Of a stretch of 64,000 nucleotides of DNA, positions 1 through 64,000 are shown piece after piece (position 1 is the first letter of the stretch; every line of letters starts with the position of its first letter). The translations under genes were made by a program, and so were the position numbers. The notes below the pieces were generated by a model, which saw nothing but the letters and a program-made list of their open reading frames with translations, was not told the origin of the DNA and ran no database searches. The DNA is from Streptomyces silvae (GTDB lineage: Bacteria > Actinomycetota > Actinomycetes > Streptomycetales > Streptomycetaceae): the NCBI RefSeq assembly GCF_016745505.1, contig NZ_JAERUC010000016.1, positions 1 through 64,000 on the forward strand, written 5' to 3'.

Positions 1-1146
1 GGGGTGCACCATGCCGCGACGATGTTCGCGGACGCGAGTATCGGTGGCCCGAACGCGCCGCGTCCTCCCGGTCCGCCGGCGCCTCCCGGTCCTCCCGGGG
101 CTCCGCCCCAGGGCCCGCACACTCCGCCGCCGCCTCCCGGTGCGTACGGCTATCCGCAGCAGCCGACGGGGCAGCCGACGGTCGGTCCGGGCTATCAGGC
201 CGTGCTGCGCTTCCGTGCTGCGGACGGCAGTGAGCAGCAGCTGATCCGGCGTTCGGCGCCGGGCACTCCGCATCCGGAGTGGCAGATGCTGCATGAGCTG
301 CGGGGGATGAACGTGCCGCCGCAGCAGGTCATCGAGCTGCACACGGAGCTGGAGTCGTGTGAGCTGCCGGGTGGTTACTGCGCGCGGATGATCCGGGAGA
401 CGTGGCCGCAGGTGCGGATCACGAGTGTCGCGCCGTACGGGACGGATCACGCGAGCCGGCAGCAGGGCATGCAGCATCTGCTGACGCATCAGGGTGAGTT
501 GCACCAGGTGGCGGACGGTCCGGCGCGGCCGGCTCCGGTGCGGGCGCCGTTGCCGCAGATGCCGCCTGCCATGGCGGTGCCTCCGGAGGCGCTGGCGGAG
601 GAGATGCTGGGGGCGTTCGGTCCGCAGGGTGTGCTGCGTTTCGACCAGCGGGCGGTGTCCCGTCAGGGTGTGCCCGAGGTGGTGGCGCGGACGCTGATGT
701 GGGCGGGGCTGCCCGTTGATTTCGGGCCGTTCTTCTGGGCGCAGCCGGGGCATCCGGTGGTGCCGACGCTGGCGGAGCTGGCGGCGCAGCGGCAGGTGCA
801 GCCGGCGTCGGACGCGGGTTCGTACCTGGTGATGGGTTCGGACTTCGGCCGGGCGATCTGTGTGCAGTACGGGACGGCGAACATCGTGGCCGTTCCGGTG
901 GAGGCGGGTCCGGGTGGTCAGCCGGTTCCGCCGCAGTTCGTGAACACGGGTCTGCCGGAGTTCGTGCGGTCGATGGCGTTGCTGGGCCGGATGTGGCGGC
1001 TGCGGTTCGGGTTGAATCCGGAGCAGGCGGGCCGGTGGACGGTCGATTTCCAGGCGCAGCTGGTGGCGATCGATCCGGCGGCGCTGGCGTCGCCGGAGGG
1101 CTGGTGGTCGGTTCTGCTGGAGCAGATGTGGGACGGGTTGCTGTGA
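1..1146 (+). CDS. Deaminase-SUKH fusion protein, 5' end outside window
   Basis: The frame is open to the first base, so the real start lies upstream; the visible part is about 381 residues. It starts with a Pro/Gly-rich linker to about residue 65. A region near 65-135 carries ELHTELESC followed by GGYC, the His-x-Glu and paired-Cys signature of zinc-dependent nucleotide/nucleic-acid deaminases of the XOO_2897/YwqJ type. The last 150 residues (from about VVPTLAEL to WDGLL) look like a SUKH-4 immunity domain. Deaminase and SUKH domains are known from polymorphic toxin systems, normally as separate toxin and immunity proteins. Whether this deaminase is active is unknown. The domain calls are from pattern memory. 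Confidence 0.65.
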   Translation, partial: GVHHAATMFADASIGGPNAPRPPGPPAPPGPPGAPPQGPHTPPPPPGAYGYPQQPTGQPTVGPGYQAVLRFRAADGSEQQLIRRSAPGTPHPEWQMLHELRGMNVPPQQVIELHTELESCELPGGYCARMIRETWPQVRITSVAPYGTDHASRQQGMQHLLTHQGELHQVADGPARPAPVRAPLPQMPPAMAVPPEALAEEMLGAFGPQGVLRFDQRAVSRQGVPEVVARTLMWAGLPVDFGPFFWAQPGHPVVPTLAELAAQRQVQPASDAGSYLVMGSDFGRAICVQYGTANIVAVPVEAGPGGQPVPPQFVNTGLPEFVRSMALLGRMWRLRFGLNPEQAGRWTVDFQAQLVAIDPAALASPEGWWSVLLEQMWDGLL

Positions 1147-1181
1147 CCCGGTCCGATCGGATCTGACTGATTGTGTACGAG

Positions 1182-1215
1182 AGGCGCTCGTCCCGTGATG
1201 GGGCGGGCGCCTTTT
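1182..1215 (+). terminator. Intrinsic terminator after the SUKH gene
   Basis: A 13-bp stem, AGGCGCTCGTCCC (1182-1194) against GGGGCGGGCGCCT (1200-1212), has two G-U pairs, a 5-base loop and a run of four T. It lies 36 bases after the stop codon. Confidence 0.8.
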
Positions 1216-1350
1216 GTGTGGAGTTCTGTGATGCGGGTCGCTTCGGTCCTGAATACAGCTGATCGATTCCGACTTCCGGGCCAATTACCGCATCCTTGAC
1301 CTATTGCTTCATGGTCGTGAGGTCGGAGAGCGGGAAAGAGGGCTTCAGGG

Positions 1351-2250
1351 ATGAGTGGTGGACCGGTGTCCGCGCACGGTTTTGTCGGTGTACGGGGACG
1401 TGGTTACCGTCCTGAGCAGGTGGACCGCATGGTGGCCTCGCTGTCCGCGGAGCGGGACGGGGCGCTGGAGCGGCTCTCCCTGCTGACGGCGCGGGCCGAG
1501 GAACTGGCGGCGGAGTCGGCGCGGCTGGCCGAGGTGGTGGCCTCGCTCCCGCCGCAGACGTATCAGTCGCTGGGGGAGCGGGCGCGGCAGATCCTGGCTC
1601 TGGCGGAGGCCGAGGCGGAGGCGGCGCGGGGTGCGGCGCTGGAGGAGGCGCAGGCGCTGCGGGACGCGGCGGACGCGGCGGGCCGGGAGGTCCGTGAGGC
1701 GGCGCGTGCGCGGGCGGAGGCGGTCCGGGCCGCGGCGGACGCCCGTGCGGAGGAGGTGCTGGCCCAGGCGCGGGACGGTGCCGGGGCGCTGGTGGAGGAG
1801 GCGCGCCAGGAGGCCGGTGAGGTACGGGGGGCCGCCGAGGCGGAGATGGCCGAGACCCGTCGCCGTACGGCGGGTGTGCTGGCGCACCAGGAGCAGGAGC
1901 ACACCGAGCGGGGCAAGGCGGCGGACGGTGAGATCGCCCGTGCGGAGGCCGCGACGGCGGAGCGTGAGGCGGAGCTGACGGCGCGCGGGGAGGCGTTGCT
2001 CGCGGCGGCGCGGCGGGAGCTCGCGGAGACGGAGGAGGCGGCCCGGCACGGTCAGGAGGACGCCGAGGCGCGGGCCGCCGAGCTGTTGTCGGGGGCGCGG
2101 ATGGCGGAGGAGCGCGTGGTGCGGGAGACCGAGCGGATCCTGCGGGAGCACGAGGAGGGCCGCGAGGAGGTGCAGGCGCACATGGCGCACGTACGTAACT
2201 CGCTGGCGGCGCTGACGGGGCGCGCGGTGGCGGGTTCCGCCGGGGACTGA
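1351..2250 (+). CDS. Coiled-coil cytoskeletal protein (DivIVA/Scy-like, 'cellulose-binding protein')
   Basis: The protein is 299 residues. A short N-terminal DivIVA-like motif (about 7-24, FVGVRGRGYRPEQVDRM) is followed by an almost continuous Ala/Glu/Arg-rich heptad coiled coil to about 290. Streptomyces proteins of this build are often labelled cellulose-binding but are related in style to the polar-growth proteins DivIVA, Scy and FilP, so a cytoplasmic role at the hyphal tip is the likelier reading. The ATG follows a weak purine stretch. A terminator precedes it and a hairpin follows it, so it is probably transcribed alone. Its exact role is inference. Confidence 0.75.
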   Translation: MSGGPVSAHGFVGVRGRGYRPEQVDRMVASLSAERDGALERLSLLTARAEELAAESARLAEVVASLPPQTYQSLGERARQILALAEAEAEAARGAALEEAQALRDAADAAGREVREAARARAEAVRAAADARAEEVLAQARDGAGALVEEARQEAGEVRGAAEAEMAETRRRTAGVLAHQEQEHTERGKAADGEIARAEAATAEREAELTARGEALLAAARRELAETEEAARHGQEDAEARAAELLSGARMAEERVVRETERILREHEEGREEVQAHMAHVRNSLAALTGRAVAGSAGD

Positions 2251-2268
2251 GGGACCGCGGGCTTCGCG

Positions 2269-2300
2269 CCGGGAGGGTGCCCCTGGGGGTGCCCTCCCGG
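2269..2300 (+). terminator. Hairpin after the coiled-coil gene
   Basis: The arms CCGGGAGGG (2269-2277) and CCCTCCCGG (2292-2300) enclose a further CCCC/GGGG pair. There is no long T tract, which is common in this GC range. Confidence 0.6.
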
Positions 2301-2323
2301 TGTCCGTTTCGCCACACCATGAG

Positions 2324-2376
2324 ATGTGCACTGGGCACATAACGTGTATGACACATTGAACATGTACGATGCACAT
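2324..2376 (+). promoter_or_regulatory. Cluster of inverted repeats, likely operator of the MFS gene
   Basis: Three related repeats lie together: ATGTGC-5-GCACAT (2324-2340, perfect), GTGT-3-ACAC (2344-2354), and ATGTAC-3-GCACAT (2362-2376, one mismatch). They end 47 bases before the MFS start. This is typical of a TetR- or MarR-type operator, but no regulator gene is adjacent. Confidence 0.5.
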
Positions 2377-2423
2377 CGTCATCGCGTAGAACGCACCACC
2401 GACCCCCTAGGAGTTCCACCCTC

Positions 2424-3881
2424 ATGGATGCCCCCCAGCCGACAGCCAGATCAGGCGGTGTGATCGCCACGCTCGCCTTTGCCGGCACCGTGGCGGCGAT
2501 CATGCAGACCCTGGTCACCCCGCTGATCGCGGAGCTGCCGAAGCTCCTCGACACCACGTCCTCGAACGCCGCCTGGGTGATCACGGCCACTCTGCTGGTC
2601 TCGGCGGTGTGCGTGCCGGTCTCCGGGCGGCTGGGCGACCTGCTGGGCAAGCGCCGGATGCTGCTCGCCTGCGCCGTTCCGCTGTTCCTCGGGTCGGTCG
2701 TGTGCGCGCTCGCGACCTCCGTCGTCCCGATGATCGTCGGACGTGGTCTGCAGGGCATGGGCATGGGCATGGTGCCGCTCGGCATCGCCCTGCTGCGTGA
2801 CGTGGTGCCGAAGGAGAAGATGAGCTCCTCCATCGCCCTGGTCAGCGCCTCCCTCGGCATCGGCGGCGCCCTCGGCCTGCCGATCGCCTCGGCGGTCGCC
2901 CAGTACGCGAACTGGCGGGTGCTGTTCTGGGGTTCGGCCGTCCTGGCCCTGATCATCTTCTCCCTGATCTGGTTCCTCATCCCGGACGTCCCGGCCGGCG
3001 CCAAGGGGCAGCGTTTCGACGTACCCGGCGCCCTCGGCCTGGCCGTCGGCCTGGTCTGCCTGCTCCTCGCCGTCTCCAAGGGCGCCGAGTGGGGCTGGGC
3101 CTCCACGACCACGCTCGGCCTGTTCGCCGCCGCCGTCGTGGTGCTCCTCGTCTGGGGCTTCTGGGAGCTGCGGACCAAGGACCCGCTGGTCGACCTGCGC
3201 ACCACGGCCCGCCCGCGCGTCCTGATCACCAACGTCGCGTCGCTCTTCGTCGGCTTCGGCATGTACGCCGGCATGCTGATCGCGCCGCAGCTCCTCCAGT
3301 TCCCCGAGGCCACCGGCTACGGCCTGGGCCAGTCGATGCTCGCCGCGGGTCTGTGGATGGCGCCCGGCGGTCTCATGATGATGATCGTCTCCCCGCTCGG
3401 CGGGAAGCTGATCGACGCCCGGGGCCCGAAGTTCACGCTGATCTCCGGTGTGCTGGTCATCGCCGCCGCGTACGGGATCGGGATCCTCCTGATGGGGTCG
3501 GCCTGGGGCCTGATGCTGTTCCTCATGATCAGCAGCAGCGGTGTCGGTCTCGCCTACGGTGCGATCCCCGCCCTGATCATGAGCTCGGTGCCGCTGTCCG
3601 AGACGGCCGCCGCCAACGGGTTCAACACCCTGATGCGTTCGCTCGGCACCTCGATCGGCGCCGCCGTGATCGGCGCGCTCCTCGCCCAGATGACCACGGA
3701 GACGGCCGGCTACAGCTTCACCTCCGAGGCCGGGTTCCGTACGGGCCTGATGTTCGGCTGCGGTGTCGCGGTCGTCGCCGCGGCGATCGCCGCGTTCATC
3801 CCGGCCGCGCGCCGTTCCGCGGCCTCCGGCGAGTCGGCCGACTCGTCCGCCTCGCCCGAGGTGGCCGCGCTCAAGGGCTGA
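2424..3881 (+). CDS. MFS transporter, DHA2-type drug/metabolite exporter
   Basis: 485 residues with about 14 hydrophobic segments, as in the DHA2 (EmrB/QacA) proton antiporters. The loop 2-3 motif A is visible as GRLGDLLGKRRM (about residues 69-80), and motif C-like glycine-rich helices follow (SLGIGGALGLPIAS). The C-terminal 25 residues are a hydrophilic Ser/Ala tail. The ATG at 2424 has AGGAG about 11 bases upstream, a little far but with no better choice. The substrate cannot be told from sequence. Transcription probably starts within the inverted-repeat cluster just upstream, so expression is likely induced by a small ligand. Confidence 0.85.
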   Translation: MDAPQPTARSGGVIATLAFAGTVAAIMQTLVTPLIAELPKLLDTTSSNAAWVITATLLVSAVCVPVSGRLGDLLGKRRMLLACAVPLFLGSVVCALATSVVPMIVGRGLQGMGMGMVPLGIALLRDVVPKEKMSSSIALVSASLGIGGALGLPIASAVAQYANWRVLFWGSAVLALIIFSLIWFLIPDVPAGAKGQRFDVPGALGLAVGLVCLLLAVSKGAEWGWASTTTLGLFAAAVVVLLVWGFWELRTKDPLVDLRTTARPRVLITNVASLFVGFGMYAGMLIAPQLLQFPEATGYGLGQSMLAAGLWMAPGGLMMMIVSPLGGKLIDARGPKFTLISGVLVIAAAYGIGILLMGSAWGLMLFLMISSSGVGLAYGAIPALIMSSVPLSETAAANGFNTLMRSLGTSIGAAVIGALLAQMTTETAGYSFTSEAGFRTGLMFGCGVAVVAAAIAAFIPAARRSAASGESADSSASPEVAALKG

Positions 3882-3905
3882 CCCGCTTCACGCCCCGTAC
3901 GCCGG

Positions 3906-3947
3906 CGGGCCCGGCTCCGACCCCTGCGGGGGCCGGGGCCGGGCCCG
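3906..3947. terminator. Bidirectional terminator between convergent genes
   Basis: CGGGCCCGGC (3906-3915) pairs with GCCGGGCCCG (3938-3947). It lies between the convergent MFS and symporter genes. Confidence 0.65.
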
Positions 3948-3949
3948 TC

Positions 3950-5557
3950 TCACGTCCGTCCCGCGGGCGGGGCTCCCGCCAGGATCCAGGGTTCGACGGC
4001 CTCGTACTGGCGGCGCTGTCCCGCCGCGTCCGCGTCCCGTCCGCACACGGTGCCCAGCCACCCGGCCAGGAAGCCGAAGGGGATGGAGACGAGACCGGTC
4101 GTGGTGAGCGGGAACCAGTTGAAGTCGCGGTGGGGGAAGACCGAACCGGGCGACCCGGACACGAGGTTGGTGCCGGTGATCAGGACGAACACACAGGCGG
4201 TGCCGCCGAGGAGCGTGCAGAGCAGCCCGGTGCGGGTGAAGCGGCGCCAGAACATGCTGTAGACGAGCGCGGGGGCGATGGCGGACGCCCCGACGCAGAA
4301 GGACAGGGTCACCAGCGCCTGGACGTTCCAGTGCCGGGTGAGGACGGCGAGGGTGACGGCGAGCGCGCCGACGCCGATCGCCGCGCCCTGCGCCGTGGCC
4401 ATCTCGGTTCGGGGTGCCAGGGGCCGGCCGCCCCGCCGGCCGTGGGCGAACAGGTCGTGGGCGAGCGAGTTGGCGCAGGCCAGGATCATTCCGGCGACCG
4501 AGGCGAGCAGGGTCAGGAAGATCGCCGTGGTCATGGTGGTGACGACGAGCGCCCCGGCCTCGCCCGCGCCCGCGACGGCGCCGGTGACCTGGAGGACGGC
4601 GCTGTTCCCCTGGGCCCCGGCGGCGGTGACGCGTGCGCCTCCGACGAGCGCGGCGGCCCCGAAGCCGATGACGGCGAGCAGGAGACAGAGGCAGACGACG
4701 ACGCCGACGGCCCAGGACAGGGAGCGGCGGACCGAACGGGCGTCGCGGAGGCTGGTCATCCGCATGGTGATGTGGGGCAGGCAGGCGGCGCCCAGCACGA
4801 CGGTCAGTTCGGAGCTGATCATGTCGAGGTCGCTGCCGCCGAACTGGAGGCCGGAGCGCAGATAGGCGGCGCCCGCGCCGCTTCCGGTCTCGGCGGCGCG
4901 GAGCAGGGCGCCGGTGTCCCAGCCGAAGCGGTCGAGGACGAGCACGGAGACGAGGAGCCCGGCCCCGAGCAGCACGACGGTCTTGACGATCTGGATCAGG
5001 GCGGTGCCCTTCATGCCGCCGATGGCCGCGTAGCCGATCATGACGACGCCGAGGGCGATGATGGATCCGGTGCGGAATCCGGAGCTGTCGAAGCCGAGGA
5101 CGAAGGCGAGCAGATCGCCGCTGCCGGCGAGCTGGACGACCATCAGCGGCAGCAGCGCGGCGAGGGTGACGGTGCAGGAGGCGATGCGGGCGGCCCGGCC
5201 GGGGGCCCGCCGGGTGAGCATGTCGCCCATGGTGAACCGGCCCGCGTTGCGCAGGGGTTCGGCGAGCAGGAACATCAGCAGGACCAGGGAGAGCACCGTA
5301 CTGAGGGCCAGGACGAGGCCGTCGTGGCCGGTGAGGGCGATGACTCCGGTGGTGCCGAGGACGGTGGCCGCGGAGAGGTAGTCACCGGCGATGGCGAGGC
5401 CGCCCCGCAGGGGTGAGAGCGCGCGGTAGCCGGTGTAGAACGCGTCGAGGTCGTCGCGGTCGGGCCCGGTCATGACGCAGAGCAGCAGGGTGAGGCTGGC
5501 GACGGCGATGAACGCGGTCAGGGACATCGACCGGGCGGACTCGTCGAATCCGTTCAC
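3950..5557 (-). CDS. Sodium:solute symporter (SSS family, ActP-like)
   Basis: 535 residues from a GTG that overlaps the stop of the upstream gene (GTGA), with an AGGAAGGGGG ribosome site. It has about 13 membrane segments and the SSS core, seen in GDYLSAATVLGTTG near residue 45 and GYAAIGGMKGTALIQ near 190. The neighbouring DUF485 protein matches the YjcH-ActP arrangement, in which the large subunit takes up acetate or other short monocarboxylates with Na+. The frame stays open upstream into the DUF485 gene, but residues there are shadow translation. Confidence 0.85.
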   Translation of the reverse strand: MNGFDESARSMSLTAFIAVASLTLLLCVMTGPDRDDLDAFYTGYRALSPLRGGLAIAGDYLSAATVLGTTGVIALTGHDGLVLALSTVLSLVLLMFLLAEPLRNAGRFTMGDMLTRRAPGRAARIASCTVTLAALLPLMVVQLAGSGDLLAFVLGFDSSGFRTGSIIALGVVMIGYAAIGGMKGTALIQIVKTVVLLGAGLLVSVLVLDRFGWDTGALLRAAETGSGAGAAYLRSGLQFGGSDLDMISSELTVVLGAACLPHITMRMTSLRDARSVRRSLSWAVGVVVCLCLLLAVIGFGAAALVGGARVTAAGAQGNSAVLQVTGAVAGAGEAGALVVTTMTTAIFLTLLASVAGMILACANSLAHDLFAHGRRGGRPLAPRTEMATAQGAAIGVGALAVTLAVLTRHWNVQALVTLSFCVGASAIAPALVYSMFWRRFTRTGLLCTLLGGTACVFVLITGTNLVSGSPGSVFPHRDFNWFPLTTTGLVSIPFGFLAGWLGTVCGRDADAAGQRRQYEAVEPWILAGAPPAGRT

Positions 5558-6051
5558 CGGCCGGCCCCCTTCCTGCGGTCCTGTACCGGTGCGGGGCCGC
5601 CCGTGCGGTGCCGGCGGGCGGCCCGGTCGCGGAGGCCGGCGCTGAGCGGGTCGACGGTGCGGCGGGCGGTCCACTCGTACACCGCGATGGAGACGAGCGC
5701 GACGGGCAGCTGGCACACGGCCAGCAGGAGGCCGGTGGTGAGCCCGCCGTCGCCGACCGGACGGGTCATCAGGCCCGGGGCGTAGCCGGACAGCAGGAGG
5801 AACAGCGTGAAGTAGCCGAGCGCGGTGAGGGTCGAGACGCGGCGCAGCAGACGGTAGGCGGTGCGCAGCCGTCGCAGGTCGCTGTGGTTCCCGGGCGCCG
5901 GGGCGGGGGCCGGTGCGGGCGCGGTGCGGCGGGGCCGTGGCGGCGGGCAGCTCTGCCAGGGCATGAGGTAGTCGCCGGGGTACGGGGGGCGGGCCGGGCG
6001 GTGGGGGTACGGGGGCTGCCGGGGTGGGGGTGGCTGCGAGTCGTGCGGCAT
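5554..6051 (-). CDS. DUF485 membrane protein, symporter partner (YjcH-like)
   Basis: 165 residues. The first 55 are Pro/Arg/Tyr-rich and hydrophilic. A DUF485-like core follows (RRLRTAYRLLRRVSTLTALGYF, with two membrane helices around 75-97 and 108-128). Small DUF485 proteins accompany ActP-type symporters. The ATG at 6051 has GGGAG eight bases upstream; an open frame extends further upstream but lacks such a site. Four-base overlap with the symporter gene implies translational coupling. Confidence 0.75.
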   Translation of the reverse strand: MPHDSQPPPPRQPPYPHRPARPPYPGDYLMPWQSCPPPRPRRTAPAPAPAPAPGNHSDLRRLRTAYRLLRRVSTLTALGYFTLFLLLSGYAPGLMTRPVGDGGLTTGLLLAVCQLPVALVSIAVYEWTARRTVDPLSAGLRDRAARRHRTGGPAPVQDRRKGAGR

Positions 6052-6195
6052 GGCGGTGCTCCCTGCATGGCTCGGGCCCGGGGGCGGGCTGCAAGGCAGG
6101 TGCGCGGATGCGCTGGTGGGAGCGCGTACGTTACTCGCGGGTATCGCCAAGGGGGAGGGTTACGGACGAACTACCGTAGGTAACACGCCAGTTGT

Positions 6196-7791
6196 CTAGT
6201 CCTTCGGCGCCGGGGGAGCGCTCTCGTGCTCGTCCAGGACCGGGAAGCGGCGCGGGGCCACGAAGATCAGCACCAGCAGGGCGAGGACGGCGGCGACCGC
6301 AGCACCGGTGAACACGTGGTCCACGGCGGTGTCGACGGCCCGCCGCAGGTAGTCCGTCGCCGCGGCGGAGAGCGCCCCCGCGTCGTCGAGGGCGTGCGAG
6401 ACGGCGTCCAGGTCGCCCGGCAGCCCCGGGACCGGGGAGGAGGCCAACCGGGAGGCGAGGACACCGTTGGCGACGGCGCCGAAGAGCGCGGCGCCCACGC
6501 TCTGGCCGACCTGGCGGCAGAAGAGCACGGACGCGGTCGTCGTGCCCCGCTCGGTCCAGCCGACCGTCGACTGGACCCCGACGATCAGCGGGAGCTGGAA
6601 GAGGCCGAGCGTCGCGCCGAGCAGCAGCATGAGCAGGGCGGGCTGCCAGGCGGCGCCGGGGTAGGGCAGCAGCGGGAAGCAGAGCAGCACCAGCAGCGCC
6701 CCGGACATCCCGGTGATCGCGGTACGGCGGAAGCCGATGCGGTTGTAGACCCGGTCGGATAGGGCGGCGGCGACCGGCCAGCTCAGGGTCATCACGGACA
6801 GGACGAACCCGGCGGCGATCGGGCCGAGTCCGAGGACGGACTGGGCGTAGGTCGGCAGGAAGACGGTCGGGGCGACCATGAGCAGCCCCATCGCGCCGAG
6901 GGCGAGGTTGACCGAGGCGATGGTGCGGCGCCGCCAGACCCAGCCGGGGATGACGGGTTCGGCGGCGCGGCGCTCGATGACGACCGTCAGGACGGCCAGC
7001 GCGGCGGTCGCCCCCAGCAGCCCGAGCGAGGGGGCCGAGAGCCAGGGCCAGGCGACACCGCCCTGCACGAGCGCGGTCAGCAGGAGCGCGCCCGTGGCGA
7101 AGACCGCGAGGGCGCCCGCCCAGTCGATACGGGGGCGGGTCGCGGGGCGCGGCCGGGCGGGCTCGTGGAGATGACGGACCACCAGCCAGAGGGCGACGGC
7201 GCCGACCGGCAGATTGATCAGGAAGATCCAGCGCCAGTCCGCGTACGCGGCGAGCAGCCCGCCGACCGCGGGCCCCGCCACGGCCGAAGTGGCCCAGACG
7301 GTGGAGAGTTTCGCCTGGATCTTCGGCCGTTCCCTGAGCGGGTACAGGTCGGCGGCGATGGTCTGCACGGTCCCCTGGAGGGCGCCGCCGCCGAGCCCCT
7401 GGACGACGCGGAAGGCGATGAGGGCGGCCATGTTCCAGGCGGCGGCGCAGAGCAGGGAGCCGGCCAGGAAGAGGATGATGCCGGCGATCAGGACGGGCTT
7501 GCGGCCGAAGGTGTCGGAGAGCTTCCCGTACACCGGAAGGGTGACGGTCACCGCGAGGAGATAGCCGGAGAAGAGCCAGGAGAAGACGGAGAACCCGCCG
7601 AGGTCGCCGACGATCTGCGGGACGGCGGTCGCCACGATCGTGCCGTCGATGGCGGCGAGCCCCATGCCCAGCATGAGGGCCGCGGCGACCGGGCGGCGTC
7701 CCCGGTCGGTGGCCGGTGCCGTCTCCGGGGCGGCCTCCCCGCGTACCGCTTCCGGGCTGTCCGTACCGCCGGTGCCGTCCGTGCCGCCCAC
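6196..7791 (-). CDS. MFS drug exporter, EmrB/QacA (DHA2) family
   Basis: 531 residues, 14 predicted membrane segments. Motif A is GKLSDTFGRKPV and the motif D1 region reads LDGTIVATAVPQIV-like (AIDGTIVATAVPQI), both diagnostic for DHA2 multidrug antiporters. I prefer the GTG at 7791 because AGGGAAGG stands about seven bases before it; the ATG at 7812 would be seven codons longer but sits close to a possible -10 (TAGATG). It is transcribed alone. An 11-bp palindrome just upstream suggests repressor control. Substrate unknown. Confidence 0.85.
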   Translation of the reverse strand: MGGTDGTGGTDSPEAVRGEAAPETAPATDRGRRPVAAALMLGMGLAAIDGTIVATAVPQIVGDLGGFSVFSWLFSGYLLAVTVTLPVYGKLSDTFGRKPVLIAGIILFLAGSLLCAAAWNMAALIAFRVVQGLGGGALQGTVQTIAADLYPLRERPKIQAKLSTVWATSAVAGPAVGGLLAAYADWRWIFLINLPVGAVALWLVVRHLHEPARPRPATRPRIDWAGALAVFATGALLLTALVQGGVAWPWLSAPSLGLLGATAALAVLTVVIERRAAEPVIPGWVWRRRTIASVNLALGAMGLLMVAPTVFLPTYAQSVLGLGPIAAGFVLSVMTLSWPVAAALSDRVYNRIGFRRTAITGMSGALLVLLCFPLLPYPGAAWQPALLMLLLGATLGLFQLPLIVGVQSTVGWTERGTTTASVLFCRQVGQSVGAALFGAVANGVLASRLASSPVPGLPGDLDAVSHALDDAGALSAAATDYLRRAVDTAVDHVFTGAAVAAVLALLVLIFVAPRRFPVLDEHESAPPAPKD

Positions 7792-7824
7792 AGGGGTCCC
7801 TTCCCTATGCATCTATTTCCCGGA

Positions 7825-7835
7825 AGACACTGTCT
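7825..7835 (-). promoter_or_regulatory. Palindromic operator candidate AGACA-C-TGTCT
   Basis: A perfect 11-bp inverted repeat lies 34 bases before the GTG of the MFS exporter, at or just upstream of its probable -10. It could bind a TetR-type repressor; none is encoded nearby. Confidence 0.4.
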
Positions 7836-8003
7836 CACCGCCGGTGGGCGTGCGGGAGGCGGAGGCCGAAGGGTGAGACCCCCTACTCAGGTCCCGTCCC
7901 GGGGGCCCCGACCCCTAGGGGGAGCACCGTACCTGGGCCCGGGGGCCGTTCCTCCCGCCGGAGGACGAGGGAACGGGGCCCGGTTCCTTAACGTGTTCTT
8001 ACA

Positions 8004-8069
8004 CCGCGGACAGGCCGCGGACCGGCTGCGGACAGGACGCGAACAGACCACGGACAGGCCGTGGATCGC
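8004..8069 (+). repeat. Three tandem 22-bp units with an ACAGG core
   Basis: Units start at 8004, 8026 and 8048. Each has the core GCGGACAGG or ACGGACAGG. Units 1 and 3 are perfect inverted repeats, CCGCGG-ACAGG-CCGCGG and CCACGG-ACAGG-CCGTGG; unit 2 is degenerate. Cores are exactly 22 bp apart. The array is 171 bases upstream of the ABC ATPase gene, in a 428-base gap (7813-8240) that otherwise shows no gene. It probably is a regulator-binding array. Confidence 0.65.
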
Positions 8070-8240
8070 ACCGCGGGCACGCCGGGGAACGCACCGCGAT
8101 GCGGCCGGCCGCAGGGAGCGGGGTGGGGGAAACCCCCCTCGAAGACTGCGCCGGGCACCAGCGCGCCGGAACCCCTCTTCACCCGAGACTCGGAACGTAC
8201 ACAGAGACGTCCGCGCATCGACCGACATAGGAGATAAACC

Positions 8241-9029
8241 GTGACAACGGCTGTAACCATTCCCAGGCACGGGGACACTGGAGGGCGTACGGCCGTCGCT
8301 GCGCGGGCGCGGCAGGTCGTCAAGGCGTACGGGGCGGGGGAGACCCGGGTCGTGGCGCTCGACCATGTCGATGTGGACATCGTCCGCGGGCAGTTCACGG
8401 CGATCATGGGCCCGTCCGGGTCCGGCAAGTCGACGCTGATGCACTGCCTGGCGGGCCTGGACACGGTGACCTCCGGTCAGATCCACCTCGCCGACACCGA
8501 GATCACCGGTCTCAAGGACAAGAAGCTGACGCAGCTGCGCCGGGACCGGATCGGCTTCATCTTCCAGGCGTTCAACCTGCTCCCCACGCTCAACGCGCTG
8601 GAGAACATCACGCTGCCCATGGACATCGCGGGCCGTAAGCCCGACGCGGCCTGGCTGCGGCAGGTCGTGGAGACCGTCGGTCTAGCCGAGCGGCTCAAGC
8701 ACCGGCCCACCCAGCTCTCCGGCGGCCAGCAGCAGCGCGTCGCGGTGGCCCGGGCGCTCGCCGCCCGCCCCGAGATCATCTTCGGTGACGAGCCCACCGG
8801 GAACCTGGACTCGCGGGCCGGCGCCGAGGTGCTGTCCTTCCTGCGCAGGTCGGTCGACGAGCTCGGCCAGACCATCGTCATGGTCACCCACGACCCGGTG
8901 GCCGCCTCCTACGCGGACCGGGTCCTCTACCTCGCCGACGGTTCCATCGTCGACGAGATGCGGAACCCGACGGCCGAGCAGGTCCTGGACCGCATGAAGG
9001 ACTTCGACGCGCGCGGGCGGACGTCATGA
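8241..9029 (+). CDS. ABC transporter ATPase, MacB/LolD-like
   Basis: 262 residues from GTG with an ATAGGAG site. Walker A GPSGSGKST (about 57-65), Q-loop FIFQAFNLLP, signature LSGGQQQR, Walker B IIFGDEPTG and the H-loop MVTHD are all intact. The LSGGQQQRVAVARAL and FQAFNLLPTLNALEN patterns are typical of MacB-type ATPases, which drive mechanotransmission rather than classical import. Four-base ATGA overlap with the permease gene. There is no MacA-like adaptor, as usual in actinomycetes. A paralogous pair lies at 36.0-39.4 kb. Confidence 0.92.
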   Translation: MTTAVTIPRHGDTGGRTAVAARARQVVKAYGAGETRVVALDHVDVDIVRGQFTAIMGPSGSGKSTLMHCLAGLDTVTSGQIHLADTEITGLKDKKLTQLRRDRIGFIFQAFNLLPTLNALENITLPMDIAGRKPDAAWLRQVVETVGLAERLKHRPTQLSGGQQQRVAVARALAARPEIIFGDEPTGNLDSRAGAEVLSFLRRSVDELGQTIVMVTHDPVAASYADRVLYLADGSIVDEMRNPTAEQVLDRMKDFDARGRTS

Positions 9030-11605
9030 CCGTCTGGAAGACCTCGATGCGCAACTTCCTCGCGCACAAGGGGCGGATGGCGCTCTCCGCCGTCGCCGTC
9101 CTGCTCTCGGTGGCGTTCGTCTGCGGGACGCTCGTCTTCACCGACACCATGAACACCACCTTCGACAAGCTCTTCGCGGCGACGTCCGCCGATGTCACGG
9201 TCAGCCCGAAGGCGGCCGAGGTGACCGACGTCCCGGAGAACGGCAAGCCCGAGTCGCTGCCCGCCTCCGTCGTCGCCGAGGTCGCCGGCGTGGACGGGGT
9301 GAAGAAGGCCGAGGGCGCGGTCAGCAGCATGGCCGTCACGCTCGTCGACAGCCGGAACAAGAACCTCGGTTCCGACACCGGTGCCCCGACCATCGCGGGC
9401 AACTGGACCGACAACGACCTGCGTTCCATGGAGATCACCTCCGGCCACGCCCCGCGCGGGCCCACCGAGGCCATGATCGACGCCGACACCGCGGAGAAGC
9501 ACCACCTGACCCTCGGCGACGAGGTGCGCACCATCGCCGTCACCGGCGACATCAAGGCGAAGATCAGCGGGATCGCCGCGTTCACCGTGACCAACCCCGG
9601 TGCGGCCGTCGTCTACCTCGACACCGCCACCGCGCAGCAGAAGCTGCTGGGCGCGCCGGACGTCTTCACGCACGTCTCGGTCACCGCGGAAGCCGGTGTC
9701 GGGGACACCGAGCTGAAGAAGAGCGTCGCCGCCGCGCTGGGTGACCCGGCCGCGTACAAGCTGCAGACCCAGAAGGAGGCCGCGGACGCCAACAAGGACT
9801 CCATGGGCTCCTTCCTGGACGTCATGAAGTACGCGATGCTCGGCTTCGCCGGGATCGCCTTCCTCGTCGGCATCTTCCTCATCGTCAACACCTTCTCGAT
9901 GCTGGTCGCCCAGCGCACCCGCGAGATCGGCCTCATGCGGGCCATCGGCTCCAGCCGCAAGCAGGTCAACCGGTCGGTCCTCGTCGAGGCGGTGCTCCTG
10001 GGCGTCGTCGGATCGGTCCTGGGCGTCGCGGCCGGTATCGGTCTCGCCGTCGGGCTGATGAAGCTCATGGGCGCCATCGGCATGGAGCTGTCCACCAAGG
10101 ACCTCACCATCGCCTGGACGACCCCGGTGACCGGGCTGGCGCTCGGCATCGTCGTCACCGTCCTCGCCGCGTACGTCCCGGCCCGCCGGGCCGGCAAGGT
10201 CTCCCCGATGGCCGCGCTGCGGGACGCCGGCACCCCGGCGGACGCCACGTCCGGCTGGATCCGGGCGGGCATCGGCCTGGTCCTGACCGGGGGCGGCGCC
10301 GCGGGCCTGTGGGCGGCGACCCGGGTGGACGAAGCGAGCGAGGGCTCGCTCTACCTCGGCCTCGGGGTGGTCCTCAGTCTCATCGGCTTCATCGTGATCG
10401 GGCCGCTGCTCGCCGGTGCGGTCGTCCGGGTCCTCGGCGTCGTGGTCCTGCGGCTGTTCGGCCCGGTCGGACGGCTCGCGGAGCGCAACGCCCTGCGCAA
10501 CCCCCGGCGTACGGGAGCGACCGGCGCCGCCCTGATGATCGGTCTGGCCCTGGTGGCGTGCCTGTCGGTCGTCGGCTCGTCCATGGTCGCCTCGGCCACC
10601 GACGAGCTCGACAAGTCGGTCGGCACGGACTTCATCGTCCAGTCGAACACCGGCCAGCTGATCGTGCCGCAGGCCGCCGACGCCATCGGCAAGGTGCCCG
10701 GCATCGAGCACGTGACGAACTACAAGGTGCTCGCGGCGAAGCTCACCAACCCCGACGGCTCGACGGCGGACGAGCACGTCACCGCGGCCGACCCGACCTA
10801 CCCGCAGGACCTGCGGCGCGAGACCGTCGCCGGTGACCTGGAGAAGGCGTACGGCGCGGACTCCATGTCGGTCGGCTCGGACTACGCGGCCCTGCACAAG
10901 ATCGAGGTCGGCGACGAGCTCACCGTCGCGTTCAAGGCCGGCGACACCGCGAAGCTGAAGGTCGCCGCGATCACCTCGGACGACACGAGCGTCGACCAGG
11001 GTGCGATGTACATCAACGTCACCACGGCCGAGCGTCACGTCGCCGCCGACCGGATGCCCGGGAACATGATCATGTTCGCGGCGGCGGAGGACGGCAAGGA
11101 GAAGGAGGCCTACGCGGCCCTCAAGAGCTCGCTCGCCGCGTACCCGCAGTACAAGGTGCAGAACCAGGCCGACTTCAAGGAGGACCTGAAGGACCAGATC
11201 GGCCAGCTGCTGAACATCGTGTACGGCTTGCTCGCCCTGGCGATCATCGTCGCGGTGCTCGGTGTGGTGAACACCCTGGCCCTCTCGGTGGTCGAGCGGA
11301 CCCGCGAGATCGGCCTGATGCGGGCGATCGGCCTCTCCCGCCGCCAGCTGCGCCGCATGATCCGGCTGGAGTCCGTCGTGATCGCCCTGTTCGGGGCGCT
11401 GCTCGGACTCGGCCTGGGCATGGGCTGGGGCACCTCGGCCCAGAAGCTGCTGGCCCTGGAGGGGCTCGGGGTCCTGGAGATCCCGTGGCCGACGATCCTC
11501 ACCGTGTTCGTCGCCTCGGCCTTCGTCGGACTGTTCGCCGCCCTGGTCCCGGCCTTCCGGGCCGGCCGGATGAACGTCCTGAACGCGATCGCCACGGACG
11601 GGTGA
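9026..11605 (+). CDS. ABC transporter permease, FtsX/MacB-like, duplicated
   Basis: 859 residues with two copies of the MacB periplasmic domain plus FtsX permease domain. Each FtsX repeat carries the TREIGLMRAIG motif (near 305 and 762). The N-terminal membrane helix (about 15-38) is followed by an extracytoplasmic domain, three helices, a short central linker, then the second half starting with another anchor near 485-510. Such permeases with a MacB ATPase export peptides, lipids or antibiotics or act in envelope-stress sensing. Substrate unknown. Confidence 0.9.
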   Translation: MTVWKTSMRNFLAHKGRMALSAVAVLLSVAFVCGTLVFTDTMNTTFDKLFAATSADVTVSPKAAEVTDVPENGKPESLPASVVAEVAGVDGVKKAEGAVSSMAVTLVDSRNKNLGSDTGAPTIAGNWTDNDLRSMEITSGHAPRGPTEAMIDADTAEKHHLTLGDEVRTIAVTGDIKAKISGIAAFTVTNPGAAVVYLDTATAQQKLLGAPDVFTHVSVTAEAGVGDTELKKSVAAALGDPAAYKLQTQKEAADANKDSMGSFLDVMKYAMLGFAGIAFLVGIFLIVNTFSMLVAQRTREIGLMRAIGSSRKQVNRSVLVEAVLLGVVGSVLGVAAGIGLAVGLMKLMGAIGMELSTKDLTIAWTTPVTGLALGIVVTVLAAYVPARRAGKVSPMAALRDAGTPADATSGWIRAGIGLVLTGGGAAGLWAATRVDEASEGSLYLGLGVVLSLIGFIVIGPLLAGAVVRVLGVVVLRLFGPVGRLAERNALRNPRRTGATGAALMIGLALVACLSVVGSSMVASATDELDKSVGTDFIVQSNTGQLIVPQAADAIGKVPGIEHVTNYKVLAAKLTNPDGSTADEHVTAADPTYPQDLRRETVAGDLEKAYGADSMSVGSDYAALHKIEVGDELTVAFKAGDTAKLKVAAITSDDTSVDQGAMYINVTTAERHVAADRMPGNMIMFAAAEDGKEKEAYAALKSSLAAYPQYKVQNQADFKEDLKDQIGQLLNIVYGLLALAIIVAVLGVVNTLALSVVERTREIGLMRAIGLSRRQLRRMIRLESVVIALFGALLGLGLGMGWGTSAQKLLALEGLGVLEIPWPTILTVFVASAFVGLFAALVPAFRAGRMNVLNAIATDG

Positions 11606-11630
11606 CGGAGCCCGCCGTAGGATGACTGAT

Positions 11631-11668
11631 CCGGCCCCGGGGCGTTCCTCCAAACGCCCCGGGGCCGG
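11631..11668. terminator. Strong terminator, 16-bp perfect stem
   Basis: CCGGCCCCGGGGCGTT (11631-11646) and its exact complement (11653-11668) are separated by a 6-base loop. It separates the ABC operon from the convergent toxin-antitoxin genes. Confidence 0.85.
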
Positions 11669-11688
11669 TTCGTGTCCCGCCGCCTTCG

Positions 11689-12062
11689 TCAGGCGTGCAT
11701 GACCGGCACGTCGTACTGGGGAATCCACTTGTCCCGGGTGACGACCGTCAGCCCCTCCGTCTGGGCCTGGGCGACGAGGATGCGGTCGAACAGGTCACGG
11801 TGGAGCGGGGGAGGCGGCCGGCCTTGACGCCGTGCTCCGCCGTGACAGGCAAGGGCTTGAACTGCATGTCCCTGGCCCGCTCGGCGAGATCCGCTGCGCC
11901 TTCGAGCTTCCCGAGGTTCTGCTTGACCGCGATCTCCCACGGTGTCGCGGCGCTGACATGAACCTCGGGTTCGGTGCGCAGGAGGTCCCGGACGTCCTCG
12001 GAAAGCTCCGGCGAGGCGTCCAGCCACCACAGGACGACGTGCGTGTCGAGAAGCAGCCTCAT
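11689..12062 (-). pseudogene. PIN-domain toxin (VapC/Doc-partner type), frameshifted
   Basis: The first frame from 12062 reads MRLLLDTHVVLWWLD with PIN acidic residue Asp6, then SAATPWEIAVKQNLGKL, and runs to about residue 84. The second half (HRDLFDRILVAQAQ, VVTRDKWIPQYD), holding the other two acidic residues, is in another frame ending at 11689. Adding one C to the C5 run (G5 at 11807-11811 on the + strand) joins the frames into a normal 123-residue PIN protein. So either the toxin is inactivated or the run is misread. Start overlaps the antitoxin stop by four bases. Confidence 0.75.
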
Positions 12063-12304
12063 CCGCGCATCCCGAAGGCTTCGGCGATGTCGTCCGGGAG
12101 CTCGTCGAAATCGTCCGGGATGTGGATCTGTCCCCGGAGTGCGCCGTAGTCGGTCCGGTTGACCTTGGACCGCAGCGGCACGACCTTCGCGATGGGCTCC
12201 CCGGCCCGGCTGATCACGACTTCCTCGCCCGTCTCGACCTGCTGCAGTATGCGCGAGAAGTGGGTCTTCGCCTCGTGCACGTTGTACTGCCGGGCTGCTT
12301 CCAT
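12059..12304 (-). CDS. Antitoxin, Phd/YefM family
   Basis: 81 residues. The pattern NVHEAKTHFSRILQQVETGEEVVISRAGEPIAKVVPL (residues 8-44, discussed as a fold, not quoted in full elsewhere) is the Phd/YefM DNA-binding fold, and the acidic C terminus (IPDDFDELPDDIAEAFG) is the toxin-binding tail. ATG at 12304 with GTGAGG upstream. It precedes the PIN toxin with a four-base overlap, the standard antitoxin-first order. Two GGACTA repeats (12329-12334, 12341-12346) lie upstream and could be its own operator. Confidence 0.85.
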   Translation of the reverse strand: MEAARQYNVHEAKTHFSRILQQVETGEEVVISRAGEPIAKVVPLRSKVNRTDYGALRGQIHIPDDFDELPDDIAEAFGMRG

Positions 12305-12490
12305 GACTGCCTCACAGGGACCACAGGTGGACTAGCTGCCGGACTAAGGCTAGCCCCGCCGCCGCCTCCGTACGGACAACGGCGTTCCCTCGCGCGAGTG
12401 ACACACCGGCGTCGTACGCTGGAGCCCCCGGCCCGTGCCACGTGTCGGGTCCTTCGCGTTGCTCCACTCGCCCCACCGGACGGAACCTTC

Positions 12491-15400
12491 ATGAGCCTGC
12501 ACGGTCTGCTGGATGTCGTCGTCACCGACCCGGCGCTCTCCGAAGCGGTGAAGGCCGCCTCCGACGGCCACCGGGCCCATGTCGACCTGGTCGGCCCGCC
12601 CGCCGCGCGCCCCTTCGCCGTGGCCGCGCTGGCCCGGGACGCCGGGCGCACGGTGCTGGCCGTCACCGCGACCGGCCGGGAGGCGGAGGATCTGGCGGCC
12701 GCGCTGCGGACCCTGCTGCCGCCGGACACCGTGGCGGAGTTCCCCTCCTGGGAGACCCTGCCCCACGAGCGGCTCTCGCCCCGCTCGGACACCGTGGGCC
12801 GCCGTCTCGCCGTGCTCCGCCGCCTCGCGCACCCCCGGCAGGACGACCCGGAGACCGGCCCGGTCAGCGTGGTCGTCGCGCCCGTGCGCTCCGTGCTCCA
12901 GCCGCAGGTCAAGGGGCTCGGAGACCTGGAGCCCGTCGCGCTGAGCAGCGGGCAGAGCGCGGATCTGGGCGAGGTCGTGGACGCGCTCGCGGCAGCGGCG
13001 TACGCCCGGGTCGAGCTGGTCGAGAAGCGCGGCGAGTTCGCCGTGCGCGGCGGCATCCTGGACGTCTTCCCGCCGACCGAGGAGCACCCCCTCCGCGTGG
13101 AGTTCTGGGGCGACGACGTCGAGGAGATCCGCTACTTCAAGATCGCCGACCAGCGGTCCCTGGAGGTCGCCGAGCACGGGCTGTGGGCCCCTCCCTGCCG
13201 TGAGCTGCTGCTCACCGAGGACGTACGGACCAGGGCCGCGGCCCTCGCCGAGGCCCACCCCGAGCTGGGCGAACTGCTGGGGAAGATCGCGGAGGGGATC
13301 GCCGTCGAGGGCATGGAGTCCCTCGCGCCGGTGCTCGTCGACGAGATGGAGCTGCTGCTCGACGTCCTGCCGAAGGGCTCGATGGCGCTGGTCTGCGACC
13401 CGGAGCGGGTGCGGACCAGGGCCGCCGACCTCGTCGCGACGAGCCAGGAGTTCCTCCAGGCGTCCTGGGCGGCCACCGCGGGCGGCGGCGAGGCCCCGAT
13501 CGACGTCGGCGCGGCCTCCCTGTGGGGCATCGCGGACGTCCGGGACCGGGCCCGTGAGCTGGGCATGATGTGGTGGTCCACCTCCCCGTTCGCCGCCGAC
13601 GAGGAGCTCGACGGGGACTCCCTGAAGCTCGGGATGCACGCCCCGGAGACGTACCGCGGCGACACCGCCCGGGCCCTCGCAGACACCAAGGGGTGGCTCG
13701 CCGAGGGCTGGCGCACGGTGTACGTCACCGAGGGGCAGGGCCCCGCCTCCCGCACGGTCGAGGTGCTCGGCGGCGAGGGCATCCCGGCCCGCCTCGACCA
13801 GGACCTGGCCGAGATCACACCGTCGCTCGTCCATGTCTCCTGCGGCGCCATCGACCACGGCTTCGTCGACCCGGCGCTGAAGCTGGCCGTGCTCACCGAG
13901 ACGGACCTGACCGGGCAGCGCACCGCCACCAAGGACCTGGGGCGGATGCCGGCCCGCCGCCGGAAGTCCGTCGACCCGCTGACCCTCCAGACGAACGACT
14001 ACATCGTCCACGAGCAGCACGGCGTCGGCCGCTACATCGAGATGGTGCAGCGCACCGTGCAGGGCGCGACCCGCGAATACCTCCTCGTCGAGTACGCCCC
14101 CGCCAAGCGCGGCCAGCCCGGTGACCGCCTCTACATCCCCACCGACCAGCTGGAGCAGGTCACCAAATACGTCGGCGGCGAGGCCCCGACCCTGCACCGG
14201 CTCGGCGGCGCCGACTGGACGAAGACGAAGCAGCGGGCCAAGAAGGCCGTCAAGGAGATCGCCGCCGACCTGATCAAGCTGTACTCGGCGCGGATGGCGG
14301 CCCCCGGCCACGCCTTCGCCCCCGACACCCCGTGGCAGCGGGAGCTGGAGGACGCCTTCCCGTACGCGGAGACGCCCGACCAGCTGTCCACGATCGCCGA
14401 GGTCAAGGAGGACATGGAGAAGTCCGTCCCGATGGACCGGCTGATCTGCGGCGACGTCGGGTACGGCAAGACGGAGATCGCGGTGCGCGCCGCCTTCAAG
14501 GCGGTCCAGGACGGCAAGCAGGTCGCCGTCCTCGTGCCCACGACGCTCCTGGTCCAGCAGCACTTCGGCACGTTCACCGAGCGGTACGCCCAGTTCCCCG
14601 TCAACGTGCGGGCGCTGAGCCGCTTCCAGTCCGACACCGAGTCGAAGGCGACGCTGGAGGGGCTGAAGGACGGGTCCGTGGACCTGGTCATCGGCACGCA
14701 CCGGCTGTTCTCGTCGGAGACGAAGTTCAAGGACCTGGGCCTGGTCATCGTCGACGAGGAGCAGCGCTTCGGCGTCGAGCACAAGGAGCAGCTGAAGAAG
14801 CTGCGCGCCAACGTGGACGTGCTCACGATGTCGGCGACGCCCATCCCCCGTACGCTCGAAATGGCCGTCACGGGCATCCGCGAGATGTCGACGATCACGA
14901 CGCCCCCCGAGGAGCGGCACCCGGTCCTCACCTTCGTCGGGCCGTACGAGGAGAAGCAGATCGGCGCGGCCGTGCGGCGTGAACTCCTGCGTGAGGGCCA
15001 GGTGTTCTACATCCACAACCGGGTCGAGTCCATCGACCGGGCGGCGGCGCGGCTGCGGGAGATCGTGCCGGAGGCGCGGATCGCGACGGCGCACGGGCAG
15101 ATGGGCGAGAGCCAGCTGGAGCAGGTCGTCGTCGACTTCTGGGAGAAGCGGTTCGACGTGCTGGTCTCGACGACGATCGTCGAGTCCGGCATCGACATCT
15201 CCAACGCGAACACGCTGATCGTGGAGCGCGGCGACAACTTCGGCCTCTCCCAGCTGCACCAGCTGCGCGGCCGGGTGGGCCGTGGCCGGGACCGGGGTTA
15301 CTCCTACTTCCTGTATCCGCCGGAGAAGCCGCTCACCGAGACCGCGCACGAGCGGCTGGCGACGATCGCCCAGCACACCGAGATGGGCGCGGGCATGTAC

Positions 15401-16021
15401 GTGGCGATGAAGGACCTGGAGATCCGCGGGGCGGGAAACCTGCTCGGCGGGGAGCAGTCCGGTCATATCGCGGGGGTCGGCTTCGACCTGTACATCCGGA
15501 TGGTCGGCGAGGCGGTCGCCGACTACCGGGCGGCCGTGGACGGCGGGGTCGAGGAGGAGCCGCCGCTGGAGGTCAAGATCGAGCTCCCGGTCGACGCGCA
15601 CGTCCCGCACGACTACGCCCCGGGGGAGCGGCTGCGCCTCCAGGCGTACCGCTCGATCGCCTCCGCGAATTCGGAGGAGGACATCAGGGCGGTGCGCGAG
15701 GAGCTCACCGACCGTTACGGCAAGCTGCCGGAGCCGGTGGAGAACCTGCTGCTGGTGGCGGGGCTGCGGATGCTGGCCCGGGCCTGCGGGGTGGGCGAGA
15801 TCGTGCTCCAGGGGCCGAACATCCGCTTCGCACCGGTGGAGTTGAGGGAGTCGCAGGAGCTGCGGCTGAAGCGGCTGCACCCGAAGACGATCTTCAAGCC
15901 GGCCACGCGCCAGATCCTGGTGCCGCGGCCGACGGCGGGCCGGATCGGCGGGAAGCCGGTCGTGGGGCGCGAACTCCTCTCGTGGACCGGGGAGTTCCTC
16001 ACGACGATCCTGGGGTCGTAG
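12491..16021 (+). CDS. mfd: Transcription-repair coupling factor Mfd
   Basis: 1176 residues, the usual length for the family. N-terminal UvrB-like domains, a CarD-like RNA-polymerase interaction domain (DYIVHEQHGVGRY near 500), then a RecG-like DNA translocase: Walker A GDVGYGKTEIA (near 655), DEEQRFG box, SATPIPRTLEM, and the C-terminal helicase half (ESGIDISNANTLIVERGD, QLRGRVGR). Ends with a TRCF domain. Mfd removes RNA polymerase stalled at lesions and recruits UvrA. The ATG at 12491 follows a weak site. Transcribed divergently from the antitoxin. Confidence 0.96.
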   Translation: MSLHGLLDVVVTDPALSEAVKAASDGHRAHVDLVGPPAARPFAVAALARDAGRTVLAVTATGREAEDLAAALRTLLPPDTVAEFPSWETLPHERLSPRSDTVGRRLAVLRRLAHPRQDDPETGPVSVVVAPVRSVLQPQVKGLGDLEPVALSSGQSADLGEVVDALAAAAYARVELVEKRGEFAVRGGILDVFPPTEEHPLRVEFWGDDVEEIRYFKIADQRSLEVAEHGLWAPPCRELLLTEDVRTRAAALAEAHPELGELLGKIAEGIAVEGMESLAPVLVDEMELLLDVLPKGSMALVCDPERVRTRAADLVATSQEFLQASWAATAGGGEAPIDVGAASLWGIADVRDRARELGMMWWSTSPFAADEELDGDSLKLGMHAPETYRGDTARALADTKGWLAEGWRTVYVTEGQGPASRTVEVLGGEGIPARLDQDLAEITPSLVHVSCGAIDHGFVDPALKLAVLTETDLTGQRTATKDLGRMPARRRKSVDPLTLQTNDYIVHEQHGVGRYIEMVQRTVQGATREYLLVEYAPAKRGQPGDRLYIPTDQLEQVTKYVGGEAPTLHRLGGADWTKTKQRAKKAVKEIAADLIKLYSARMAAPGHAFAPDTPWQRELEDAFPYAETPDQLSTIAEVKEDMEKSVPMDRLICGDVGYGKTEIAVRAAFKAVQDGKQVAVLVPTTLLVQQHFGTFTERYAQFPVNVRALSRFQSDTESKATLEGLKDGSVDLVIGTHRLFSSETKFKDLGLVIVDEEQRFGVEHKEQLKKLRANVDVLTMSATPIPRTLEMAVTGIREMSTITTPPEERHPVLTFVGPYEEKQIGAAVRRELLREGQVFYIHNRVESIDRAAARLREIVPEARIATAHGQMGESQLEQVVVDFWEKRFDVLVSTTIVESGIDISNANTLIVERGDNFGLSQLHQLRGRVGRGRDRGYSYFLYPPEKPLTETAHERLATIAQHTEMGAGMYVAMKDLEIRGAGNLLGGEQSGHIAGVGFDLYIRMVGEAVADYRAAVDGGVEEEPPLEVKIELPVDAHVPHDYAPGERLRLQAYRSIASANSEEDIRAVREELTDRYGKLPEPVENLLLVAGLRMLARACGVGEIVLQGPNIRFAPVELRESQELRLKRLHPKTIFKPATRQILVPRPTAGRIGGKPVVGRELLSWTGEFLTTILGS

Positions 16022-16187
16022 GGCGTGTTCTGAAAGTGGCGCCGTCCGCCCGGAGGGCGTGGCCCGGCGGTGCGGTGGCGAGCGTGAGACGGGCGTGCCC
16101 CGGCGGGGCGGGGCCGCCGCCACGGCGGTGGGGCGGGCGCGCACGCACCGTGGAGCCCCTTGCGTCCTGGGCCTACGCTGGACCGCT

Positions 16188-16931
16188 GTGACCCCTCTTC
16201 CTTCCGTACGCCGCCCGCACCGCCACCGCCTGGCCCCGCTGCTGACGCTGGCCCTGACCGGCTCGCTCGCCCTGACCGGCTGCGAGGCCCTGGACGATCT
16301 GCCGGACCCCTCGGCCACCACGACCGCGCCGGCCGCCGGAGGGACCGCGCTCAAGGCGGTCGACGGGCTCGTGGTGAAGGGCCGGGCACCCAAGACCGGT
16401 TACGCCCGTGAGGAGTTCGGGTCCGCCTGGGCTGACACCGACCACAACGGGTGCGGCACCCGGGACGACGTGCTGGCGCATCAGCTGTCCGGGGTCCGGC
16501 GGGACGCCGACGGCTGCAAGGTGCTCAGTGGTGTCCTCGACCCCGATCCGTACACCGGGGGCCGCATCGCCTTCCAGCGCGGCCGCAGCAAGGTGGACAT
16601 AGACCACCTCGTCGCCCTGTCCGACGCCTGGCAGAAGGGCGCCCAGCAGTGGACCGACGGCAAGCGGCGGGCCTTCGCGAACGATCCGCTCAACCTGGTG
16701 GCGGCCGACTCGTCCACCAACCGCCGCAAGGGGGACGGGGACACCGCGACCTGGCTGCCGCCCAACAAGGAGTACCGCTGCACCTATGTGGCCGGCCAGG
16801 TGTCGGTGAAGGCGAAGTACGGGCTGTGGGTGACCGGCGCCGAGCGGGACGCCATGCGGAAGGTGCTGGCCGGCTGCCCCGCCGAGAAGCTGCCCACCGG
16901 CGGCAGTCCGACCGAGGCGCCCACGCGCTGA
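16188..16931 (+). CDS. Secreted lipoprotein HNH endonuclease (GmrSD_C/DUF1524)
   Basis: 247 residues. A signal peptide ends in the lipobox ALTGC (Cys32), so the protein should be anchored outside the cell. The nuclease part has KVDIDHLVALSDAW (His-Asp of the HNH/beta-beta-alpha metal fold, near 135-150) and NDPLNLVAADSSTNRRKGD (near 165-185). The family includes extracellular DNases that act on environmental DNA. GTG start at 16188 with TACGCT (16174-16179) placed so that the mRNA would begin at the start codon, i.e. leaderless. The 166-base gap before it has no gene. Confidence 0.85.
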   Translation: MTPLPSVRRPHRHRLAPLLTLALTGSLALTGCEALDDLPDPSATTTAPAAGGTALKAVDGLVVKGRAPKTGYAREEFGSAWADTDHNGCGTRDDVLAHQLSGVRRDADGCKVLSGVLDPDPYTGGRIAFQRGRSKVDIDHLVALSDAWQKGAQQWTDGKRRAFANDPLNLVAADSSTNRRKGDGDTATWLPPNKEYRCTYVAGQVSVKAKYGLWVTGAERDAMRKVLAGCPAEKLPTGGSPTEAPTR

Positions 16932-17070
16932 GGACGCCCCTGACGGGGCCGGTGACCCGCCTGCCCGGTGCGGGCGTGCTCACCGGCTCGGTGCGGGCTG
17001 GCTGGTCACCGGCCCGGTGCGGGCCCGGAAATGCGTTGGCCCGGGGGCGGGCGGTGCATACCGTGGCCGC

Positions 17071-17820
17071 ATGGACCTGAAGATCACCACGCTGGCCGAG
17101 CGTCCCGAGCTCGCCGGGGCGCTCGGGGAGATGCCCGACACCTGGCCCGCTTTCGTGCTGGAGGACCTGGTCGGCTGGGCCAACTTCCCCCGCATAGCCA
17201 CCGAGTTCCCCGAGTTCGTGCTCCTGGCCACCGACCCCGGGGGCGCCGTGGTGGCCCGGGGGTACAGCGTGCCGTTCGCCCTCGAAGCGCCGGGGCGGGG
17301 GCGGCTGCCGGAAGGCGGCTGGGACCAGGTGCTGCTGTGGGCGTTCTCCGACCTGCGGCACGGGCGCACCCCGGACACCGTCAGCGCGATCGAGATCACG
17401 GTGGCGACCGGGCGGCTCGGGCAGGGCATCTCCGGGCGCATGGTGGCCGCGATGCGGGACAACGCCCGGCGCCTGGGGTTCGGGGAGCTCGTCGCCCCGG
17501 TCAGGCCGAGCGCGAAGCACGCGGAGCCCGCGGTGCCGATGGAGGAGTACGCCCGCCGTGTCCGGGACGAGGACGGACTGCCGTACGACCCGTGGCTGCG
17601 GGTCCATGTGCGGGCCGGCGGAGTCGTCGAGGGGGTGGCCCCGGTGTCGATGACGGTGAGCGGGCCGCTGGACCGGTGGCGGGAGTGGACCGGGCTGCCG
17701 TTCGACGCGGAGGGGCCGGTGGAGGTGGCGGGCGCTCTGGTGCCGGTGCACTGTTCGCCCGCCCACGGGTACGCCGTCTACGTCGAGCCGAACGTCTGGG
17801 TGCGGCACCGGACGGGCTGA
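17071..17820 (+). CDS. GNAT-like N-acetyltransferase
   Basis: 249 residues. The segment GRLGQGISGRMVAAMRDNAR (about 112-131) resembles the acetyl-CoA-binding motif A of GNAT enzymes, followed by GFGELVAPVRPS, and there is no signal peptide. Streptomyces homologues are annotated simply as N-acetyltransferase; the acceptor is unknown. ATG at 17071 has TACCGT at 17059-17064, again spaced for a leaderless transcript. A strong hairpin follows the stop. Confidence 0.65.
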   Translation: MDLKITTLAERPELAGALGEMPDTWPAFVLEDLVGWANFPRIATEFPEFVLLATDPGGAVVARGYSVPFALEAPGRGRLPEGGWDQVLLWAFSDLRHGRTPDTVSAIEITVATGRLGQGISGRMVAAMRDNARRLGFGELVAPVRPSAKHAEPAVPMEEYARRVRDEDGLPYDPWLRVHVRAGGVVEGVAPVSMTVSGPLDRWREWTGLPFDAEGPVEVAGALVPVHCSPAHGYAVYVEPNVWVRHRTG

Positions 17821-17829
17821 CGCCGGAGA

Positions 17830-17858
17830 GCCGGCCCGCCCTGAGGGGGCGGGCCGGC
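17830..17858. terminator. Bidirectional terminator, 12-bp stem
   Basis: GCCGGCCCGCCC (17830-17841) and GGGCGGGCCGGC (17847-17858) flank a 5-base loop between two convergent genes. Confidence 0.8.
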
Positions 17859-17869
17859 ATCCGCGTCGG

Positions 17870-18700
17870 TCAGAGCTTCAGGTCCCACTGGCTCGCGTCC
17901 CAGTCGAAGCCGGGGGCGACCTCGACGGTCAGGTTCGCGGCGTCGGCGGGAGCGTCGAAGGCGAACTTCGCCGTGATCTTCCTGCCCGGCAGGACGGTGC
18001 CGGTGAACCCCTCGCCGATCTGTCCGTCGAAGATCTGCTCGGCGTCCACACCGTCCTCGCCCGCGCGGGCGTCGACGCCGACGAGCGCCGTGTCGAACTT
18101 CTCCTTGCCCTTGTTCTCGATGACGACCGAGACCGTCCAGGCGCTGTTGCCCTTGGTGTGACCGACCGCGAACTCGTCGGCGGTGTACGCGGCCGGGGCG
18201 CCCACGGTGATCTCCAGCCCGTCGTCGTACACGGCGGAGTCCCCCTGTCTCAGGACGTCGTCCTTGCCCTCGGTGCCGCCGGCCGCCCCTTCGCCGGCCG
18301 CCGCCTCCCCGTCCGCCGCCGGCTTCGCGGAGGCCGAACTCTCCTGGACCGCCTTGTTGATGTCGGTCACCACGTCGTCCACGGCCTTGAACGTCAGGAC
18401 CGCTCCGACGACCGACAGCACCAGTGCGACGAGGCCGAGGACCGCGCCGAACGTCGTCACCCCCTTGTTCGTGGCCTCTCCGCGCTTGGCGCGGCCCCGC
18501 CCCGCCAGGCCCAGGATCAGGGCGATCAGGCCGAGGATCCCCGCGAGCCAGAAGAAGAACGGGATCAGCCCCGAGACCGTCCCGATGATGCCGAGCACGA
18601 GGGCGGCGACACCGAGGCCGTTACGGGCGGGGAGCGTGCCCGGCGCCTGTGCGGGGGCGTACGGCTGCTGGGGCGGTTGCGGCTGCGTGTACTGGGACAT
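17870..18700 (-). CDS. DUF4190/DUF4352-type membrane-anchored protein
   Basis: 276 residues. A Pro/Gln-rich cytoplasmic head (1-25) is followed by two or three membrane helices around 29-90 typical of DUF4190, then an Ala/Glu/Gly-rich linker and a secreted beta-rich domain (about 165-276) with the DUF4352 pattern (SAWTVSVVIENKGKEKFD). Such domains are found in actinobacterial surface proteins of unknown job. ATG at 18700 with GGAAGG upstream; the frame continues upstream without a site. Divergent from the methylase-like gene. Confidence 0.7.
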   Translation of the reverse strand: MSQYTQPQPPQQPYAPAQAPGTLPARNGLGVAALVLGIIGTVSGLIPFFFWLAGILGLIALILGLAGRGRAKRGEATNKGVTTFGAVLGLVALVLSVVGAVLTFKAVDDVVTDINKAVQESSASAKPAADGEAAAGEGAAGGTEGKDDVLRQGDSAVYDDGLEITVGAPAAYTADEFAVGHTKGNSAWTVSVVIENKGKEKFDTALVGVDARAGEDGVDAEQIFDGQIGEGFTGTVLPGRKITAKFAFDAPADAANLTVEVAPGFDWDASQWDLKL

Positions 18701-18782
18701 GGCTGTGCCCTTCCGAGGAACAACGGGGACTGTGAGCGGAACACCGCACCGCATCGGTGTGCGGCGGGTCAATAAGACCATT

Positions 18783-18845
18783 CCCTGTGAACCGAGTCAA
18801 CAGGGTTTGCTGTGTGAACCGGTGGCTCGGCGGTATCGGTATGCT
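18783..18845. promoter_or_regulatory. Divergent promoter region with repeats
   Basis: The 196-base divergent gap contains TGTGAACCG twice (18786-18794 and 18813-18821, 27 bp apart), an inverted repeat CCCTGT-11-ACAGGG (18783-18805), and a possible -10 TATGCT (18840-18845) for the rightward gene. Confidence 0.4.
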
Positions 18846-18896
18846 CACCCCCACACAGCAGGTGACGCCGACGCGCGCGGAACGGGAGACAGGCCA

Positions 18897-21023
18897 GTGC
18901 CGGATAACTCGACCGAGGTGACCGCGGCCGGAATCGCCAGGCTCGCCGGTGTGGGCCGCGCGGCCGTCAGCAACTGGCGCCGCAGGCACGCCGACTTCCC
19001 CAAGCCCGTCGGGGGCACCGAAGCCAGCCCCTCCTTCGCGCTTCCCGAGGTCGAGGAGTGGCTCCGCGACCAGGGCAAGCTCGCCGAGGTGCCGCTACGC
19101 GAGCGGGTCTGGCAGCAGGTGGCCGGCCACCCCGACGGCGCTGTGACCGCGCTCGTCCACGCGGGATGCGCCCTGCTGGTCGTCAGGGACCGGCCCACCG
19201 CCTGGCTGGAGATCACCGCCGTCTCGGACGCCCGCATGGCAGGCGTGCTGCCGGCCGCCCTGGACCATGTGCTCACCGCACGCTTCGGGGCGGGGCGGGC
19301 CGTCCCCACGCCCACGGAGGCCGCCCTCCTGCCGTCCGTCCCGCTGCTCCGCGCCGTGGCCGAACTGGCGGCGGAGGCCGGTGCGCGGAAGGCCTTCGAC
19401 TTCCTCTTCGGCCGTCAGCTGGACGCCAACCCGCGCCAGTACACCCTCACGCCCCCCGGTCTCGCCGAGCTGATGGCCGACCTCGCGGAACCGGCGAGGG
19501 AGTCCGCCCGGCAGAACGGCGGCAGGGGCTCCCGCACGGTCCTGGACCCCGCCGCCGGAACAGGCGCCCTGCTGTGCGCCGTCGGCCGGCCCACAGCGGT
19601 GTACGCACAGGAGGCCGACCCCGACCTGGCGGCGCTCACCGCGCTCCGGCTCGCCCTGCACTCCGAGGGCGGCGGAGCCGACGGGCCCGCCCTCGCCGTG
19701 CGGACCGGTGACACCCTGCGCGCCGACGCGTTCCCCGGGCTGACCGTGGACGCGGTGCTCTGCCACCCGCCGTTCAACGAGCGCAACTGGGGCCACGACG
19801 ACCTGGCCTACGACCCGCGCTGGGAGTACGGCTTCCCCGCCCGCACCGAGTCCGAACTCGCCTGGGTCCAGCACGCCCTCGCCCACCTCCGTGAAGGCGG
19901 CACCGCCGTGGTGCTGATGCCCCCGGCCGCCGCCTCCCGCCGCTCGGGCCGCCGGATCCGCGCCGATCTGCTCCGCCGGGGCGCCCTCCGCGCCGTCGTC
20001 GCGCTGCCCGCCGGCGCCGCGCCCCCGTACGGCATCCCGCTCCACATCTGGGTCCTCCGCAAGCCGGGCACCGAGCAGCACCCGGCGCCCGAACTGCTCG
20101 TCGTCGACGCGGCGGAGCCCGAGGCCGCGGGCGCCCCGTCCGGCCGTGACCGGCTGGACTGGGCGGCGGTGCGCGCCGCCGTGCTCGACGCATGGGCGCC
20201 CTTCGACGTGCCGGGGCGCCGTGAGCCCGTGGAGGAGCGCCCCGGGACCAGCCGGGCCGTCCCCGTCATCGAACTCCTCGACGACGACGTGGACCTGGCC
20301 CCCGCCCGCCATCTGCCGCCCCCGGCCTCCGGTGCCACCGCCGCCGAACTCGTGCGCGTACGGGAACGGCTGGAGGAGACCCTGAAGCTGACCGCCCGGC
20401 GCACGCCGTCCCCCGCCGCCCCCGGCGACCAGGCCAGGCGGCCCTTCACCACGGTCGGTGAACTGGCCCGCGCGGGCGCCCTGCGCCTGCGGACCGGCAC
20501 CGGCTCGGGCAGCGGCACCGCGCCGGTCCTCACCGAGCACGACGTCCTCTCCGGGACGGGCCCCAGCGGTTCGCCCTCCGCCCCGTCGGCCGCCGGCTCG
20601 TCGGCCTCGGCCCCGGAGGGCGAACCGGTCCTGCTGGAACCGGGCGACGTCATCGTGCCCGTGACCGGCGGCGCCTCCGTCGTCAGGGTCGTCGACGAGG
20701 CGACCGCCGGGGCCGCGCTCGGCCGCAACCTCCAGCTCCTGCGCCCCGATCCGGCCGCCCTCGACGCCTGGTTCCTCGCCGGATTCCTGCGCGGCACCGC
20801 CAACAACCGGCAGGCGAGCAGCTACGCCTCCACCGCGACCCGGCTCGACGCACGCCGTCTCCAGGTGCCGCGCATGCCACTGGCCGAACAGCGGACGTAT
20901 GGTGAGCAGTTCAGCGCCCTCGCCGCCTTCGAGGACGCGCTGCGCACGGCCGGGCGGCTCGGCGGGCAGCTGGTGCAGGGGATGTACGACGGACTCACGG
21001 ACGGATCGGTCGCTCCGGGATGA
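18897..21023 (+). CDS. N6-methylase-like protein with HTH head and HsdS-like tail, degenerate active site
   Basis: 708 residues from GTG with GGGAGAC upstream. Residues 8-60 form an HTH (GIARLAGVGRAAVSNWRRRH), the core 165-480 resembles type I HsdM methylases with the SAM motif DPAAGTG at 217-223, and the tail (about 515-705) resembles half of an HsdS specificity subunit (LEPGDVIVPV, ASSYAST). The catalytic motif IV, normally NPPF, reads HPPF at 290-293, so adenine methylation is doubtful. No restriction subunit is nearby. It may be a SAM-binding DNA-recognition or regulatory protein. The gene order around it looks chromosomal rather than acquired. Confidence 0.75.
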   Translation: MPDNSTEVTAAGIARLAGVGRAAVSNWRRRHADFPKPVGGTEASPSFALPEVEEWLRDQGKLAEVPLRERVWQQVAGHPDGAVTALVHAGCALLVVRDRPTAWLEITAVSDARMAGVLPAALDHVLTARFGAGRAVPTPTEAALLPSVPLLRAVAELAAEAGARKAFDFLFGRQLDANPRQYTLTPPGLAELMADLAEPARESARQNGGRGSRTVLDPAAGTGALLCAVGRPTAVYAQEADPDLAALTALRLALHSEGGGADGPALAVRTGDTLRADAFPGLTVDAVLCHPPFNERNWGHDDLAYDPRWEYGFPARTESELAWVQHALAHLREGGTAVVLMPPAAASRRSGRRIRADLLRRGALRAVVALPAGAAPPYGIPLHIWVLRKPGTEQHPAPELLVVDAAEPEAAGAPSGRDRLDWAAVRAAVLDAWAPFDVPGRREPVEERPGTSRAVPVIELLDDDVDLAPARHLPPPASGATAAELVRVRERLEETLKLTARRTPSPAAPGDQARRPFTTVGELARAGALRLRTGTGSGSGTAPVLTEHDVLSGTGPSGSPSAPSAAGSSASAPEGEPVLLEPGDVIVPVTGGASVVRVVDEATAGAALGRNLQLLRPDPAALDAWFLAGFLRGTANNRQASSYASTATRLDARRLQVPRMPLAEQRTYGEQFSALAAFEDALRTAGRLGGQLVQGMYDGLTDGSVAPG

Positions 21024-21121
21024 CGTGAAGCACAACGGTTGTGCACAACCCCGGACCGGTTGTCCGTGCCGGTGTATACGCTCACTGCACAGGTCCCTTC
21101 CACCCTCCCCGGGAGCAGCAC

Positions 21122-21772
21122 ATGCACGGCTACGGCTATCCGCCGGAGCAGCAGCCGAAGCGCGGTCCGTCCTCGTCCTCGCTGGTCATCCTGCGCGTGG
21201 TCTTCGTGGCGCTCGCCCTGCTGAGTTGCACGTTCCTCACCTGGGCGCCGATGCTCCGGCTGGCGATCGTCACCCGCAAGCAGCGCGACTGGTGGCTGTT
21301 CGGCCTCGTGCTGGCGCTGAACATCGGACTCATCGTGTACCTCGGGGCGTTGCCGGTGGAGGACGACGTGATGACGGACGGACAGGCGATCGTCATGCTG
21401 TCCTGGATGCTGGTGGTCTTCGTCGGCGCGGTCACCTACTACCTGTACACGGAGATACGGCACTTCGCGGCGCACCACCCCCTCCCGGGCGGTCCGCAGG
21501 CCGTTCCGTACGCCAACCCCTACAGCGCCGGGGCCCCCGGGGCGTCCTCGTTCCCGTCCGCCGGGCACGCGTCCCGGCAGACCGCACCCGCCCCGCCGGC
21601 CCCCACGGCCGGCTACCCGCCGGCTCCGCACCGGAGCCCCGTCCCCGTGCAGCCCACCCCCGCGCCGCCCGCGCCCACCACACCGTCCGCCGCTCCCCAG
21701 CGCATCGACCAGGTGCGTGCCGAGCTCGACGAGCTGAGCGACTACCTCCGCAAGGAGGGTGACAGTAGGTGA
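21122..21772 (+). CDS. Membrane protein with Pro-rich tail, coupled to a kinase
   Basis: 216 residues. Three to four hydrophobic segments lie between about 22 and 125 (VILRVVFVALALLSCTFLTW, WLFGLVLALNIGLIVYLGAL, AIVMLSWMLVVFVGAVTYY). The tail from about 130 is Pro/Ala-rich and ends in a short helix (IDQVRAELDELSDYLRKE). ATG at 21122 with GGGAG upstream. Its last bases overlap the kinase start (GTGA), so the two are probably made together; a sensor or substrate role is a guess. No known function. Confidence 0.65.
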   Translation: MHGYGYPPEQQPKRGPSSSSLVILRVVFVALALLSCTFLTWAPMLRLAIVTRKQRDWWLFGLVLALNIGLIVYLGALPVEDDVMTDGQAIVMLSWMLVVFVGAVTYYLYTEIRHFAAHHPLPGGPQAVPYANPYSAGAPGASSFPSAGHASRQTAPAPPAPTAGYPPAPHRSPVPVQPTPAPPAPTTPSAAPQRIDQVRAELDELSDYLRKEGDSR

Positions 21773-23331
21773 ACGGGCGTGTCATCGCCGGGCGTTACCA
21801 GCTGGCGACGATCCTCGGCCAGGGCGGCATGGGCCAGGTCTGGACGGCGTACGACCAACGGCTCGACCGCAGGGTCGCGGTGAAGCTCCTGCACCCCGAG
21901 CGCGTCACGGGCCCCTCCGGGAGCGGAGCCGCCGACGAGCTGCGCCGCCGGTTCGTGCGTGAGTGCCGGGTCACCGCCCAGGTCGACCACCCCGGTCTGG
22001 TCACCGTGCACGACGCGGGGAGCGACGGCGAGGACCTCTTCCTCGTCATGCAGTACGTCGAGGGCGCCGACCTCGCCGACCACCTCGCCGAGCACGACCC
22101 CTACCCGTGGCCCTGGGCCGTGTCGATCGCCGCACAGCTGTGCGCGGTGCTCTCCGCCGTGCACGCCGTGCCGATCGTCCACCGCGACCTGAAGCCCCGT
22201 AACGCGATGGTGAAGCCCGACGGCACCCTCACGGTGCTCGACCTGGGCATCGCCTCCGTGATGGACACCGACACCACGCGCCTGACCCACACGGGCTCGG
22301 TGATCGGCTCCCCGGCCTACATGGCCCCCGAGCAGGCGATGGGCGGTGCCGTCGGCCCGTACACCGATTTGTACGCGCTCGGTGTGCTCCTGCACGAACT
22401 CCTCTGCGGCGACGTGCCGTTCAGCGGGTCCACCGCGCTCGGCGTCCTGCACCGCCACCTCTACGAGCCCCCGCTGCCCGTCCGGCACCTGAGGCCCGAG
22501 GTCCCCGAGGCCCTCGAAGCGCTGGTGCTGCGGCTGCTCGCCAAGGACCCCCAGGACCGCCCCGACTCCGCCCAGGAGGTGTACGAGTCCCTGCGCCCCC
22601 TGCTGCCCGCCGGCGGCGCCCCGGCCGGTCCCCTCGACCCGACCCGCCCCTTCCTGCGCCCGCACGCCCCCTGGCCCGACCGGGCGGCCGTCCCTGCGTC
22701 CGCGCCCGTACCCGCCCAGCAGGCACCTCCCGCACCCAAGGCGCCGCCCGCCCGTCCGAACGTGGCGCAGGCCGTCGACGACGTGAAGCGGCTGCTGGGG
22801 GAGGGCCGCATCACCCAGGCCGTCGACATCCTCGGGGGCATCCTCCCGGCGGCGGCCCAGGAGCACGGCGAGCACTCCCCGGTCGTCCGGATCCTGCGCA
22901 AGCAGTACGCGGCCACGCTGATGGACGACGGCCAGTACCGCCGCGCCCTCCCGGAGCTGCGCCGCCTCGCCGACGACCGCGCGGCGGAGGCGGGCCCCGC
23001 CGACTCCCAGGCCCTGCAGTTCCGTTACGACGCGGCGCAGTGCCTGGAGCAGCTCGGCGAGGCGGCCGCCTCGCTCGCCGAGTACCGCGCCGTCCTGCCC
23101 TACTACGAGAACGAGAACGGCTACGCGACGCCCTCCGGCCCCGGCCAGGCCTTCGACATCCGGCACCGCATCGGGCACCTCCTGCTCGGGGTCGGCGACC
23201 ACGCGGCGGGCCGCGCCCAGTTGCAGGCCCTGCTGTACGACACGGAGCGCGCCTACGGGCCGCACCACCCGCTCCCCACGGAGCTCCGCCGGCAACTCTC
23301 CCACCACCAGGACGTACGCGGCTCGGTCTGA
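21769..23331 (+). CDS. Soluble Ser/Thr protein kinase with TPR-like tail
   Basis: 520 residues. Hanks-type kinase at 8-275: Gly loop LGQGGMGQVW, VAVK Lys39, HRDLKPRN at 138-145, and SPAYMAPEQ. The Mg-binding motif is DLG (158-160) rather than DFG, a conservative change seen in active bacterial kinases. A Pro/Ala linker (about 285-325) leads to helical repeats resembling TPRs (about 330-515). There is no membrane helix, so any membrane link is probably through the coupled upstream protein. Target proteins unknown. Confidence 0.88.
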   Translation: MNGRVIAGRYQLATILGQGGMGQVWTAYDQRLDRRVAVKLLHPERVTGPSGSGAADELRRRFVRECRVTAQVDHPGLVTVHDAGSDGEDLFLVMQYVEGADLADHLAEHDPYPWPWAVSIAAQLCAVLSAVHAVPIVHRDLKPRNAMVKPDGTLTVLDLGIASVMDTDTTRLTHTGSVIGSPAYMAPEQAMGGAVGPYTDLYALGVLLHELLCGDVPFSGSTALGVLHRHLYEPPLPVRHLRPEVPEALEALVLRLLAKDPQDRPDSAQEVYESLRPLLPAGGAPAGPLDPTRPFLRPHAPWPDRAAVPASAPVPAQQAPPAPKAPPARPNVAQAVDDVKRLLGEGRITQAVDILGGILPAAAQEHGEHSPVVRILRKQYAATLMDDGQYRRALPELRRLADDRAAEAGPADSQALQFRYDAAQCLEQLGEAAASLAEYRAVLPYYENENGYATPSGPGQAFDIRHRIGHLLLGVGDHAAGRAQLQALLYDTERAYGPHHPLPTELRRQLSHHQDVRGSV

Positions 23332-23501
23332 GGCCGGGGGTGGCCGGAAAGGGCGCACCGGAAGGGATTTCGGCCGCGACCCCACACTGACCGGTCCGGA
23401 AATCGTTGGTCGAAGCAGTGGCCCGAATCACGTCCACTGCCTAACATCGATCACTGCAAGGCTTTGTGCACTGACGCACAAACTCTCCCCGGGAGGCTCC
23501 T

Positions 23502-24155
23502 TTGCACCGCCGTCGTCGCACCGCGCTCGCCCTGTCCGCCGCCACGCTCCTCGCGGCGCCGCTCCTGACCGCCTGCGGGAGCGAGGCCCATCCCGGTGCC
23601 GCGGCCGTGGTCGGCGGCGACCGGATCGACGTGGCCACGGTCCAGGCGCAGGCGTCCGACGTGCGCACCGCGCAGCAGGCGTCCGACCGTTCCCAGGAGC
23701 TGGTGACGAAGTCGGGCCAGCTGACCCGGGTCAAGCTGTCCGGGCTGATCTTCGGGCGGGTCCTGGACCGTGCCGCGAAGGACGCGGGGGTGAGCGTCAG
23801 CCGTAAGGAGATCCAGCAGATCCGCAGTGACGCCGCCGCGCAGTCCGGCGGGGACGAGGCGGTGCGGACCGGCATGCTGGAGCAGCGCTGGGTGGCACCC
23901 GGCCAGATCGACGCGAGCCTGCGCCAGGAGGTCCAGCTCCAGAAGCTCGCCCAGGCGATCGGCGCGGACCTGCAGAGCCCCGCCGGGGTGCAGGCCGTCG
24001 GCCAGAGCCTCACCAAGGCGTCGAAGGCGCTCCACATCGACGTCAACCCGCGCTACGGCAGCTGGGACGACCAGAAGGTCCAGCTCAGCACGTACAAGGC
24101 CCCGTGGATCACCCAGGTCACCCCGGTCGAGGGGCAGGAGCAGGCGGGCGCCTGA
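23502..24155 (+). CDS. SurA-N-like lipoprotein
   Basis: 217 residues from TTG, chosen because GGGAGG stands five bases upstream. The signal peptide ends in LLTAC (Cys25), a lipobox. The rest is helical, with the SurA/trigger-factor-like N-terminal chaperone pattern (VVGGDRIDVATVQAQ near 37, then helices to about 185), without a clear peptidyl-prolyl isomerase domain. Likely a cell-surface folding factor. A possible -10 TAACAT lies at 23442-23447. Stands immediately before mazG, as in other Streptomyces from memory. Confidence 0.75.
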   Translation: MHRRRRTALALSAATLLAAPLLTACGSEAHPGAAAVVGGDRIDVATVQAQASDVRTAQQASDRSQELVTKSGQLTRVKLSGLIFGRVLDRAAKDAGVSVSRKEIQQIRSDAAAQSGGDEAVRTGMLEQRWVAPGQIDASLRQEVQLQKLAQAIGADLQSPAGVQAVGQSLTKASKALHIDVNPRYGSWDDQKVQLSTYKAPWITQVTPVEGQEQAGA

Positions 24156-24181
24156 CGCGTGCCCGGAGGTAGGTTCGGGGT

Positions 24182-25177
24182 GTGAACGCTGAAGACCCCG
24201 GTCGTATCGTCCTGCTCACCGCCAGCCACCGGGTCGCCCCCGGTCTGCTGTCCTGGCCCGCCTGGCAGACGCTGCACGCCGCCGACCGGGTGCTGTGCGC
24301 CGGGCCCGGCCACCCGCAGCTGCCGTATCTGCGGGAGGCGGGGGTGGCCGTGGAGCACGGCGTCCCGTCGGCCGAGGAGCTGGTGGACGAGTGCGCGGGC
24401 GGCCGGACCGTGGTGGTGCTGGTCGGCGGTGAGGGCGATCAGCGGCTCACCGACGGCCTGGCCCGGCTCGGCGGTTCGGGCCGGGTGCAGATGCCGGACC
24501 TGGAGCTGCTGCCCGGTTCGTACGACCTGCCCGGCGCGCGGCTCCTGGACCTGGTGCAGGTCATGGACCGGATCCGGCTCGAATGTCCCTGGACCTCGCA
24601 GAAGACGCACGAGGGCCTCGCGAAGTACGCCATCGAGGAGGCGTACGAACTGGTCGAGGCCATCGAGGACGGCGACCGCGAGGAACTGCGCGAGGAGCTC
24701 GGCGACGTCCTGCTCCAGGTCGTCTTCCACGCCCGGATCGCGCAGGAGGACCAGGACGAGCCGTTCGGCATCGACGACGTGGCGGGCACGATCGTCGAGA
24801 AGCTGATCCACCGTCATCCGCATGTGTTCGGCGACGCGACCGCCGAGACCCCGGAGGACGTCCACGCCCACTGGCTCCGTACGAAGGCGATCGAGAAGCA
24901 GCGCGAGTCGGTCACCGACGGGGTGCCGCTCGGCCAGCCCGGACTCGCGCTGGCCGCCAAGCTCGGCAGCAGGGTCCGGGCCGCGGGCCTGGACGCCGCG
25001 CTCCCCGAGGGGGACGGGATCGGCTACCGGCTGCTCGCCCTCGCCGTGGAGGCCGAACAGGACGGCACCGACCCGGAGGCCGCCCTGCGGGCCGCCGCCC
25101 GTGCCTACCGGGACGCGATCCGGACGGCGGAGGGGCTCGGAAGCCCCGGGGCCGCCCCGGATAGCGTCGAGGAGTGA
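24182..25177 (+). CDS. mazG: Nucleoside triphosphate pyrophosphohydrolase MazG
   Basis: 331 residues. The N-terminal half (about 1-115) is a methylase/Rossmann-like extension found in actinobacterial MazG. The NTP-PPase core follows, with KYAIEEAYELVEAIEDGD (EExxE, near 156-172) and EELREELGDVLLQVVFH (ExxD, near 174-190), the magnesium ligands. MazG hydrolyses NTPs to NMP and pyrophosphate, cleaning abnormal or oxidised nucleotides. GTG at 24182 with TAGGTT at 24170-24175 suggests a leaderless mRNA. Its stop overlaps the P450 start. Confidence 0.93.
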   Translation: MNAEDPGRIVLLTASHRVAPGLLSWPAWQTLHAADRVLCAGPGHPQLPYLREAGVAVEHGVPSAEELVDECAGGRTVVVLVGGEGDQRLTDGLARLGGSGRVQMPDLELLPGSYDLPGARLLDLVQVMDRIRLECPWTSQKTHEGLAKYAIEEAYELVEAIEDGDREELREELGDVLLQVVFHARIAQEDQDEPFGIDDVAGTIVEKLIHRHPHVFGDATAETPEDVHAHWLRTKAIEKQRESVTDGVPLGQPGLALAAKLGSRVRAAGLDAALPEGDGIGYRLLALAVEAEQDGTDPEAALRAAARAYRDAIRTAEGLGSPGAAPDSVEE

Positions 25178-26481
25178 ACGACAGCCCCGGCACGGACCCC
25201 GCGCCCGACACCGCACCAGCCGCAGCACCCGAACTCTTCACCTGGGAGTTCGCCACCGACCCCTACCCCGCCTACGCCTGGCTCCGCGAGCACAGCCCCG
25301 TGCACCGCACGAAGCTGCCCAGCGGGGTCGAGGCCTGGCTGGTGACCCGCTACGCCGACGCCCGGCAGGCTCTCGCCGACACCCGGCTCTCCAAGAACCC
25401 GTCCCACCACGCGGGCTCCGCGAACGCCAAGGGCAAGACGGGCATCCCGGGCGAGCGCAAGGCGGAGCTGATGACGCACCTGCTGAACATCGACCCCCCG
25501 GACCACACCCGGCTGCGCCGGCTCGTGTCCAAGGCGTTCACCCCGCGCCGGGTCGCGGAGTTCGCACCGCGCGTGCAGGAGCTGACGGACCGCCTCATCG
25601 ACTCGTTCATCGAGGAGGGGAAGGCGGATCTCATCCACGACTTCGCGTTCCCCCTGCCCATCTACGCCATCTGCGACCTGCTGGGGGTGCCCCGGGAGGA
25701 CCAGGACGACTTCCGCGACTGGGCGGGCATGATGATCCGGCACGGCGGCGGACCGCGCGGCGGGGTGGCCCGGTCGGTCAAGAAGATGCGCGGCTACCTC
25801 GCCGAACTCATCCACCGTAAGAGGGAGAATCCCGGCGACGACCTGATCTCCGGGCTCATCCGGGCGAGCGACCACGGCGAGCACCTCAGCGAGAACGAGG
25901 CCGCCGCCATGGCCTTCATCCTTCTCTTCGCCGGCTTCGAGACGACGGTCAACCTCATCGGCAACGGCACCTACGCGCTGCTGCGCAATCCGTCCCAGCG
26001 TGAGCGCCTGGAGCGCTCGCTGGCGGCCGGGGAGACGGACCTGCTCGCCACGGGCATCGAGGAGCTCCTGCGCTACGACGGCCCGGTGGAGCTCGCGACC
26101 TGGCGCTACGCCACCGAGCCCGTGACCCTGGGAGGGCAGGACATCGCGGCCGGCGACCCCGTCCTGGTGGTGCTGGCCGCCGCCGACCGCGATCCGGAGC
26201 GATTCCAGGATGCGGACACCCTGGATCTCGCACGCAGTGACAATCAGCACCTCGGATACGGGCACGGCATCCACTACTGCCTGGGGGCTCCGCTGGCCCG
26301 GCTGGAGGGTCAGGTGGCCCTGGCGACCCTGCTGCGACGCCTTCCCGACCTGCGGCTCGCTGCGGATCCTGCCGATTTGCGCTGGCGCGGCGGACTCATC
26401 ATGCGTGGACTGCGCACGCTTCCCGTGGAGTTCGGTCCGGGGCATCCCGCCGGAAAAGGTGACAGCCTGTCAACTCTGTGA
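25174..26481 (+). CDS. Cytochrome P450 (CYP107-like)
   Basis: 435 residues. The I-helix reads AGFETT (253-258; usually AGHETT or AGxDTT), the ExxR pair is Glu297-Arg300, and the heme ligand is Cys369 in GYGHGIHYCLG, where the usual Phe seven residues before Cys is replaced. It is soluble and bacterial class I, needing a ferredoxin and reductase encoded elsewhere. GTGA overlap with mazG indicates coupling, an odd pairing without known reason. Substrate unknown. Confidence 0.9.
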   Translation: MNDSPGTDPAPDTAPAAAPELFTWEFATDPYPAYAWLREHSPVHRTKLPSGVEAWLVTRYADARQALADTRLSKNPSHHAGSANAKGKTGIPGERKAELMTHLLNIDPPDHTRLRRLVSKAFTPRRVAEFAPRVQELTDRLIDSFIEEGKADLIHDFAFPLPIYAICDLLGVPREDQDDFRDWAGMMIRHGGGPRGGVARSVKKMRGYLAELIHRKRENPGDDLISGLIRASDHGEHLSENEAAAMAFILLFAGFETTVNLIGNGTYALLRNPSQRERLERSLAAGETDLLATGIEELLRYDGPVELATWRYATEPVTLGGQDIAAGDPVLVVLAAADRDPERFQDADTLDLARSDNQHLGYGHGIHYCLGAPLARLEGQVALATLLRRLPDLRLAADPADLRWRGGLIMRGLRTLPVEFGPGHPAGKGDSLSTL

Positions 26482-26508
26482 CTTTCACGTGATCTCCGCT
26501 GCATCGAC

Positions 26509-26538
26509 TTGTGACACACGTTCGAGTAGGGCTAGGTT
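26509..26538 (+). promoter_or_regulatory. Promoter candidate for rpfC
   Basis: TTGTGA (26509-26514), an 18-base spacer and TAGGTT (26533-26538). Transcription would start near 26545, giving a leader of about 42 bases. Confidence 0.5.
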
Positions 26539-26586
26539 CACCGTTCGACTCACCCGTCACATGTCAGTCACACGGAAGGCAATCCC

Positions 26587-27546
26587 ATGGGCTCCGCGAC
26601 CGGCAGACACCGCCGCCCTCGCCAGGCACCCGCCATCGTCGTCGCCGCAGGCGTCACCGGATCGGCGATTGCCATCCCGCTGCTCGGCGCCGGCGGCGCA
26701 CAGGCAGCTGACGCGTCGACCTGGGACAGGGTCGCCGAATGCGAGAGCGGCGGCATGTGGAGTGCCGACCTCGGCAACGGCTACTACGGCGGTCTGCAGT
26801 TCTCGCAGGACACGTGGTCGGCCTACGGCGGCACGGCGTACGCGCCCCGGGCCGACCTCGCCAGCCGCTCGCAGCAGATCTCGGTCGCGGAGAAGGTCCT
26901 GGATGACAAGGGACCGCAGGCATGGCCGAGCTGCGCGGTGATCTCCGGGCTCGCCCTGGACGGAACGCTGCCGGGCGTGGACCCGGGCGGCGAGCCCTCC
27001 GCGGAGCCCTCCGACACCGCGACCCCGTCCGAGACGCCTTCCGCCGAGCCCTCGGACACCGCGAAGCCGTCCGGGACCCCTTCGTCCGGGTCGACGACCC
27101 CGTCGGACGAGACCGACGGCACGGCCGGCCAGGGTGACGACGCCGACGCGTCGCCGTCCGCCACCCCGTCCCCCGAGCCCTCCGAGACGTCCGGCGCCTC
27201 CAAGGGCGACGGCGCGACGGGCGGCAAGCACCGCGGCACGCCCGCCCCCGAGGGGAGTGCGGGAGCGGACCTGGAGGACGGGCGCGAGTCCGGCCGGCAC
27301 GCCTCGCGCGGGGAGTCCGAGGCGCGTCAGGGCGCGGAGGGCACGTACACCGTCCGCGAGGGCGACAACCTCTGGTCGATCGCCGACACGCAGGACCTCG
27401 ACGGCGGCTGGCCCGCGCTCTACGAGGCCAACAAGGACGAGCTGGGCTCCGACCCCGACCTGATCCTCCCCGGCCAGAGCCTGGACCTCCTGGGCCTCGG
27501 TTCCGACGCGCAGGACGCTCCGTCGGAGACCGCCGCCGCCAACTGA
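26587..27546 (+). CDS. rpfC: Secreted resuscitation-promoting factor with LysM (RpfC-type)
   Basis: 319 residues. Signal peptide with Arg-rich start and cleavage near AQA-AD (about 41). The Rpf lysozyme-like domain follows (44-120); the catalytic Glu is Glu53 in ECESGG, and [11 protein letters not shown] matches the family. A long Ser/Thr/Pro/Glu-rich linker (about 130-250) contains repeated SAEPSDT-type units, and a LysM domain (TYTVREGDNLWSIAD, about 255-303) binds peptidoglycan. Rpf proteins cleave cell wall during germination. Naming as rpfC rather than rpfA rests on memory of the S. coelicolor pair. Confidence 0.85.
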   Translation: MGSATGRHRRPRQAPAIVVAAGVTGSAIAIPLLGAGGAQAADASTWDRVAECESGGMWSADLGNGYYGGLQFSQDTWSAYGGTAYAPRADLASRSQQISVAEKVLDDKGPQAWPSCAVISGLALDGTLPGVDPGGEPSAEPSDTATPSETPSAEPSDTAKPSGTPSSGSTTPSDETDGTAGQGDDADASPSATPSPEPSETSGASKGDGATGGKHRGTPAPEGSAGADLEDGRESGRHASRGESEARQGAEGTYTVREGDNLWSIADTQDLDGGWPALYEANKDELGSDPDLILPGQSLDLLGLGSDAQDAPSETAAAN

Positions 27547-27592
27547 TCAAAAGCGGGAAAACACCCCGAAAGCAGGGGTAGTTCAGAGGCCT

Positions 27593-27619
27593 ATGTCCAC
27601 TTATGCGTAAGTGAGACAT
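27593..27619 (+). terminator. Hairpin after rpfC
   Basis: ATGTCCACTTA (27593-27603) pairs with TAAGTGAGACAT (27608-27619) with one bulged base and a 4-base loop, followed by a T-rich stretch. It is unusually AT-rich for this chromosome. Confidence 0.5.
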
Positions 27620-27797
27620 GGGTCTCTTTGCTTCAACTCACGCGGTCGGTCCGCCCGATCCGTCCATATTGGCTCCGACCTGCGAAAACGAACACGCGCG
27701 CCGAGCCGGTACGGGCTGATTAGCCGTTATGTCCATCTTTGAATGTGGGGGTTGCGTGTGTTTACGGTCGGAGCCGCTCGCACCGCGGGCACCTTCG

Positions 27798-30384
<2,587 letters not shown>

Positions 30385-30410
30385 CAGCCCGAGTCCGGAG
30401 CACCAGCCTC

Positions 30411-30455
30411 CGTCCGTCCCCGCATCCGGTCCCGTACCGTGTGCGGGGACGGACG
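30411..30455 (+). terminator. Hairpin terminator after eno
   Basis: CGTCCGTCCCCGCA (30411-30424) pairs exactly with TGCGGGGACGGACG (30442-30455), loop 17 bases. It lies between eno and the next gene. Confidence 0.7.
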
Positions 30456-30478
30456 TGCGTAACGGGGAGGCGTGAGAC

Positions 30479-30949
30479 ATGGCCGGGAAGGACCGCGACC
30501 GGTTCTCCACCGCGACCAGGCTGCGGCTGCTCGGTGAGCAGACGGCGGCCCGCGTCTACCGGTCCCAGAACCGCCGCCAGGCCCGCCGTTCACGGCTCAC
30601 CGGGCGGGCCGCGTTCCTGGCGCTGATCGTCTGCTCCCTGGTGGTCGCGCTCGCGTACCCCATGCGGCAGTACATCTCCCAGCGCGACCAGATCGCCGAC
30701 CAGGAGAGGCTCTCCCGGGAGGCCCACCAGCGGACCGAGGAGCTGCGCGACGAGAAGGCGCGGCTCAAGGACGACGCGTACATCCGCCGTCTCGCACGCC
30801 AGCACCTGCACTACGTGCTGCCCGGCGAGACCGGTTATACGGTGGTCGACCCGGACGCGGCCGAGGAGCGCGGGGGAGAGCCCGGGGCGACCGGGCGGCC
30901 CTGGCACTCGAACCTCTGGGACGGTGTCGACAGCGCGGACCGCGAATGA
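30479..30949 (+). CDS. DivIC/FtsB-like septum formation initiator
   Basis: 156 residues. A basic cytoplasmic head (1-38), one membrane helix (about 41-58, AFLALIVCSLVVALAYPM), then a coiled coil (RDQIADQERLSREAHQRTEEL, about 65-90) and the conserved YIRRLARQHLHYVLPGE stretch. DivIC/FtsB forms the FtsQLB-type complex that triggers septal wall synthesis, needed for sporulation septation in Streptomyces. ATG follows GGGGAGG. Placement after enolase is conserved among actinomycetes. Confidence 0.9.
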   Translation: MAGKDRDRFSTATRLRLLGEQTAARVYRSQNRRQARRSRLTGRAAFLALIVCSLVVALAYPMRQYISQRDQIADQERLSREAHQRTEELRDEKARLKDDAYIRRLARQHLHYVLPGETGYTVVDPDAAEERGGEPGATGRPWHSNLWDGVDSADRE

Positions 30950-30963
30950 CCCCGTCCCCGCAC

Positions 30964-30989
30964 CGGACCCGGTACCCGTACCGGGTCCG
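30964..30989. terminator. 12-bp perfect hairpin between divIC-like and DUF501 genes
   Basis: CGGACCCGGTAC (30964-30975) and GTACCGGGTCCG (30978-30989) are separated by two bases. It may terminate or attenuate read-through. There is no T tract. Confidence 0.55.
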
Positions 30990-31037
30990 CTTCCCGTACC
31001 GATTCATACAGTCCGACCGATGACATTCAAGGCAGGC

Positions 31038-31577
31038 ATGGACACGCCCCCTCCGCAGACCGAATCCACCACGCCCACCGCTGCGGACATCGCCGCGTTC
31101 GAGCTCCAGCTCGGCCGGCCGCCGCGCGGGCTGCGCGCCATCGCGCACCGCTGCCCCTGCGGCAATCCGGACGTGGTCGAGACCCAGCCCCGCCTGGAGG
31201 ACGGCACGCCGTTCCCGACGACGTACTACCTGACGTGCCCGCGTGCCGCGTCCGCGATCGGCACGCTGGAGGCCAACGGGGTCATGAAGGAGATGACCGA
31301 GCGGCTCACGACGGACCCGGAGCTGGCCGCCGCCTACCGGGCCGCGCACGAGGACTACCTCGCGCGCCGTGACGCCATCGAGGTCCTGGAGGGCTTCCCG
31401 AGCGCGGGCGGCATGCCGGACCGGGTGAAGTGCCTGCACGTCCTGGTCGGCCACTCGCTGGCGGCGGGCCCCGGGGTGAACCCGCTGGGCGACGAGGCCA
31501 TCGCGATGCTGCCGGAGTGGTGGGCGAAGGGCCCGTGCGTCACGCCGTGCGGCCCGGACGCCGACACCGACGCGTGA
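31038..31577 (+). CDS. DUF501 protein
   Basis: 179 residues. The DUF501 core is obvious: LGRPPRGLRAIAHRCPCGNPDVVET (split over residues about 21-45), then TTYYLTCPRAASAIGTLEANGVMKEM and VKCLHVLVGHSLAAGPGVNPLGDEAI, with a CPCG pair that could bind metal. Function is unknown, but it is almost always next to ppx. I chose the ATG at 31038 (AAGG five bases upstream) over one at 31020 that has no ribosome site. Confidence 0.9.
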   Translation: MDTPPPQTESTTPTAADIAAFELQLGRPPRGLRAIAHRCPCGNPDVVETQPRLEDGTPFPTTYYLTCPRAASAIGTLEANGVMKEMTERLTTDPELAAAYRAAHEDYLARRDAIEVLEGFPSAGGMPDRVKCLHVLVGHSLAAGPGVNPLGDEAIAMLPEWWAKGPCVTPCGPDADTDA

Positions 31578-31611
31578 CCCCGCGCGGTACCCGTACGACC
31601 ACAGGAGCCCC

Positions 31612-32553
31612 ATGACCCGCGTTGCCGCCATCGACTGCGGTACCAACTCCATCCGTCTGCTCGTCGCCGACGTGGACCCCGCCACCGGCGGGTTCACCGA
31701 GCTCGACCGGCGGATGGAGATCGTCCGGCTCGGCCAGGGCGTCGACCGTACGGGCCGGCTGGCCCCCGAGGCGATCGGGCGCACCCTCGACGCCTGCCGC
31801 GCGTACGCGGCCTCGATCGAGGAGCTCGGCGCCGAGCGGATCCGTTTCGTCGCCACGTCCGCCTCCCGTGACGCGGAGAACAGCGACACGTTCGTCCGGG
31901 GTGTCCTGGACATCCTGGGCGTCGAGCCCGAGGTCGTCACGGGTGACCAGGAGGCGCAGCTCTCCTTCGACGGCGCCACCAAGGAGCTGGTGGGCGCCGA
32001 CCACCTGGAGAAGCCGTACCTCGTCGTGGACATCGGCGGTGGCTCCACGGAGTTCGTCGTCGGTGACGACCGGGTGCGCGCCGCCCGGTCCGTGGACATC
32101 GGCTGCGTACGCCTGACCGAGCGTCACCTCGTCGTGGACGGGGCCGTGGTGGACCCGCCCACGCCCGAGGCGATCGCCGCGATCCGCGCGGACATCGCCG
32201 CCGCCCTGGACCTGGCCGAGGAGAGCGTGCCGATCGCCTCGGCGGCCACGCTGGTCGGCCTGGCCGGGACGGTCACCACCATCGCGGCGATGGCGCTCGG
32301 GCTGGAGGAGTACGACTCCGAGGCGATCCACCACTCCCGGGTCTCCGTCGAGCGCGTACGGGAGATCACCGAGCGGCTGCTCTCCTCCACGCACGAGGAG
32401 CGCGCGGCGATCCCCGCGATGCACCCGGGCAGGGTCGACGTGATCCCCTCGGGGGCGCTCGTCCTGCTCGCGCTGATGGAGCGGACCGGTGCCCGTGAGG
32501 TCGTCGTCAGCGAGCACGACATCCTGGACGGGATCGCCTGGTCCGCCGCCTGA
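31612..32553 (+). CDS. ppx: Exopolyphosphatase / pppGpp phosphohydrolase (Ppx/GppA)
   Basis: 313 residues, the short actinobacterial form (no C-terminal HD domain). Actin-like ATPase folds show as AAIDCGTNSIRLLVADV (phosphate 1), SASRDAENSDTF, GDQEAQLSF, VVDIGGGSTEFVVG (phosphate 2) and GLAGTVTTIAAMALG. Cleaves inorganic polyphosphate and may hydrolyse pppGpp, linking phosphate storage and stringent response. ATG with AGGAG, 34 bases after the DUF501 stop, so likely one operon. Confidence 0.92.
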   Translation: MTRVAAIDCGTNSIRLLVADVDPATGGFTELDRRMEIVRLGQGVDRTGRLAPEAIGRTLDACRAYAASIEELGAERIRFVATSASRDAENSDTFVRGVLDILGVEPEVVTGDQEAQLSFDGATKELVGADHLEKPYLVVDIGGGSTEFVVGDDRVRAARSVDIGCVRLTERHLVVDGAVVDPPTPEAIAAIRADIAAALDLAEESVPIASAATLVGLAGTVTTIAAMALGLEEYDSEAIHHSRVSVERVREITERLLSSTHEERAAIPAMHPGRVDVIPSGALVLLALMERTGAREVVVSEHDILDGIAWSAA

Positions 32554-32623
32554 TCACAGGGCGGGCGCGGCTGCGGTGAGATGCCGCTCATACGCATTCC
32601 GGCCTGCACCTTTGAGCTTGTGG

Positions 32624-32655
32624 AGCCCTCTCCGGACGTGTCCGGGGAGGGCTTT
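32624..32655 (+). terminator. Terminator after ppx
   Basis: AGCCCTCTCCGGAC (32624-32637) and GTCCGGGGAGGGCT (32640-32653) form a 14-bp stem with one G-U pair and a 2-base gap, ending in TTT. Confidence 0.75.
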
Positions 32656-32677
32656 CGCGAGGTGCCCCGACGAAGTT

Positions 32678-32693
32678 CGTGAACTTCTTCACA
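32678..32693 (+). promoter_or_regulatory. Rex operator candidate 1 (ROP)
   Basis: CGTGAA-CTTC-TTCACA matches 11 of 12 positions of the Streptomyces Rex consensus TGTGAA-N4-TTCACA. Rex represses respiratory genes when the NADH/NAD ratio is low. It lies about 310 bases upstream of ndh and just after the ppx terminator, in a 448-base gap with no gene. Confidence 0.65.
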
Positions 32694-32950
32694 AGGAATT
32701 CGGCCCCACCGGGCGAAGTTCTGCCCCGGGAGGGCCGCCCGGGCGGCCCGGAGGCGCGTACGGGGGTGCTGCGGGAGGGTTTCGGGGGTGTGGCGGGGGC
32801 GTGTCCCGGGCGGGTGGTTCCTCGCGTCCGGGGGCTCAAGGGCCAGCTCACGAGCGGTGAACAACGTTCGCCGAAGCGTCGTGGTTCCCCTGCCTCATCA
32901 TGACCTGGGTCACGTGGGCGGCGAACTATAGCAGAGGGTGGGGCATACCT

Positions 32951-32966
32951 TGTGAAGGGGCTCACG
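32951..32966 (+). promoter_or_regulatory. Rex operator candidate 2
   Basis: TGTGAA-GGGG-CTCACG matches 10 of 12 consensus positions, 36 bases before the ndh start. A perfect repeat TGACC-2-GGTCA (32901-32912) and a possible -10 TATAGC (32927-32932) lie between the two candidates. Confidence 0.45.
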
Positions 32967-33001
32967 AGCATGCCCCCCGAGGGGGGTGGATACTCGATGG
33001 C

Positions 33002-34405
33002 ATGAGCACCACGGAGCGTCCCAGGATCCTCGTTGTAGGCGGTGGGTACGTAGGCCTGTACGCAGCTCGTCGCATTCTGAAGAAGATGCGGTATGGAGAG
33101 GCGACCGTCACGGTCGTCGACCCGCGCTCGTACATGACGTACCAGCCCTTCCTCCCCGAAGCTGCTGCCGGCAGCATCTCGCCTCGGCATGTCGTCGTCC
33201 CGCTGCGACGCGTCCTGCCCAAGGCAGAGGTTCTCACCGGCCGTGTCACGACCATCGATCAGGACCGCAAGGTCGCCACGGTCGCGCCGCTCGTCGGCGA
33301 GGCCTACGAGCTGCCCTTCGACTACCTGGTCATCGCGATGGGCGCGGTCTCCCGCACCTTCCCGATCCCCGGCCTCGCCGAGCAGGGCATCGGCATGAAG
33401 GGCATCGAGGAGTCCATCGGTCTGCGCAACCACGTCCTCGAGCAGCTGGACAAGGCCGACTCGACGACCGATGAGGACGTCCGCCGCAAGGCGCTGACGT
33501 TCGTCTTCGTGGGCGGCGGTTTCGCCGGTGCGGAGACCATCGGCGAGGTCGAGGACATGGCGCGCGACGCGGCGAAGTACTACACGAGCGTGAAGCGCGA
33601 GGACATGCGCTTCATCCTGGTCGACGCCGCCGACAAGATCCTTCCCGAGGTCGGCCCGAAGCTGGGCGCGTACGGCAAGGAGCACCTGGAGAGCCGTGGC
33701 GTCGAGGTCTACCTCTCGACCTCCATGGACTCCTGCGTCGACGGTCACGTGGTGCTGAAGAACGGCCTCGAGGTCGACTCCAGCACGATCGTGTGGACCG
33801 CCGGTGTGAAGCCGAACCCGGCGCTGGCGCGCTTCGGTCTGCCGCTCGGCCCCCGCGGTCACGTGGACACCTCCGAGAAGCTCCAGGTGCAGGGCACCGA
33901 CTACATCTGGGCCGCGGGCGACAACGCCCAGGTCCCGGACATGGTCGGCCGCCGCGCGGGCAACCCGAACGCCTGGTGCCCGCCGAACGCCCAGCACGCG
34001 CTGCGTCAGGCCAAGGTCCTCGGCGACAACGTCATCTCCGGCATGCGGGGCTTCCCGCAGAAGGAGTACAGCCACGCCAACAAGGGTGCGGTCGCCGGTC
34101 TGGGCCTGCACAAGGGCGTCGCGATGATCGTCGTCGGCAAGGTGAAGATCAAGGTCAAGGGCCGTCTCGCCTGGTACATGCACCGTGGCTACCACGGCAT
34201 GGCCATGCCGACCTGGAACCGTAAGATCCGGATCTTCGCGGACTGGACGCTGGCGATGTTCCTGAAGCGCGAGGTCGTCTCGCTCGGCGCCATGGAGACT
34301 CCGCGCGAGGAGTTCTACGAGGCCGCCAAGCCGAGCCCGGCGCCCGTCGCGGCCAAGGCCGACGGCGACAAGAGCAAGTCCGGCGAGAAGGCCAAGGCCT
34401 CCTAG
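33002..34405 (+). CDS. ndh: Type II NADH dehydrogenase (NDH-2)
   Basis: 467 residues. Two nucleotide folds: FAD site ILVVGGGYVGLYAARR (about 12-27) and NADH site FVFVGGGFAGAETIGE (about 167-182), then YIWAAGDNAQVPD, the FAD-ribityl motif. The C-terminal helix (near WNRKIRIFADWTLAMFLKREV) anchors it to the membrane. It passes electrons from NADH to menaquinone without pumping protons. Rex-type sites upstream fit redox control. No good ribosome site precedes the ATG; a short leader is possible. Confidence 0.92.
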   Translation: MSTTERPRILVVGGGYVGLYAARRILKKMRYGEATVTVVDPRSYMTYQPFLPEAAAGSISPRHVVVPLRRVLPKAEVLTGRVTTIDQDRKVATVAPLVGEAYELPFDYLVIAMGAVSRTFPIPGLAEQGIGMKGIEESIGLRNHVLEQLDKADSTTDEDVRRKALTFVFVGGGFAGAETIGEVEDMARDAAKYYTSVKREDMRFILVDAADKILPEVGPKLGAYGKEHLESRGVEVYLSTSMDSCVDGHVVLKNGLEVDSSTIVWTAGVKPNPALARFGLPLGPRGHVDTSEKLQVQGTDYIWAAGDNAQVPDMVGRRAGNPNAWCPPNAQHALRQAKVLGDNVISGMRGFPQKEYSHANKGAVAGLGLHKGVAMIVVGKVKIKVKGRLAWYMHRGYHGMAMPTWNRKIRIFADWTLAMFLKREVVSLGAMETPREEFYEAAKPSPAPVAAKADGDKSKSGEKAKAS

Positions 34406-34418
34406 CGCCCGTACGTCA

Positions 34419-34462
34419 CCGAAGAGGTCGTCCGCCATCCGTGGTGCGGACGGCCTCTTCGG
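34419..34462 (+). terminator. Terminator after ndh
   Basis: A 17-bp stem with one G-U pair: 34419-34435 against 34446-34462, loop 10 bases. The following 195 bases to cfa hold a leader with no gene. Confidence 0.8.
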
Positions 34463-34657
34463 CGTTCCTGGGCCCCTCGAAGTAGATGGTAAGTGCAGGT
34501 ATTTTGCCGTTCCGTTGCCGAGAAACGGGATGGCGCGGGCGCCGGACGGCGTTGAGGCTGGTGTACCTCGCCGTGGCCCCGAGGTGTCGCGGCACGGTTC
34601 GGGTGCGTATATGCGAATTTAGGCACGTTCGGAAACACCACCACGGAGGTGTGCACC

Positions 34658-35962
34658 ATGGCCGACGCCGCATCGCGGCTGACCGCTCTCGCCGAAGAGT
34701 TGCTGGGAGAACCCCTGCCGGTCCGGATCCGGGCCTGGGACGGCAGCGAGTCCGGGCCGCCGGGTGCCCCCGCCCTCGTCCTGCGCCACCGCCGCGCCCT
34801 GCGGCGGCTGCTCTGGAAGCCGGGTGAACTGGGCCTGGCCCGCGCCTGGGTGGCCGGTGAGATCGACGTCGACGGCGACCTGTACGAGGTGCTGAACGCC
34901 CTGGCCTCGCTGCTCTGGGAACGGGGTGCCGACGCGAAGGACACCGTCCATCCCGTCCGCGACCCGAAGGTGCGGGAGTTCGCCCGCGGCCTCGTCCAGC
35001 TGGCGGGGCCCTGGCCACCGCCGCCCCCGCCCGCCGAGGAGGTGCGCCGCCGCACGGGGCCGCTGCACACCAGACGCCGCGACAAGGAGGCGATCAGCCA
35101 CCACTACGACGTGGGCAACGACTTCTACGCGATGGTCCTCGGCCCGTCCATGGTCTACTCCTGCGCCTACTGGCAGGACGGCTCCACCCTTGAGGACGCC
35201 CAGCGCGACAAGCTCGACCTCGTCTGCCGCAAGCTCGCGCTGAAGGAGGGCGACCGCCTCCTGGACGTCGGCTGCGGCTGGGGCTCCATGGCCATCCACG
35301 CCGCCCGCGAGTACGGCGCCCGGGTCACCGGGGTCACCCTCTCCACCGAGCAGGCCGCCTTCGCCCGTAAGCGCATCGCGGAGGAGGGCCTCACCGACCG
35401 GATCGAGATCCGCGTCCAGGACTACCGGGACGTCAGGGACGGCCCGTACGACGCCATCTCCTCGATCGGCATGGCCGAGCACGTGGGCACGGTCCGCTTC
35501 CGTGAGTACGCCGACGACCTCTACGCGCTCCTCAAGCCCGGCGGCCGGCTGCTCAACCACCAGATCGCCCGCCGCCCCGAGAAGGACGAGTCGGCCTACC
35601 GCATCGACGAGTTCATCGACTCCTACGTCTTCCCCGACGGCGAGCTGGCCCCGGTGGGCCGTACGGTCGCCACCCTGGAGGAGGCCGGCTTCGAGGCCAG
35701 GGACGTCGAGGCGATCCGGGAGCACTACGCACTGACCCTGCGTCAGTGGGTGGCCAACCTGGAGACCCACTGGAAGGAGGCCGTACGGGCCACCTCGCCC
35801 GGCCGGGCCAGGGTGTGGCGGCTCTACATGGCCGCCTCGGCGCTCTCCTTCGAGCACAACAAGATCGGTGTCAACCAGATCCTCGCGGTGCGGCCGCGGG
35901 ACGGCGGCGGGGCGGGCATGCCGCTGCGCGCCCGCGACTGGACGGCGTCGGCGAACGGCTGA
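34658..35962 (+). CDS. cfa: Cyclopropane-fatty-acyl-phospholipid synthase
   Basis: 434 residues. The N-terminal lipid-binding part (about 1-135) is followed by a SAM methyltransferase: LLDVGCGWGSMAIHAA (about 201-216), ISSIGMAEHVG, NHQIARRP, and a conserved HYDVGNDFYAMVLGPSMVYSCAYW stretch (discussed in parts: HYDVGNDFY near 149) with the substrate and bicarbonate residues. Methylates double bonds of membrane phospholipid acyl chains, usually on entry to stationary phase or in acid or stress. ATG at 34658 has GGAGGT seven bases upstream. Confidence 0.92.
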   Translation: MADAASRLTALAEELLGEPLPVRIRAWDGSESGPPGAPALVLRHRRALRRLLWKPGELGLARAWVAGEIDVDGDLYEVLNALASLLWERGADAKDTVHPVRDPKVREFARGLVQLAGPWPPPPPPAEEVRRRTGPLHTRRRDKEAISHHYDVGNDFYAMVLGPSMVYSCAYWQDGSTLEDAQRDKLDLVCRKLALKEGDRLLDVGCGWGSMAIHAAREYGARVTGVTLSTEQAAFARKRIAEEGLTDRIEIRVQDYRDVRDGPYDAISSIGMAEHVGTVRFREYADDLYALLKPGGRLLNHQIARRPEKDESAYRIDEFIDSYVFPDGELAPVGRTVATLEEAGFEARDVEAIREHYALTLRQWVANLETHWKEAVRATSPGRARVWRLYMAASALSFEHNKIGVNQILAVRPRDGGGAGMPLRARDWTASANG

Positions 35963-35974
35963 TCCGGGAACGCG

Positions 35975-36012
35975 GAAGGGCCGGTACCCGCGGTGGCGGG
36001 TACCGGCCCTTC
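35975..36012. terminator. Bidirectional terminator, 16-bp perfect stem
   Basis: GAAGGGCCGGTACCCG (35975-35990) and its complement (35997-36012) with a 6-base loop separate cfa from the convergent ABC permease. Confidence 0.85.
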
Positions 36013-36026
36013 GTCCGTCCGCGCGA

Positions 36027-38558
36027 CTACTCCGTCTTGATCGCGGTCAGCATGTTCAGCTTCGCGCCGCTGCGGGCCGGCCACAGCGAGGCCAGCACAC
36101 CCACGAGCCCCGCCAGCACCAGGAAGAGCGCGAGCCGGTCCCACGGGATGACCAGGGCGTAGCCCGGGATCGAGGAGGACAGGCTCTTCCCGATCGCCCA
36201 GCCGAGGAACGTACCGAGGGCGACGCCGACCACCGCTCCGAAGAGCGAGATGACCACGGCCTCCAGCCGGATCATGCGCTTGACCCGGCGCCGGTCGAGG
36301 CCGATCGCCCGCAGCATGCCGATCTCCTGCTGGCGTTCGAAGACCGACATGGCCAGCGTGTTGACGACGCCGAGCACGGCGATGATCAGGGCCATGGCCA
36401 GCAGCGCGTACATGATGTTCAGCGCGGTGTTGATGAAGCCGCCGAACATGTCCCGGATGCCCTGGCGGTCCACGACGCTCATGGCCGGGTTGTCGCCGAG
36501 CGCGTCGACGACGGCCTTCTCGTTGGCGTCGGACTGGCCGCCGTCCATGGTCAGCCAGACCTCGCGGATGTCGGCGAGGGTCTCGTGCGGGTCGACGACG
36601 TCCTCGGCGATCAGCACCGGGGACAGGAACTCGTTGCCCTCGTAGAGCGCCCCGACCTTCAGGGTCTCCGTCTTCTCGTCCTGGAAGGTCACCGGCACGC
36701 TGTCGCCGGTCTTCCAGCCGTGCGACTTCGCGGTCTTGCGGTCGACGGCGATCTCGCCGTCCTTCAGCGACGCCAGCGAACCGGAGACCGTCTTCAGGTC
36801 GAAGACCTTCTCGACGTCGCCCGGGGTGACCCCGGAGGCCGAGACGCCGTCCTCCTCGCCGACGGTGAGCCAGACGGACCGCTGCGGGGACGCCGCCTCG
36901 ACGCCGTCCGCCTTGCGCAGGGCGGCGAGAGCCGACTGGTCCAGCGCGTCGCCGCTGGCCATCGAGACCATGTAGTCGGCCCGGATGTTGTCCGTCGTCA
37001 TCTTGTCGATCGCCTGGCCGAGCGTCACGCCGAGCACGGAGATGCCGGTCACCAGGGTGAGCCCGATCGCCAGGGCGGAGGCGGTGGCCCCGGTACGGCG
37101 CGGATTACGGACGGCGTTCTGGGTGGCCAGCTTGCCGGAGACCCCGAACAGGCCCCGCAGCAGCGGACGCACCAGCGCGATCACCGGCCGCGAGAGCAGC
37201 GGGATGAGCACGATGACACCGATCAGGGCGAGGAAGGCCCCGCCGCCGATGAGCCAGCGGCCGTTCTCGTCGCCCTGAGCGGCGCCGGCGACGATCAGCG
37301 CGGACCCGACGAGGGTGATCACTCCGCCGATCGAGTTCCGCACGACCAGCGACTTGGTGGTGGCCACCGCGTGCACGCTGCTCATCGCCGCCACCGGCGG
37401 GATCTTGGCGGCGCGGCGGGCGGGCAGCCAGGCGGCGAACACGGTGATCAGCACGCCCACGGCGAAGGCCGAGACGACCGCGGTGGGGGAGACGACCAGC
37501 GGACCGGCCGGGATCTTCCCGCCGAACATGCCCATCGCGGAGCGCAGCCCCGTCGCGAGCCCGACGCCCAGTGCGAAGCCGATCACCGAGGCGATCACGC
37601 CGACCACACCGGCTTCGAGCAGGATGGCCCGCTTGACCTGCCGGCGGGAGGCGCCGACGGCGCGCATCAGGGCGAGTTCCTTGGTGCGCTGGGCGATGAG
37701 CATGGTGAACGTGTTGGCGATCAGGAAGACACCGACGAAGAGCGCGATGCCCGCGAAGGCCAGCAGCATCGAGTTGAGGCCCTTGAGACCGGACTCGGTC
37801 ATCTCGGCCTCCTCGTCCGCGAGGGCCGCTCCGGTCTTGGCCTCGGCGTTCTCCGGGAGGAGGGGCTTCACGGCGGCCAGCAGCTTCTGGTCGGACGCGC
37901 CGGGCGCCGCGGTCACGGTGACGTCCTTGAACTCACCGGGCCGCAGGTAGAGCTGCTGGGCGGCCTCGGTGTCGAAGAGGACCAGGCTGCCGCCCGCGTT
38001 GACGGCTCCGTCCTCGGTGGTGAAGACGCCGGAGAGGGTGTACTCCTTCACCGGTCCGTTGGTGGCGACCCGCACCGGGGAGCCCACGCGGTACTCGCCC
38101 TTGTCCGCGGTCTCCTTGTCGAGGGCGATCTGGCCGTCCTTCACCGGGCCCGTGCCCTTGGTGAACGTGTACTGGGCGTCCTTGCCGTCGGCGCCGGGGG
38201 AGAAGTTGGCACCGGTGTTGGACCAGCCGTTGCCGATGAGCTTGCCGTCGGTGTCGGCGACGCCCGCGAACCCGGAGACGCGCCCGGTGGCCTCCGCCAC
38301 GCCGTCGAGGGCCTGGATCTTCTTGAGGGTGGCCGCGTCGATGGCGGGGGTCTCCTCGTCGCCCCGCTCGGCGTACGTCGTGACGGCGACGGCCACGTCG
38401 TCGTAGTTCTTGGCGGACTGGTTGCGGAAGGCGTTGCCGAGGGTGTCGGTGAAGACCAGGGTGCCGGAGACGAAGGCCACGCCGAGCATCACGGCGAGCA
38501 CGGTCATCAGCAGCCTGGCCTTGTGCGCAAGGACATTGCGCACGGCGGTACGGAACAT
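36027..38558 (-). CDS. ABC transporter permease, FtsX/MacB-like, duplicated
   Basis: 843 residues. As in the 9.0-11.6 kb permease, an N-terminal anchor (about 15-40) leads to an extracytoplasmic domain, an FtsX domain with TKELALMRAVGASRRQVKR (near 290), a central anchor and a second FtsX domain with ERQQEIGMLRAIGLDRRRVKR. It pairs with the ATPase 60 bases upstream. The similarity of the two systems suggests an old duplication. Substrate unknown. Confidence 0.9.
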   Translation of the reverse strand: MFRTAVRNVLAHKARLLMTVLAVMLGVAFVSGTLVFTDTLGNAFRNQSAKNYDDVAVAVTTYAERGDEETPAIDAATLKKIQALDGVAEATGRVSGFAGVADTDGKLIGNGWSNTGANFSPGADGKDAQYTFTKGTGPVKDGQIALDKETADKGEYRVGSPVRVATNGPVKEYTLSGVFTTEDGAVNAGGSLVLFDTEAAQQLYLRPGEFKDVTVTAAPGASDQKLLAAVKPLLPENAEAKTGAALADEEAEMTESGLKGLNSMLLAFAGIALFVGVFLIANTFTMLIAQRTKELALMRAVGASRRQVKRAILLEAGVVGVIASVIGFALGVGLATGLRSAMGMFGGKIPAGPLVVSPTAVVSAFAVGVLITVFAAWLPARRAAKIPPVAAMSSVHAVATTKSLVVRNSIGGVITLVGSALIVAGAAQGDENGRWLIGGGAFLALIGVIVLIPLLSRPVIALVRPLLRGLFGVSGKLATQNAVRNPRRTGATASALAIGLTLVTGISVLGVTLGQAIDKMTTDNIRADYMVSMASGDALDQSALAALRKADGVEAASPQRSVWLTVGEEDGVSASGVTPGDVEKVFDLKTVSGSLASLKDGEIAVDRKTAKSHGWKTGDSVPVTFQDEKTETLKVGALYEGNEFLSPVLIAEDVVDPHETLADIREVWLTMDGGQSDANEKAVVDALGDNPAMSVVDRQGIRDMFGGFINTALNIMYALLAMALIIAVLGVVNTLAMSVFERQQEIGMLRAIGLDRRRVKRMIRLEAVVISLFGAVVGVALGTFLGWAIGKSLSSSIPGYALVIPWDRLALFLVLAGLVGVLASLWPARSGAKLNMLTAIKTE

Positions 38559-38618
38559 GTCGTCAATTCCTGGGGGGAGTTCGGAGGGCGGAGGGGTGGT
38601 GCGACAGCCTCTGGGACG

Positions 38619-39386
38619 TCAGCTGGTGCGGCCCTTCGCGTCGAACGCCTTCATCCGGTCGAGGACCCCGTCGGCGGTGGGGTTCAGCATCTGGTCGACG
38701 ACCGCGCCGTCCGCGAGGAAGACCACGCGGTCCGCGTAGGAGGCGGCCACCGGGTCGTGGGTCACCATGACCACGGTCTGGCCGAGTTCGCGCACCGAGT
38801 TGCGCAGGAAGCCGAGGACCTCGGCGCCGGAGCGGGAGTCGAGGTTGCCGGTCGGCTCGTCACCGAAGATGATCTCCGGCTGCGAGGCCAGGGCGCGGGC
38901 GACCGCCACGCGCTGCTGCTGGCCGCCGGAGAGCTCCGTGGGGCGGTGCTTCAGCCGCTCGGAGAGGCCCACCATGTCGATGACCTTCTGGAGCCAGGCC
39001 GCGTCGGGCTTGCGCCCGGCGATGTCCATGGGGAGGGTGATGTTCTCCAGCGCGGTCAGCGTGGGCAGCAGGTTGAAGGCCTGGAAGATGAAGCCGATCT
39101 TGTCCCGGCGCAGCTTGGTGAGCTGCTTGTCCTTCAGCGTCCCGAGCTCGGTCTCGCCGATGCGTACGGAACCGCTGCTGAAGCTGTCGAGGCCGGCCAC
39201 GCAGTGCATCAGCGTGGACTTCCCGGAGCCCGACGGGCCCATGATCGCCGTGAACTCCCCCTGCGGGAAGTCGACGGTCACGCGGTCGAGGGCGACCACC
39301 TGGGTCTCACCCGCGCCGTAGACCTTCGACAGCTCCGTCGCGCGGGCGGCGACCGCGGTGGTGCGGTGAACGGTGGTGGTGGTCAC
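38619..39386 (-). CDS. ABC transporter ATPase, MacB/LolD-like
   Basis: 255 residues from GTG with AGGAG eight bases upstream. Walker A GPSGSGKST, FQAFNLLPTLTALENI, LSGGQQQRVAVARAL, IIFGDEPTG and MVTHDP are intact and nearly identical to the ATPase at 8.2-9.0 kb, whose C-terminal DRMKxFDARGRTS ending is also shared (here DRMKAFDAKGRTS). The two modules are clear paralogues. An inverted repeat at 39512-39535 may control it. Confidence 0.92.
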   Translation of the reverse strand: MTTTTVHRTTAVAARATELSKVYGAGETQVVALDRVTVDFPQGEFTAIMGPSGSGKSTLMHCVAGLDSFSSGSVRIGETELGTLKDKQLTKLRRDKIGFIFQAFNLLPTLTALENITLPMDIAGRKPDAAWLQKVIDMVGLSERLKHRPTELSGGQQQRVAVARALASQPEIIFGDEPTGNLDSRSGAEVLGFLRNSVRELGQTVVMVTHDPVAASYADRVVFLADGAVVDQMLNPTADGVLDRMKAFDAKGRTS

Positions 39387-39511
39387 AGGGGTACTCCTGG
39401 TTCGAACGGCGTGTTCACGGGGACCCCTCCATCCTCGCCGCCGTACGGCGCCGGGACGTCAGCCCTCGTGCCCGTTCGCGGGGCCCCCTTGAGTCGCACC
39501 CGCCGGGCGCC

Positions 39512-39535
39512 GGTGTAGTCCTGAGGTAGGACACC
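39512..39535 (-). promoter_or_regulatory. Imperfect inverted repeat upstream of ABC pair
   Basis: GGTG-TAG-TCCT (39512-39522) opposes AGGACACC (39528-39535) around a GAGGT core. On the minus strand it stands about 126 bases before the ATPase start. It looks like a response-regulator site, but that is a guess. The rest of the 171-base gap shows nothing else. Confidence 0.3.
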
Positions 39536-39557
39536 GACCCTGAGCCGGGCCGGGACC

Positions 39558-40577
39558 TCAGCGGGGCGGGGCGGTGGATCCGCGGGGCACCAGGCGGGCC
39601 GCCGCGTCCTCGAAGCCGGGGGCCGATCCGTCGGCCACCATCGCCAGCAGCGTACGGGCCGCGTGGCTGCCGTACGCGGGGATGTCCCTGCTCAGCGCGG
39701 TCAGCGGGGGCCGCACGACGCGGGAGAGCTGGGAGTCGTCCCAGGCGACGAGCGAGAGGTCGGCGGGGACGTCCAGGCCCATCTCCTGGGCGACGGAGAG
39801 ACCGGCGACGGCCATGATGTCGTTGTCGTAGATGACGGCGGTCGGCCGCGTGGCCGAGCTGATCAGCCGGCGGGTGGCGTGCGCCCCCTCCTCGCCGGAG
39901 TAGTCGGTGTGGACCACCACCGGTTCGTCCAGGCCGAGTCCGGCGCTGATCTCGCGCTGCGCGCGGTCGCGCAGCTGGGTGTGGATCAGCTCGGGCAGCC
40001 CGGCGACCCGGGCGACCGAGCGGTGCCCGAGCGCGGCCAGGTACGTCAGGGTGTCGCGCAGGGCCGCCGAGTCGTCCGACCACACGGGGGTGAGGGTGCC
40101 GGCCGCCGAGGGGTGGCCGATCACGACGGCGGGCATGCCCAGCTCGGCGATGCCCTCGATGCGCGGATCGGGGGAGCGCACATCGGCGAGGAACACCCCG
40201 TCCACCCGGCCCTCGCCCCACCAGCGGCGGTACATCTCCAGCTCCTGCGCCGGGTCGGTGACGACCTGGAGGAGCAGGGCGCAGCCCCGGGCGGACAGCT
40301 CGGTCTCGATGCCGCTGATCAGCTCCATGAAGAACGGCTCGACCCCGAGCATCCTGGCCGGCCTGGACAGCGCGAGCCCCACGGTGTCGGCCCGGGCGTG
40401 GGTGAGGGCGCGGGCCGCGCTGTTGGGGCGCCAGCCGATCTCCTGCGCGATGGCCTTGATGGAGGCGCGGGTCGCGGGGGAGACACCGGGGCGGTCGTTC
40501 AGGGCGTACGACACCGCGACCTTCGAGACCCCGGCGCGGCGCGCGATGTCGGCGATCGTGGGGCGGTGCTTGGACAT
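39558..40577 (-). CDS. LacI-family transcriptional regulator of the oligosaccharide operon
   Basis: 339 residues. HTH at 6-28 (TIADIARRAGVSKVAVSYAL) with the hinge helix NSAARALTHARADTVGLAL (about 52-70), then a periplasmic-binding-like sugar-sensing core (GVEPFFMELISGIE, VIYDNDIMAVAG, PADLSLVAWDDSQLSR). GalR/LacI type, related to CebR in style. ATG at 40577 with GAGGT upstream. It faces the transporter operon; a CebR-like box and an AACCGG inverted repeat lie in the gap, so it probably represses both itself and the operon until a sugar binds. Confidence 0.9.
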   Translation of the reverse strand: MSKHRPTIADIARRAGVSKVAVSYALNDRPGVSPATRASIKAIAQEIGWRPNSAARALTHARADTVGLALSRPARMLGVEPFFMELISGIETELSARGCALLLQVVTDPAQELEMYRRWWGEGRVDGVFLADVRSPDPRIEGIAELGMPAVVIGHPSAAGTLTPVWSDDSAALRDTLTYLAALGHRSVARVAGLPELIHTQLRDRAQREISAGLGLDEPVVVHTDYSGEEGAHATRRLISSATRPTAVIYDNDIMAVAGLSVAQEMGLDVPADLSLVAWDDSQLSRVVRPPLTALSRDIPAYGSHAARTLLAMVADGSAPGFEDAAARLVPRGSTAPPR

Positions 40578-40589
40578 GCGACCTCGCTT

Positions 40590-40610
40590 AACCGGTTCGT
40601 GTTCAACCGG
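40590..40610. promoter_or_regulatory. Inverted repeat, possible autoregulatory operator
   Basis: AACCGGTT (40590-40597, perfect palindrome with central CG) followed by a second AACCGG (40605-40610) lies 13 bases before the LacI start. Central CG palindromes are typical LacI targets. Confidence 0.45.
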
Positions 40611-40689
40611 CATCCTAGCCGCAGCCCCCTGACCTCTGTCTTCCCCCGGGCGGTCCAGACCTCTGCGGGAACCCGGGAAAAAACTGGAA

Positions 40690-40703
40690 TGGGAGCGCTC
40701 CCG
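40690..40703 (+). promoter_or_regulatory. CebR-like operator box
   Basis: TGGGAGCGCTCCCG matches 13 of 14 bases of the known CebR box TGGGAGCGCTCCCA, which controls cello-oligosaccharide genes in streptomycetes. It ends five bases before the -35 of the operon promoter. Confidence 0.75.
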
Positions 40704-40708
40704 CTCCC

Positions 40709-40737
40709 TTGACACGATTCCGGGGCGCCCATACCTT
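40709..40737 (+). promoter_or_regulatory. Promoter of the oligosaccharide operon
   Basis: TTGACA (40709-40714), a 17-base spacer and TACCTT (40732-40737), a near-ideal housekeeping promoter. Start near 40744, leader about 56 bases. Confidence 0.75.
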
Positions 40738-40799
40738 CACGGCACTTACCCGGTTCAGTAACTCCGCTCGGCAGGGACGGCGGGGGAGAAGGAGGGGCT

Positions 40800-42533
40800 A
40801 TGGGTACGCGTACCCGGCTGCGGGTCACGACCGCACTCGCCGTGTTCACACTCGCCGCGACCGCGTGCACGGGAGGCGGCTCGGGGGCGGGCGGCACCGG
40901 CGGCACGGCCGGCAAGGGCGGCTCGCTGCCGCGCAACGAGACGCTCTACACGACCGGCACCCAGTGGGGGCCTCCGGCCAACTACAACCCGCTGCGCAAC
41001 TGGGACCACGCGACCGGCACCAAGGGACTGGTCTACGAGACCCTGTTCCACTTCGACCCGGACGAGGGCAAGCTGACGCCCTGGCTCGCCGAGTCGGGCA
41101 GCTGGACCGACGACAAGACGTACGAGGTGAAGCTGCGCACGGGCATCACCTGGGCCGACGGCAAGCCGCTGACCGCGAAGGACGTGGCGTACTCCTACGG
41201 CCTCGGCAAGATCGAGGCGTCCGCCTTCCACTCACTGTGGAGCTGGCTGTCCGACGCGAAGGCGGTGGACGACACCACGGTCCGCTTCACCTTCAAGGAG
41301 GCCCGCTACCAGGAGTGGGACTACACCCTCTACGGCCAGCCGGTCGTCCCCGAGCACATCTGGGGCTCGCGCACCGACGAGGACGTCCTCAACGGGGTCA
41401 ACGACAAGCCGGTCGGCACCGGGGCGTACAAGCTGAGGAGCAAGACCCAGGACCGGGTCGTCTGGGAGCGGCGCGACGACTGGTGGGGGACGAAGGCGCT
41501 GAGCATGACGCCGGCGCCCCGCTACATCGTCGACGTCTCCAACCCGAGCAACGAGGTCGTCATCGGCCAGCTGGGCCAGGGCCAGCTGGACCTCAGCAAC
41601 AACTTCCTGCCGGGTGCCTCCTCGCTGATCAAGAGCAAGAAGGTCGTGTCGTACTACGACAAGGCCCCCTACATGCTCTCGGCCAACACCGCCTGGCTGG
41701 TGCCCAACACCACCAAGAAGCCGATGGACGACGCCGCCTTCCGCCGGGCGCTCGCCGCGTCCGTCGACACCGGGAAGATCGTCAAGGGTGTGTACGGCGA
41801 GCTGGTCAAGCCCGCCTCGCCGACCGGTCTGCTGCCGCAGTGGGAGCAGTTCGAGGACAAGGCCCTCATCGCGGAGAAGGGCTTCACGCACGACCCCGCC
41901 GCGGCGAAGAAGGAGCTGGCGGAAGCGGGCTACAAGGACACGAACGGCGACGGTTTCGTCGAGAACAAGGACGGCTCCGCCCTGAGCCTGAAGCTCGCCG
42001 TGCCCTCGGGCTGGACCGACTGGATGGAGGCGGCCAAGGTCATCGCCGCCGGGGCCAAGGACGCGGGCATCAAGGTCACCACCGAGTTCCCCGACCAGAA
42101 CGCCCTGAACGAGCGGCGCGGCAAGGGTGACTTCGACCTCGTCATCAACAACGAGCGCCAGCTGTCCAACACCCCCTGGACGTACTACGACTACATCTTC
42201 CAGCTGCCGGTCCAGAAGCAGCAGAACACGGTCAACTTCGGGCGTTACGAGAACGAGGAGGCCTGGAAGCTGGTGCAGAAGCTGGGCGGGGTCAAGACCG
42301 ACGACACGGCCGGAATGAAGGCCGCCGTCTCGAAGATCCAGGACATCCAGCTCACCGAGATGCCCCTCATCCCGCTCTGGTACAACGGCCTCTGGTCGCA
42401 GTCCACCACCGGGACCTGGACGAACTGGCCGTCGGACGCCGAGGGTGCCCCGAAGGCGGCGCCGGCCCTGTGGCGCAACTGGCTGGAGATGGGCGGCTTC
42501 GAGACGCTCACGCAGCTGAAGCCCGCCAAGTAA
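40800..42533 (+). CDS. Lipoprotein substrate-binding protein, SBP_bac_5 family
   Basis: 577 residues. Signal peptide with lipobox ending TAC (Cys23), then a Gly-rich linker and a cluster-C (SBP_bac_5) binding protein, with LYTTGTQWGPPANYNPL near 50 and AESGSWTDDKTYEVKLRTGITW near 95 (in parts). This family takes dipeptides or nickel in many bacteria, but Thermotoga and Pyrococcus relatives bind cellobiose and mannobiose. The coupled beta-mannosidase and CebR-type box favour a beta-linked oligosaccharide here. ATG with AAGGAGG. Confidence 0.88.
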   Translation: MGTRTRLRVTTALAVFTLAATACTGGGSGAGGTGGTAGKGGSLPRNETLYTTGTQWGPPANYNPLRNWDHATGTKGLVYETLFHFDPDEGKLTPWLAESGSWTDDKTYEVKLRTGITWADGKPLTAKDVAYSYGLGKIEASAFHSLWSWLSDAKAVDDTTVRFTFKEARYQEWDYTLYGQPVVPEHIWGSRTDEDVLNGVNDKPVGTGAYKLRSKTQDRVVWERRDDWWGTKALSMTPAPRYIVDVSNPSNEVVIGQLGQGQLDLSNNFLPGASSLIKSKKVVSYYDKAPYMLSANTAWLVPNTTKKPMDDAAFRRALAASVDTGKIVKGVYGELVKPASPTGLLPQWEQFEDKALIAEKGFTHDPAAAKKELAEAGYKDTNGDGFVENKDGSALSLKLAVPSGWTDWMEAAKVIAAGAKDAGIKVTTEFPDQNALNERRGKGDFDLVINNERQLSNTPWTYYDYIFQLPVQKQQNTVNFGRYENEEAWKLVQKLGGVKTDDTAGMKAAVSKIQDIQLTEMPLIPLWYNGLWSQSTTGTWTNWPSDAEGAPKAAPALWRNWLEMGGFETLTQLKPAK

Positions 42534-42622
42534 GAGGGACCGCCGACTCCATGACCGCTCCGCCGTGCGCGCCCACCTGACCGTGCGCGCGCGGCGGGTC
42601 TCTCCACCAGGGGAGCACACCC

Positions 42623-43618
42623 TTGCGCCGCTACTTCGCCCGCAAACTCCTCATCTACGGACTGACGTTCGTCGTCGCCGTCACCGTCAACTGGATGATC
42701 CCGCGCTTCATGCCCGGCGACCCCGTCTCCGCCATGGTCGCCCGCGCCCGTGTCTCGCAGCCCGAGGCCGCCGAGGCGATGCGCACCTACTACAACAACC
42801 TGTTCGGCTTCGACGAGCCGCTCTGGCAGCAGTACCTGCACTTCTGGGGCGCGCTGCTCCAGGGCGACTTCGGGATCTCCATCTTCGTCTTCCCCACGCC
42901 CGTCGGTGACGTCCTGCTCGACGCGCTGCCGTACACGCTCGGCCTGATGATCCCGGCCGTCCTGCTCAGCTGGTTCGTGGGCAACTGGATCGGCGCGCTG
43001 TCCGCCCGCCGCAAGGTCCTCGACAACACGGTGCTGCCGGCCGGCTATCTGCTGACGGCCATGCCGTACATGTGGATCGCCGTCATCCTCGCCTGGGCGC
43101 TGGGTGCGAAGGCCGGCTGGTTCCCCATATCCGGGGGCTACAGCCTGGACATCCAGCCCGGCTGGAACGGCGACTTCGTGCTGGACGCGCTGCACCACTG
43201 GGTGCTGCCGTTCCTCTCACTGTTCCTCGTCGCGCTCGGCGGCTGGGCCATCGGCATGCGCAACATGATCATCTACGAGCTGGAGTCGGACTACTCCTCG
43301 TACCTCTCGGCCCTCGGGGCGCCCCAGCGGCTCATCCGCCGCTACGCGTTCCGCAACGCCGTCCTGCCCCAGGTCACCGGGCTGGCGCTCCAGCTCGGGG
43401 TGCTGGTCGCCGGGGCGCTCGTCACCGAGATCGTCTTCGCCTATCCGGGGCTCGGCTCACTGATCCTGGCCGCGATCCAGAACCAGGACTTCTTCCTGCT
43501 CCAGGGCGCCTTCCTGTTCATCGTCATCGGCGTGCTGATCGCCAACTTCCTCATCGACATCGTGTACGTCGTCGTCGACCCCCGTACCCGTACGGGCATG
43601 GCAGGAGGCACGTCATGA
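42623..43618 (+). CDS. ABC permease, DppB/OppB-like
   Basis: 331 residues from TTG with GGGGAG upstream. Six helices; the N-terminal signature FARKLLIYGLTFVVAVTVNWMI with PRFMPGDPVS is classic for the first Opp/Dpp permease, and the EAA loop reads YSSYLSALGAPQRLIRRYAFRNAVLP (near 240). ATGA overlap with the next gene. Forms the membrane channel with its partner. The other genes assign its role. Confidence 0.92.
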   Translation: MRRYFARKLLIYGLTFVVAVTVNWMIPRFMPGDPVSAMVARARVSQPEAAEAMRTYYNNLFGFDEPLWQQYLHFWGALLQGDFGISIFVFPTPVGDVLLDALPYTLGLMIPAVLLSWFVGNWIGALSARRKVLDNTVLPAGYLLTAMPYMWIAVILAWALGAKAGWFPISGGYSLDIQPGWNGDFVLDALHHWVLPFLSLFLVALGGWAIGMRNMIIYELESDYSSYLSALGAPQRLIRRYAFRNAVLPQVTGLALQLGVLVAGALVTEIVFAYPGLGSLILAAIQNQDFFLLQGAFLFIVIGVLIANFLIDIVYVVVDPRTRTGMAGGTS

Positions 43619-44520
43619 GCACACTGCCCGACCCGGCGCCCGAGGCGCCCTCCGCCGAGGTGCCCGTGGCCAAGCCCGGCCGCGAGTCGCTGCACTACGC
43701 GGTGCGCAACCCCAAGCTGATCATCGGCGTGACCCTGGTCCTGATCCTGCTCGCGATCGGCGTCGTCGGACCGATGCTGCTCGACAGCGGCAACCCCAAC
43801 GAGTACGTCGGCCCGCAGGCGGCCGCGCCGGACGGCACGTACTGGATGGGCACCACCACCTTCGGCCAGGACGTGTACGCGCAGTTCGTGCACGGGCTGC
43901 GCGCGACCTTCCTGGTGGGCGTCGTCGGCGGGGCCATCGCCGCCGTCATCGCCATGGTCGTCGGCTTCCTCGCCGGCTACCGGGGCGGAGTCACCGACGA
44001 GATCCTCAACATGCTCACCAACGTCGTCCTGGTGATCCCCGCCCTCGCCGTCCTGCTGATCATCAACGCCTACATGGGGGTGCGCAGCGTCGCCGTGCAG
44101 GGCCTGTTCATCGGCCTGACCTCGTGGCCCTGGGCGGCCCGCGCGATCCGGGCGCAGACGTTCTCCCTGCGGACCCGGGAGTTCGTGGACCTGGCCCGGC
44201 TCAGCGGCAGCGGCACCTGGCGGATCGTGTTCCGCGAGATCGCGCCCAACATGAGCTCGTACCTCTTCATGATGTTCATCCTGCTCTTCGGCGGGTCCAT
44301 CCTCATCGCCTCCTCGCTGGACTTCATCGGACTCGGCCCGACCGAGGGCGTCTCGCTCGGCCTGATGCTCCAGAGCGCCCAGCAGTGGAGCGCGCTCCAG
44401 CTCGGCATGTGGTGGTGGTTCATCCCGCCGGGGGCGGGGATCACCGCGATCGTCGGCGCGCTCTACGTCGCCAACGTGGGCCTCGACGAGGTCTTCAACC
44501 CGAAGTTGAGGGAGTCCTGA
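43615..44520 (+). CDS. ABC permease, DppC/OppC-like
   Basis: 301 residues. Hydrophilic head of about 35 residues, then six helices; the OppC N-terminal region and the DPDGTYWMGTT-like segment (APDGTYWMGTTTFGQDVYAQ) are visible, with EAA loop REFVDLARLSGSGTWRIVFREIAPN. Overlaps the first permease by four bases and ends four bases before the first ATPase gene. Second half of the membrane channel. Confidence 0.92.
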   Translation: MSTLPDPAPEAPSAEVPVAKPGRESLHYAVRNPKLIIGVTLVLILLAIGVVGPMLLDSGNPNEYVGPQAAAPDGTYWMGTTTFGQDVYAQFVHGLRATFLVGVVGGAIAAVIAMVVGFLAGYRGGVTDEILNMLTNVVLVIPALAVLLIINAYMGVRSVAVQGLFIGLTSWPWAARAIRAQTFSLRTREFVDLARLSGSGTWRIVFREIAPNMSSYLFMMFILLFGGSILIASSLDFIGLGPTEGVSLGLMLQSAQQWSALQLGMWWWFIPPGAGITAIVGALYVANVGLDEVFNPKLRES

Positions 44521-44524
44521 CGAC

Positions 44525-45469
44525 ATGACCCTGACCGTCAACGATCTGCGGGTCCACTACCGCACGCTGCGTGGCGAGGTCCGGGCCCTGGACGGCGTCG
44601 GCTTCGACCTGGCGGACGGCGAGATCCTGGGCCTGGCGGGCGAGTCCGGCTGCGGCAAGACCACCCTGGGCAAGTCCCTCATCCGGCTCGACGGCCGGAT
44701 GCGGCACGTGGGCGGCACCGTGACGCTGGACGGCGACGAACTGCCGCTCTCCGACGACCGGGCGATGAACGCCTACCGCTTCCACAAGATCTCACTCGTG
44801 CCCCAGTACTCGATGAGCGCGCTCAACCCGACCCGCCGCATCGGCCGCATGATCCGCGAGCTCCTCGCCTCCCGGGGCGTCACCGTGGACACGGACGAGC
44901 TCCACCGGCGGCTCGCCCTGGTCGGCCTGGAACGCGACGTCCTGGACCGCTATCCGATCGAGCTGTCCGGGGGAATGAAGCAGCGCGCCGTCATGGTGAT
45001 CTCCACGCTGCTCGACCCGTCCGTCCTCATCGCCGACGAGGTCACCTCGGCCCTGGACGTCTCCAACCAGCAGGCGGTCGTGGGCGCCCTCACGGGGCTC
45101 CGCGACAAGGGCCTGGTCACCAGCATGATCTTCGTGACCCACGACCTCGGACTGACCTCGCACATCGCCGACTCGATCATGGTGATGTACGCGGGCAAGC
45201 TCGCCGAGAAGGCCCCCACGAGGACGCTCACGACCGAGCCCCGCCACCCGTACACGAAGATGCTGATCGGCTCGCTGCCCCAGGTAGGCGCCCGCTACAA
45301 GGACAAACCGCTCAGCGGCATCGAGGGCTCCCCGCCCTCCCTGCTCAACCCGCCGCTCGGCTGCCGCTTCCGCGACCGCTGCCCGCTCGCCGACGCCCGG
45401 TGCGCCGAGGAGCCGCCCGTCGTCGAGATCGCCCCCCGCCACTCCGTCGCATGCTGGAAGGCGGCCTGA
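44525..45469 (+). CDS. ABC ATPase, DppD/OppD-like
   Basis: 314 residues. Walker A GESGCGKTT (about 41-49), LSGGMKQR signature, Walker B VLIADEVTSALD and the H-loop VTHD. The C-terminal oligopeptide/dipeptide extension is present (GSLPQVGARYKDKPLSGIEGSPPS, CRFRDRCPLADARCAEEPP) with four Cys that may bind Fe-S or Zn. Its stop overlaps the next start by one base (TGATG). Having its own ATPases, the transporter does not need the shared MsiK used by CUT1 sugar systems. Confidence 0.92.
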   Translation: MTLTVNDLRVHYRTLRGEVRALDGVGFDLADGEILGLAGESGCGKTTLGKSLIRLDGRMRHVGGTVTLDGDELPLSDDRAMNAYRFHKISLVPQYSMSALNPTRRIGRMIRELLASRGVTVDTDELHRRLALVGLERDVLDRYPIELSGGMKQRAVMVISTLLDPSVLIADEVTSALDVSNQQAVVGALTGLRDKGLVTSMIFVTHDLGLTSHIADSIMVMYAGKLAEKAPTRTLTTEPRHPYTKMLIGSLPQVGARYKDKPLSGIEGSPPSLLNPPLGCRFRDRCPLADARCAEEPPVVEIAPRHSVACWKAA

Positions 45470-46362
45470 TGCTGACCCTCGACCGTGTCACCAAGACCTT
45501 CCGGGCCGGCGCCTTCGGCGGCGGCTCCACCACCGCCGTCGACCGGGTCTCCTTCGAGGCGGCCCCCGGCGAACTGGTCTCGCTCATCGGCGAGAGCGGC
45601 AGCGGGAAGTCCACCATCGGCCGCATGGTCCTCGGCCTCACCCGGGCCAGCTCCGGCAGCCTCACCCTGGACGGCGAACAGGTCCGGCCGGGCAAGGACT
45701 TCTACCGCCGGGTCCAGGGCGTCTTCCAGGACCCCTTCAGCTGCTACAACCCCGTCTTCAAGGCCGACCGCGTCTTCGCCCTCGTCCGCCGCGCCTACCA
45801 CCCGGGCGTCCCGGACAAGGAGTGGGCCGACCGCGTGGAGAAGGCCGTACGGGACGTACGCCTGGACCCCGGGCAGGTGCTCGGCCGCTACCCGCACCAG
45901 CTCAGCGGCGGCCAGCTCCAGCGCCTGCTGATCGCCCGCGCCCTCCTGCTCGACCTGCGTTTCCTGGTCGCCGACGAGATCACCAGCATGCTCGACGCCT
46001 CCACCCGCATCGATGTGCTCAACCTCCTCGCCGGCCTCAAGGAACGCGGCCTCGGCGTCCTCTACATCACCCACGACCTCTCGCTGGGCACCTACCTCGC
46101 CGAGCGGACCGTGGTGCTGAGGAACGGCCGGGTCGTCGAGCGGGGCGACACCCAGAAGGTCTTCGGCAACCCGCTCCACCCCTACACCCGCACCCTCCTT
46201 GCCGCCGTGCCCCGGCTCAACGAGCCCTGGACGTCCGCCGAACCCGTGGAGGTCTGCGCCTTCCACGAGGGAGGCGCGCCGGACACCGACCTGTACGAGA
46301 CCGAGCCGGACCACTTCGTCGCCTGCGCCGGACTCCCCGACTGCGGAAGGACCTCCGCGTGA
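45469..46362 (+). CDS. ABC ATPase, DppF/OppF-like
   Basis: 297 residues from the ATG at 45469; a longer frame upstream is shadow. Walker A GESGSGKST, then FQDPFSCYNPV, LSGGQLQR, FLVADEITSMLD and ITHDLSLGTY. The shorter C terminus than DppD is usual for the F subunit. Partner ATPase of the same transporter; GTGA overlap with the GH2 gene. Confidence 0.92.
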   Translation: MLTLDRVTKTFRAGAFGGGSTTAVDRVSFEAAPGELVSLIGESGSGKSTIGRMVLGLTRASSGSLTLDGEQVRPGKDFYRRVQGVFQDPFSCYNPVFKADRVFALVRRAYHPGVPDKEWADRVEKAVRDVRLDPGQVLGRYPHQLSGGQLQRLLIARALLLDLRFLVADEITSMLDASTRIDVLNLLAGLKERGLGVLYITHDLSLGTYLAERTVVLRNGRVVERGDTQKVFGNPLHPYTRTLLAAVPRLNEPWTSAEPVEVCAFHEGGAPDTDLYETEPDHFVACAGLPDCGRTSA

Positions 46363-48779
46363 CCCCTCGCCACCTGCCCCTGCACGACGGCTGGACGCTC
46401 GGCGCCGACGGCCCCGTCCCGGTGGGACTCCCCGCAGGCGGCGTCCCGGCGGCCGTCCCCGGCTGCGTCCACACCGACCTGCTGGCCGCCGGGCTCATCG
46501 ACGACCCCTACCTGGACGACAACGAGAACCGGCTCGGCTGGATCGGCCGCACCGACTGGACGTACCGCACCACGTTCGACTGGTCCGACGACGGCCACGC
46601 CTTCACCGACCTGTGCTTCGACGGCCTCGACACCGTCGCCACGGTCCTGCTCAACGGCACCGAGGTGGGCTCCACGGCCAACCAGCACCGGAGCTACCGC
46701 TTCCCCGTGCGTCCTCTGCTGCGCGAGGGCCCCAACACCCTGGTCGTGCGCTTCACCGCCCCGTACACCTACGCCGAGGCGCTCCGCGACAAGCTCGGCG
46801 ACCGGCCCGGCGCGTACACCGAGCCGTACAACTTCATCCGCAAGATGGCCTGCAACTTCGGCTGGGACTGGGGGCCGACGCTGGTCACCTCCGGCATCTG
46901 GCGGCCGGTCGCGCTGGAGTCCTGGACCGGCCCGCGGCTCGCCGGGGTGAAGGTCGTCGGCGACCTCGACGGGGACGGGGTGCCGCGCCTGTCCGTCACC
47001 CTGGACGTGGACCGCCCCGGCGGCGCGGCGCTGTCCGGCTCGGTCGAGGTGCTGGGCGCGTGCGCCGTCTTCGCCGCCGACGCCGGCGAGGACGCGCATC
47101 GTCTCTCGGTCACCCTGTCCGTCCCCCAGGCCGAGCGGTGGTGGCCGCACAGCCACGGCGAACAGCCCCTGTACGACGTCACCGTCCGCCTGGGCGAGGA
47201 GGTCGCCTGGATCGGCCGGACGGGCTTCCGGGGCGTCACCCTGGAGCGCGAGGCGTTCCGTATCTCCGTCAACGACGAGCCCGTCTTCGTACGCGGGGTC
47301 AACTGGATCCCCGACGACTGCTTCCCCGCCCGGATCACCCGGCAGCGGATCTCCGACCGCCTCGACCAGGCGCTCGCCGCGGGCGTCAACCTGGTCCGCG
47401 TCTGGGGCGGCGGCCTCTACGAGAGCGACGACTTCTACGAACTCTGCGACGAGAAGGGGCTGCTGGTCTGGCAGGACTTCCCGTTCGCCTGCGCCGCCTA
47501 CCCGGAGGAGCAGCCGCTGTACGACGAGGTGGCCGCCGAGGTCCGGGAGAACCTCGTCCGGCTCGCCCCGCACCCCTCGCTGGTGCTGTGGTGCGGCAAC
47601 AACGAGAACCTGGAGGGCCACGCCGACTGGGGCTGGCAGGAGAAGCTGGAGGACCGCACCTGGGGCCACGGCTACTACCACGAGCTGCTGCCCGCCCTCT
47701 GCGCCGAGACGGACCCCTCCCGCCCGTACTGGCCGGGGTCGCCCTACTCAGGCTCCCCGGAGCTGCCCCCGCAGGACCCCACGCGCGGCACGGTCCACCT
47801 CTGGGACGTCTGGAACCGGGTCGACTACCGGCACTACGCCGACACCGCGCACCGCTTCGTCGCCGAGTTCGGCTTCCAGGGCCCGCCCGCGTACGCCACG
47901 CTGCGCCGCGCGGTCAGCGGCCCGCTCGCGCCGGACTCCCCGCTGCTCGCCCACCACCAGAAGGCGGAGGACGGCGACGCCAAGCTGCTGCGGGGGCTGG
48001 GCGACCACCTGCCGCGGCCCGACGGCTCCTCCTTCGACGACTGGCACTGGCTCACCCAGCTGAACCAGGCCCGCGCGGTCGCCTTCGGCATCCGCCACTT
48101 CCGCTCGCACAGCCCGTACTGCACGGGCTCGATCGTCTGGCAGCTCAACGACTGCTGGCCGGTGGTCTCCTGGGCGGCCGTGGACGGCGACGGCCGCCGC
48201 AAACCGCTCTGGTACGCCCTGCGCCAGGTGTACGCGGACCGGCTCATGGCCGTACGCGACGGCGCCCTGCACCTGGTCAACGACTCCGCCCGGCTCTGGG
48301 AGGGCGCGCTGCGGCTGACCCGGCGCTCCCTGGACGGCACCGTCCTGGCCGAGGAGACGGTCGCGGTGGGGACGGCGGCGCGCGGGGTCACCCGGGTCCC
48401 GCTGCCGCCCTCGGTCGCCGAGCCGGAGGACAGCACCCGGGAGGTGCTGGTGGCGGAGCTGGGCGAGCAGCGGGTGGTGGAGTTCTACGAGGAGGACACC
48501 CGGGTCGCGCTGCCGCCGGCGCGATACCGGGCGACGGTGACCCAGGGTGACGAATCGGGCATCGGCTACCGGGTCACCGTGACGGCGCTGACGCTGCTGC
48601 GCGACCTCGCGCTCTTCCCCGACCGGCTGGATCCGGCGGCCGAGGTGGACGACATGCTCGTCACCCTGCTGCCCGGTGAGAGCGCCGTCCTCCACGTCAC
48701 GGGCGCGGTGCTGGAGGAGCCGGAGGCACTGCTCTCCCGGCCCGTCCTCCGGTGCGTCAACGACGCCGTCGGGGACTGA
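46359..48779 (+). CDS. GH2 beta-mannosidase, coupled to the transporter
   Basis: 806 residues from GTG with GGAAGG upstream. Glycoside hydrolase family 2 layout: sugar-binding jelly roll (1-180), beta-sandwich (about 190-295), TIM barrel (300-600), and C-terminal sandwich. The acid/base is Glu416 in WCGNNE and the nucleophile is Glu503 in FVAEFGFQG; both are intact. NFGWDWGPTLVTSGIWRP (about 166-183) is typical of beta-mannosidases rather than beta-galactosidases. No signal peptide, so it cleaves imported oligosaccharides in the cytoplasm, releasing mannose. Confidence 0.9.
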   Translation: MTPRHLPLHDGWTLGADGPVPVGLPAGGVPAAVPGCVHTDLLAAGLIDDPYLDDNENRLGWIGRTDWTYRTTFDWSDDGHAFTDLCFDGLDTVATVLLNGTEVGSTANQHRSYRFPVRPLLREGPNTLVVRFTAPYTYAEALRDKLGDRPGAYTEPYNFIRKMACNFGWDWGPTLVTSGIWRPVALESWTGPRLAGVKVVGDLDGDGVPRLSVTLDVDRPGGAALSGSVEVLGACAVFAADAGEDAHRLSVTLSVPQAERWWPHSHGEQPLYDVTVRLGEEVAWIGRTGFRGVTLEREAFRISVNDEPVFVRGVNWIPDDCFPARITRQRISDRLDQALAAGVNLVRVWGGGLYESDDFYELCDEKGLLVWQDFPFACAAYPEEQPLYDEVAAEVRENLVRLAPHPSLVLWCGNNENLEGHADWGWQEKLEDRTWGHGYYHELLPALCAETDPSRPYWPGSPYSGSPELPPQDPTRGTVHLWDVWNRVDYRHYADTAHRFVAEFGFQGPPAYATLRRAVSGPLAPDSPLLAHHQKAEDGDAKLLRGLGDHLPRPDGSSFDDWHWLTQLNQARAVAFGIRHFRSHSPYCTGSIVWQLNDCWPVVSWAAVDGDGRRKPLWYALRQVYADRLMAVRDGALHLVNDSARLWEGALRLTRRSLDGTVLAEETVAVGTAARGVTRVPLPPSVAEPEDSTREVLVAELGEQRVVEFYEEDTRVALPPARYRATVTQGDESGIGYRVTVTALTLLRDLALFPDRLDPAAEVDDMLVTLLPGESAVLHVTGAVLEEPEALLSRPVLRCVNDAVGD

Positions 48780-48822
48780 GGTGGCGGGGCCCTGGCGAAC
48801 GGTGGCGCGGGCCCTGGCGGAT
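48780..48822 (+). repeat. Imperfect 21-22-bp tandem duplication
   Basis: GGTGGCGGGGCCCTGGCGAAC (first 20 bases of 48780-48800 are the core) is repeated with small changes at 48801-48822, directly after the GH2 stop. Function unknown. Confidence 0.5.
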
Positions 48823-48956
48823 GGGCCGTGCGAGTGCGGCGACTTTCCGTCATTCCCGTTTGCCGGGGTTCGTACCCCCTGGACGGGCCGGGCGTGTGCT
48901 GATGCGGTGTCAGGTGTCTGACGGACCCTCACACGGTCAATAAAATAAGACAACAT

Positions 48957-48999
48957 CGGGGGCCTGTTCCGCTGTTCGAGGGATGCCCCCGGATAGGGT
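48957..48999 (+). promoter_or_regulatory. bldA promoter region with hairpin
   Basis: A possible -10 TAGGGT (48994-48999) is 31 bases before the tRNA. Just upstream CGGGGGC (48957-48963) pairs with GCCCCCG (48985-48991), a hairpin overlapping where the -35 would be. An AT-rich stretch (48937-48956, AATAAAATAAGACAACATC-like) precedes it. The 250-base gap otherwise has no gene. Confidence 0.45.
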
Positions 49000-49029
49000 C
49001 TTGTGCCAAACGCGGAGCCTCGCGCCCAC

Positions 49030-49116
49030 GCCCGGGTGGTGGAATGCAGACACGGCGAGCTTAAACCTCGCTGCCTCCTCGGGGGCGTGCCGGTTCGAGT
49101 CCGGCTCCGGGCACCA
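49030..49116 (+). tRNA. bldA: tRNA-Leu (UAA), bldA
   Basis: 87 bases including an encoded CCA. Acceptor GCCCGGG pairs with the 3' CCGGGC; the T arm is GGTTCGAGTCC. The long variable arm marks a class II leucine tRNA. The anticodon loop is CTTAAAC (49060-49066) with anticodon TAA at 49062-49064, so it reads UUA. In Streptomyces this is bldA, whose translation of rare UUA codons gates development and antibiotic production. No integrase or attachment duplication is visible at its 3' end. Confidence 0.95.
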
Positions 49117-49300
49117 CCGCTCGGTCGGTGGAGCCCGGGCGGCCTCAGGCTGCTTCAGCGGTCAACTTCTCACGGCGGCCCCCGCCGGACCCCGATGACG
49201 GTACCGGCGTGACTACTGTGCGTACGGGAGCGCCGCGGGGCAGCCGTGGCCGGGGCCACCCGCCGCCGGGGTGCGGGCGCCCGGCTGGGAGACTCTGGTC

Positions 49301-49789
49301 ATGGACACCACACCCGGTCAGTTGAGCTCCCGGACGGCGGCCGGATGGTCCGTCGCGCTCGCCGGTCTGGGGGGGCTCACCGGATTCGTCTGGGACGGCC
49401 CCTTCCTCGCCTTCGCCTGCGCCCTGTCCCTCGGGGGCGGCGCCGCCCTGGGCGCGGTCCTCTTCCGCCGCCGTATGGCCGAGACCATCCGGGAGGGCCA
49501 GGGGATGGCCGCCGCACGCGGGTACGCCGACGGGATCGGCGACATGGTGGTGCTGGGCATCTCCGCCTACGAGGCCTCGGTCTTCCCGCTGGCCGGCCCC
49601 GGCGCGGTGGACCCCGCCGAACGCGCGGCGCGCCGCGAGGCCGCCTACCGCCTCACGGCGGCCGAGGGGCTGCCGCACCCCGTGCGGGAGGCTGCGGCCG
49701 CCGCTCTGGAGGCGATCGACGAGGCGCGTGACGACGAGGCCCGGACCTCCCTCGTGGACCTCATGAAGGCCGTCCACGAACAGCGCTGA
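49301..49789 (+). CDS. Small membrane protein of unknown function
   Basis: 162 residues. Two hydrophobic segments in the first 60 residues (near 17-30 and 33-51) are followed by an Ala/Glu/Arg-rich helical region to the end (AERAARREAAYRLTAAEGL). No known domain seen. It lies just right of bldA and before a hairpin. The ATG at 49301 was preferred to a GTG 30 bases upstream; neither has a strong ribosome site. Confidence 0.6.
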   Translation: MDTTPGQLSSRTAAGWSVALAGLGGLTGFVWDGPFLAFACALSLGGGAALGAVLFRRRMAETIREGQGMAAARGYADGIGDMVVLGISAYEASVFPLAGPGAVDPAERAARREAAYRLTAAEGLPHPVREAAAAALEAIDEARDDEARTSLVDLMKAVHEQR

Positions 49790-49833
49790 CGCGTCCGGAC
49801 GGCCCCCGCGCCCCTTTTGCGGATCGAAGCGCA

Positions 49834-49855
49834 GGGTACGAGGGTTTCCGTACCC
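49834..49855 (+). terminator. Hairpin after the small membrane protein
   Basis: GGGTACG (49834-49840) pairs with CGTACCC (49849-49855), 8-base loop. Confidence 0.45.
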
Positions 49856-49974
49856 GCCGGAGGGGCCGGGAGCCGTCGGCGCCCGCGAAGATCCTCCTCC
49901 GGTACTAGGGTGATTGTTTTGCCTACCCATTACTCTTGACGCAAGGCCGCGCCAGGTGGCCATGGAGGAGTGAA

Positions 49975-50859
49975 ATGAGGAGCAGCAACCCGGTCTTCTC
50001 GCGACGGGGGTTCAGCCGCGACAACGGCCACGCGGGCTTCAGCGCGGCGCCGCAGGCCGGGGCCGCCGCAGCGGGCGCCAACCCGTACGCGCAGGGCACC
50101 GCCAACCCGTACGCCACGAACCCGTACGCCCAGCAGGACACCCAGTACGGCGCCCCGCAGGCGCCCGCGCGCTCCGGCGCGATGACGATCGACGACGTCG
50201 TCACGCGTACGGCGATGACGCTGGGCACCGTGGTGCTCACCGCCGCGCTCTCCTGGGCCCTGCTGCCGGTCGACGAGGCCAACCTCGGCAAGTCCTACGG
50301 GATCGGCATCGGCGCCGCCCTGATCGCGTTCGTCTTCGCGATCATCCAGTCCTTCAAGCGCAAGGCGTCGCCCGCGCTGATCCTTGCCTACGCGGCCTTC
50401 GAGGGTGTCTTCCTCGGAGTGATCTCCAGCACGGTCAGCACCTACATCAGCCCCGGCACGGTGATGCAGGCGGTGATGGGCACCATGTGTGTCTTCGCCG
50501 GTGTCCTCATCGCGTACAAGATGCGCTGGATCCGCGTCACCCGCCGTTTCTACGGCTTCGTGATGGCGGCCGCCATGGGCTTCGTGCTCCTGATGATGGT
50601 CAACCTGCTGTTCAGCGTCTTCGGCGGCGGTGACGGCCTCGGCTTCCGCAGCGGTGGTCTCGGCATCCTCTTCGGAGTCGTCGGCATCATCCTCGGCGCG
50701 TGCTTCCTCGCCCTGGACTTCAAGCAGGTCGAGGACGGCATCGCCTACGGCGCACCGCGCGAGGAGTCCTGGCTGGCGGCCTTCGGCCTCACCCTGACCC
50801 TGGTGTGGATCTACCTGGAGATGCTGCGTCTGCTCTCCATCCTCAACGGGGACGACTGA
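49975..50859 (+). CDS. Bax1-I/YccA family membrane protein
   Basis: 294 residues. A Tyr/Pro/Ala-rich N-terminal repeat region (NPYAQ-type, about 30-65) precedes seven membrane helices (about 78-288). The pattern of the Bax inhibitor-1 family is present, including conserved GRSxG-type loops (FGVVGIILGACFLALDFKQVEDG) and an acidic residue near the last helix that forms the pH-gated channel in relatives. ATG with GGAGGAG. In bacteria these are poorly known; calcium leak or protease interaction has been proposed. Confidence 0.8.
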   Translation: MRSSNPVFSRRGFSRDNGHAGFSAAPQAGAAAAGANPYAQGTANPYATNPYAQQDTQYGAPQAPARSGAMTIDDVVTRTAMTLGTVVLTAALSWALLPVDEANLGKSYGIGIGAALIAFVFAIIQSFKRKASPALILAYAAFEGVFLGVISSTVSTYISPGTVMQAVMGTMCVFAGVLIAYKMRWIRVTRRFYGFVMAAAMGFVLLMMVNLLFSVFGGGDGLGFRSGGLGILFGVVGIILGACFLALDFKQVEDGIAYGAPREESWLAAFGLTLTLVWIYLEMLRLLSILNGDD

Positions 50860-50878
50860 CCCGTATCCGAGGCAGGTG

Positions 50879-50922
50879 ACGGGACGGCCCGCAGGCATCG
50901 CGCCTGCGGGCCGTCCCGTTTT
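50879..50922. terminator. Strong bidirectional terminator, 18-bp perfect stem
   Basis: An 18-bp perfect stem (50879-50896 and 50902-50919), 5-base loop and TTTT. The strongest terminator in the window. Confidence 0.92.
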
Positions 50923-50943
50923 CCGTGTCTCGTTTCCCTTGTC

Positions 50944-51174
50944 TCAGAGGAGCTTGCGCGCGGCTCGTCTCAGGTCGTACTCGTGGATGATCGCCTTGGC
51001 GTGGCCGTAGGTGAGGTCGTGTTCGCTCCGCAGCCAGCTGACCTTCTCCTCGAAGCGGAAGAGAGAGGGGCCTTCGTCGACGGTGCGGAGCCAGTCGGCG
51101 ATGTCACGACCGGTGCAGTGGGGGATCCGGGAGAGCAGGTTGCGATGGGTTTCTTCGGAGAAGACTTGAGACAT
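50944..51174 (-). CDS. DUF4287 protein
   Basis: 76 residues, small and soluble. HRNLLSRIPHCTGRDIADWLRTVDEGPS then KVSWLRSEHDLTYGHAKAIIHEYDLRRA matches the DUF4287 fold seen in many bacteria, with no known role. ATG at 51174 with GGAGG upstream. Convergent with the Bax1-I gene. Confidence 0.8.
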   Translation of the reverse strand: MSQVFSEETHRNLLSRIPHCTGRDIADWLRTVDEGPSLFRFEEKVSWLRSEHDLTYGHAKAIIHEYDLRRAARKLL

Positions 51175-51274
51175 CGGCGCCTCCGACGCAGTACGCGTTG
51201 CTGGTCCTTCCCGACACCGTGCCCGAGCGTCGGCGCGTTGGCAACCATCCTGGAGGGGCGCGTAGGGTCACGGC

Positions 51275-51613
51275 GTGCTTGATACGACGCCCCTGATCGC
51301 CGCCGTGGACCGTTTCGCCGACCGCCTGCGCAGTACGCCGCAGAGCCGGCTCCAGAGCGGCGTGGCCGCCGAGGCCCTGACGACGGCCAGGGAGCTGTCC
51401 GCCCGCGCCCAGCGTGCCGAGGCCCCGGACCGGGAGCCGAGGATCATGCCGGACGCCGGGATATTCGCCGTGGGGGACCAGCTCGCGGTCGCCGGGCGGG
51501 ACCTGGCCGTGGCATTGGAAACGGCCTCGTCCCAGGAGCTGGACGAGGCCGTGCGGGATGTCGAGGAGGCGGCGGCGCGGGCGTTCGGGCCCGGGCCGCG
51601 CGAGAGGTCCTAG
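51275..51613 (+). CDS. Small Ala/Arg-rich hypothetical protein
   Basis: 112 residues, helical and charged, no known domain. GTG at 51275 with TAGGGT (51263-51268) spaced for a leaderless mRNA. Its stop overlaps the convergent gene's stop (51610-51613, TAG against CTA). A guess would be a regulator or partner of the neighbouring protein; I see nothing to confirm it. Confidence 0.6.
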   Translation: MLDTTPLIAAVDRFADRLRSTPQSRLQSGVAAEALTTARELSARAQRAEAPDREPRIMPDAGIFAVGDQLAVAGRDLAVALETASSQELDEAVRDVEEAAARAFGPGPRERS

Positions 51614-52449
51614 AACGAGGCGATGACGCGGTCGGCGAGGATGTAGACGTTCTCCTGGCCGCACGAGAAGGTCAGCGCGTAGGCGCCGGAGACTCCGGAA
51701 CCGCCCAGCAGCACCGGCTGTTCACCGGAGCGCAGCGAGTCGGCGAGCCGCTCGGCGGTCTCCCGGTGGCCCGGGGTCATACAGAGCGTGGTGCCGTCGG
51801 CGAAGACGTACACATCGAGCGTCCCGAGCGGGCCGGGCCGCACGTCGGTGAGCTCCGTACCGGTGTCGGCGAGCCGCTCCAGCCGGTTCACGGTACGCTC
51901 ATGGTCGGTGACAACCGGTGTCTGCACGGGAACGAAGTCCGGGTGCGAGGGGTGGCGGCGACGGGCCGCGGCCAGCTCGGGCGAGTCCTCGGCGTACTCG
52001 GTGACCTCGGGCATGTCGGTGAGCTCGGCCAGCTCCGCCAGCTCGTCCAGCGCCTCACCGGCGTCGAGGTCCATCGCCTCCAGGCCCGCGAAGTCGCTCT
52101 GGCGGGGCATGAAGAACGGGACGTCCTCGCCGAGTCCGCCCAGCAGGGACGGGGCGTCGGCGGCGTCGCGCGCCTCCTGGGCGGCCCAGAAGGCACGGGC
52201 CTCGGCGAGCTCGCGCTCCCGCTCCTCGGCGAGAGCCTCGGCGACGGCCGCGCGTATCTCCTCGGCGGGTGTGCCGGCACTCCGGTTCAGCTGCTCCGGT
52301 ACGGACGCGTGCGGACTCCGTCCCTCCGCCAGCTCCGTGCGCAGAGCGGTGACCTGCTTGCGCAGCCCGTGAGCAGCGTGCAGAGCGGCGGCGCCGACGG
52401 CCGTGGCAGCGGCGGTGGTCAGCAACAGGGCAAACGGCATGGCGCTCAC
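51610..52449 (-). CDS. Membrane-anchored hypothetical protein
   Basis: 279 residues. Starting with one helix (PFALLLTTAAATAVGAAALHA, residues 4-24), then a coiled-coil/Glu-rich stretch, and a beta-rich C-terminal region (TVNRLERLADTGTELTDVRPG, DVYVFADGTTLCMTPGHRET). GTG at 52449 is chosen because GGGAG is seven bases upstream; ATGs at 52455 and 52476 are also possible. No function known. Confidence 0.6.
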   Translation of the reverse strand: MSAMPFALLLTTAAATAVGAAALHAAHGLRKQVTALRTELAEGRSPHASVPEQLNRSAGTPAEEIRAAVAEALAEERERELAEARAFWAAQEARDAADAPSLLGGLGEDVPFFMPRQSDFAGLEAMDLDAGEALDELAELAELTDMPEVTEYAEDSPELAAARRRHPSHPDFVPVQTPVVTDHERTVNRLERLADTGTELTDVRPGPLGTLDVYVFADGTTLCMTPGHRETAERLADSLRSGEQPVLLGGSGVSGAYALTFSCGQENVYILADRVIASF

Positions 52450-52599
52450 TGACATACTCCCGGTTTCAATCGACACCCCCGACTTCCTACATCAGCTTGT
52501 CCTGTACTGATGCCTGCTGTCAGTGCATTACGTCACGAATTGGACAGGTCTTTGGGCCTGGTGTTTAGCTCTGTGGCTGGTGTGACCTGCAGAAACGAC

Positions 52600-52634
52600 T
52601 CTCCCCCGGGACGCAGATCACATCCTGGGGGAGA
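52600..52634. other. Inverted repeat in the gap before the thiolase gene
   Basis: TCTCCCCC (52600-52607) pairs with GGGGGAGA (52627-52634), 19-base loop. The 276-base gap holds nothing else I can name; 52500-52600 is AT-richer and may hold a promoter. Confidence 0.4.
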
Positions 52635-52725
52635 TTCGGTCACGATCGGGGCTCGGCTCGATTCAACAGGACCCCCACGCGGGAGTGCCTGACCTCGCCG
52701 AAGGCCCGGCGGAGGCGGCTCGGCG

Positions 52726-53946
52726 TCAGCTCAGCCGCTCGATGACCATGGCCATGCCCTGGCCGCCGCCCACGCACATCGTCTCCAGGCCGAACTGCTT
52801 GTCGTGGAACTGCAGGCTGTTGATCAGCGTGCCGGTGATGCGGGCGCCGGTCATGCCGAAGGGGTGGCCGACGGCGATCGCGCCACCGTTGACGTTGACC
52901 TTGTCCAGCGGCAGGCCGAGGTCCCGGTAGGAGGGGATGACCTGGGCGGCGAACGCCTCGTTGATCTCGGCGAGGTCGATGTCGTCGATGGTCAGCCCGG
53001 CGCGCTTCAGCGCCTGCTTGCTGGCCTCGACCGGTCCGTACCCCATGATCTCGGGGGACAGGCCGGAGACGCCCGTCGAGACGATGCGGGCCAGCGGGGT
53101 CAGGCCCAGCTCGCGCGCCTTGGTGTCGGACATGATCACCAGGGCGGCGGCGCCGTCGTTGAGCGGGCAGCAGTTGGCGGCGGTGACGAGCCCGTCGGGG
53201 CGGAACACCGGCTTCAGGCCCTGCACGCCCTCCAGGGTGACGCCCGCGCGGGGGCCGTCGTCCTTCGAGACGACCGTGCCGTCCGGCGTCGTCACGGGGG
53301 TGATCTCGCGCTCCCAGAAGCCGTTCTTGATGGCTTCCTCGGCGAGGTTCTGCGACCGCACGCCGAACTCGTCCATGTCCTGGCGGGTGACGCCCTTGAT
53401 CCGGGCCAGGTTCTCGGCGGTCTGCCCCATCGCGATGTACGCGTCCGGGACGAGGCCCTCCTCGCGCGGGTCGGTCCAGCTCGTGCCCTCCTGCTCGGCG
53501 CGGGCGGCGGTGCGGGCCTCGGCGTCGGCGAAGAGCGGGTTGTGCGTGTCCGGCAGGCTGTCGGAGTTGCCCTTCACGAAGCGGGACACCGTCTCGACAC
53601 CGGCGGAGATGAAGACGTCGCCCTCGCCGGCCTTGATGGCGTGCAGCGCCATGCGGCTGGTCTGGAGCGAGGACGAGCAGTAGCGGGTGACCGTACAGCC
53701 GGGAAGGTGGTCCATCCCCATCTGTACGGCGATGATGCGGCCCAGGTTGTTGCCCTGCTCGCCGCCCGGGAGGCCGCAGCCGAGCATCAGGTCGTCGATG
53801 TCCTTCGGGTCCAGCTCAGGGACCTTGGCCAGCGCCGTCTGGATGATGGTCGCGGTCAGGTCGTCCGCGCGCAGATCCTTGAGGGACCCCTTGAAGGCCC
53901 GGCCGATGGGCGAACGGGCGGCAGAGACGATCACGGCTTCGGGCAT
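52726..53946 (-). CDS. Acetyl-CoA C-acetyltransferase (thiolase)
   Basis: 406 residues. Active Cys90 in TRYCSSSLQ, general base His in [16 protein letters not shown], and the second Cys in [18 protein letters not shown] is present. Condenses or cleaves acetoacetyl-CoA or longer 3-ketoacyl-CoA in fatty-acid degradation. ATG at 53946 preferred over a GTG three bases upstream. No beta-oxidation partner is adjacent, so it may serve ketogenesis or a scattered beta-oxidation set. Confidence 0.92.
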
Positions 53947-54155
53947 CACGCGGCTCCATGAGGGCTGGAAGGCAGGAAGGCTGGACTGCCTTGGAAGTTA
54001 CCCGGACGTACAGCTGAGGTCACCCGACGGGTGATGTGATGCGGACCTCTTTTCTAAGCAACCGCTCAGTCGTCCGGATTGTTCCTGCGGCGGCACGGCT
54101 CCGGGGCCGGGACCCCGAGCTGCTCACGCCCGCCGCCCGTCACGCCCGCCGCCCC

Positions 54156-55238
54156 TCACGCCCTGCGCCACGTCGCGCCCGATCCGCGTCCTGGCATCGG
54201 CCCGCCGCCCGTGTCCCCGCCCGTGTCCCCGTCCGTGTCCGTCCCCGTGTCGTCGTGGGGCACCGGTTCCGTGTGGGCGGGCAGGCGCCGCCGCCTGCGG
54301 TGCTTGAGCAGGGCCCAGGGCGCACGCGCCGCCGTCACCTCGGTGCCCGCCTCCCGCGCGGCGCGGGAGGCCGCCTTGGCGACCGGCAGCATGCCCTCGC
54401 GGCGCGAACCGTCGAGGTGGTCGGATTCCGGCCACAGGCCCAGGGCCGCGCACAGGGTCGGCAGCATCGCCATCGAGGCGGTCGCGTACCCCTCGGCCGA
54501 GGGGTGGTAGTTGTCCGGGCCGAAGAGCTCCCGGGGGTTCGCCTCGAACTCCGGCCCGAGCAGGTCGCCCAGCGAGACCGTCCGTCCGCCCTGCTCCACC
54601 GCGCCGATCGTCTGCGCCGCCGCCAGCTGGCGGCTCACCCGCCGGGCCAGCCAGCGCAACGGCTGGTAGACCGGCTCGATCGTGCCCAGGTCCGGGCAGG
54701 TGCCCACGACGACCTCCGCACCGGCCGTACGCAGCCTCCGTACGGCCGTGCTCAGACAGCGCACCGACTGCGTCGCGGGCATCCGGTGGGTGACGTCGTT
54801 CGCGCCGATCATGATCGCGCAGACGTCCGGCACCCCCGACGGATCCGCCAGTACCAGGGACACCTGGCGCTCCAGATCGTCCGACCGGGCCCCCGGCAGG
54901 GCCACGTTCCGGAGATCCACCGGCCGTTCGGCCACCGCCGCGAGCCCGGACGCCAGTAGCGCCCCCGGCGTCTGCCCGGCCCTGCGCACCCCCTGACCGG
55001 CCGCCGTCGAGTCGCCGAGCAGGACGAAGCGCAGGGGATCGGAGGGGCCGGCGAACGCCACCCCGTACCGACCGTCCGCACTGGGCGGCACCGGCGCCTT
55101 GCCCCCGCCCACCTGCCGTTTCGCCAGCTGCACCTCGGCGAGCACCAGCCCCACCGTCGCCGCCCCGATCAGACCGACGCTGCCGCCCCCATAGGCCGCA
55201 CCCGCTGCGATCCGCCGTGCCACCCTCGCTCTCGACAC
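54156..55238 (-). CDS. SGNH/GDSL hydrolase, membrane-anchored
   Basis: About 360 residues. An N-terminal helix (GSVGLIGAATVGLVLAEVQLA, about 19-39) anchors or secretes it. The SGNH blocks follow: GDST (Ser nucleophile, FVLLGDSTAAGQG), NVALPGARS, GAND, and PDNYHPSAEGY with the catalytic Asp-His. The C-terminal tail is Gly/Thr/Asp-rich and repetitive. Likely an esterase or lipase. The exact start is unclear: GTGs at 55250 and 55238 share one ribosome site. Confidence 0.8.
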   Translation of the reverse strand: MSRARVARRIAAGAAYGGGSVGLIGAATVGLVLAEVQLAKRQVGGGKAPVPPSADGRYGVAFAGPSDPLRFVLLGDSTAAGQGVRRAGQTPGALLASGLAAVAERPVDLRNVALPGARSDDLERQVSLVLADPSGVPDVCAIMIGANDVTHRMPATQSVRCLSTAVRRLRTAGAEVVVGTCPDLGTIEPVYQPLRWLARRVSRQLAAAQTIGAVEQGGRTVSLGDLLGPEFEANPRELFGPDNYHPSAEGYATASMAMLPTLCAALGLWPESDHLDGSRREGMLPVAKAASRAAREAGTEVTAARAPWALLKHRRRRRLPAHTEPVPHDDTGTDTDGDTGGDTGGGPMPGRGSGATWRRA

Positions 55239-55378
55239 AGTCCGGTCCACCTCCTCCGTGCTGTACAGCCGTACACAGCACTACCTGCCCCGTGGAGGGT
55301 GCAACTCAATCGCTTCGCCCGATCTCCTGCCCGTACGCATACTCTTGCCTGACCATTACGGAGATCCCGGAGTACACG

Positions 55379-56782
55379 GTGCAATTCCACGATTCGATGA
55401 TCAGTCTTGTCGGCAACACCCCGCTGGTCAGGCTGCGCAATGTGTCGGCAGGCATTCAGGCGACGGTCCTGGCCAAGGTCGAGTACTTCAACCCCGGCGG
55501 GTCGGTGAAGGACCGCATCGCGCTGCGCATGATCGAGGCGGCCGAGGAGAGCGGCGAGCTCCAGCCCGGCGGCACGATCGTCGAGCCGACCAGTGGCAAC
55601 ACGGGTGTCGGCCTGGCCATCGTCGCCCAGCAGAAGGGCTACAAGTGCGTCTTCGTCTGCCCGGACAAGGTGTCCACGGACAAGATCAACGTGCTGCGTG
55701 CCTACGGCGCGGAGGTCGTCGTCTGCCCGACTGCCGTCGACCCCGAGCACCCGGACTCGTACTACAACGTCTCGGACCGCCTGGTCCGTGAGACGCCGGG
55801 GGCCTGGAAGCCCGACCAGTACTCCAACCCCAACAACCCGCGCTCGCACTACGAGACCACGGGTCCCGAGCTCTGGGAGCAGACGGAGGGGAGGATCACC
55901 CACTTCGTCGCGGGCGTCGGGACCGGCGGCACGATCACCGGTACGGGCCGCTACCTCAAGGAGATCAGCGAGAACCGCGTCCAGGTCGTCGGGGCTGACC
56001 CGGAGGGCTCCGTCTACTCCGGCGGTTCGGGGCGCCCGTACCTCGTGGAGGGTGTCGGCGAGGACTTCTGGCCGAGCGCCTACGACCGCACGGTCACGGA
56101 CGAGATCGTCGCGGTCTCGGACAAGGACTCCTTCCAGATGACCCGCCGCCTCGCCAAGGAGGAGGGCCTCCTCGTCGGCGGTTCCTGCGGCATGGCGGTC
56201 GTCGCGGCCCTGGAGGTCGCCAAGCGGCTCGGCCCGGAGGACGTGGTCGTCGTCCTGCTGCCCGACAGCGGCCGCGGCTACATGAGCAAGATCTTCAACG
56301 ACGAGTGGATGGCCGACTACGGCTTCCTGGAGGACTCCGGCCCGTCCGCCCGGGTCGGCGCGGTGCTCGACTTCAAGGAGGGCCCGCTCCCCTCACTCGT
56401 CCACATGCACCCCGAGGAGACGGTCGGGGAGGCCATCGACGTACTCCGGGAGTACGGCGTCTCCCAGATGCCGATCGTGAAGCCGGGCGCGGGGCACCCG
56501 GACGTGATGGCCGCCGAGGTCATCGGCTCGGTCGTGGAGCGTCAGCTCCTGGACGCGCTGTTCACGCAGCGGGCCACGCTGACCGACCCGCTGGAGAAGC
56601 ACATGTCGGCCCCGCTGCCGCAGGTCGGCTCGGGGGAGCCCGTCGAGGACCTGATGGCCGTGCTCAGCGGCGCTGACGGTGCCGACGCGGCGATCGTCCT
56701 CGTCGAGGGCAAGCCGAAGGGTGTCGTGAGCAGGCAGGATCTTCTGGCCTTCCTGGCGAAGGACGCGGCGCCCAAGCCGTAG
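55379..56782 (+). CDS. cbs: Cystathionine beta-synthase
   Basis: 467 residues from GTG with CCGGAG upstream. The PLP fold-type II catalytic part (1-330) shows GGSVKDRIALRMI with the PLP lysine, PTSGNTGVGLA, GTGGTITGTGRYLKE and GGSCGMAVVA. Two CBS domains fill 345-463 (SQMPIVKP, VSRQDLLAFLA). It joins serine and homocysteine to cystathionine, the first step of reverse transsulfuration toward cysteine. Actinomycetes use this for cysteine and mycothiol. The pair with a thiolase is chromosomally conserved from memory. Confidence 0.95.
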   Translation: MQFHDSMISLVGNTPLVRLRNVSAGIQATVLAKVEYFNPGGSVKDRIALRMIEAAEESGELQPGGTIVEPTSGNTGVGLAIVAQQKGYKCVFVCPDKVSTDKINVLRAYGAEVVVCPTAVDPEHPDSYYNVSDRLVRETPGAWKPDQYSNPNNPRSHYETTGPELWEQTEGRITHFVAGVGTGGTITGTGRYLKEISENRVQVVGADPEGSVYSGGSGRPYLVEGVGEDFWPSAYDRTVTDEIVAVSDKDSFQMTRRLAKEEGLLVGGSCGMAVVAALEVAKRLGPEDVVVVLLPDSGRGYMSKIFNDEWMADYGFLEDSGPSARVGAVLDFKEGPLPSLVHMHPEETVGEAIDVLREYGVSQMPIVKPGAGHPDVMAAEVIGSVVERQLLDALFTQRATLTDPLEKHMSAPLPQVGSGEPVEDLMAVLSGADGADAAIVLVEGKPKGVVSRQDLLAFLAKDAAPKP

Positions 56783-56862
56783 CGGCCAGGTTTCCGGGGT
56801 TCGCGAAATCGGTACGAGCGCGACACGTCGACGCAGCACCGGCTTAACACGGCTCCGGCAGA

Positions 56863-56902
56863 GTATGGGGTGTCGGCAGGGAAACCCGCCGGCACCACAT
56901 AC
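56863..56902. other. Long hairpin downstream of cbs
   Basis: GTATGGGG...(56863-56881) folds onto 56885-56902 with 17 pairs, one mismatch and one bulge around an AAA loop. It lies 80 bases after the cbs stop without a T tract; it could be a terminator, an mRNA stabiliser or a small RNA. Confidence 0.6.
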
Positions 56903-56985
56903 GGCGACACGGACTACGGAGCGGCTCCCGGACCTCCACCGTCGCCCGGACGCGACACCCGGCCCTGACCCGGGACCGCGTCCCT

Positions 56986-57042
56986 CGCGGGGACCGCCGT
57001 CGTCCCGCCCTCCGGGAAACCGGGGGTGCGGCGGTCCCCGCG
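56986..57042. terminator. 14-bp stem with 29-base loop
   Basis: CGCGGGGACCGCCG (56986-56999) matches CGGCGGTCCCCGCG (57029-57042) exactly, followed by an AT-rich run. It separates cbs and the convergent gene at 57.1 kb. The 358-base gap otherwise holds the hairpin above and the repeats below. Confidence 0.65.
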
Positions 57043-57093
57043 ATTATTCATGTGCGGACGCATTCATGCTCATGCGCGGACGCAGGCGGCCGG

Positions 57094-57146
57094 GGCTCCC
57101 TCGGGCGCCTCAGCCAACTCCCCCGGCTCCCTCGGGTGCCTCAGCC
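57094..57146. repeat. Two 22-bp direct repeats running into a coding end
   Basis: Copies at 57094-57115 and 57125-57146 differ at one base and are 31 bp apart. The second covers the stop codon of the following minus-strand gene. A shorter pair (GCGGACGCA, near 57054 and 57076) lies just left. Confidence 0.6.
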
Positions 57147-57563
57147 GTCCCAGTCGGACGCGGTCCGCCCCTTGCCGCGGGTCCACGGCCACGCGCGTGC
57201 GGCGTGCACCGCGTTCACGCCGAAGATCCCCAGCCAGGCCACGACGAGCCCCTCGATCCCCGCGTTCGCGACGCCGATCGCGGACAGGGGGATCGCCAGG
57301 ACCAGCGAGACGACCCCGAAGCCGAACCGCTCCCCGAAGGTGCCGACGGCCGGCGCGGCGGGCTGCGCGGCTCGAGGGGCGGCCGTCATCCGCTGTTCGG
57401 CGAGGAGACGCCTCGCCTGCTGGTCGTTCGTGCCGGCCAGCCGCTGTTCGACCTTCTCCAGGAACGAGTCGATGAGCGCGGACTCGTACTCGGGCCCCAG
57501 CTCGCCGCGGGCCTGCAGGGTGGCGTCGAGCTCTCGCCTGAGCTCAGGGTCACGGGCTTCCAT
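57141..57563 (-). CDS. Small membrane protein, 2TM type
   Basis: 140 residues. A charged helical N-terminal half (MEARDPELRRELDATLQARGELGPE, in parts; HTH-like DUF1707 resemblance is weak), then two membrane helices (about 85-105 and 107-126). ATG at 57563 with TACCGT spaced for a leaderless transcript. The stop lies inside a repeat. Function unknown. Confidence 0.65.
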   Translation of the reverse strand: MEARDPELRRELDATLQARGELGPEYESALIDSFLEKVEQRLAGTNDQQARRLLAEQRMTAAPRAAQPAAPAVGTFGERFGFGVVSLVLAIPLSAIGVANAGIEGLVVAWLGIFGVNAVHAARAWPWTRGKGRTASDWDG

Positions 57564-57698
57564 ACGCTTACGGTACGAACCGCGGGCACCCGGGTCAGTG
57601 GGGTTAGCCCCCCTGTTTCGGCGGTCCGCCGCGCAGGGCACGGCGGGCCCCGTCGGCGTAGCGTTGATGCCGGAGCACGGGAGACGGGAGGCGCGCCC

Positions 57699-58502
57699 AT
57701 GGCCACCACGACATCCTCCGCCCGTGCCGTGCCCCGGACGTCCGGGACGAGGGCCCGGCTGGTCAACGAGGCCGAGCTGCGGGCGACCATCTCCACCTAC
57801 CGCGAGCTCTCCGACGAGGACTGGAGGCGGCCGACCGCCTGCACCGGCTGGACGGTCCGGGACATGCTGGCGCACACAGTCGGCCAGTACGAGGAAATAC
57901 CGCGTCCCTGGATCGCCGTACGCCGGATCCGGCGGGCCTCGCGGACCCATCCGCACCTCGGTCCGCTGGACGGGCACAACGAGAGCCAGATCGAGGACCG
58001 GAAGGCCGTCCCGGGCCGCGAACTGATCGGCGCCCTCGCCCACTTCGCCCCGCAGGCGCTCATCGCGCTGCGCCGGGTGCCCGCCCCGGCCCGGCGCAGG
58101 GTCCGGCTGAGCCTGCTCTACCCGGAGGCGAAGGCCCTGCCCGACGACTCGGTGGACTACCTCGGCAACGTGCTCGCCGCCCGTGACACCTGGATGCACC
58201 GGGTGGACCTCTGCGATGCCCTCGGGACCGGCCTGGTCCTGGACGGGCACGACCGGGAGATCGTGGACCAGGTGGTGCTCGACCTGGCGCTCACCTGGAC
58301 GGGGCCCGCGGTGGAGATCGACCTCCACGGACCGGCGGGAGGGCGCCGGCTGCTCGGCATCGGCAGTCCGGCGGCCACGCTGCACGCGGAGGCGGTCGAC
58401 TTCGCCCGGCATGTGTCGGGGCGGCCGGTGCGCGGCAGCCTGGAGCTGGAGGGCGACCCCGGGGCGCGGGCCGCGCTGATGGCGGCCCGCGTCGTGTTCT
58501 GA
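57699..58502 (+). CDS. DinB/maleylpyruvate-isomerase-fold protein (mycothiol-type)
   Basis: 267 residues. The N-terminal part matches the DinB-like MDMPI domain, with ACTGWTVRDMLAHTVGQYEEI (near 47-67), the conserved His, and a metal-site-like MHRVDLCDALG further on (near 168). Such proteins use mycothiol for detoxification or isomerisation. The last third is a sterol-carrier-like domain. ATG at 57699 with GGGAGG. Function in this strain is inferred. Confidence 0.75.
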   Translation: MATTTSSARAVPRTSGTRARLVNEAELRATISTYRELSDEDWRRPTACTGWTVRDMLAHTVGQYEEIPRPWIAVRRIRRASRTHPHLGPLDGHNESQIEDRKAVPGRELIGALAHFAPQALIALRRVPAPARRRVRLSLLYPEAKALPDDSVDYLGNVLAARDTWMHRVDLCDALGTGLVLDGHDREIVDQVVLDLALTWTGPAVEIDLHGPAGGRRLLGIGSPAATLHAEAVDFARHVSGRPVRGSLELEGDPGARAALMAARVVF

Positions 58503-58527
58503 ACCCCCACGCGCCGGGCGGCCGGTG

Positions 58528-59643
58528 TCATGCGCCTGCGGGGAGTTCCTGGGCGGACGGGGTGGCGAGGACGGTCAGGAAGAAGGTCCGTACGTCCTCG
58601 GCGAGGAGCTCCGGGACCTCCATCGCGGCGAAGTGGCCGCCGCGTTCGAACTCCGACCAGTGCCTGATGTCGTACAGCCGCTCGGCCAGCGGCCGTACCG
58701 ACTGTGTGATGTCGTGCGCGAACACCGCCACGCCGACCGGGACCGGGCACGGGGCGGCGCCCCGCGCCGTCTCGCGGTGCAGGCGTGCCGAGGAGGCGGC
58801 GGTGGCGGTCAGCCAGTACAGCGAGACATCGGTGAGCAGCTGCTCGTCGCTGATCGTCGACCGGGGGTCGGTCCACTCGGCGAACCGTTCGGCGATCCAG
58901 GCCAGTTGGCCGGCCGGCGAGTCGGTCAGCGCGTAGCCGACGGTCTGCGGGGTGGTGGCCTGGAGGGCCTGGTAGGGCGGCCGGTTCGCCATCAGCCGGC
59001 GGATCCTGTCGAGCCGGGCCTCGTCCGCCGGTGACAGCGCGATGCCGGCCTCGGGGGCAGGCCGGGTCGGCAGGTAGTTGACGTGCACTCCGACGACCCG
59101 GTCGGGCGCGACGGCACCGAGCGCCGTCGAGATTCCCGCGCCGAAGTCGCCGCCCTGCGCGCCGTAGCGCTCGTGACCGAGGCGCCGCATCAGCTCCGCC
59201 CAGGCCCGGGCGATACGGGCCGTGTCCCAGCCCCGCTCATGGGTCGGCCCGGAGAATCCGTACCCCGGGATCGACGGGATCACCAGGTGGAAGTCGCGCG
59301 AGAGCGGCTCGATGACGTCGAGGAACTCCAGGAACGAACCGGGCCAGCCGTGGGTGAGGATCAGCGCGAGAGCGTCCGGCTTCGCGGAGCGGACGTGGAC
59401 GAAGTGGATGTTCTGGCCGTCGATCTCGGTGGTGAAGTGCGGGAGTTCGTTGAGCGCGGCCTCGTGCTCACGCCAGTCGTAGCGGGTGCGCCAGTGTGCG
59501 GCCAGCTCCTTGAGCCGTGCCAGCGGGAAGCCGTAATCCCACCCGGCGCCGGTCACTTCGTCGGGCCAACGGGTACGGGAGAGGCGGTCGTCGAGGTCGT
59601 CGAGATCGGCCTGGGGTACGGCGATGCGGAACGGCTTGATCAT
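58528..59643 (-). CDS. Epoxide hydrolase, EHN-type
   Basis: 371 residues, alpha/beta hydrolase with the N-terminal epoxide hydrolase domain (residues 3-105). [10 protein letters not shown] is the oxyanion region, [10 protein letters not shown] carries the nucleophilic Asp, and RGGHFAAME the His. Converts epoxides to diols. ATG at 59643 with GGAGTG. It is divergent from a MarR regulator, with twin palindromes between, so it is probably induced by a phenolic or epoxide ligand. Confidence 0.88.
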
Positions 59644-59687
59644 GGGATCACTCCAGACGGCTTCATTCGCGCCCGAACAGTGGGGCG

Positions 59688-59712
59688 CCAAACGTTTGGG
59701 CGACAAACGTTT
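59688..59712. promoter_or_regulatory. Twin AAACGTTT palindromes, MarR operator
   Basis: CCAAACGTTTGG (59688-59699, perfect 12-bp palindrome) and AAACGTTT (59705-59712) have centres 15 bp apart. They lie between the divergent epoxide hydrolase and MarR genes, the natural place for autoregulated MarR control. Confidence 0.7.
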
Positions 59713-59770
59713 ACCATCCGAACGATACTCGCAATCGTAGGTGCGTCCAACGATTAGTTAGACTCGTCCC

Positions 59771-60253
59771 ATGGAGAGCCCGGCAGACGAGACGCCCGTC
59801 CGATGGAAGGGGCTGCCCAGCTGGCTGCTCACCCAGACCGCCCAGCACGCGCACCGGCTGGTGGCCGAGGGGTTCTCGTCGGCCGGTGCCCGCGGCTACC
59901 ACTACCGTCTGCTGGCGACGCTGGAGGAGGGCGGACCGGCCAGCCAGGCCGCGCTGGGCCGCCGCAGCGGCATCCACGTCAGCGACATGGTGGCGACGGT
60001 GAACGAGCTCGCCGACCGCGAGCTGGTCGAGCGGGCCCCGGACCCCTCCGACCGGCGGCGCAACGTCATCTCGCTGACCGGTGCCGGCAGGCGGCATCTG
60101 CGGCGGCTGGAGAAGCAGCTGGCCGCCTCGCAGGACGAGCTGCTGGCCCCGCTGTCGCCCGAGGAGCGGCAGCAGCTGACCGGGCTGCTGTCCAGGCTGC
60201 TGCACCACCACGAGGGCGGGGCGGCCGGCACCCCGGAGGAGCCCGCGCGCTGA
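59771..60253 (+). CDS. MarR-family regulator
   Basis: 160 residues. Winged helix at about 40-110 (GGPASQAALGRRSGIHVSDMVATVNELADRELVERAPDPSDRRRN, in parts), with the wing DRRRNVISLT. The C terminus is His/Gly-rich. ATG at 59771 with TAGACT (59759-59764) spaced for a leaderless mRNA. It is the probable regulator of the divergent epoxide hydrolase gene. Confidence 0.9.
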   Translation: MESPADETPVRWKGLPSWLLTQTAQHAHRLVAEGFSSAGARGYHYRLLATLEEGGPASQAALGRRSGIHVSDMVATVNELADRELVERAPDPSDRRRNVISLTGAGRRHLRRLEKQLAASQDELLAPLSPEERQQLTGLLSRLLHHHEGGAAGTPEEPAR

Positions 60254-60284
60254 CGTCAGGCCGCGGACGGCCGCGGCCCGGCGA

Positions 60285-60866
60285 TCAGGGAGGGGTCGCT
60301 TCGGCGAGGAAGGCCTCGGGGGTGACCGCGTACCCCATGGCGTTGATGACGGAGACCGGGACCCGGTCGAACAGGACGGTCGGGGTGGACCGCACGCCGC
60401 TCGTCTCGAAGGCCGCCGACACCTGCGCCGCCCAGGGCAGATAGGTGCGCTCCATGACCTTCCGCCGGAATTCGTCGGTGTGCAGTGCCTGGACCTCGTC
60501 GGCGAGCCGCAGCAGGGTGTCCCGGTCGGCGAAGGCGTCCACGTCCTCGCTGGGCTGATCGGCGTACAGGGCCCGCAGGAAGAGCATGAACGGCTTCTGC
60601 CCCTCGTCCGCGGCGGCTCCCAGCGCGGCCAGCGCCTCCAGGGACCCGCTGCCGCCCGCGGAGTCGTCGATGAAGGTGCCGAAATGGTGGTCCACCGCGA
60701 ACCGGCCCTCGTCGGCGGCCTGCTCCATCACGGCCCCGAGGCCGAGCTCCATGCGCTTGCAGTACGGGCAGCGCAGATCGGCGTAGACGCTCAGCACATG
60801 CGCGGCGTCGGGGTCGCCGTAGCGGACGATGACGCCGCCCGGCCCTCTCGTATTGGCTGGGATCAT
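60285..60866 (-). CDS. DsbA/FrnE-like thioredoxin-fold oxidoreductase
   Basis: 193 residues. The active site is CPYC (near 33-36, VYADLRCPYCKRME), followed by a helical insertion as in DsbA or DsbG, and STPTVLFD with the conserved cis-Pro near 160. No clear signal peptide, so it may work in the cytosol. Convergent with MarR and divergent from RpiR. The ATG at 60866 has no clear ribosome site. Confidence 0.85.
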   Translation of the reverse strand: MIPANTRGPGGVIVRYGDPDAAHVLSVYADLRCPYCKRMELGLGAVMEQAADEGRFAVDHHFGTFIDDSAGGSGSLEALAALGAAADEGQKPFMLFLRALYADQPSEDVDAFADRDTLLRLADEVQALHTDEFRRKVMERTYLPWAAQVSAAFETSGVRSTPTVLFDRVPVSVINAMGYAVTPEAFLAEATPP

Positions 60867-61019
60867 GCCCCCAGGGTCGGCAGCGGGGGGCGGTCCCGCA
60901 ATGCGAGCGGCGGGGAGCCGGGGGCGTGCGCGGACTGTATATGGACATGCAGACCGCTTGCTGGCTGAATGGATTCCTCGGTGCCGGGTCCGGCGCGGTG
61001 GACAGGTGGAGGGGACAGC

Positions 61020-61868
61020 ATGAGCGGGAGCAGCCCGGCGGCGCGGTTGCAGCGGCTCTTCGAGGGGCAGCGGCTCACGCCCACCCAGCGGCGGATCGCG
61101 CACTCCATGGTGCGGCGGGCCGCCGATGCACCGTTCCTGTCCAGCGTGGAGCTGGCCGAGCTGGCGGGGGTCAGCCAGCCGTCCGTCACCCGCTTCGCGG
61201 TGGCGCTCGGCTTCGACGGGTACCCCGCGCTGCGCAAGCACCTCAGGGACGTCACCCCGGAGGGGGCGGCCGGCGCGGACGGCGTCGAGGAGAGCTTCAA
61301 CGAGTACCAGCAGGCGGTGCGGGCCGAGATCGAGAATCTGCGGCAGCTGTCCGAGCTGCTCGCCGATCCGGCCCCGGTGGAGCGGGCGGGGCGGCTGCTC
61401 GCCGGGTCCAGGCCGCTGCTCGTGCTCGGGCTGCGGGCCGCGTCCTCGCAGGCCCGGGGGTTCGGGTACTTCGCCGCCAAGGTGCACCCCGATGTGCGGG
61501 TCCTCGACGAGAGCGGCAGCATGCTGCACGACCGCGTCGACGCCGCCCGGCGGGCCGGTGCGAGCGTGCTGCTGTGCTTCGCGCTGCCGCGGCACCCGCG
61601 CGAGGTCGTGGACGCGCTGGCGTACGCCCGGGAGCAGGGGCTGACCGTCGTGACCGTGGCCGACTCGGCGTTCGCGCCCGTGGCGGCCCACAGCGATCTG
61701 CTGATCCCGGCCGCCGTCGGGACCGGACTGGCCTTCGACACCGCGTGCGCGCCGATGCTGCTGGGGCGGGTGCTGCTGGAGGCCATGTGCGACGGGCTGC
61801 CCGAGGCACAGGCCCGGCTGGAGGAGTTCGACGCGAGGGCCGCCGCGCGGGGCCTGTTCGTCGAGTAG
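61020..61868 (+). CDS. MurR/RpiR-family regulator
   Basis: 282 residues. HTH at about 14-80 (LTPTQRRIAHSMVRRA, SVELAELAGVSQPSVTRFAVALGFDGYPALRKHLR) followed by a SIS sugar-phosphate-binding domain (about 125-265; LLVLGLRAASSQARGFGYF, AHSDLLIPAAVG). Senses sugar phosphates. ATG with GGAGGGG. No sugar-catabolic gene is adjacent, so its target is elsewhere or it is global. Confidence 0.88.
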   Translation: MSGSSPAARLQRLFEGQRLTPTQRRIAHSMVRRAADAPFLSSVELAELAGVSQPSVTRFAVALGFDGYPALRKHLRDVTPEGAAGADGVEESFNEYQQAVRAEIENLRQLSELLADPAPVERAGRLLAGSRPLLVLGLRAASSQARGFGYFAAKVHPDVRVLDESGSMLHDRVDAARRAGASVLLCFALPRHPREVVDALAYAREQGLTVVTVADSAFAPVAAHSDLLIPAAVGTGLAFDTACAPMLLGRVLLEAMCDGLPEAQARLEEFDARAAARGLFVE

Positions 61869-61974
61869 GCGGAAGACGGGCGGCTGCTTCGCCGTTTCTC
61901 AGACATCGCTCATCTGTGCCTATTAATCTCCGCGCCCAGAAGGTCCACAGGGAACCGCGGAGAGGGGTACGGAC

Positions 61975-62544
61975 GTGGGGCGCGGAGCGCAGTCGTTGGC
62001 GAGGGTGGCCGTGATCGTACGGGCCGGGGCCGCGCCGTTGTGGTGGCCGGGGCTGCTGGCGGCGGCCGTCGGCGCGTTCGTCCCCGGGCTCACCGGCCGG
62101 CGGATCGGGCTGCTGGCGGGCGCCGCGCTGTTCCTGGTGACCCTGGCCGCCGTGGCGTTCACCCGTACGGGGCGGTACGCGGAGCTCGCGAGGGCCGCCA
62201 CCCGGGCCGGGCGCGGTGACTTCCTCCAGGACCGGGACGTGACCGTACGAAACTGGCGGCGCGGCTACCGCTGGTGGCTGGCCGGCGCGTTCCTCGTGGC
62301 GGTCGCCAGTGCGTACGTGCTGCCCGGTGCGGGCGGGCTCGTGCTGGCCGGGGCCGGCGCCGGGCTCTGGCTCAAGGCCGCCCGGATCGGCCGGCGGGAG
62401 GGGCGGGACGACGTCCTGTACTGGGTGCGCACCGACTGGGTGGAGCGCGGCCGGCCCGCGGGAAAGCACGTGAAGGCGTACCGGACGACCGGCCCCATGG
62501 CGGGGGACGCCGCGCCCGGAGGGGCACGGCGTCGCCGCCGCTGA
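61975..62544 (+). CDS. Membrane protein of unknown function
   Basis: 189 residues from GTG with GGAGAGG. Hydrophobic segments at about 21-38, 43-62, 99-115 and 117-132, then an Arg-rich basic tail. No family recognised. Convergent with the roadblock-like gene; their stops are ten bases apart. Confidence 0.6.
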   Translation: MGRGAQSLARVAVIVRAGAAPLWWPGLLAAAVGAFVPGLTGRRIGLLAGAALFLVTLAAVAFTRTGRYAELARAATRAGRGDFLQDRDVTVRNWRRGYRWWLAGAFLVAVASAYVLPGAGGLVLAGAGAGLWLKAARIGRREGRDDVLYWVRTDWVERGRPAGKHVKAYRTTGPMAGDAAPGGARRRRR

Positions 62545-62554
62545 GGGAGCCGGA

Positions 62555-62929
62555 TCAGACCTCCAGTTCCGCCTCGATCTTCCGCAGCTGGTGGCGGGCC
62601 ATCGCCAGGTTGGACCTGGCCTTGTCGATGACGAGGTAGAGGAACAGGCCGTTGCTGCCGCGGGTCTTGAGGAGCCGGATCAGGTGGTACTGGGCGCCGA
62701 GGGTGATCAGGATGTCCTCGATCTCGTCCTTGATGCCCAGGTGCTCCATGGTCCGGAGCTTCGCGCGGACGACATCGGTGTTCCCTGCCGCGGCGACCTC
62801 CAGGTTGAAGTCCTTGCCGCCGCCCAGGGTGCCCAGCGCCATGCCGCTGGTGTAGTCGACGAGTGCGACACCGACGGTCCCCTCGATCGACGCCATCGCA
62901 TCCTTCAGTGACGCTTCGGTGTTGGCCAT
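62555..62929 (-). CDS. Roadblock/LC7-like protein (third gene of operon)
   Basis: 124 residues. SIEGTVGVALVDYTSGMALG then an alternating beta/alpha pattern and LYLVIDKARSNLAMARHQLRKIEAELEV resemble roadblock/LC7 or V4R-type small dimer proteins. ATG at 62929 is preferred over an upstream frame. It follows the roadblock gene by 77 bases on the same strand. Roadblock proteins in actinomycetes work with Ras-like GTPases in conservons; no GTPase or sensor is seen here. Confidence 0.65.
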   Translation of the reverse strand: MANTEASLKDAMASIEGTVGVALVDYTSGMALGTLGGGKDFNLEVAAAGNTDVVRAKLRTMEHLGIKDEIEDILITLGAQYHLIRLLKTRGSNGLFLYLVIDKARSNLAMARHQLRKIEAELEV

Positions 62930-63006
62930 AGTGCTCGTTTCCTTTCCCTGGCCGGCCCGGTGGCCGGTCCGCTGCTGGGTGGTGCGTTGCCGGGTGGTGC
63001 GGGGTG

Positions 63007-63474
63007 TCACGTGGCATCCGGTGGGGTGGTGCGGCGGGGCAGCGCCCGCGCCTGCTGCGGCCGCGGAGGCGGCACGGGCCGGTCGGGGCGGTCCTGCGCG
63101 GCGTCGACGACCTCGCCGATACGCGCACCCGCGCGGCGGCCTTCGAGGTGCAGGCGGCCGACGTTGATGCGGTCCTCGGCGAGCAGGGTGAGGACGGCGG
63201 AGGAGCCCGCCGCGTAGGTGGCGATGTAGCCGCTCTCGCCGCGGATCAGGAGTTCGCGGAAGCCGCCCCGCCCGGTGGCGTCAGTCATCCGGATCGAGAC
63301 GCCGAGCGCGGCGGCGGTCAGCGCGGCGACACCCTCCGCCTCGATGCCCGGGGTGTCCTGGGCGACGATCAGGCCGTCCGTGCTGGCGGCCAGCGCGCCG
63401 GTCAGGAGCGGCACCCGGGCGCGTAACCGCTGGAGCTCGTCGAGGACGTCCTTCACCTCTGCCTCGGGCACCAT
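63007..63474 (-). CDS. Roadblock/LC7 protein with a TTA codon (bldA target candidate)
   Basis: 155 residues. Residues 6-125 match MglB/roadblock (VKDVLDELQR, GALAASTDGLIVAQDTPG, AALTAAALGVSIRM, LLIRGESGYIATYAAGSSAVLTLLAEDRINVGRLHLEGRRAG, in parts), with a Pro/Gln-rich tail. Leu17 is coded by TTA (complement of 63424-63426). GGGAGGAG is seven bases before the ATG at 63474. Such TTA-bearing genes are translated only when bldA is charged, late in growth. The 38-base gap from the upstream gene implies one operon. Confidence 0.85.
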   Translation of the reverse strand: MVPEAEVKDVLDELQRLRARVPLLTGALAASTDGLIVAQDTPGIEAEGVAALTAAALGVSIRMTDATGRGGFRELLIRGESGYIATYAAGSSAVLTLLAEDRINVGRLHLEGRRAGARIGEVVDAAQDRPDRPVPPPRPQQARALPRRTTPPDAT

Positions 63475-63512
63475 CAGCTGTCTCCTCCCGGCACGCTGTC
63501 TGAGCGCGCGTA

Positions 63513-64000
63513 TCACAAGGCCTCCAATGCGTCTCTGAGCCGGCGCAGCAGGGCGACATCGGGGTCGGTCGTGACGTCGGGCAGCGCGATGCGGCCGTGC
63601 CCGGACACCGATGCGGACCCGGCCGGGGCGGGGCGGACCGCTTCGACCAGTCCGGCGGCCGCCAGCCGGCGCAGGTCGACCAGGATGTGGAAGGCGGACC
63701 GGCCCAGCTCCTGGGCGATGTCCGTGGCCGTGCGCTCGCCGTTCACCAGGGCGAGGACGCGGCGCTGGCGCGGCGGGACCGGGGCGTCGACCGGGTGGGC
63801 CGTCGGGGCGAGCGGCGCGCTGTCGGTGAGCGCGTCCGGCCAGATCCGGTCCAGGAGCTCCCGGCGCCGGAGCGTCTCGCGCTGCACGGCGTGCACGGGC
63901 ACGGGGCGGACCGGGCCGATCCAGTGGGAGACGCCGTAACGGAAGCGGGCCGGTGTGTGCGTGGGGGCCAGGGCGAAGAAGGCCGCGTCGTACAGGGCGC
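63513..64000 (-). CDS. Winged-helix protein, first gene of roadblock operon, 5' end outside window
   Basis: The frame continues to the window edge, so the start lies beyond 64000; about 162 residues are visible (ALYDAAFFALAPTHTPARFRYGV...). A GTG at 63902 is inside the coding region, not the real start. RQRRVLALVNGERTATDIAQELGRSAFHILVDLRRLAAAGLVE (in parts) is a winged helix near the middle. The C terminus is variable. Probably a regulator or partner of the roadblock proteins. Function unknown. Confidence 0.7.
   Translation of the reverse strand, partial: ALYDAAFFALAPTHTPARFRYGVSHWIGPVRPVPVHAVQRETLRRRELLDRIWPDALTDSAPLAPTAHPVDAPVPPRQRRVLALVNGERTATDIAQELGRSAFHILVDLRRLAAAGLVEAVRPAPAGSASVSGHGRIALPDVTTDPDVALLRRLRDALEAL

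Follow-up and report, generated by a model that had tools for sequence, protein, structure and literature searches.

A putative manno-oligosaccharide importer operon of Streptomyces silvae with a predicted two-repressor promoter

Gene content of the locus and its relatives

The window analyzed here is the whole stretch of 64,000 nucleotides from Streptomyces silvae. Within it, Pfam and open reading frames located a LacI-family regulator gene divergent from a six-gene operon for an SBP_bac_5 binding protein (SBP), two permeases, two Opp-type ATPases and a GH2 enzyme. The genes and the elements between them were as follows.

39558..40577, minus strand (reads 40577 to 39558): LacI-family regulator, 339 aa; LacI and Peripla_BP_3 (Pfam), recognition helix AGVSKVAVSYALN
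40587..40598, plus strand: CTTAACCGGTTC, located 9 nt upstream of the start codon of the LacI gene; predicted local LacI operator, identical in 17 of the 18 orthologues from the genus
40690..40703, no strand: CebR box TGGGAGCGCTCCCG, 13 of 14 positions (1 mismatch); TGGGAGCGCTCCC in 18 of 18 genus orthologues
40709..40714, plus strand: -35 element TTGACA; TTGAC is shared by the 18 rows of the genus alignment
40732..40737, plus strand: -10 element TACCTT, from the genus alignment
40745..40756, plus strand: CTTACCCGGTTC, predicted LacI operator, 7 nt after the -10 element, where transcription is expected to start; found in all 18 genus orthologues
40800..42533, plus strand: SBP_bac_5 binding protein, 577 aa, predicted lipoprotein (Cys23) and predicted beta-mannoside binder (Pfam, solved relatives)
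42623..43618, plus strand: permease 1, OppB/Opp4B-like; BPD_transp_1 (Pfam), NCBIfam nearest models
43615..44520, plus strand: permease 2, OppC/Opp4C-like; BPD_transp_1 (Pfam), NCBIfam nearest models
44525..45469, plus strand: ATPase 1; ABC_tran and oligo_HPY, Walker A GESGCGKT, LSGGM, Walker B
45469..46362, plus strand: ATPase 2; ABC_tran and partial oligo_HPY, Walker A GESGSGKS, LSGGQ, Walker B
46359..48779, plus strand: GH2 enzyme, 806 aa, predicted beta-mannosidase; Glyco_hydro_2_N2 (Pfam), candidate catalytic Glu416 and Glu503

The first-pass annotation had described these genes as a coupled operon, and all seven were found in place together with three start/stop overlaps: permease 1 to permease 2 (ATGA, 43615), ATPase 1 to ATPase 2 (TGATG, 45469) and ATPase 2 to GH2 (GTGA, 46359). 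Permease 2 and ATPase 1 are separated by 4 nt, and the SBP and permease 1 genes by 89 nt. A possible hairpin in the gap that separates the SBP gene from the permease genes was weak, with a z-score of -1.81 and 11 of 200 shuffles equally good.

The closest named proteins and loci were from Streptomyces, with 94-95% identity. An SBP orthologue (E <= 1e-90) was found in 18 of 392 genomes of the genus, its own included. In public genomes 319 relatives were found, and the best 80 of these 319 were compared; the two sets overlap in species. Twenty of the 80 loci were titled Streptomyces or [Kitasatospora] papulosa and 60 came from others, namely Nonomuraea, Planobispora, Herbidospora, Microbispora and kin, which we take to belong to the Streptosporangiaceae, and one unclassified MAG (L151). 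Both permease genes and both ATPase genes were complete in 77 of the 80 loci, and a GH2 gene followed within 700 bp downstream in 63 of these 77. A divergent LacI gene was present in 55 of 77 loci with at least 1.6 kb upstream, a count in which contig ends cut some loci.

Predicted substrate of the importer and the GH2 enzyme

Among the matches listed, the best solved relatives of the binding protein were the mannobiose- and mannohexaose-bound TM1223/TM1226 proteins of Thermotoga (4pft, 4pfu, 4pfy), with 38% identity over the full length and about twice the score of the cellobiose protein 2o7i, which is also related (221 bits). Mannoside proteins ranked first by sequence and by fold among the matches listed, and families outside them may also fit; the predicted model of the binding protein was mediocre (pLDDT 72, 17 sequences). 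With an SBP_bac_5 protein nearest to mannoside-bound structures and with two BPD_transp_1 permeases and two oligo_HPY ATPases in the operon, the system has the composition of the Opp-type mannoside ABC importers of the TM1223/TM1226 kind. It differs from the CUT1 importers of the CebEFG/MsiK kind, which have an SBP_bac_1/8 protein and an ATPase encoded elsewhere. Because the best solved relatives are mannoside-bound and score twice as high as the cellobiose protein, the prediction that the operon encodes a mannoside importer is well supported. Of the earlier proposal of a manno- or gluco-manno-oligosaccharide system, the part supported is a manno-oligosaccharide importer that is self-powered, with two own ATPases, and coupled to a beta-mannosidase-like GH2.

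The NCBIfam nearest models and the public annotation label the importer parts as oligopeptide or nickel transporters, and ATPase 1 passes the domain model oligo_HPY (TIGR01727, NCBIfam). It is nevertheless highly improbable that the operon encodes a peptide or nickel importer with GH2 as a chance neighbor, as the binding protein and permeases stayed below all NCBIfam cut-offs, mannoside proteins came first by both sequence and fold, and the GH2 gene is next in 63 of the 77 complete importer loci. The main cargo could also be gluco-manno- or cello-oligosaccharides instead of pure mannosides. This would explain the CebR box directly, boxes of this type mark cellulose genes in the own genome, and the binding protein is related to 2o7i; we regard such a cargo as unlikely.

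The GH2 enzyme is predicted to be a beta-mannosidase. It belongs to family GH2, with strong Pfam support for the N-terminal domain only, is nearest to beta-mannosidases and has both catalytic glutamates, the candidate acid/base Glu416 (GNNE) and the candidate nucleophile Glu503 (AEFGFQ). Glu416 aligns with a Glu in 6bye and with a Cys in 5n6u, and this Cys is perhaps an engineered mutant. The enzyme is likely cytoplasmic.

The CebR box and the second element

The CebR box TGGGAGCGCTCCCG ends 5 nt before the TTGACA at 40709, and TTGACA-N17-TACCTT (40709-40737) was the sole TTGACA-N17-TANNNT match of the window, with none in 100 shuffles. A 13 of 14 box beside a 17-spacer promoter had already been pointed out in the first-pass annotation, and both were recovered here. 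The box is the only CebR-type site with at most one mismatch in the window. At up to three mismatches such sites were not enriched there (4 sites versus a shuffle mean of 8.4), and the weight of the box therefore rests on the genome and the relatives. In the own genome 17 boxes with at most one mismatch, 10 of them exact, were found in 7.96 Mb, compared to 2 for the reversed control. Among the 18 genus orthologues TGGGAGCGCTCCC was present in all, ending in G in 17 and in C in one, so that the CCCG variant is consistent in 17 of 18. The box was exact in 45 of the 80 named loci, present with at most one mismatch in 69 and with at most two in 71. The 400 bp before the SBP gene held 72 boxes (at most one mismatch) in 32 kb, versus 6 in 1.6 Mb of the remaining locus sequence. 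The pattern is independent of the 80 loci; it is the CebR site described in PMC4898821.

Sixteen box sites outside the window were inspected, with Pfam run on 20 neighboring proteins. The neighbors included GH9, AA10 (two), a GH5 endoglucanase (421 bits to 2cks), a GH5 beta-mannanase, GH12, GH6, GH48, a further GH5 next to a gene of the alpha-1,3-glucanase type, a CBM2 protein that also matches Sortilin/Vps10, SBP_bac_8 and GSDH-CBM2; at one site (C35) the tested neighbor was an acetyltransferase. Three boxes lie in the cebR cluster, which has LacI, GH1, two permeases and SBP_bac_8. The GH5 beta-mannanase gave 635 bits to 4fk9, which we take to be the SirexAA-E mannanase, and 590 bits to 3wsu, a named beta-mannanase. 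The best solved relative of the own-genome CebR was 5ysz (352 bits), presumably the T. fusca CelR. The operon thus has a TGGGAGCGCTCCCA-type box at its promoter in a genome that has CebR, and the conservation of this box supports the previously suggested cross-control with cellulose use. According to PMC12772271, SsCebR regulates the beta-mannanase SACTE_2347 and has cellobiose and mannobiose as ligands.

The box might be read by a CebR-like paralogue in place of CebR. Several CebR-like LacI genes are found per genome, and one of them, in the genome of locus L093 (G446:C8), is preceded by an exact box at a distance of about 180 bp. We give this only a small chance, as in the own genome, where nine of the 31 other LacI genes found were examined, only the cebR gene had a promoter box, and it is the product of that gene that matches 5ysz.

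No box was found upstream of the SBP gene in 9 of the 80 loci even at two mismatches; one of these (L138) has a box 77 bp past the assumed SBP start. Seven loci without a box before the SBP gene keep the LacI gene (L138, L141, L143, L146, L148-L150). Joint loss, where genomes lacking the box at the locus also lack CebR, had been expected and was rejected: a CebR homologue (E <= 1e-70) was present in all 20 genomes tested (7 without a box at two mismatches, 2 with a two-mismatch box and 11 with at most one mismatch), along with 8-18 exact boxes in each. Since each of the 7 box-less genomes keeps the CebR homologue and 8-17 exact boxes, the CebR link at the importer is dispensable.

A second element, missed by the first-pass annotation, occurs as the copies CTTAACCGGTTC and CTTACCCGGTTC. 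An element like CTTA[ATC]CCGGTTC, variants allowed, starts 7-8 nt after the -10 element in 77 of the 80 named loci, the exceptions being L087, L088 and L134, and would thus sit at the expected transcription start in both Streptomyces and the other group. Exact TTA[ACT]CCGGTTC was present on either strand in 73 of the 80 loci. In the 400 bp before the SBP gene 92 matches were counted versus 2 in the rest of the same loci, one of the two just past the 400-bp cut; this enrichment is partly circular because the loci themselves supplied the pattern. Across the own genome, CTKAHCCGGTTC gave 15 matches, compared to 2 for the reversed control. Both of its CTTA forms are at this locus (40587 and 40745), and the 13 forms elsewhere are CTGA. 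As the CTTA form is confined to this locus in the own genome, it is likely the operator of the local LacI.

The best solved relative of the local LacI was 4o5a (270 bits). Its recognition helix reads SKVAVSYALN, and those read at other loci SKVAVSYALN or SKGAVSYALN, compared to GRGTASRVIN in the own-genome CebR. Position NT-6, counted from the center, is G in the CebR box and T in the second element, in our application of the numbering, which was checked on the lac operator. According to section 6 of PMC2978694, Arg at AA-20 goes with G at NT-6. The local LacI lacks the Arg expected for this G, and its recognition helix does not appear to fit the CebR box. It could still be argued that the local LacI is the single regulator, using the TGGGAGCGCTCCC box with no part for CebR, as the box lies in the divergent region of the LacI gene itself and its CCCG variant is so consistent in the genus. 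The helix, the better conservation of the second element with its fixed position at +1, and the seven loci that keep LacI without the box make this quite unlikely. Instead, the local LacI probably acts at operators of its own, one per divergent promoter, rather than at the CebR box.

The own genome also has a paralogue of the local LacI (C132:7895, helix ..SVSFALN), with CTGAACCGGTTTAG upstream. The 14 genomes without an importer-adjacent LacI have a homologue elsewhere (at least 67% in 13, 55% in that of L128). For L153, L154 and L172, whose importer loci are without GH2, the LacI homologue (62-73%) is divergent to a gene with a GH2-like N-terminus. Between the two genes CTGAACCGGATA was found for L153 and L154, and no such site for L172 at two mismatches. 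Several others of the 14 genomes have a GTTATCCGGTTC-like site just before the LacI start. In 10 of the 14 the 1.5 kb upstream of a homologue of at least 67% contained no GH2 gene, and the idea that the homologue always lies beside GH2 was rejected, as none was seen in this stretch in most of the 14. The GH2-like genes divergent to LacI homologues and the sites near these homologues would fit a regulator of import and hydrolysis acting in trans, but most of the 14 genomes showed no GH2 in the stretch seen.

The 12-bp palindrome GACAACGTTGTC, which presumably matches the SsManR motif, occurred at 6 places in the own genome; two of the three GH92 stretches share it, and one copy is next to a further LacI gene (C139:57989-58963). 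The window had no GACAACGTTGTC site at up to one mismatch, and the operon is therefore not placed in the SsManR regulon. Identity of the local LacI with SsManR, presumed to use this motif, was rejected for the same absence; the LacI system of GACAACGTTGTC is a third, distinct one.

Placement of the box and proposed control

Position counts were possible in 68 of the 80 loci, those with a -35/-10 pair with the second element and a box; the 12 dropped were L087, L088, L134 and the nine box-less loci. In all 18 Streptomyces loci the box nearest the SBP gene lies 55-57 bp before the second element, whereas in all 50 others it lies 14-148 bp after it. When every box was counted, the 18 Streptomyces loci had boxes upstream only. 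With up to two mismatches allowed, 42 of the 50 others had boxes only downstream and 8 had them on both sides; with up to one mismatch the numbers were 47 and 3. The extra upstream boxes of these 8 lie 79-99 bp upstream of the second element, with one mismatch in three and two in five. A clean side change was thus rejected, as 8 of the 50 loci carry a second, mostly weaker box upstream. The second element keeps its place, and the side on which the CebR box lies depends on the group; a two-box ancestor is possible.

We propose, with a probability of about 0.75, that the Opp-type importer with its two own ATPases and the GH2 enzyme imports beta-1,4-manno-oligosaccharides and splits them to mannose under double repression by the local LacI and CebR. 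A likely secreted GH5 beta-mannanase, whose gene has a CebR box, would cut mannan outside the cell. The binding protein would take the manno-oligosaccharides, the permeases and two ATPases would import them without the shared ATPase MsiK, and the GH2 enzyme would trim them, likely in the cytoplasm. The local LacI would occupy CTTACCCGGTTC at +1 as well as CTTAACCGGTTC upstream of its own gene, and a mannoside (mannobiose or mannose) would release it. CebR on TGGGAGCGCTCCCG would tie the operon to the cellulose regulon and leave on cellobiose or mannobiose, acting near the -35 element in Streptomyces and in the leader elsewhere. Full expression would require the release of both repressors.

In its more far-reaching form this would be a two-key AND-gate promoter, with LacI fixed at +1 across families and CebR control upstream of the -35 element in Streptomyces versus in the leader downstream of +1 in Streptosporangiaceae. 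Mannoside import would have been joined to the cellulose regulon through a different layout in each of the two families, either by separate gains or because each family kept another box of an ancestor that had two. From sequence comparison we give this somewhat less than even odds; a box upstream of the -35 element could also act in another way than by AND logic.

The Thermotoga maritima TM1223/TM1226 importers share the SBP_bac_5 binding protein, Opp-type permeases and two ATPases, the latter two by the operon layout we assume for Thermotoga. In the Streptomyces operon, in contrast, the GH2 gene is coupled, and LacI and CebR at the promoter replace the Thermotoga regulation, which is by a ROK-type ManR. 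The Streptomyces CebEFG-BglC system with CebR and MsiK shares the CebR box and import followed by hydrolysis inside the cell. It differs in its CebE-like SBP_bac_8/1 protein and in that no ATPase gene was seen in the ceb cluster, compared to SBP_bac_5 and two own ATPases here. SsManR of Streptomyces sp. SirexAA-E (Ohashi 2021) reportedly gives a similar mannose/mannobiose-responsive control beside CebR, but its presumed motif, GACAACGTTGTC, is absent from the window even at one mismatch. The manR-manHIJ mannan cluster of Bacillus sp. N16-5 (PMC4792470, in its available text) likewise has a LacI regulator, an ABC manno-oligosaccharide importer and intracellular enzymes; its importer is of the CUT1 type without an own ATPase, and that text has no CebR-type second control.

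The first-pass annotation had spoken of an undescribed system. This claim is weakened: the kind of transporter is known from the ligand-bound Thermotoga structures, and the link of CebR to mannan is given in PMC12772271. The double control is new within the literature searched, where subscription papers were mostly outside and an earlier description is possible; neither the operon in Actinobacteria, the two-repressor promoter nor the side difference of the box was found there.

A transporter publicly annotated as peptide/nickel thereby gains a likely substrate, and Streptomyces and Streptosporangiaceae may have a second, self-powered route for taking up hemicellulose sugars. Joint control would be physiologically sensible, because mannans occur with cellulose in plant walls. 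The locus offers a compact natural test of a sugar-specific and a global cellulose repressor on one promoter, where one box changes sides and the other operator stays fixed.

Promoters of the Nonomuraea importer loci

In eight Nonomuraea-type importer loci (L094, L097, L105-L107, L110, L114 and L116) CebR-like boxes flank the promoter on both sides, with the upstream box carrying 1-2 mismatches and lying 79-99 bp before the operator. The predicted LacI site at the transcription start (+1 element) is kept in L105, L106, L112 and other Nonomuraea importer loci without an adjacent LacI gene, and the LacI homologue is located elsewhere for these importers. Directly 5' of the start codon of such homologues a GTTATCCGGTTC-like site was often found.

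Intergenic hairpin and LacI paralogue

The 89-nt gap between the binding protein and permease genes (window 42534-42622) was predicted to form a GC-rich hairpin (-42.3 kcal/mol, z -1.81), which might set the ratio of binding protein to permease. A LacI paralogue with 43% identity (L065, C132:7895-8893 of the strain's own genome) is preceded by CTGAACCGGTTTAG, predicted to be the same operator type as that of the window's LacI.

Candidate polysaccharide genes and a probable GH92-linked regulon

Further CebR boxes in the own genome:
C188:40344, before a glucose/sorbosone dehydrogenase with CBM2, possibly an LPMO partner
C167:49919, upstream of the gene for a CBM2 protein of 922 aa that matches Sortilin/Vps10 and is possibly a xyloglucanase

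A partial GH26-type match (35.5 bits) at C164:78480-78695, on the window's contig about 14 kb past the window end, is a possible second mannan enzyme.

GACAACGTTGTC occurs at six places in the own genome:
contig C139, where it lies some 130 bp upstream of the LacI gene at C139:57989-58963
C35:63477
C203:144307
C191:105792
C60:14793
C196:65845

GH92 genes were found on the same contigs for three of the six sites. Together these places probably represent the strain's alpha-mannosidase regulon of the SsManR type, named after the mannose/mannobiose-responsive regulator of Streptomyces sp. SirexAA-E.
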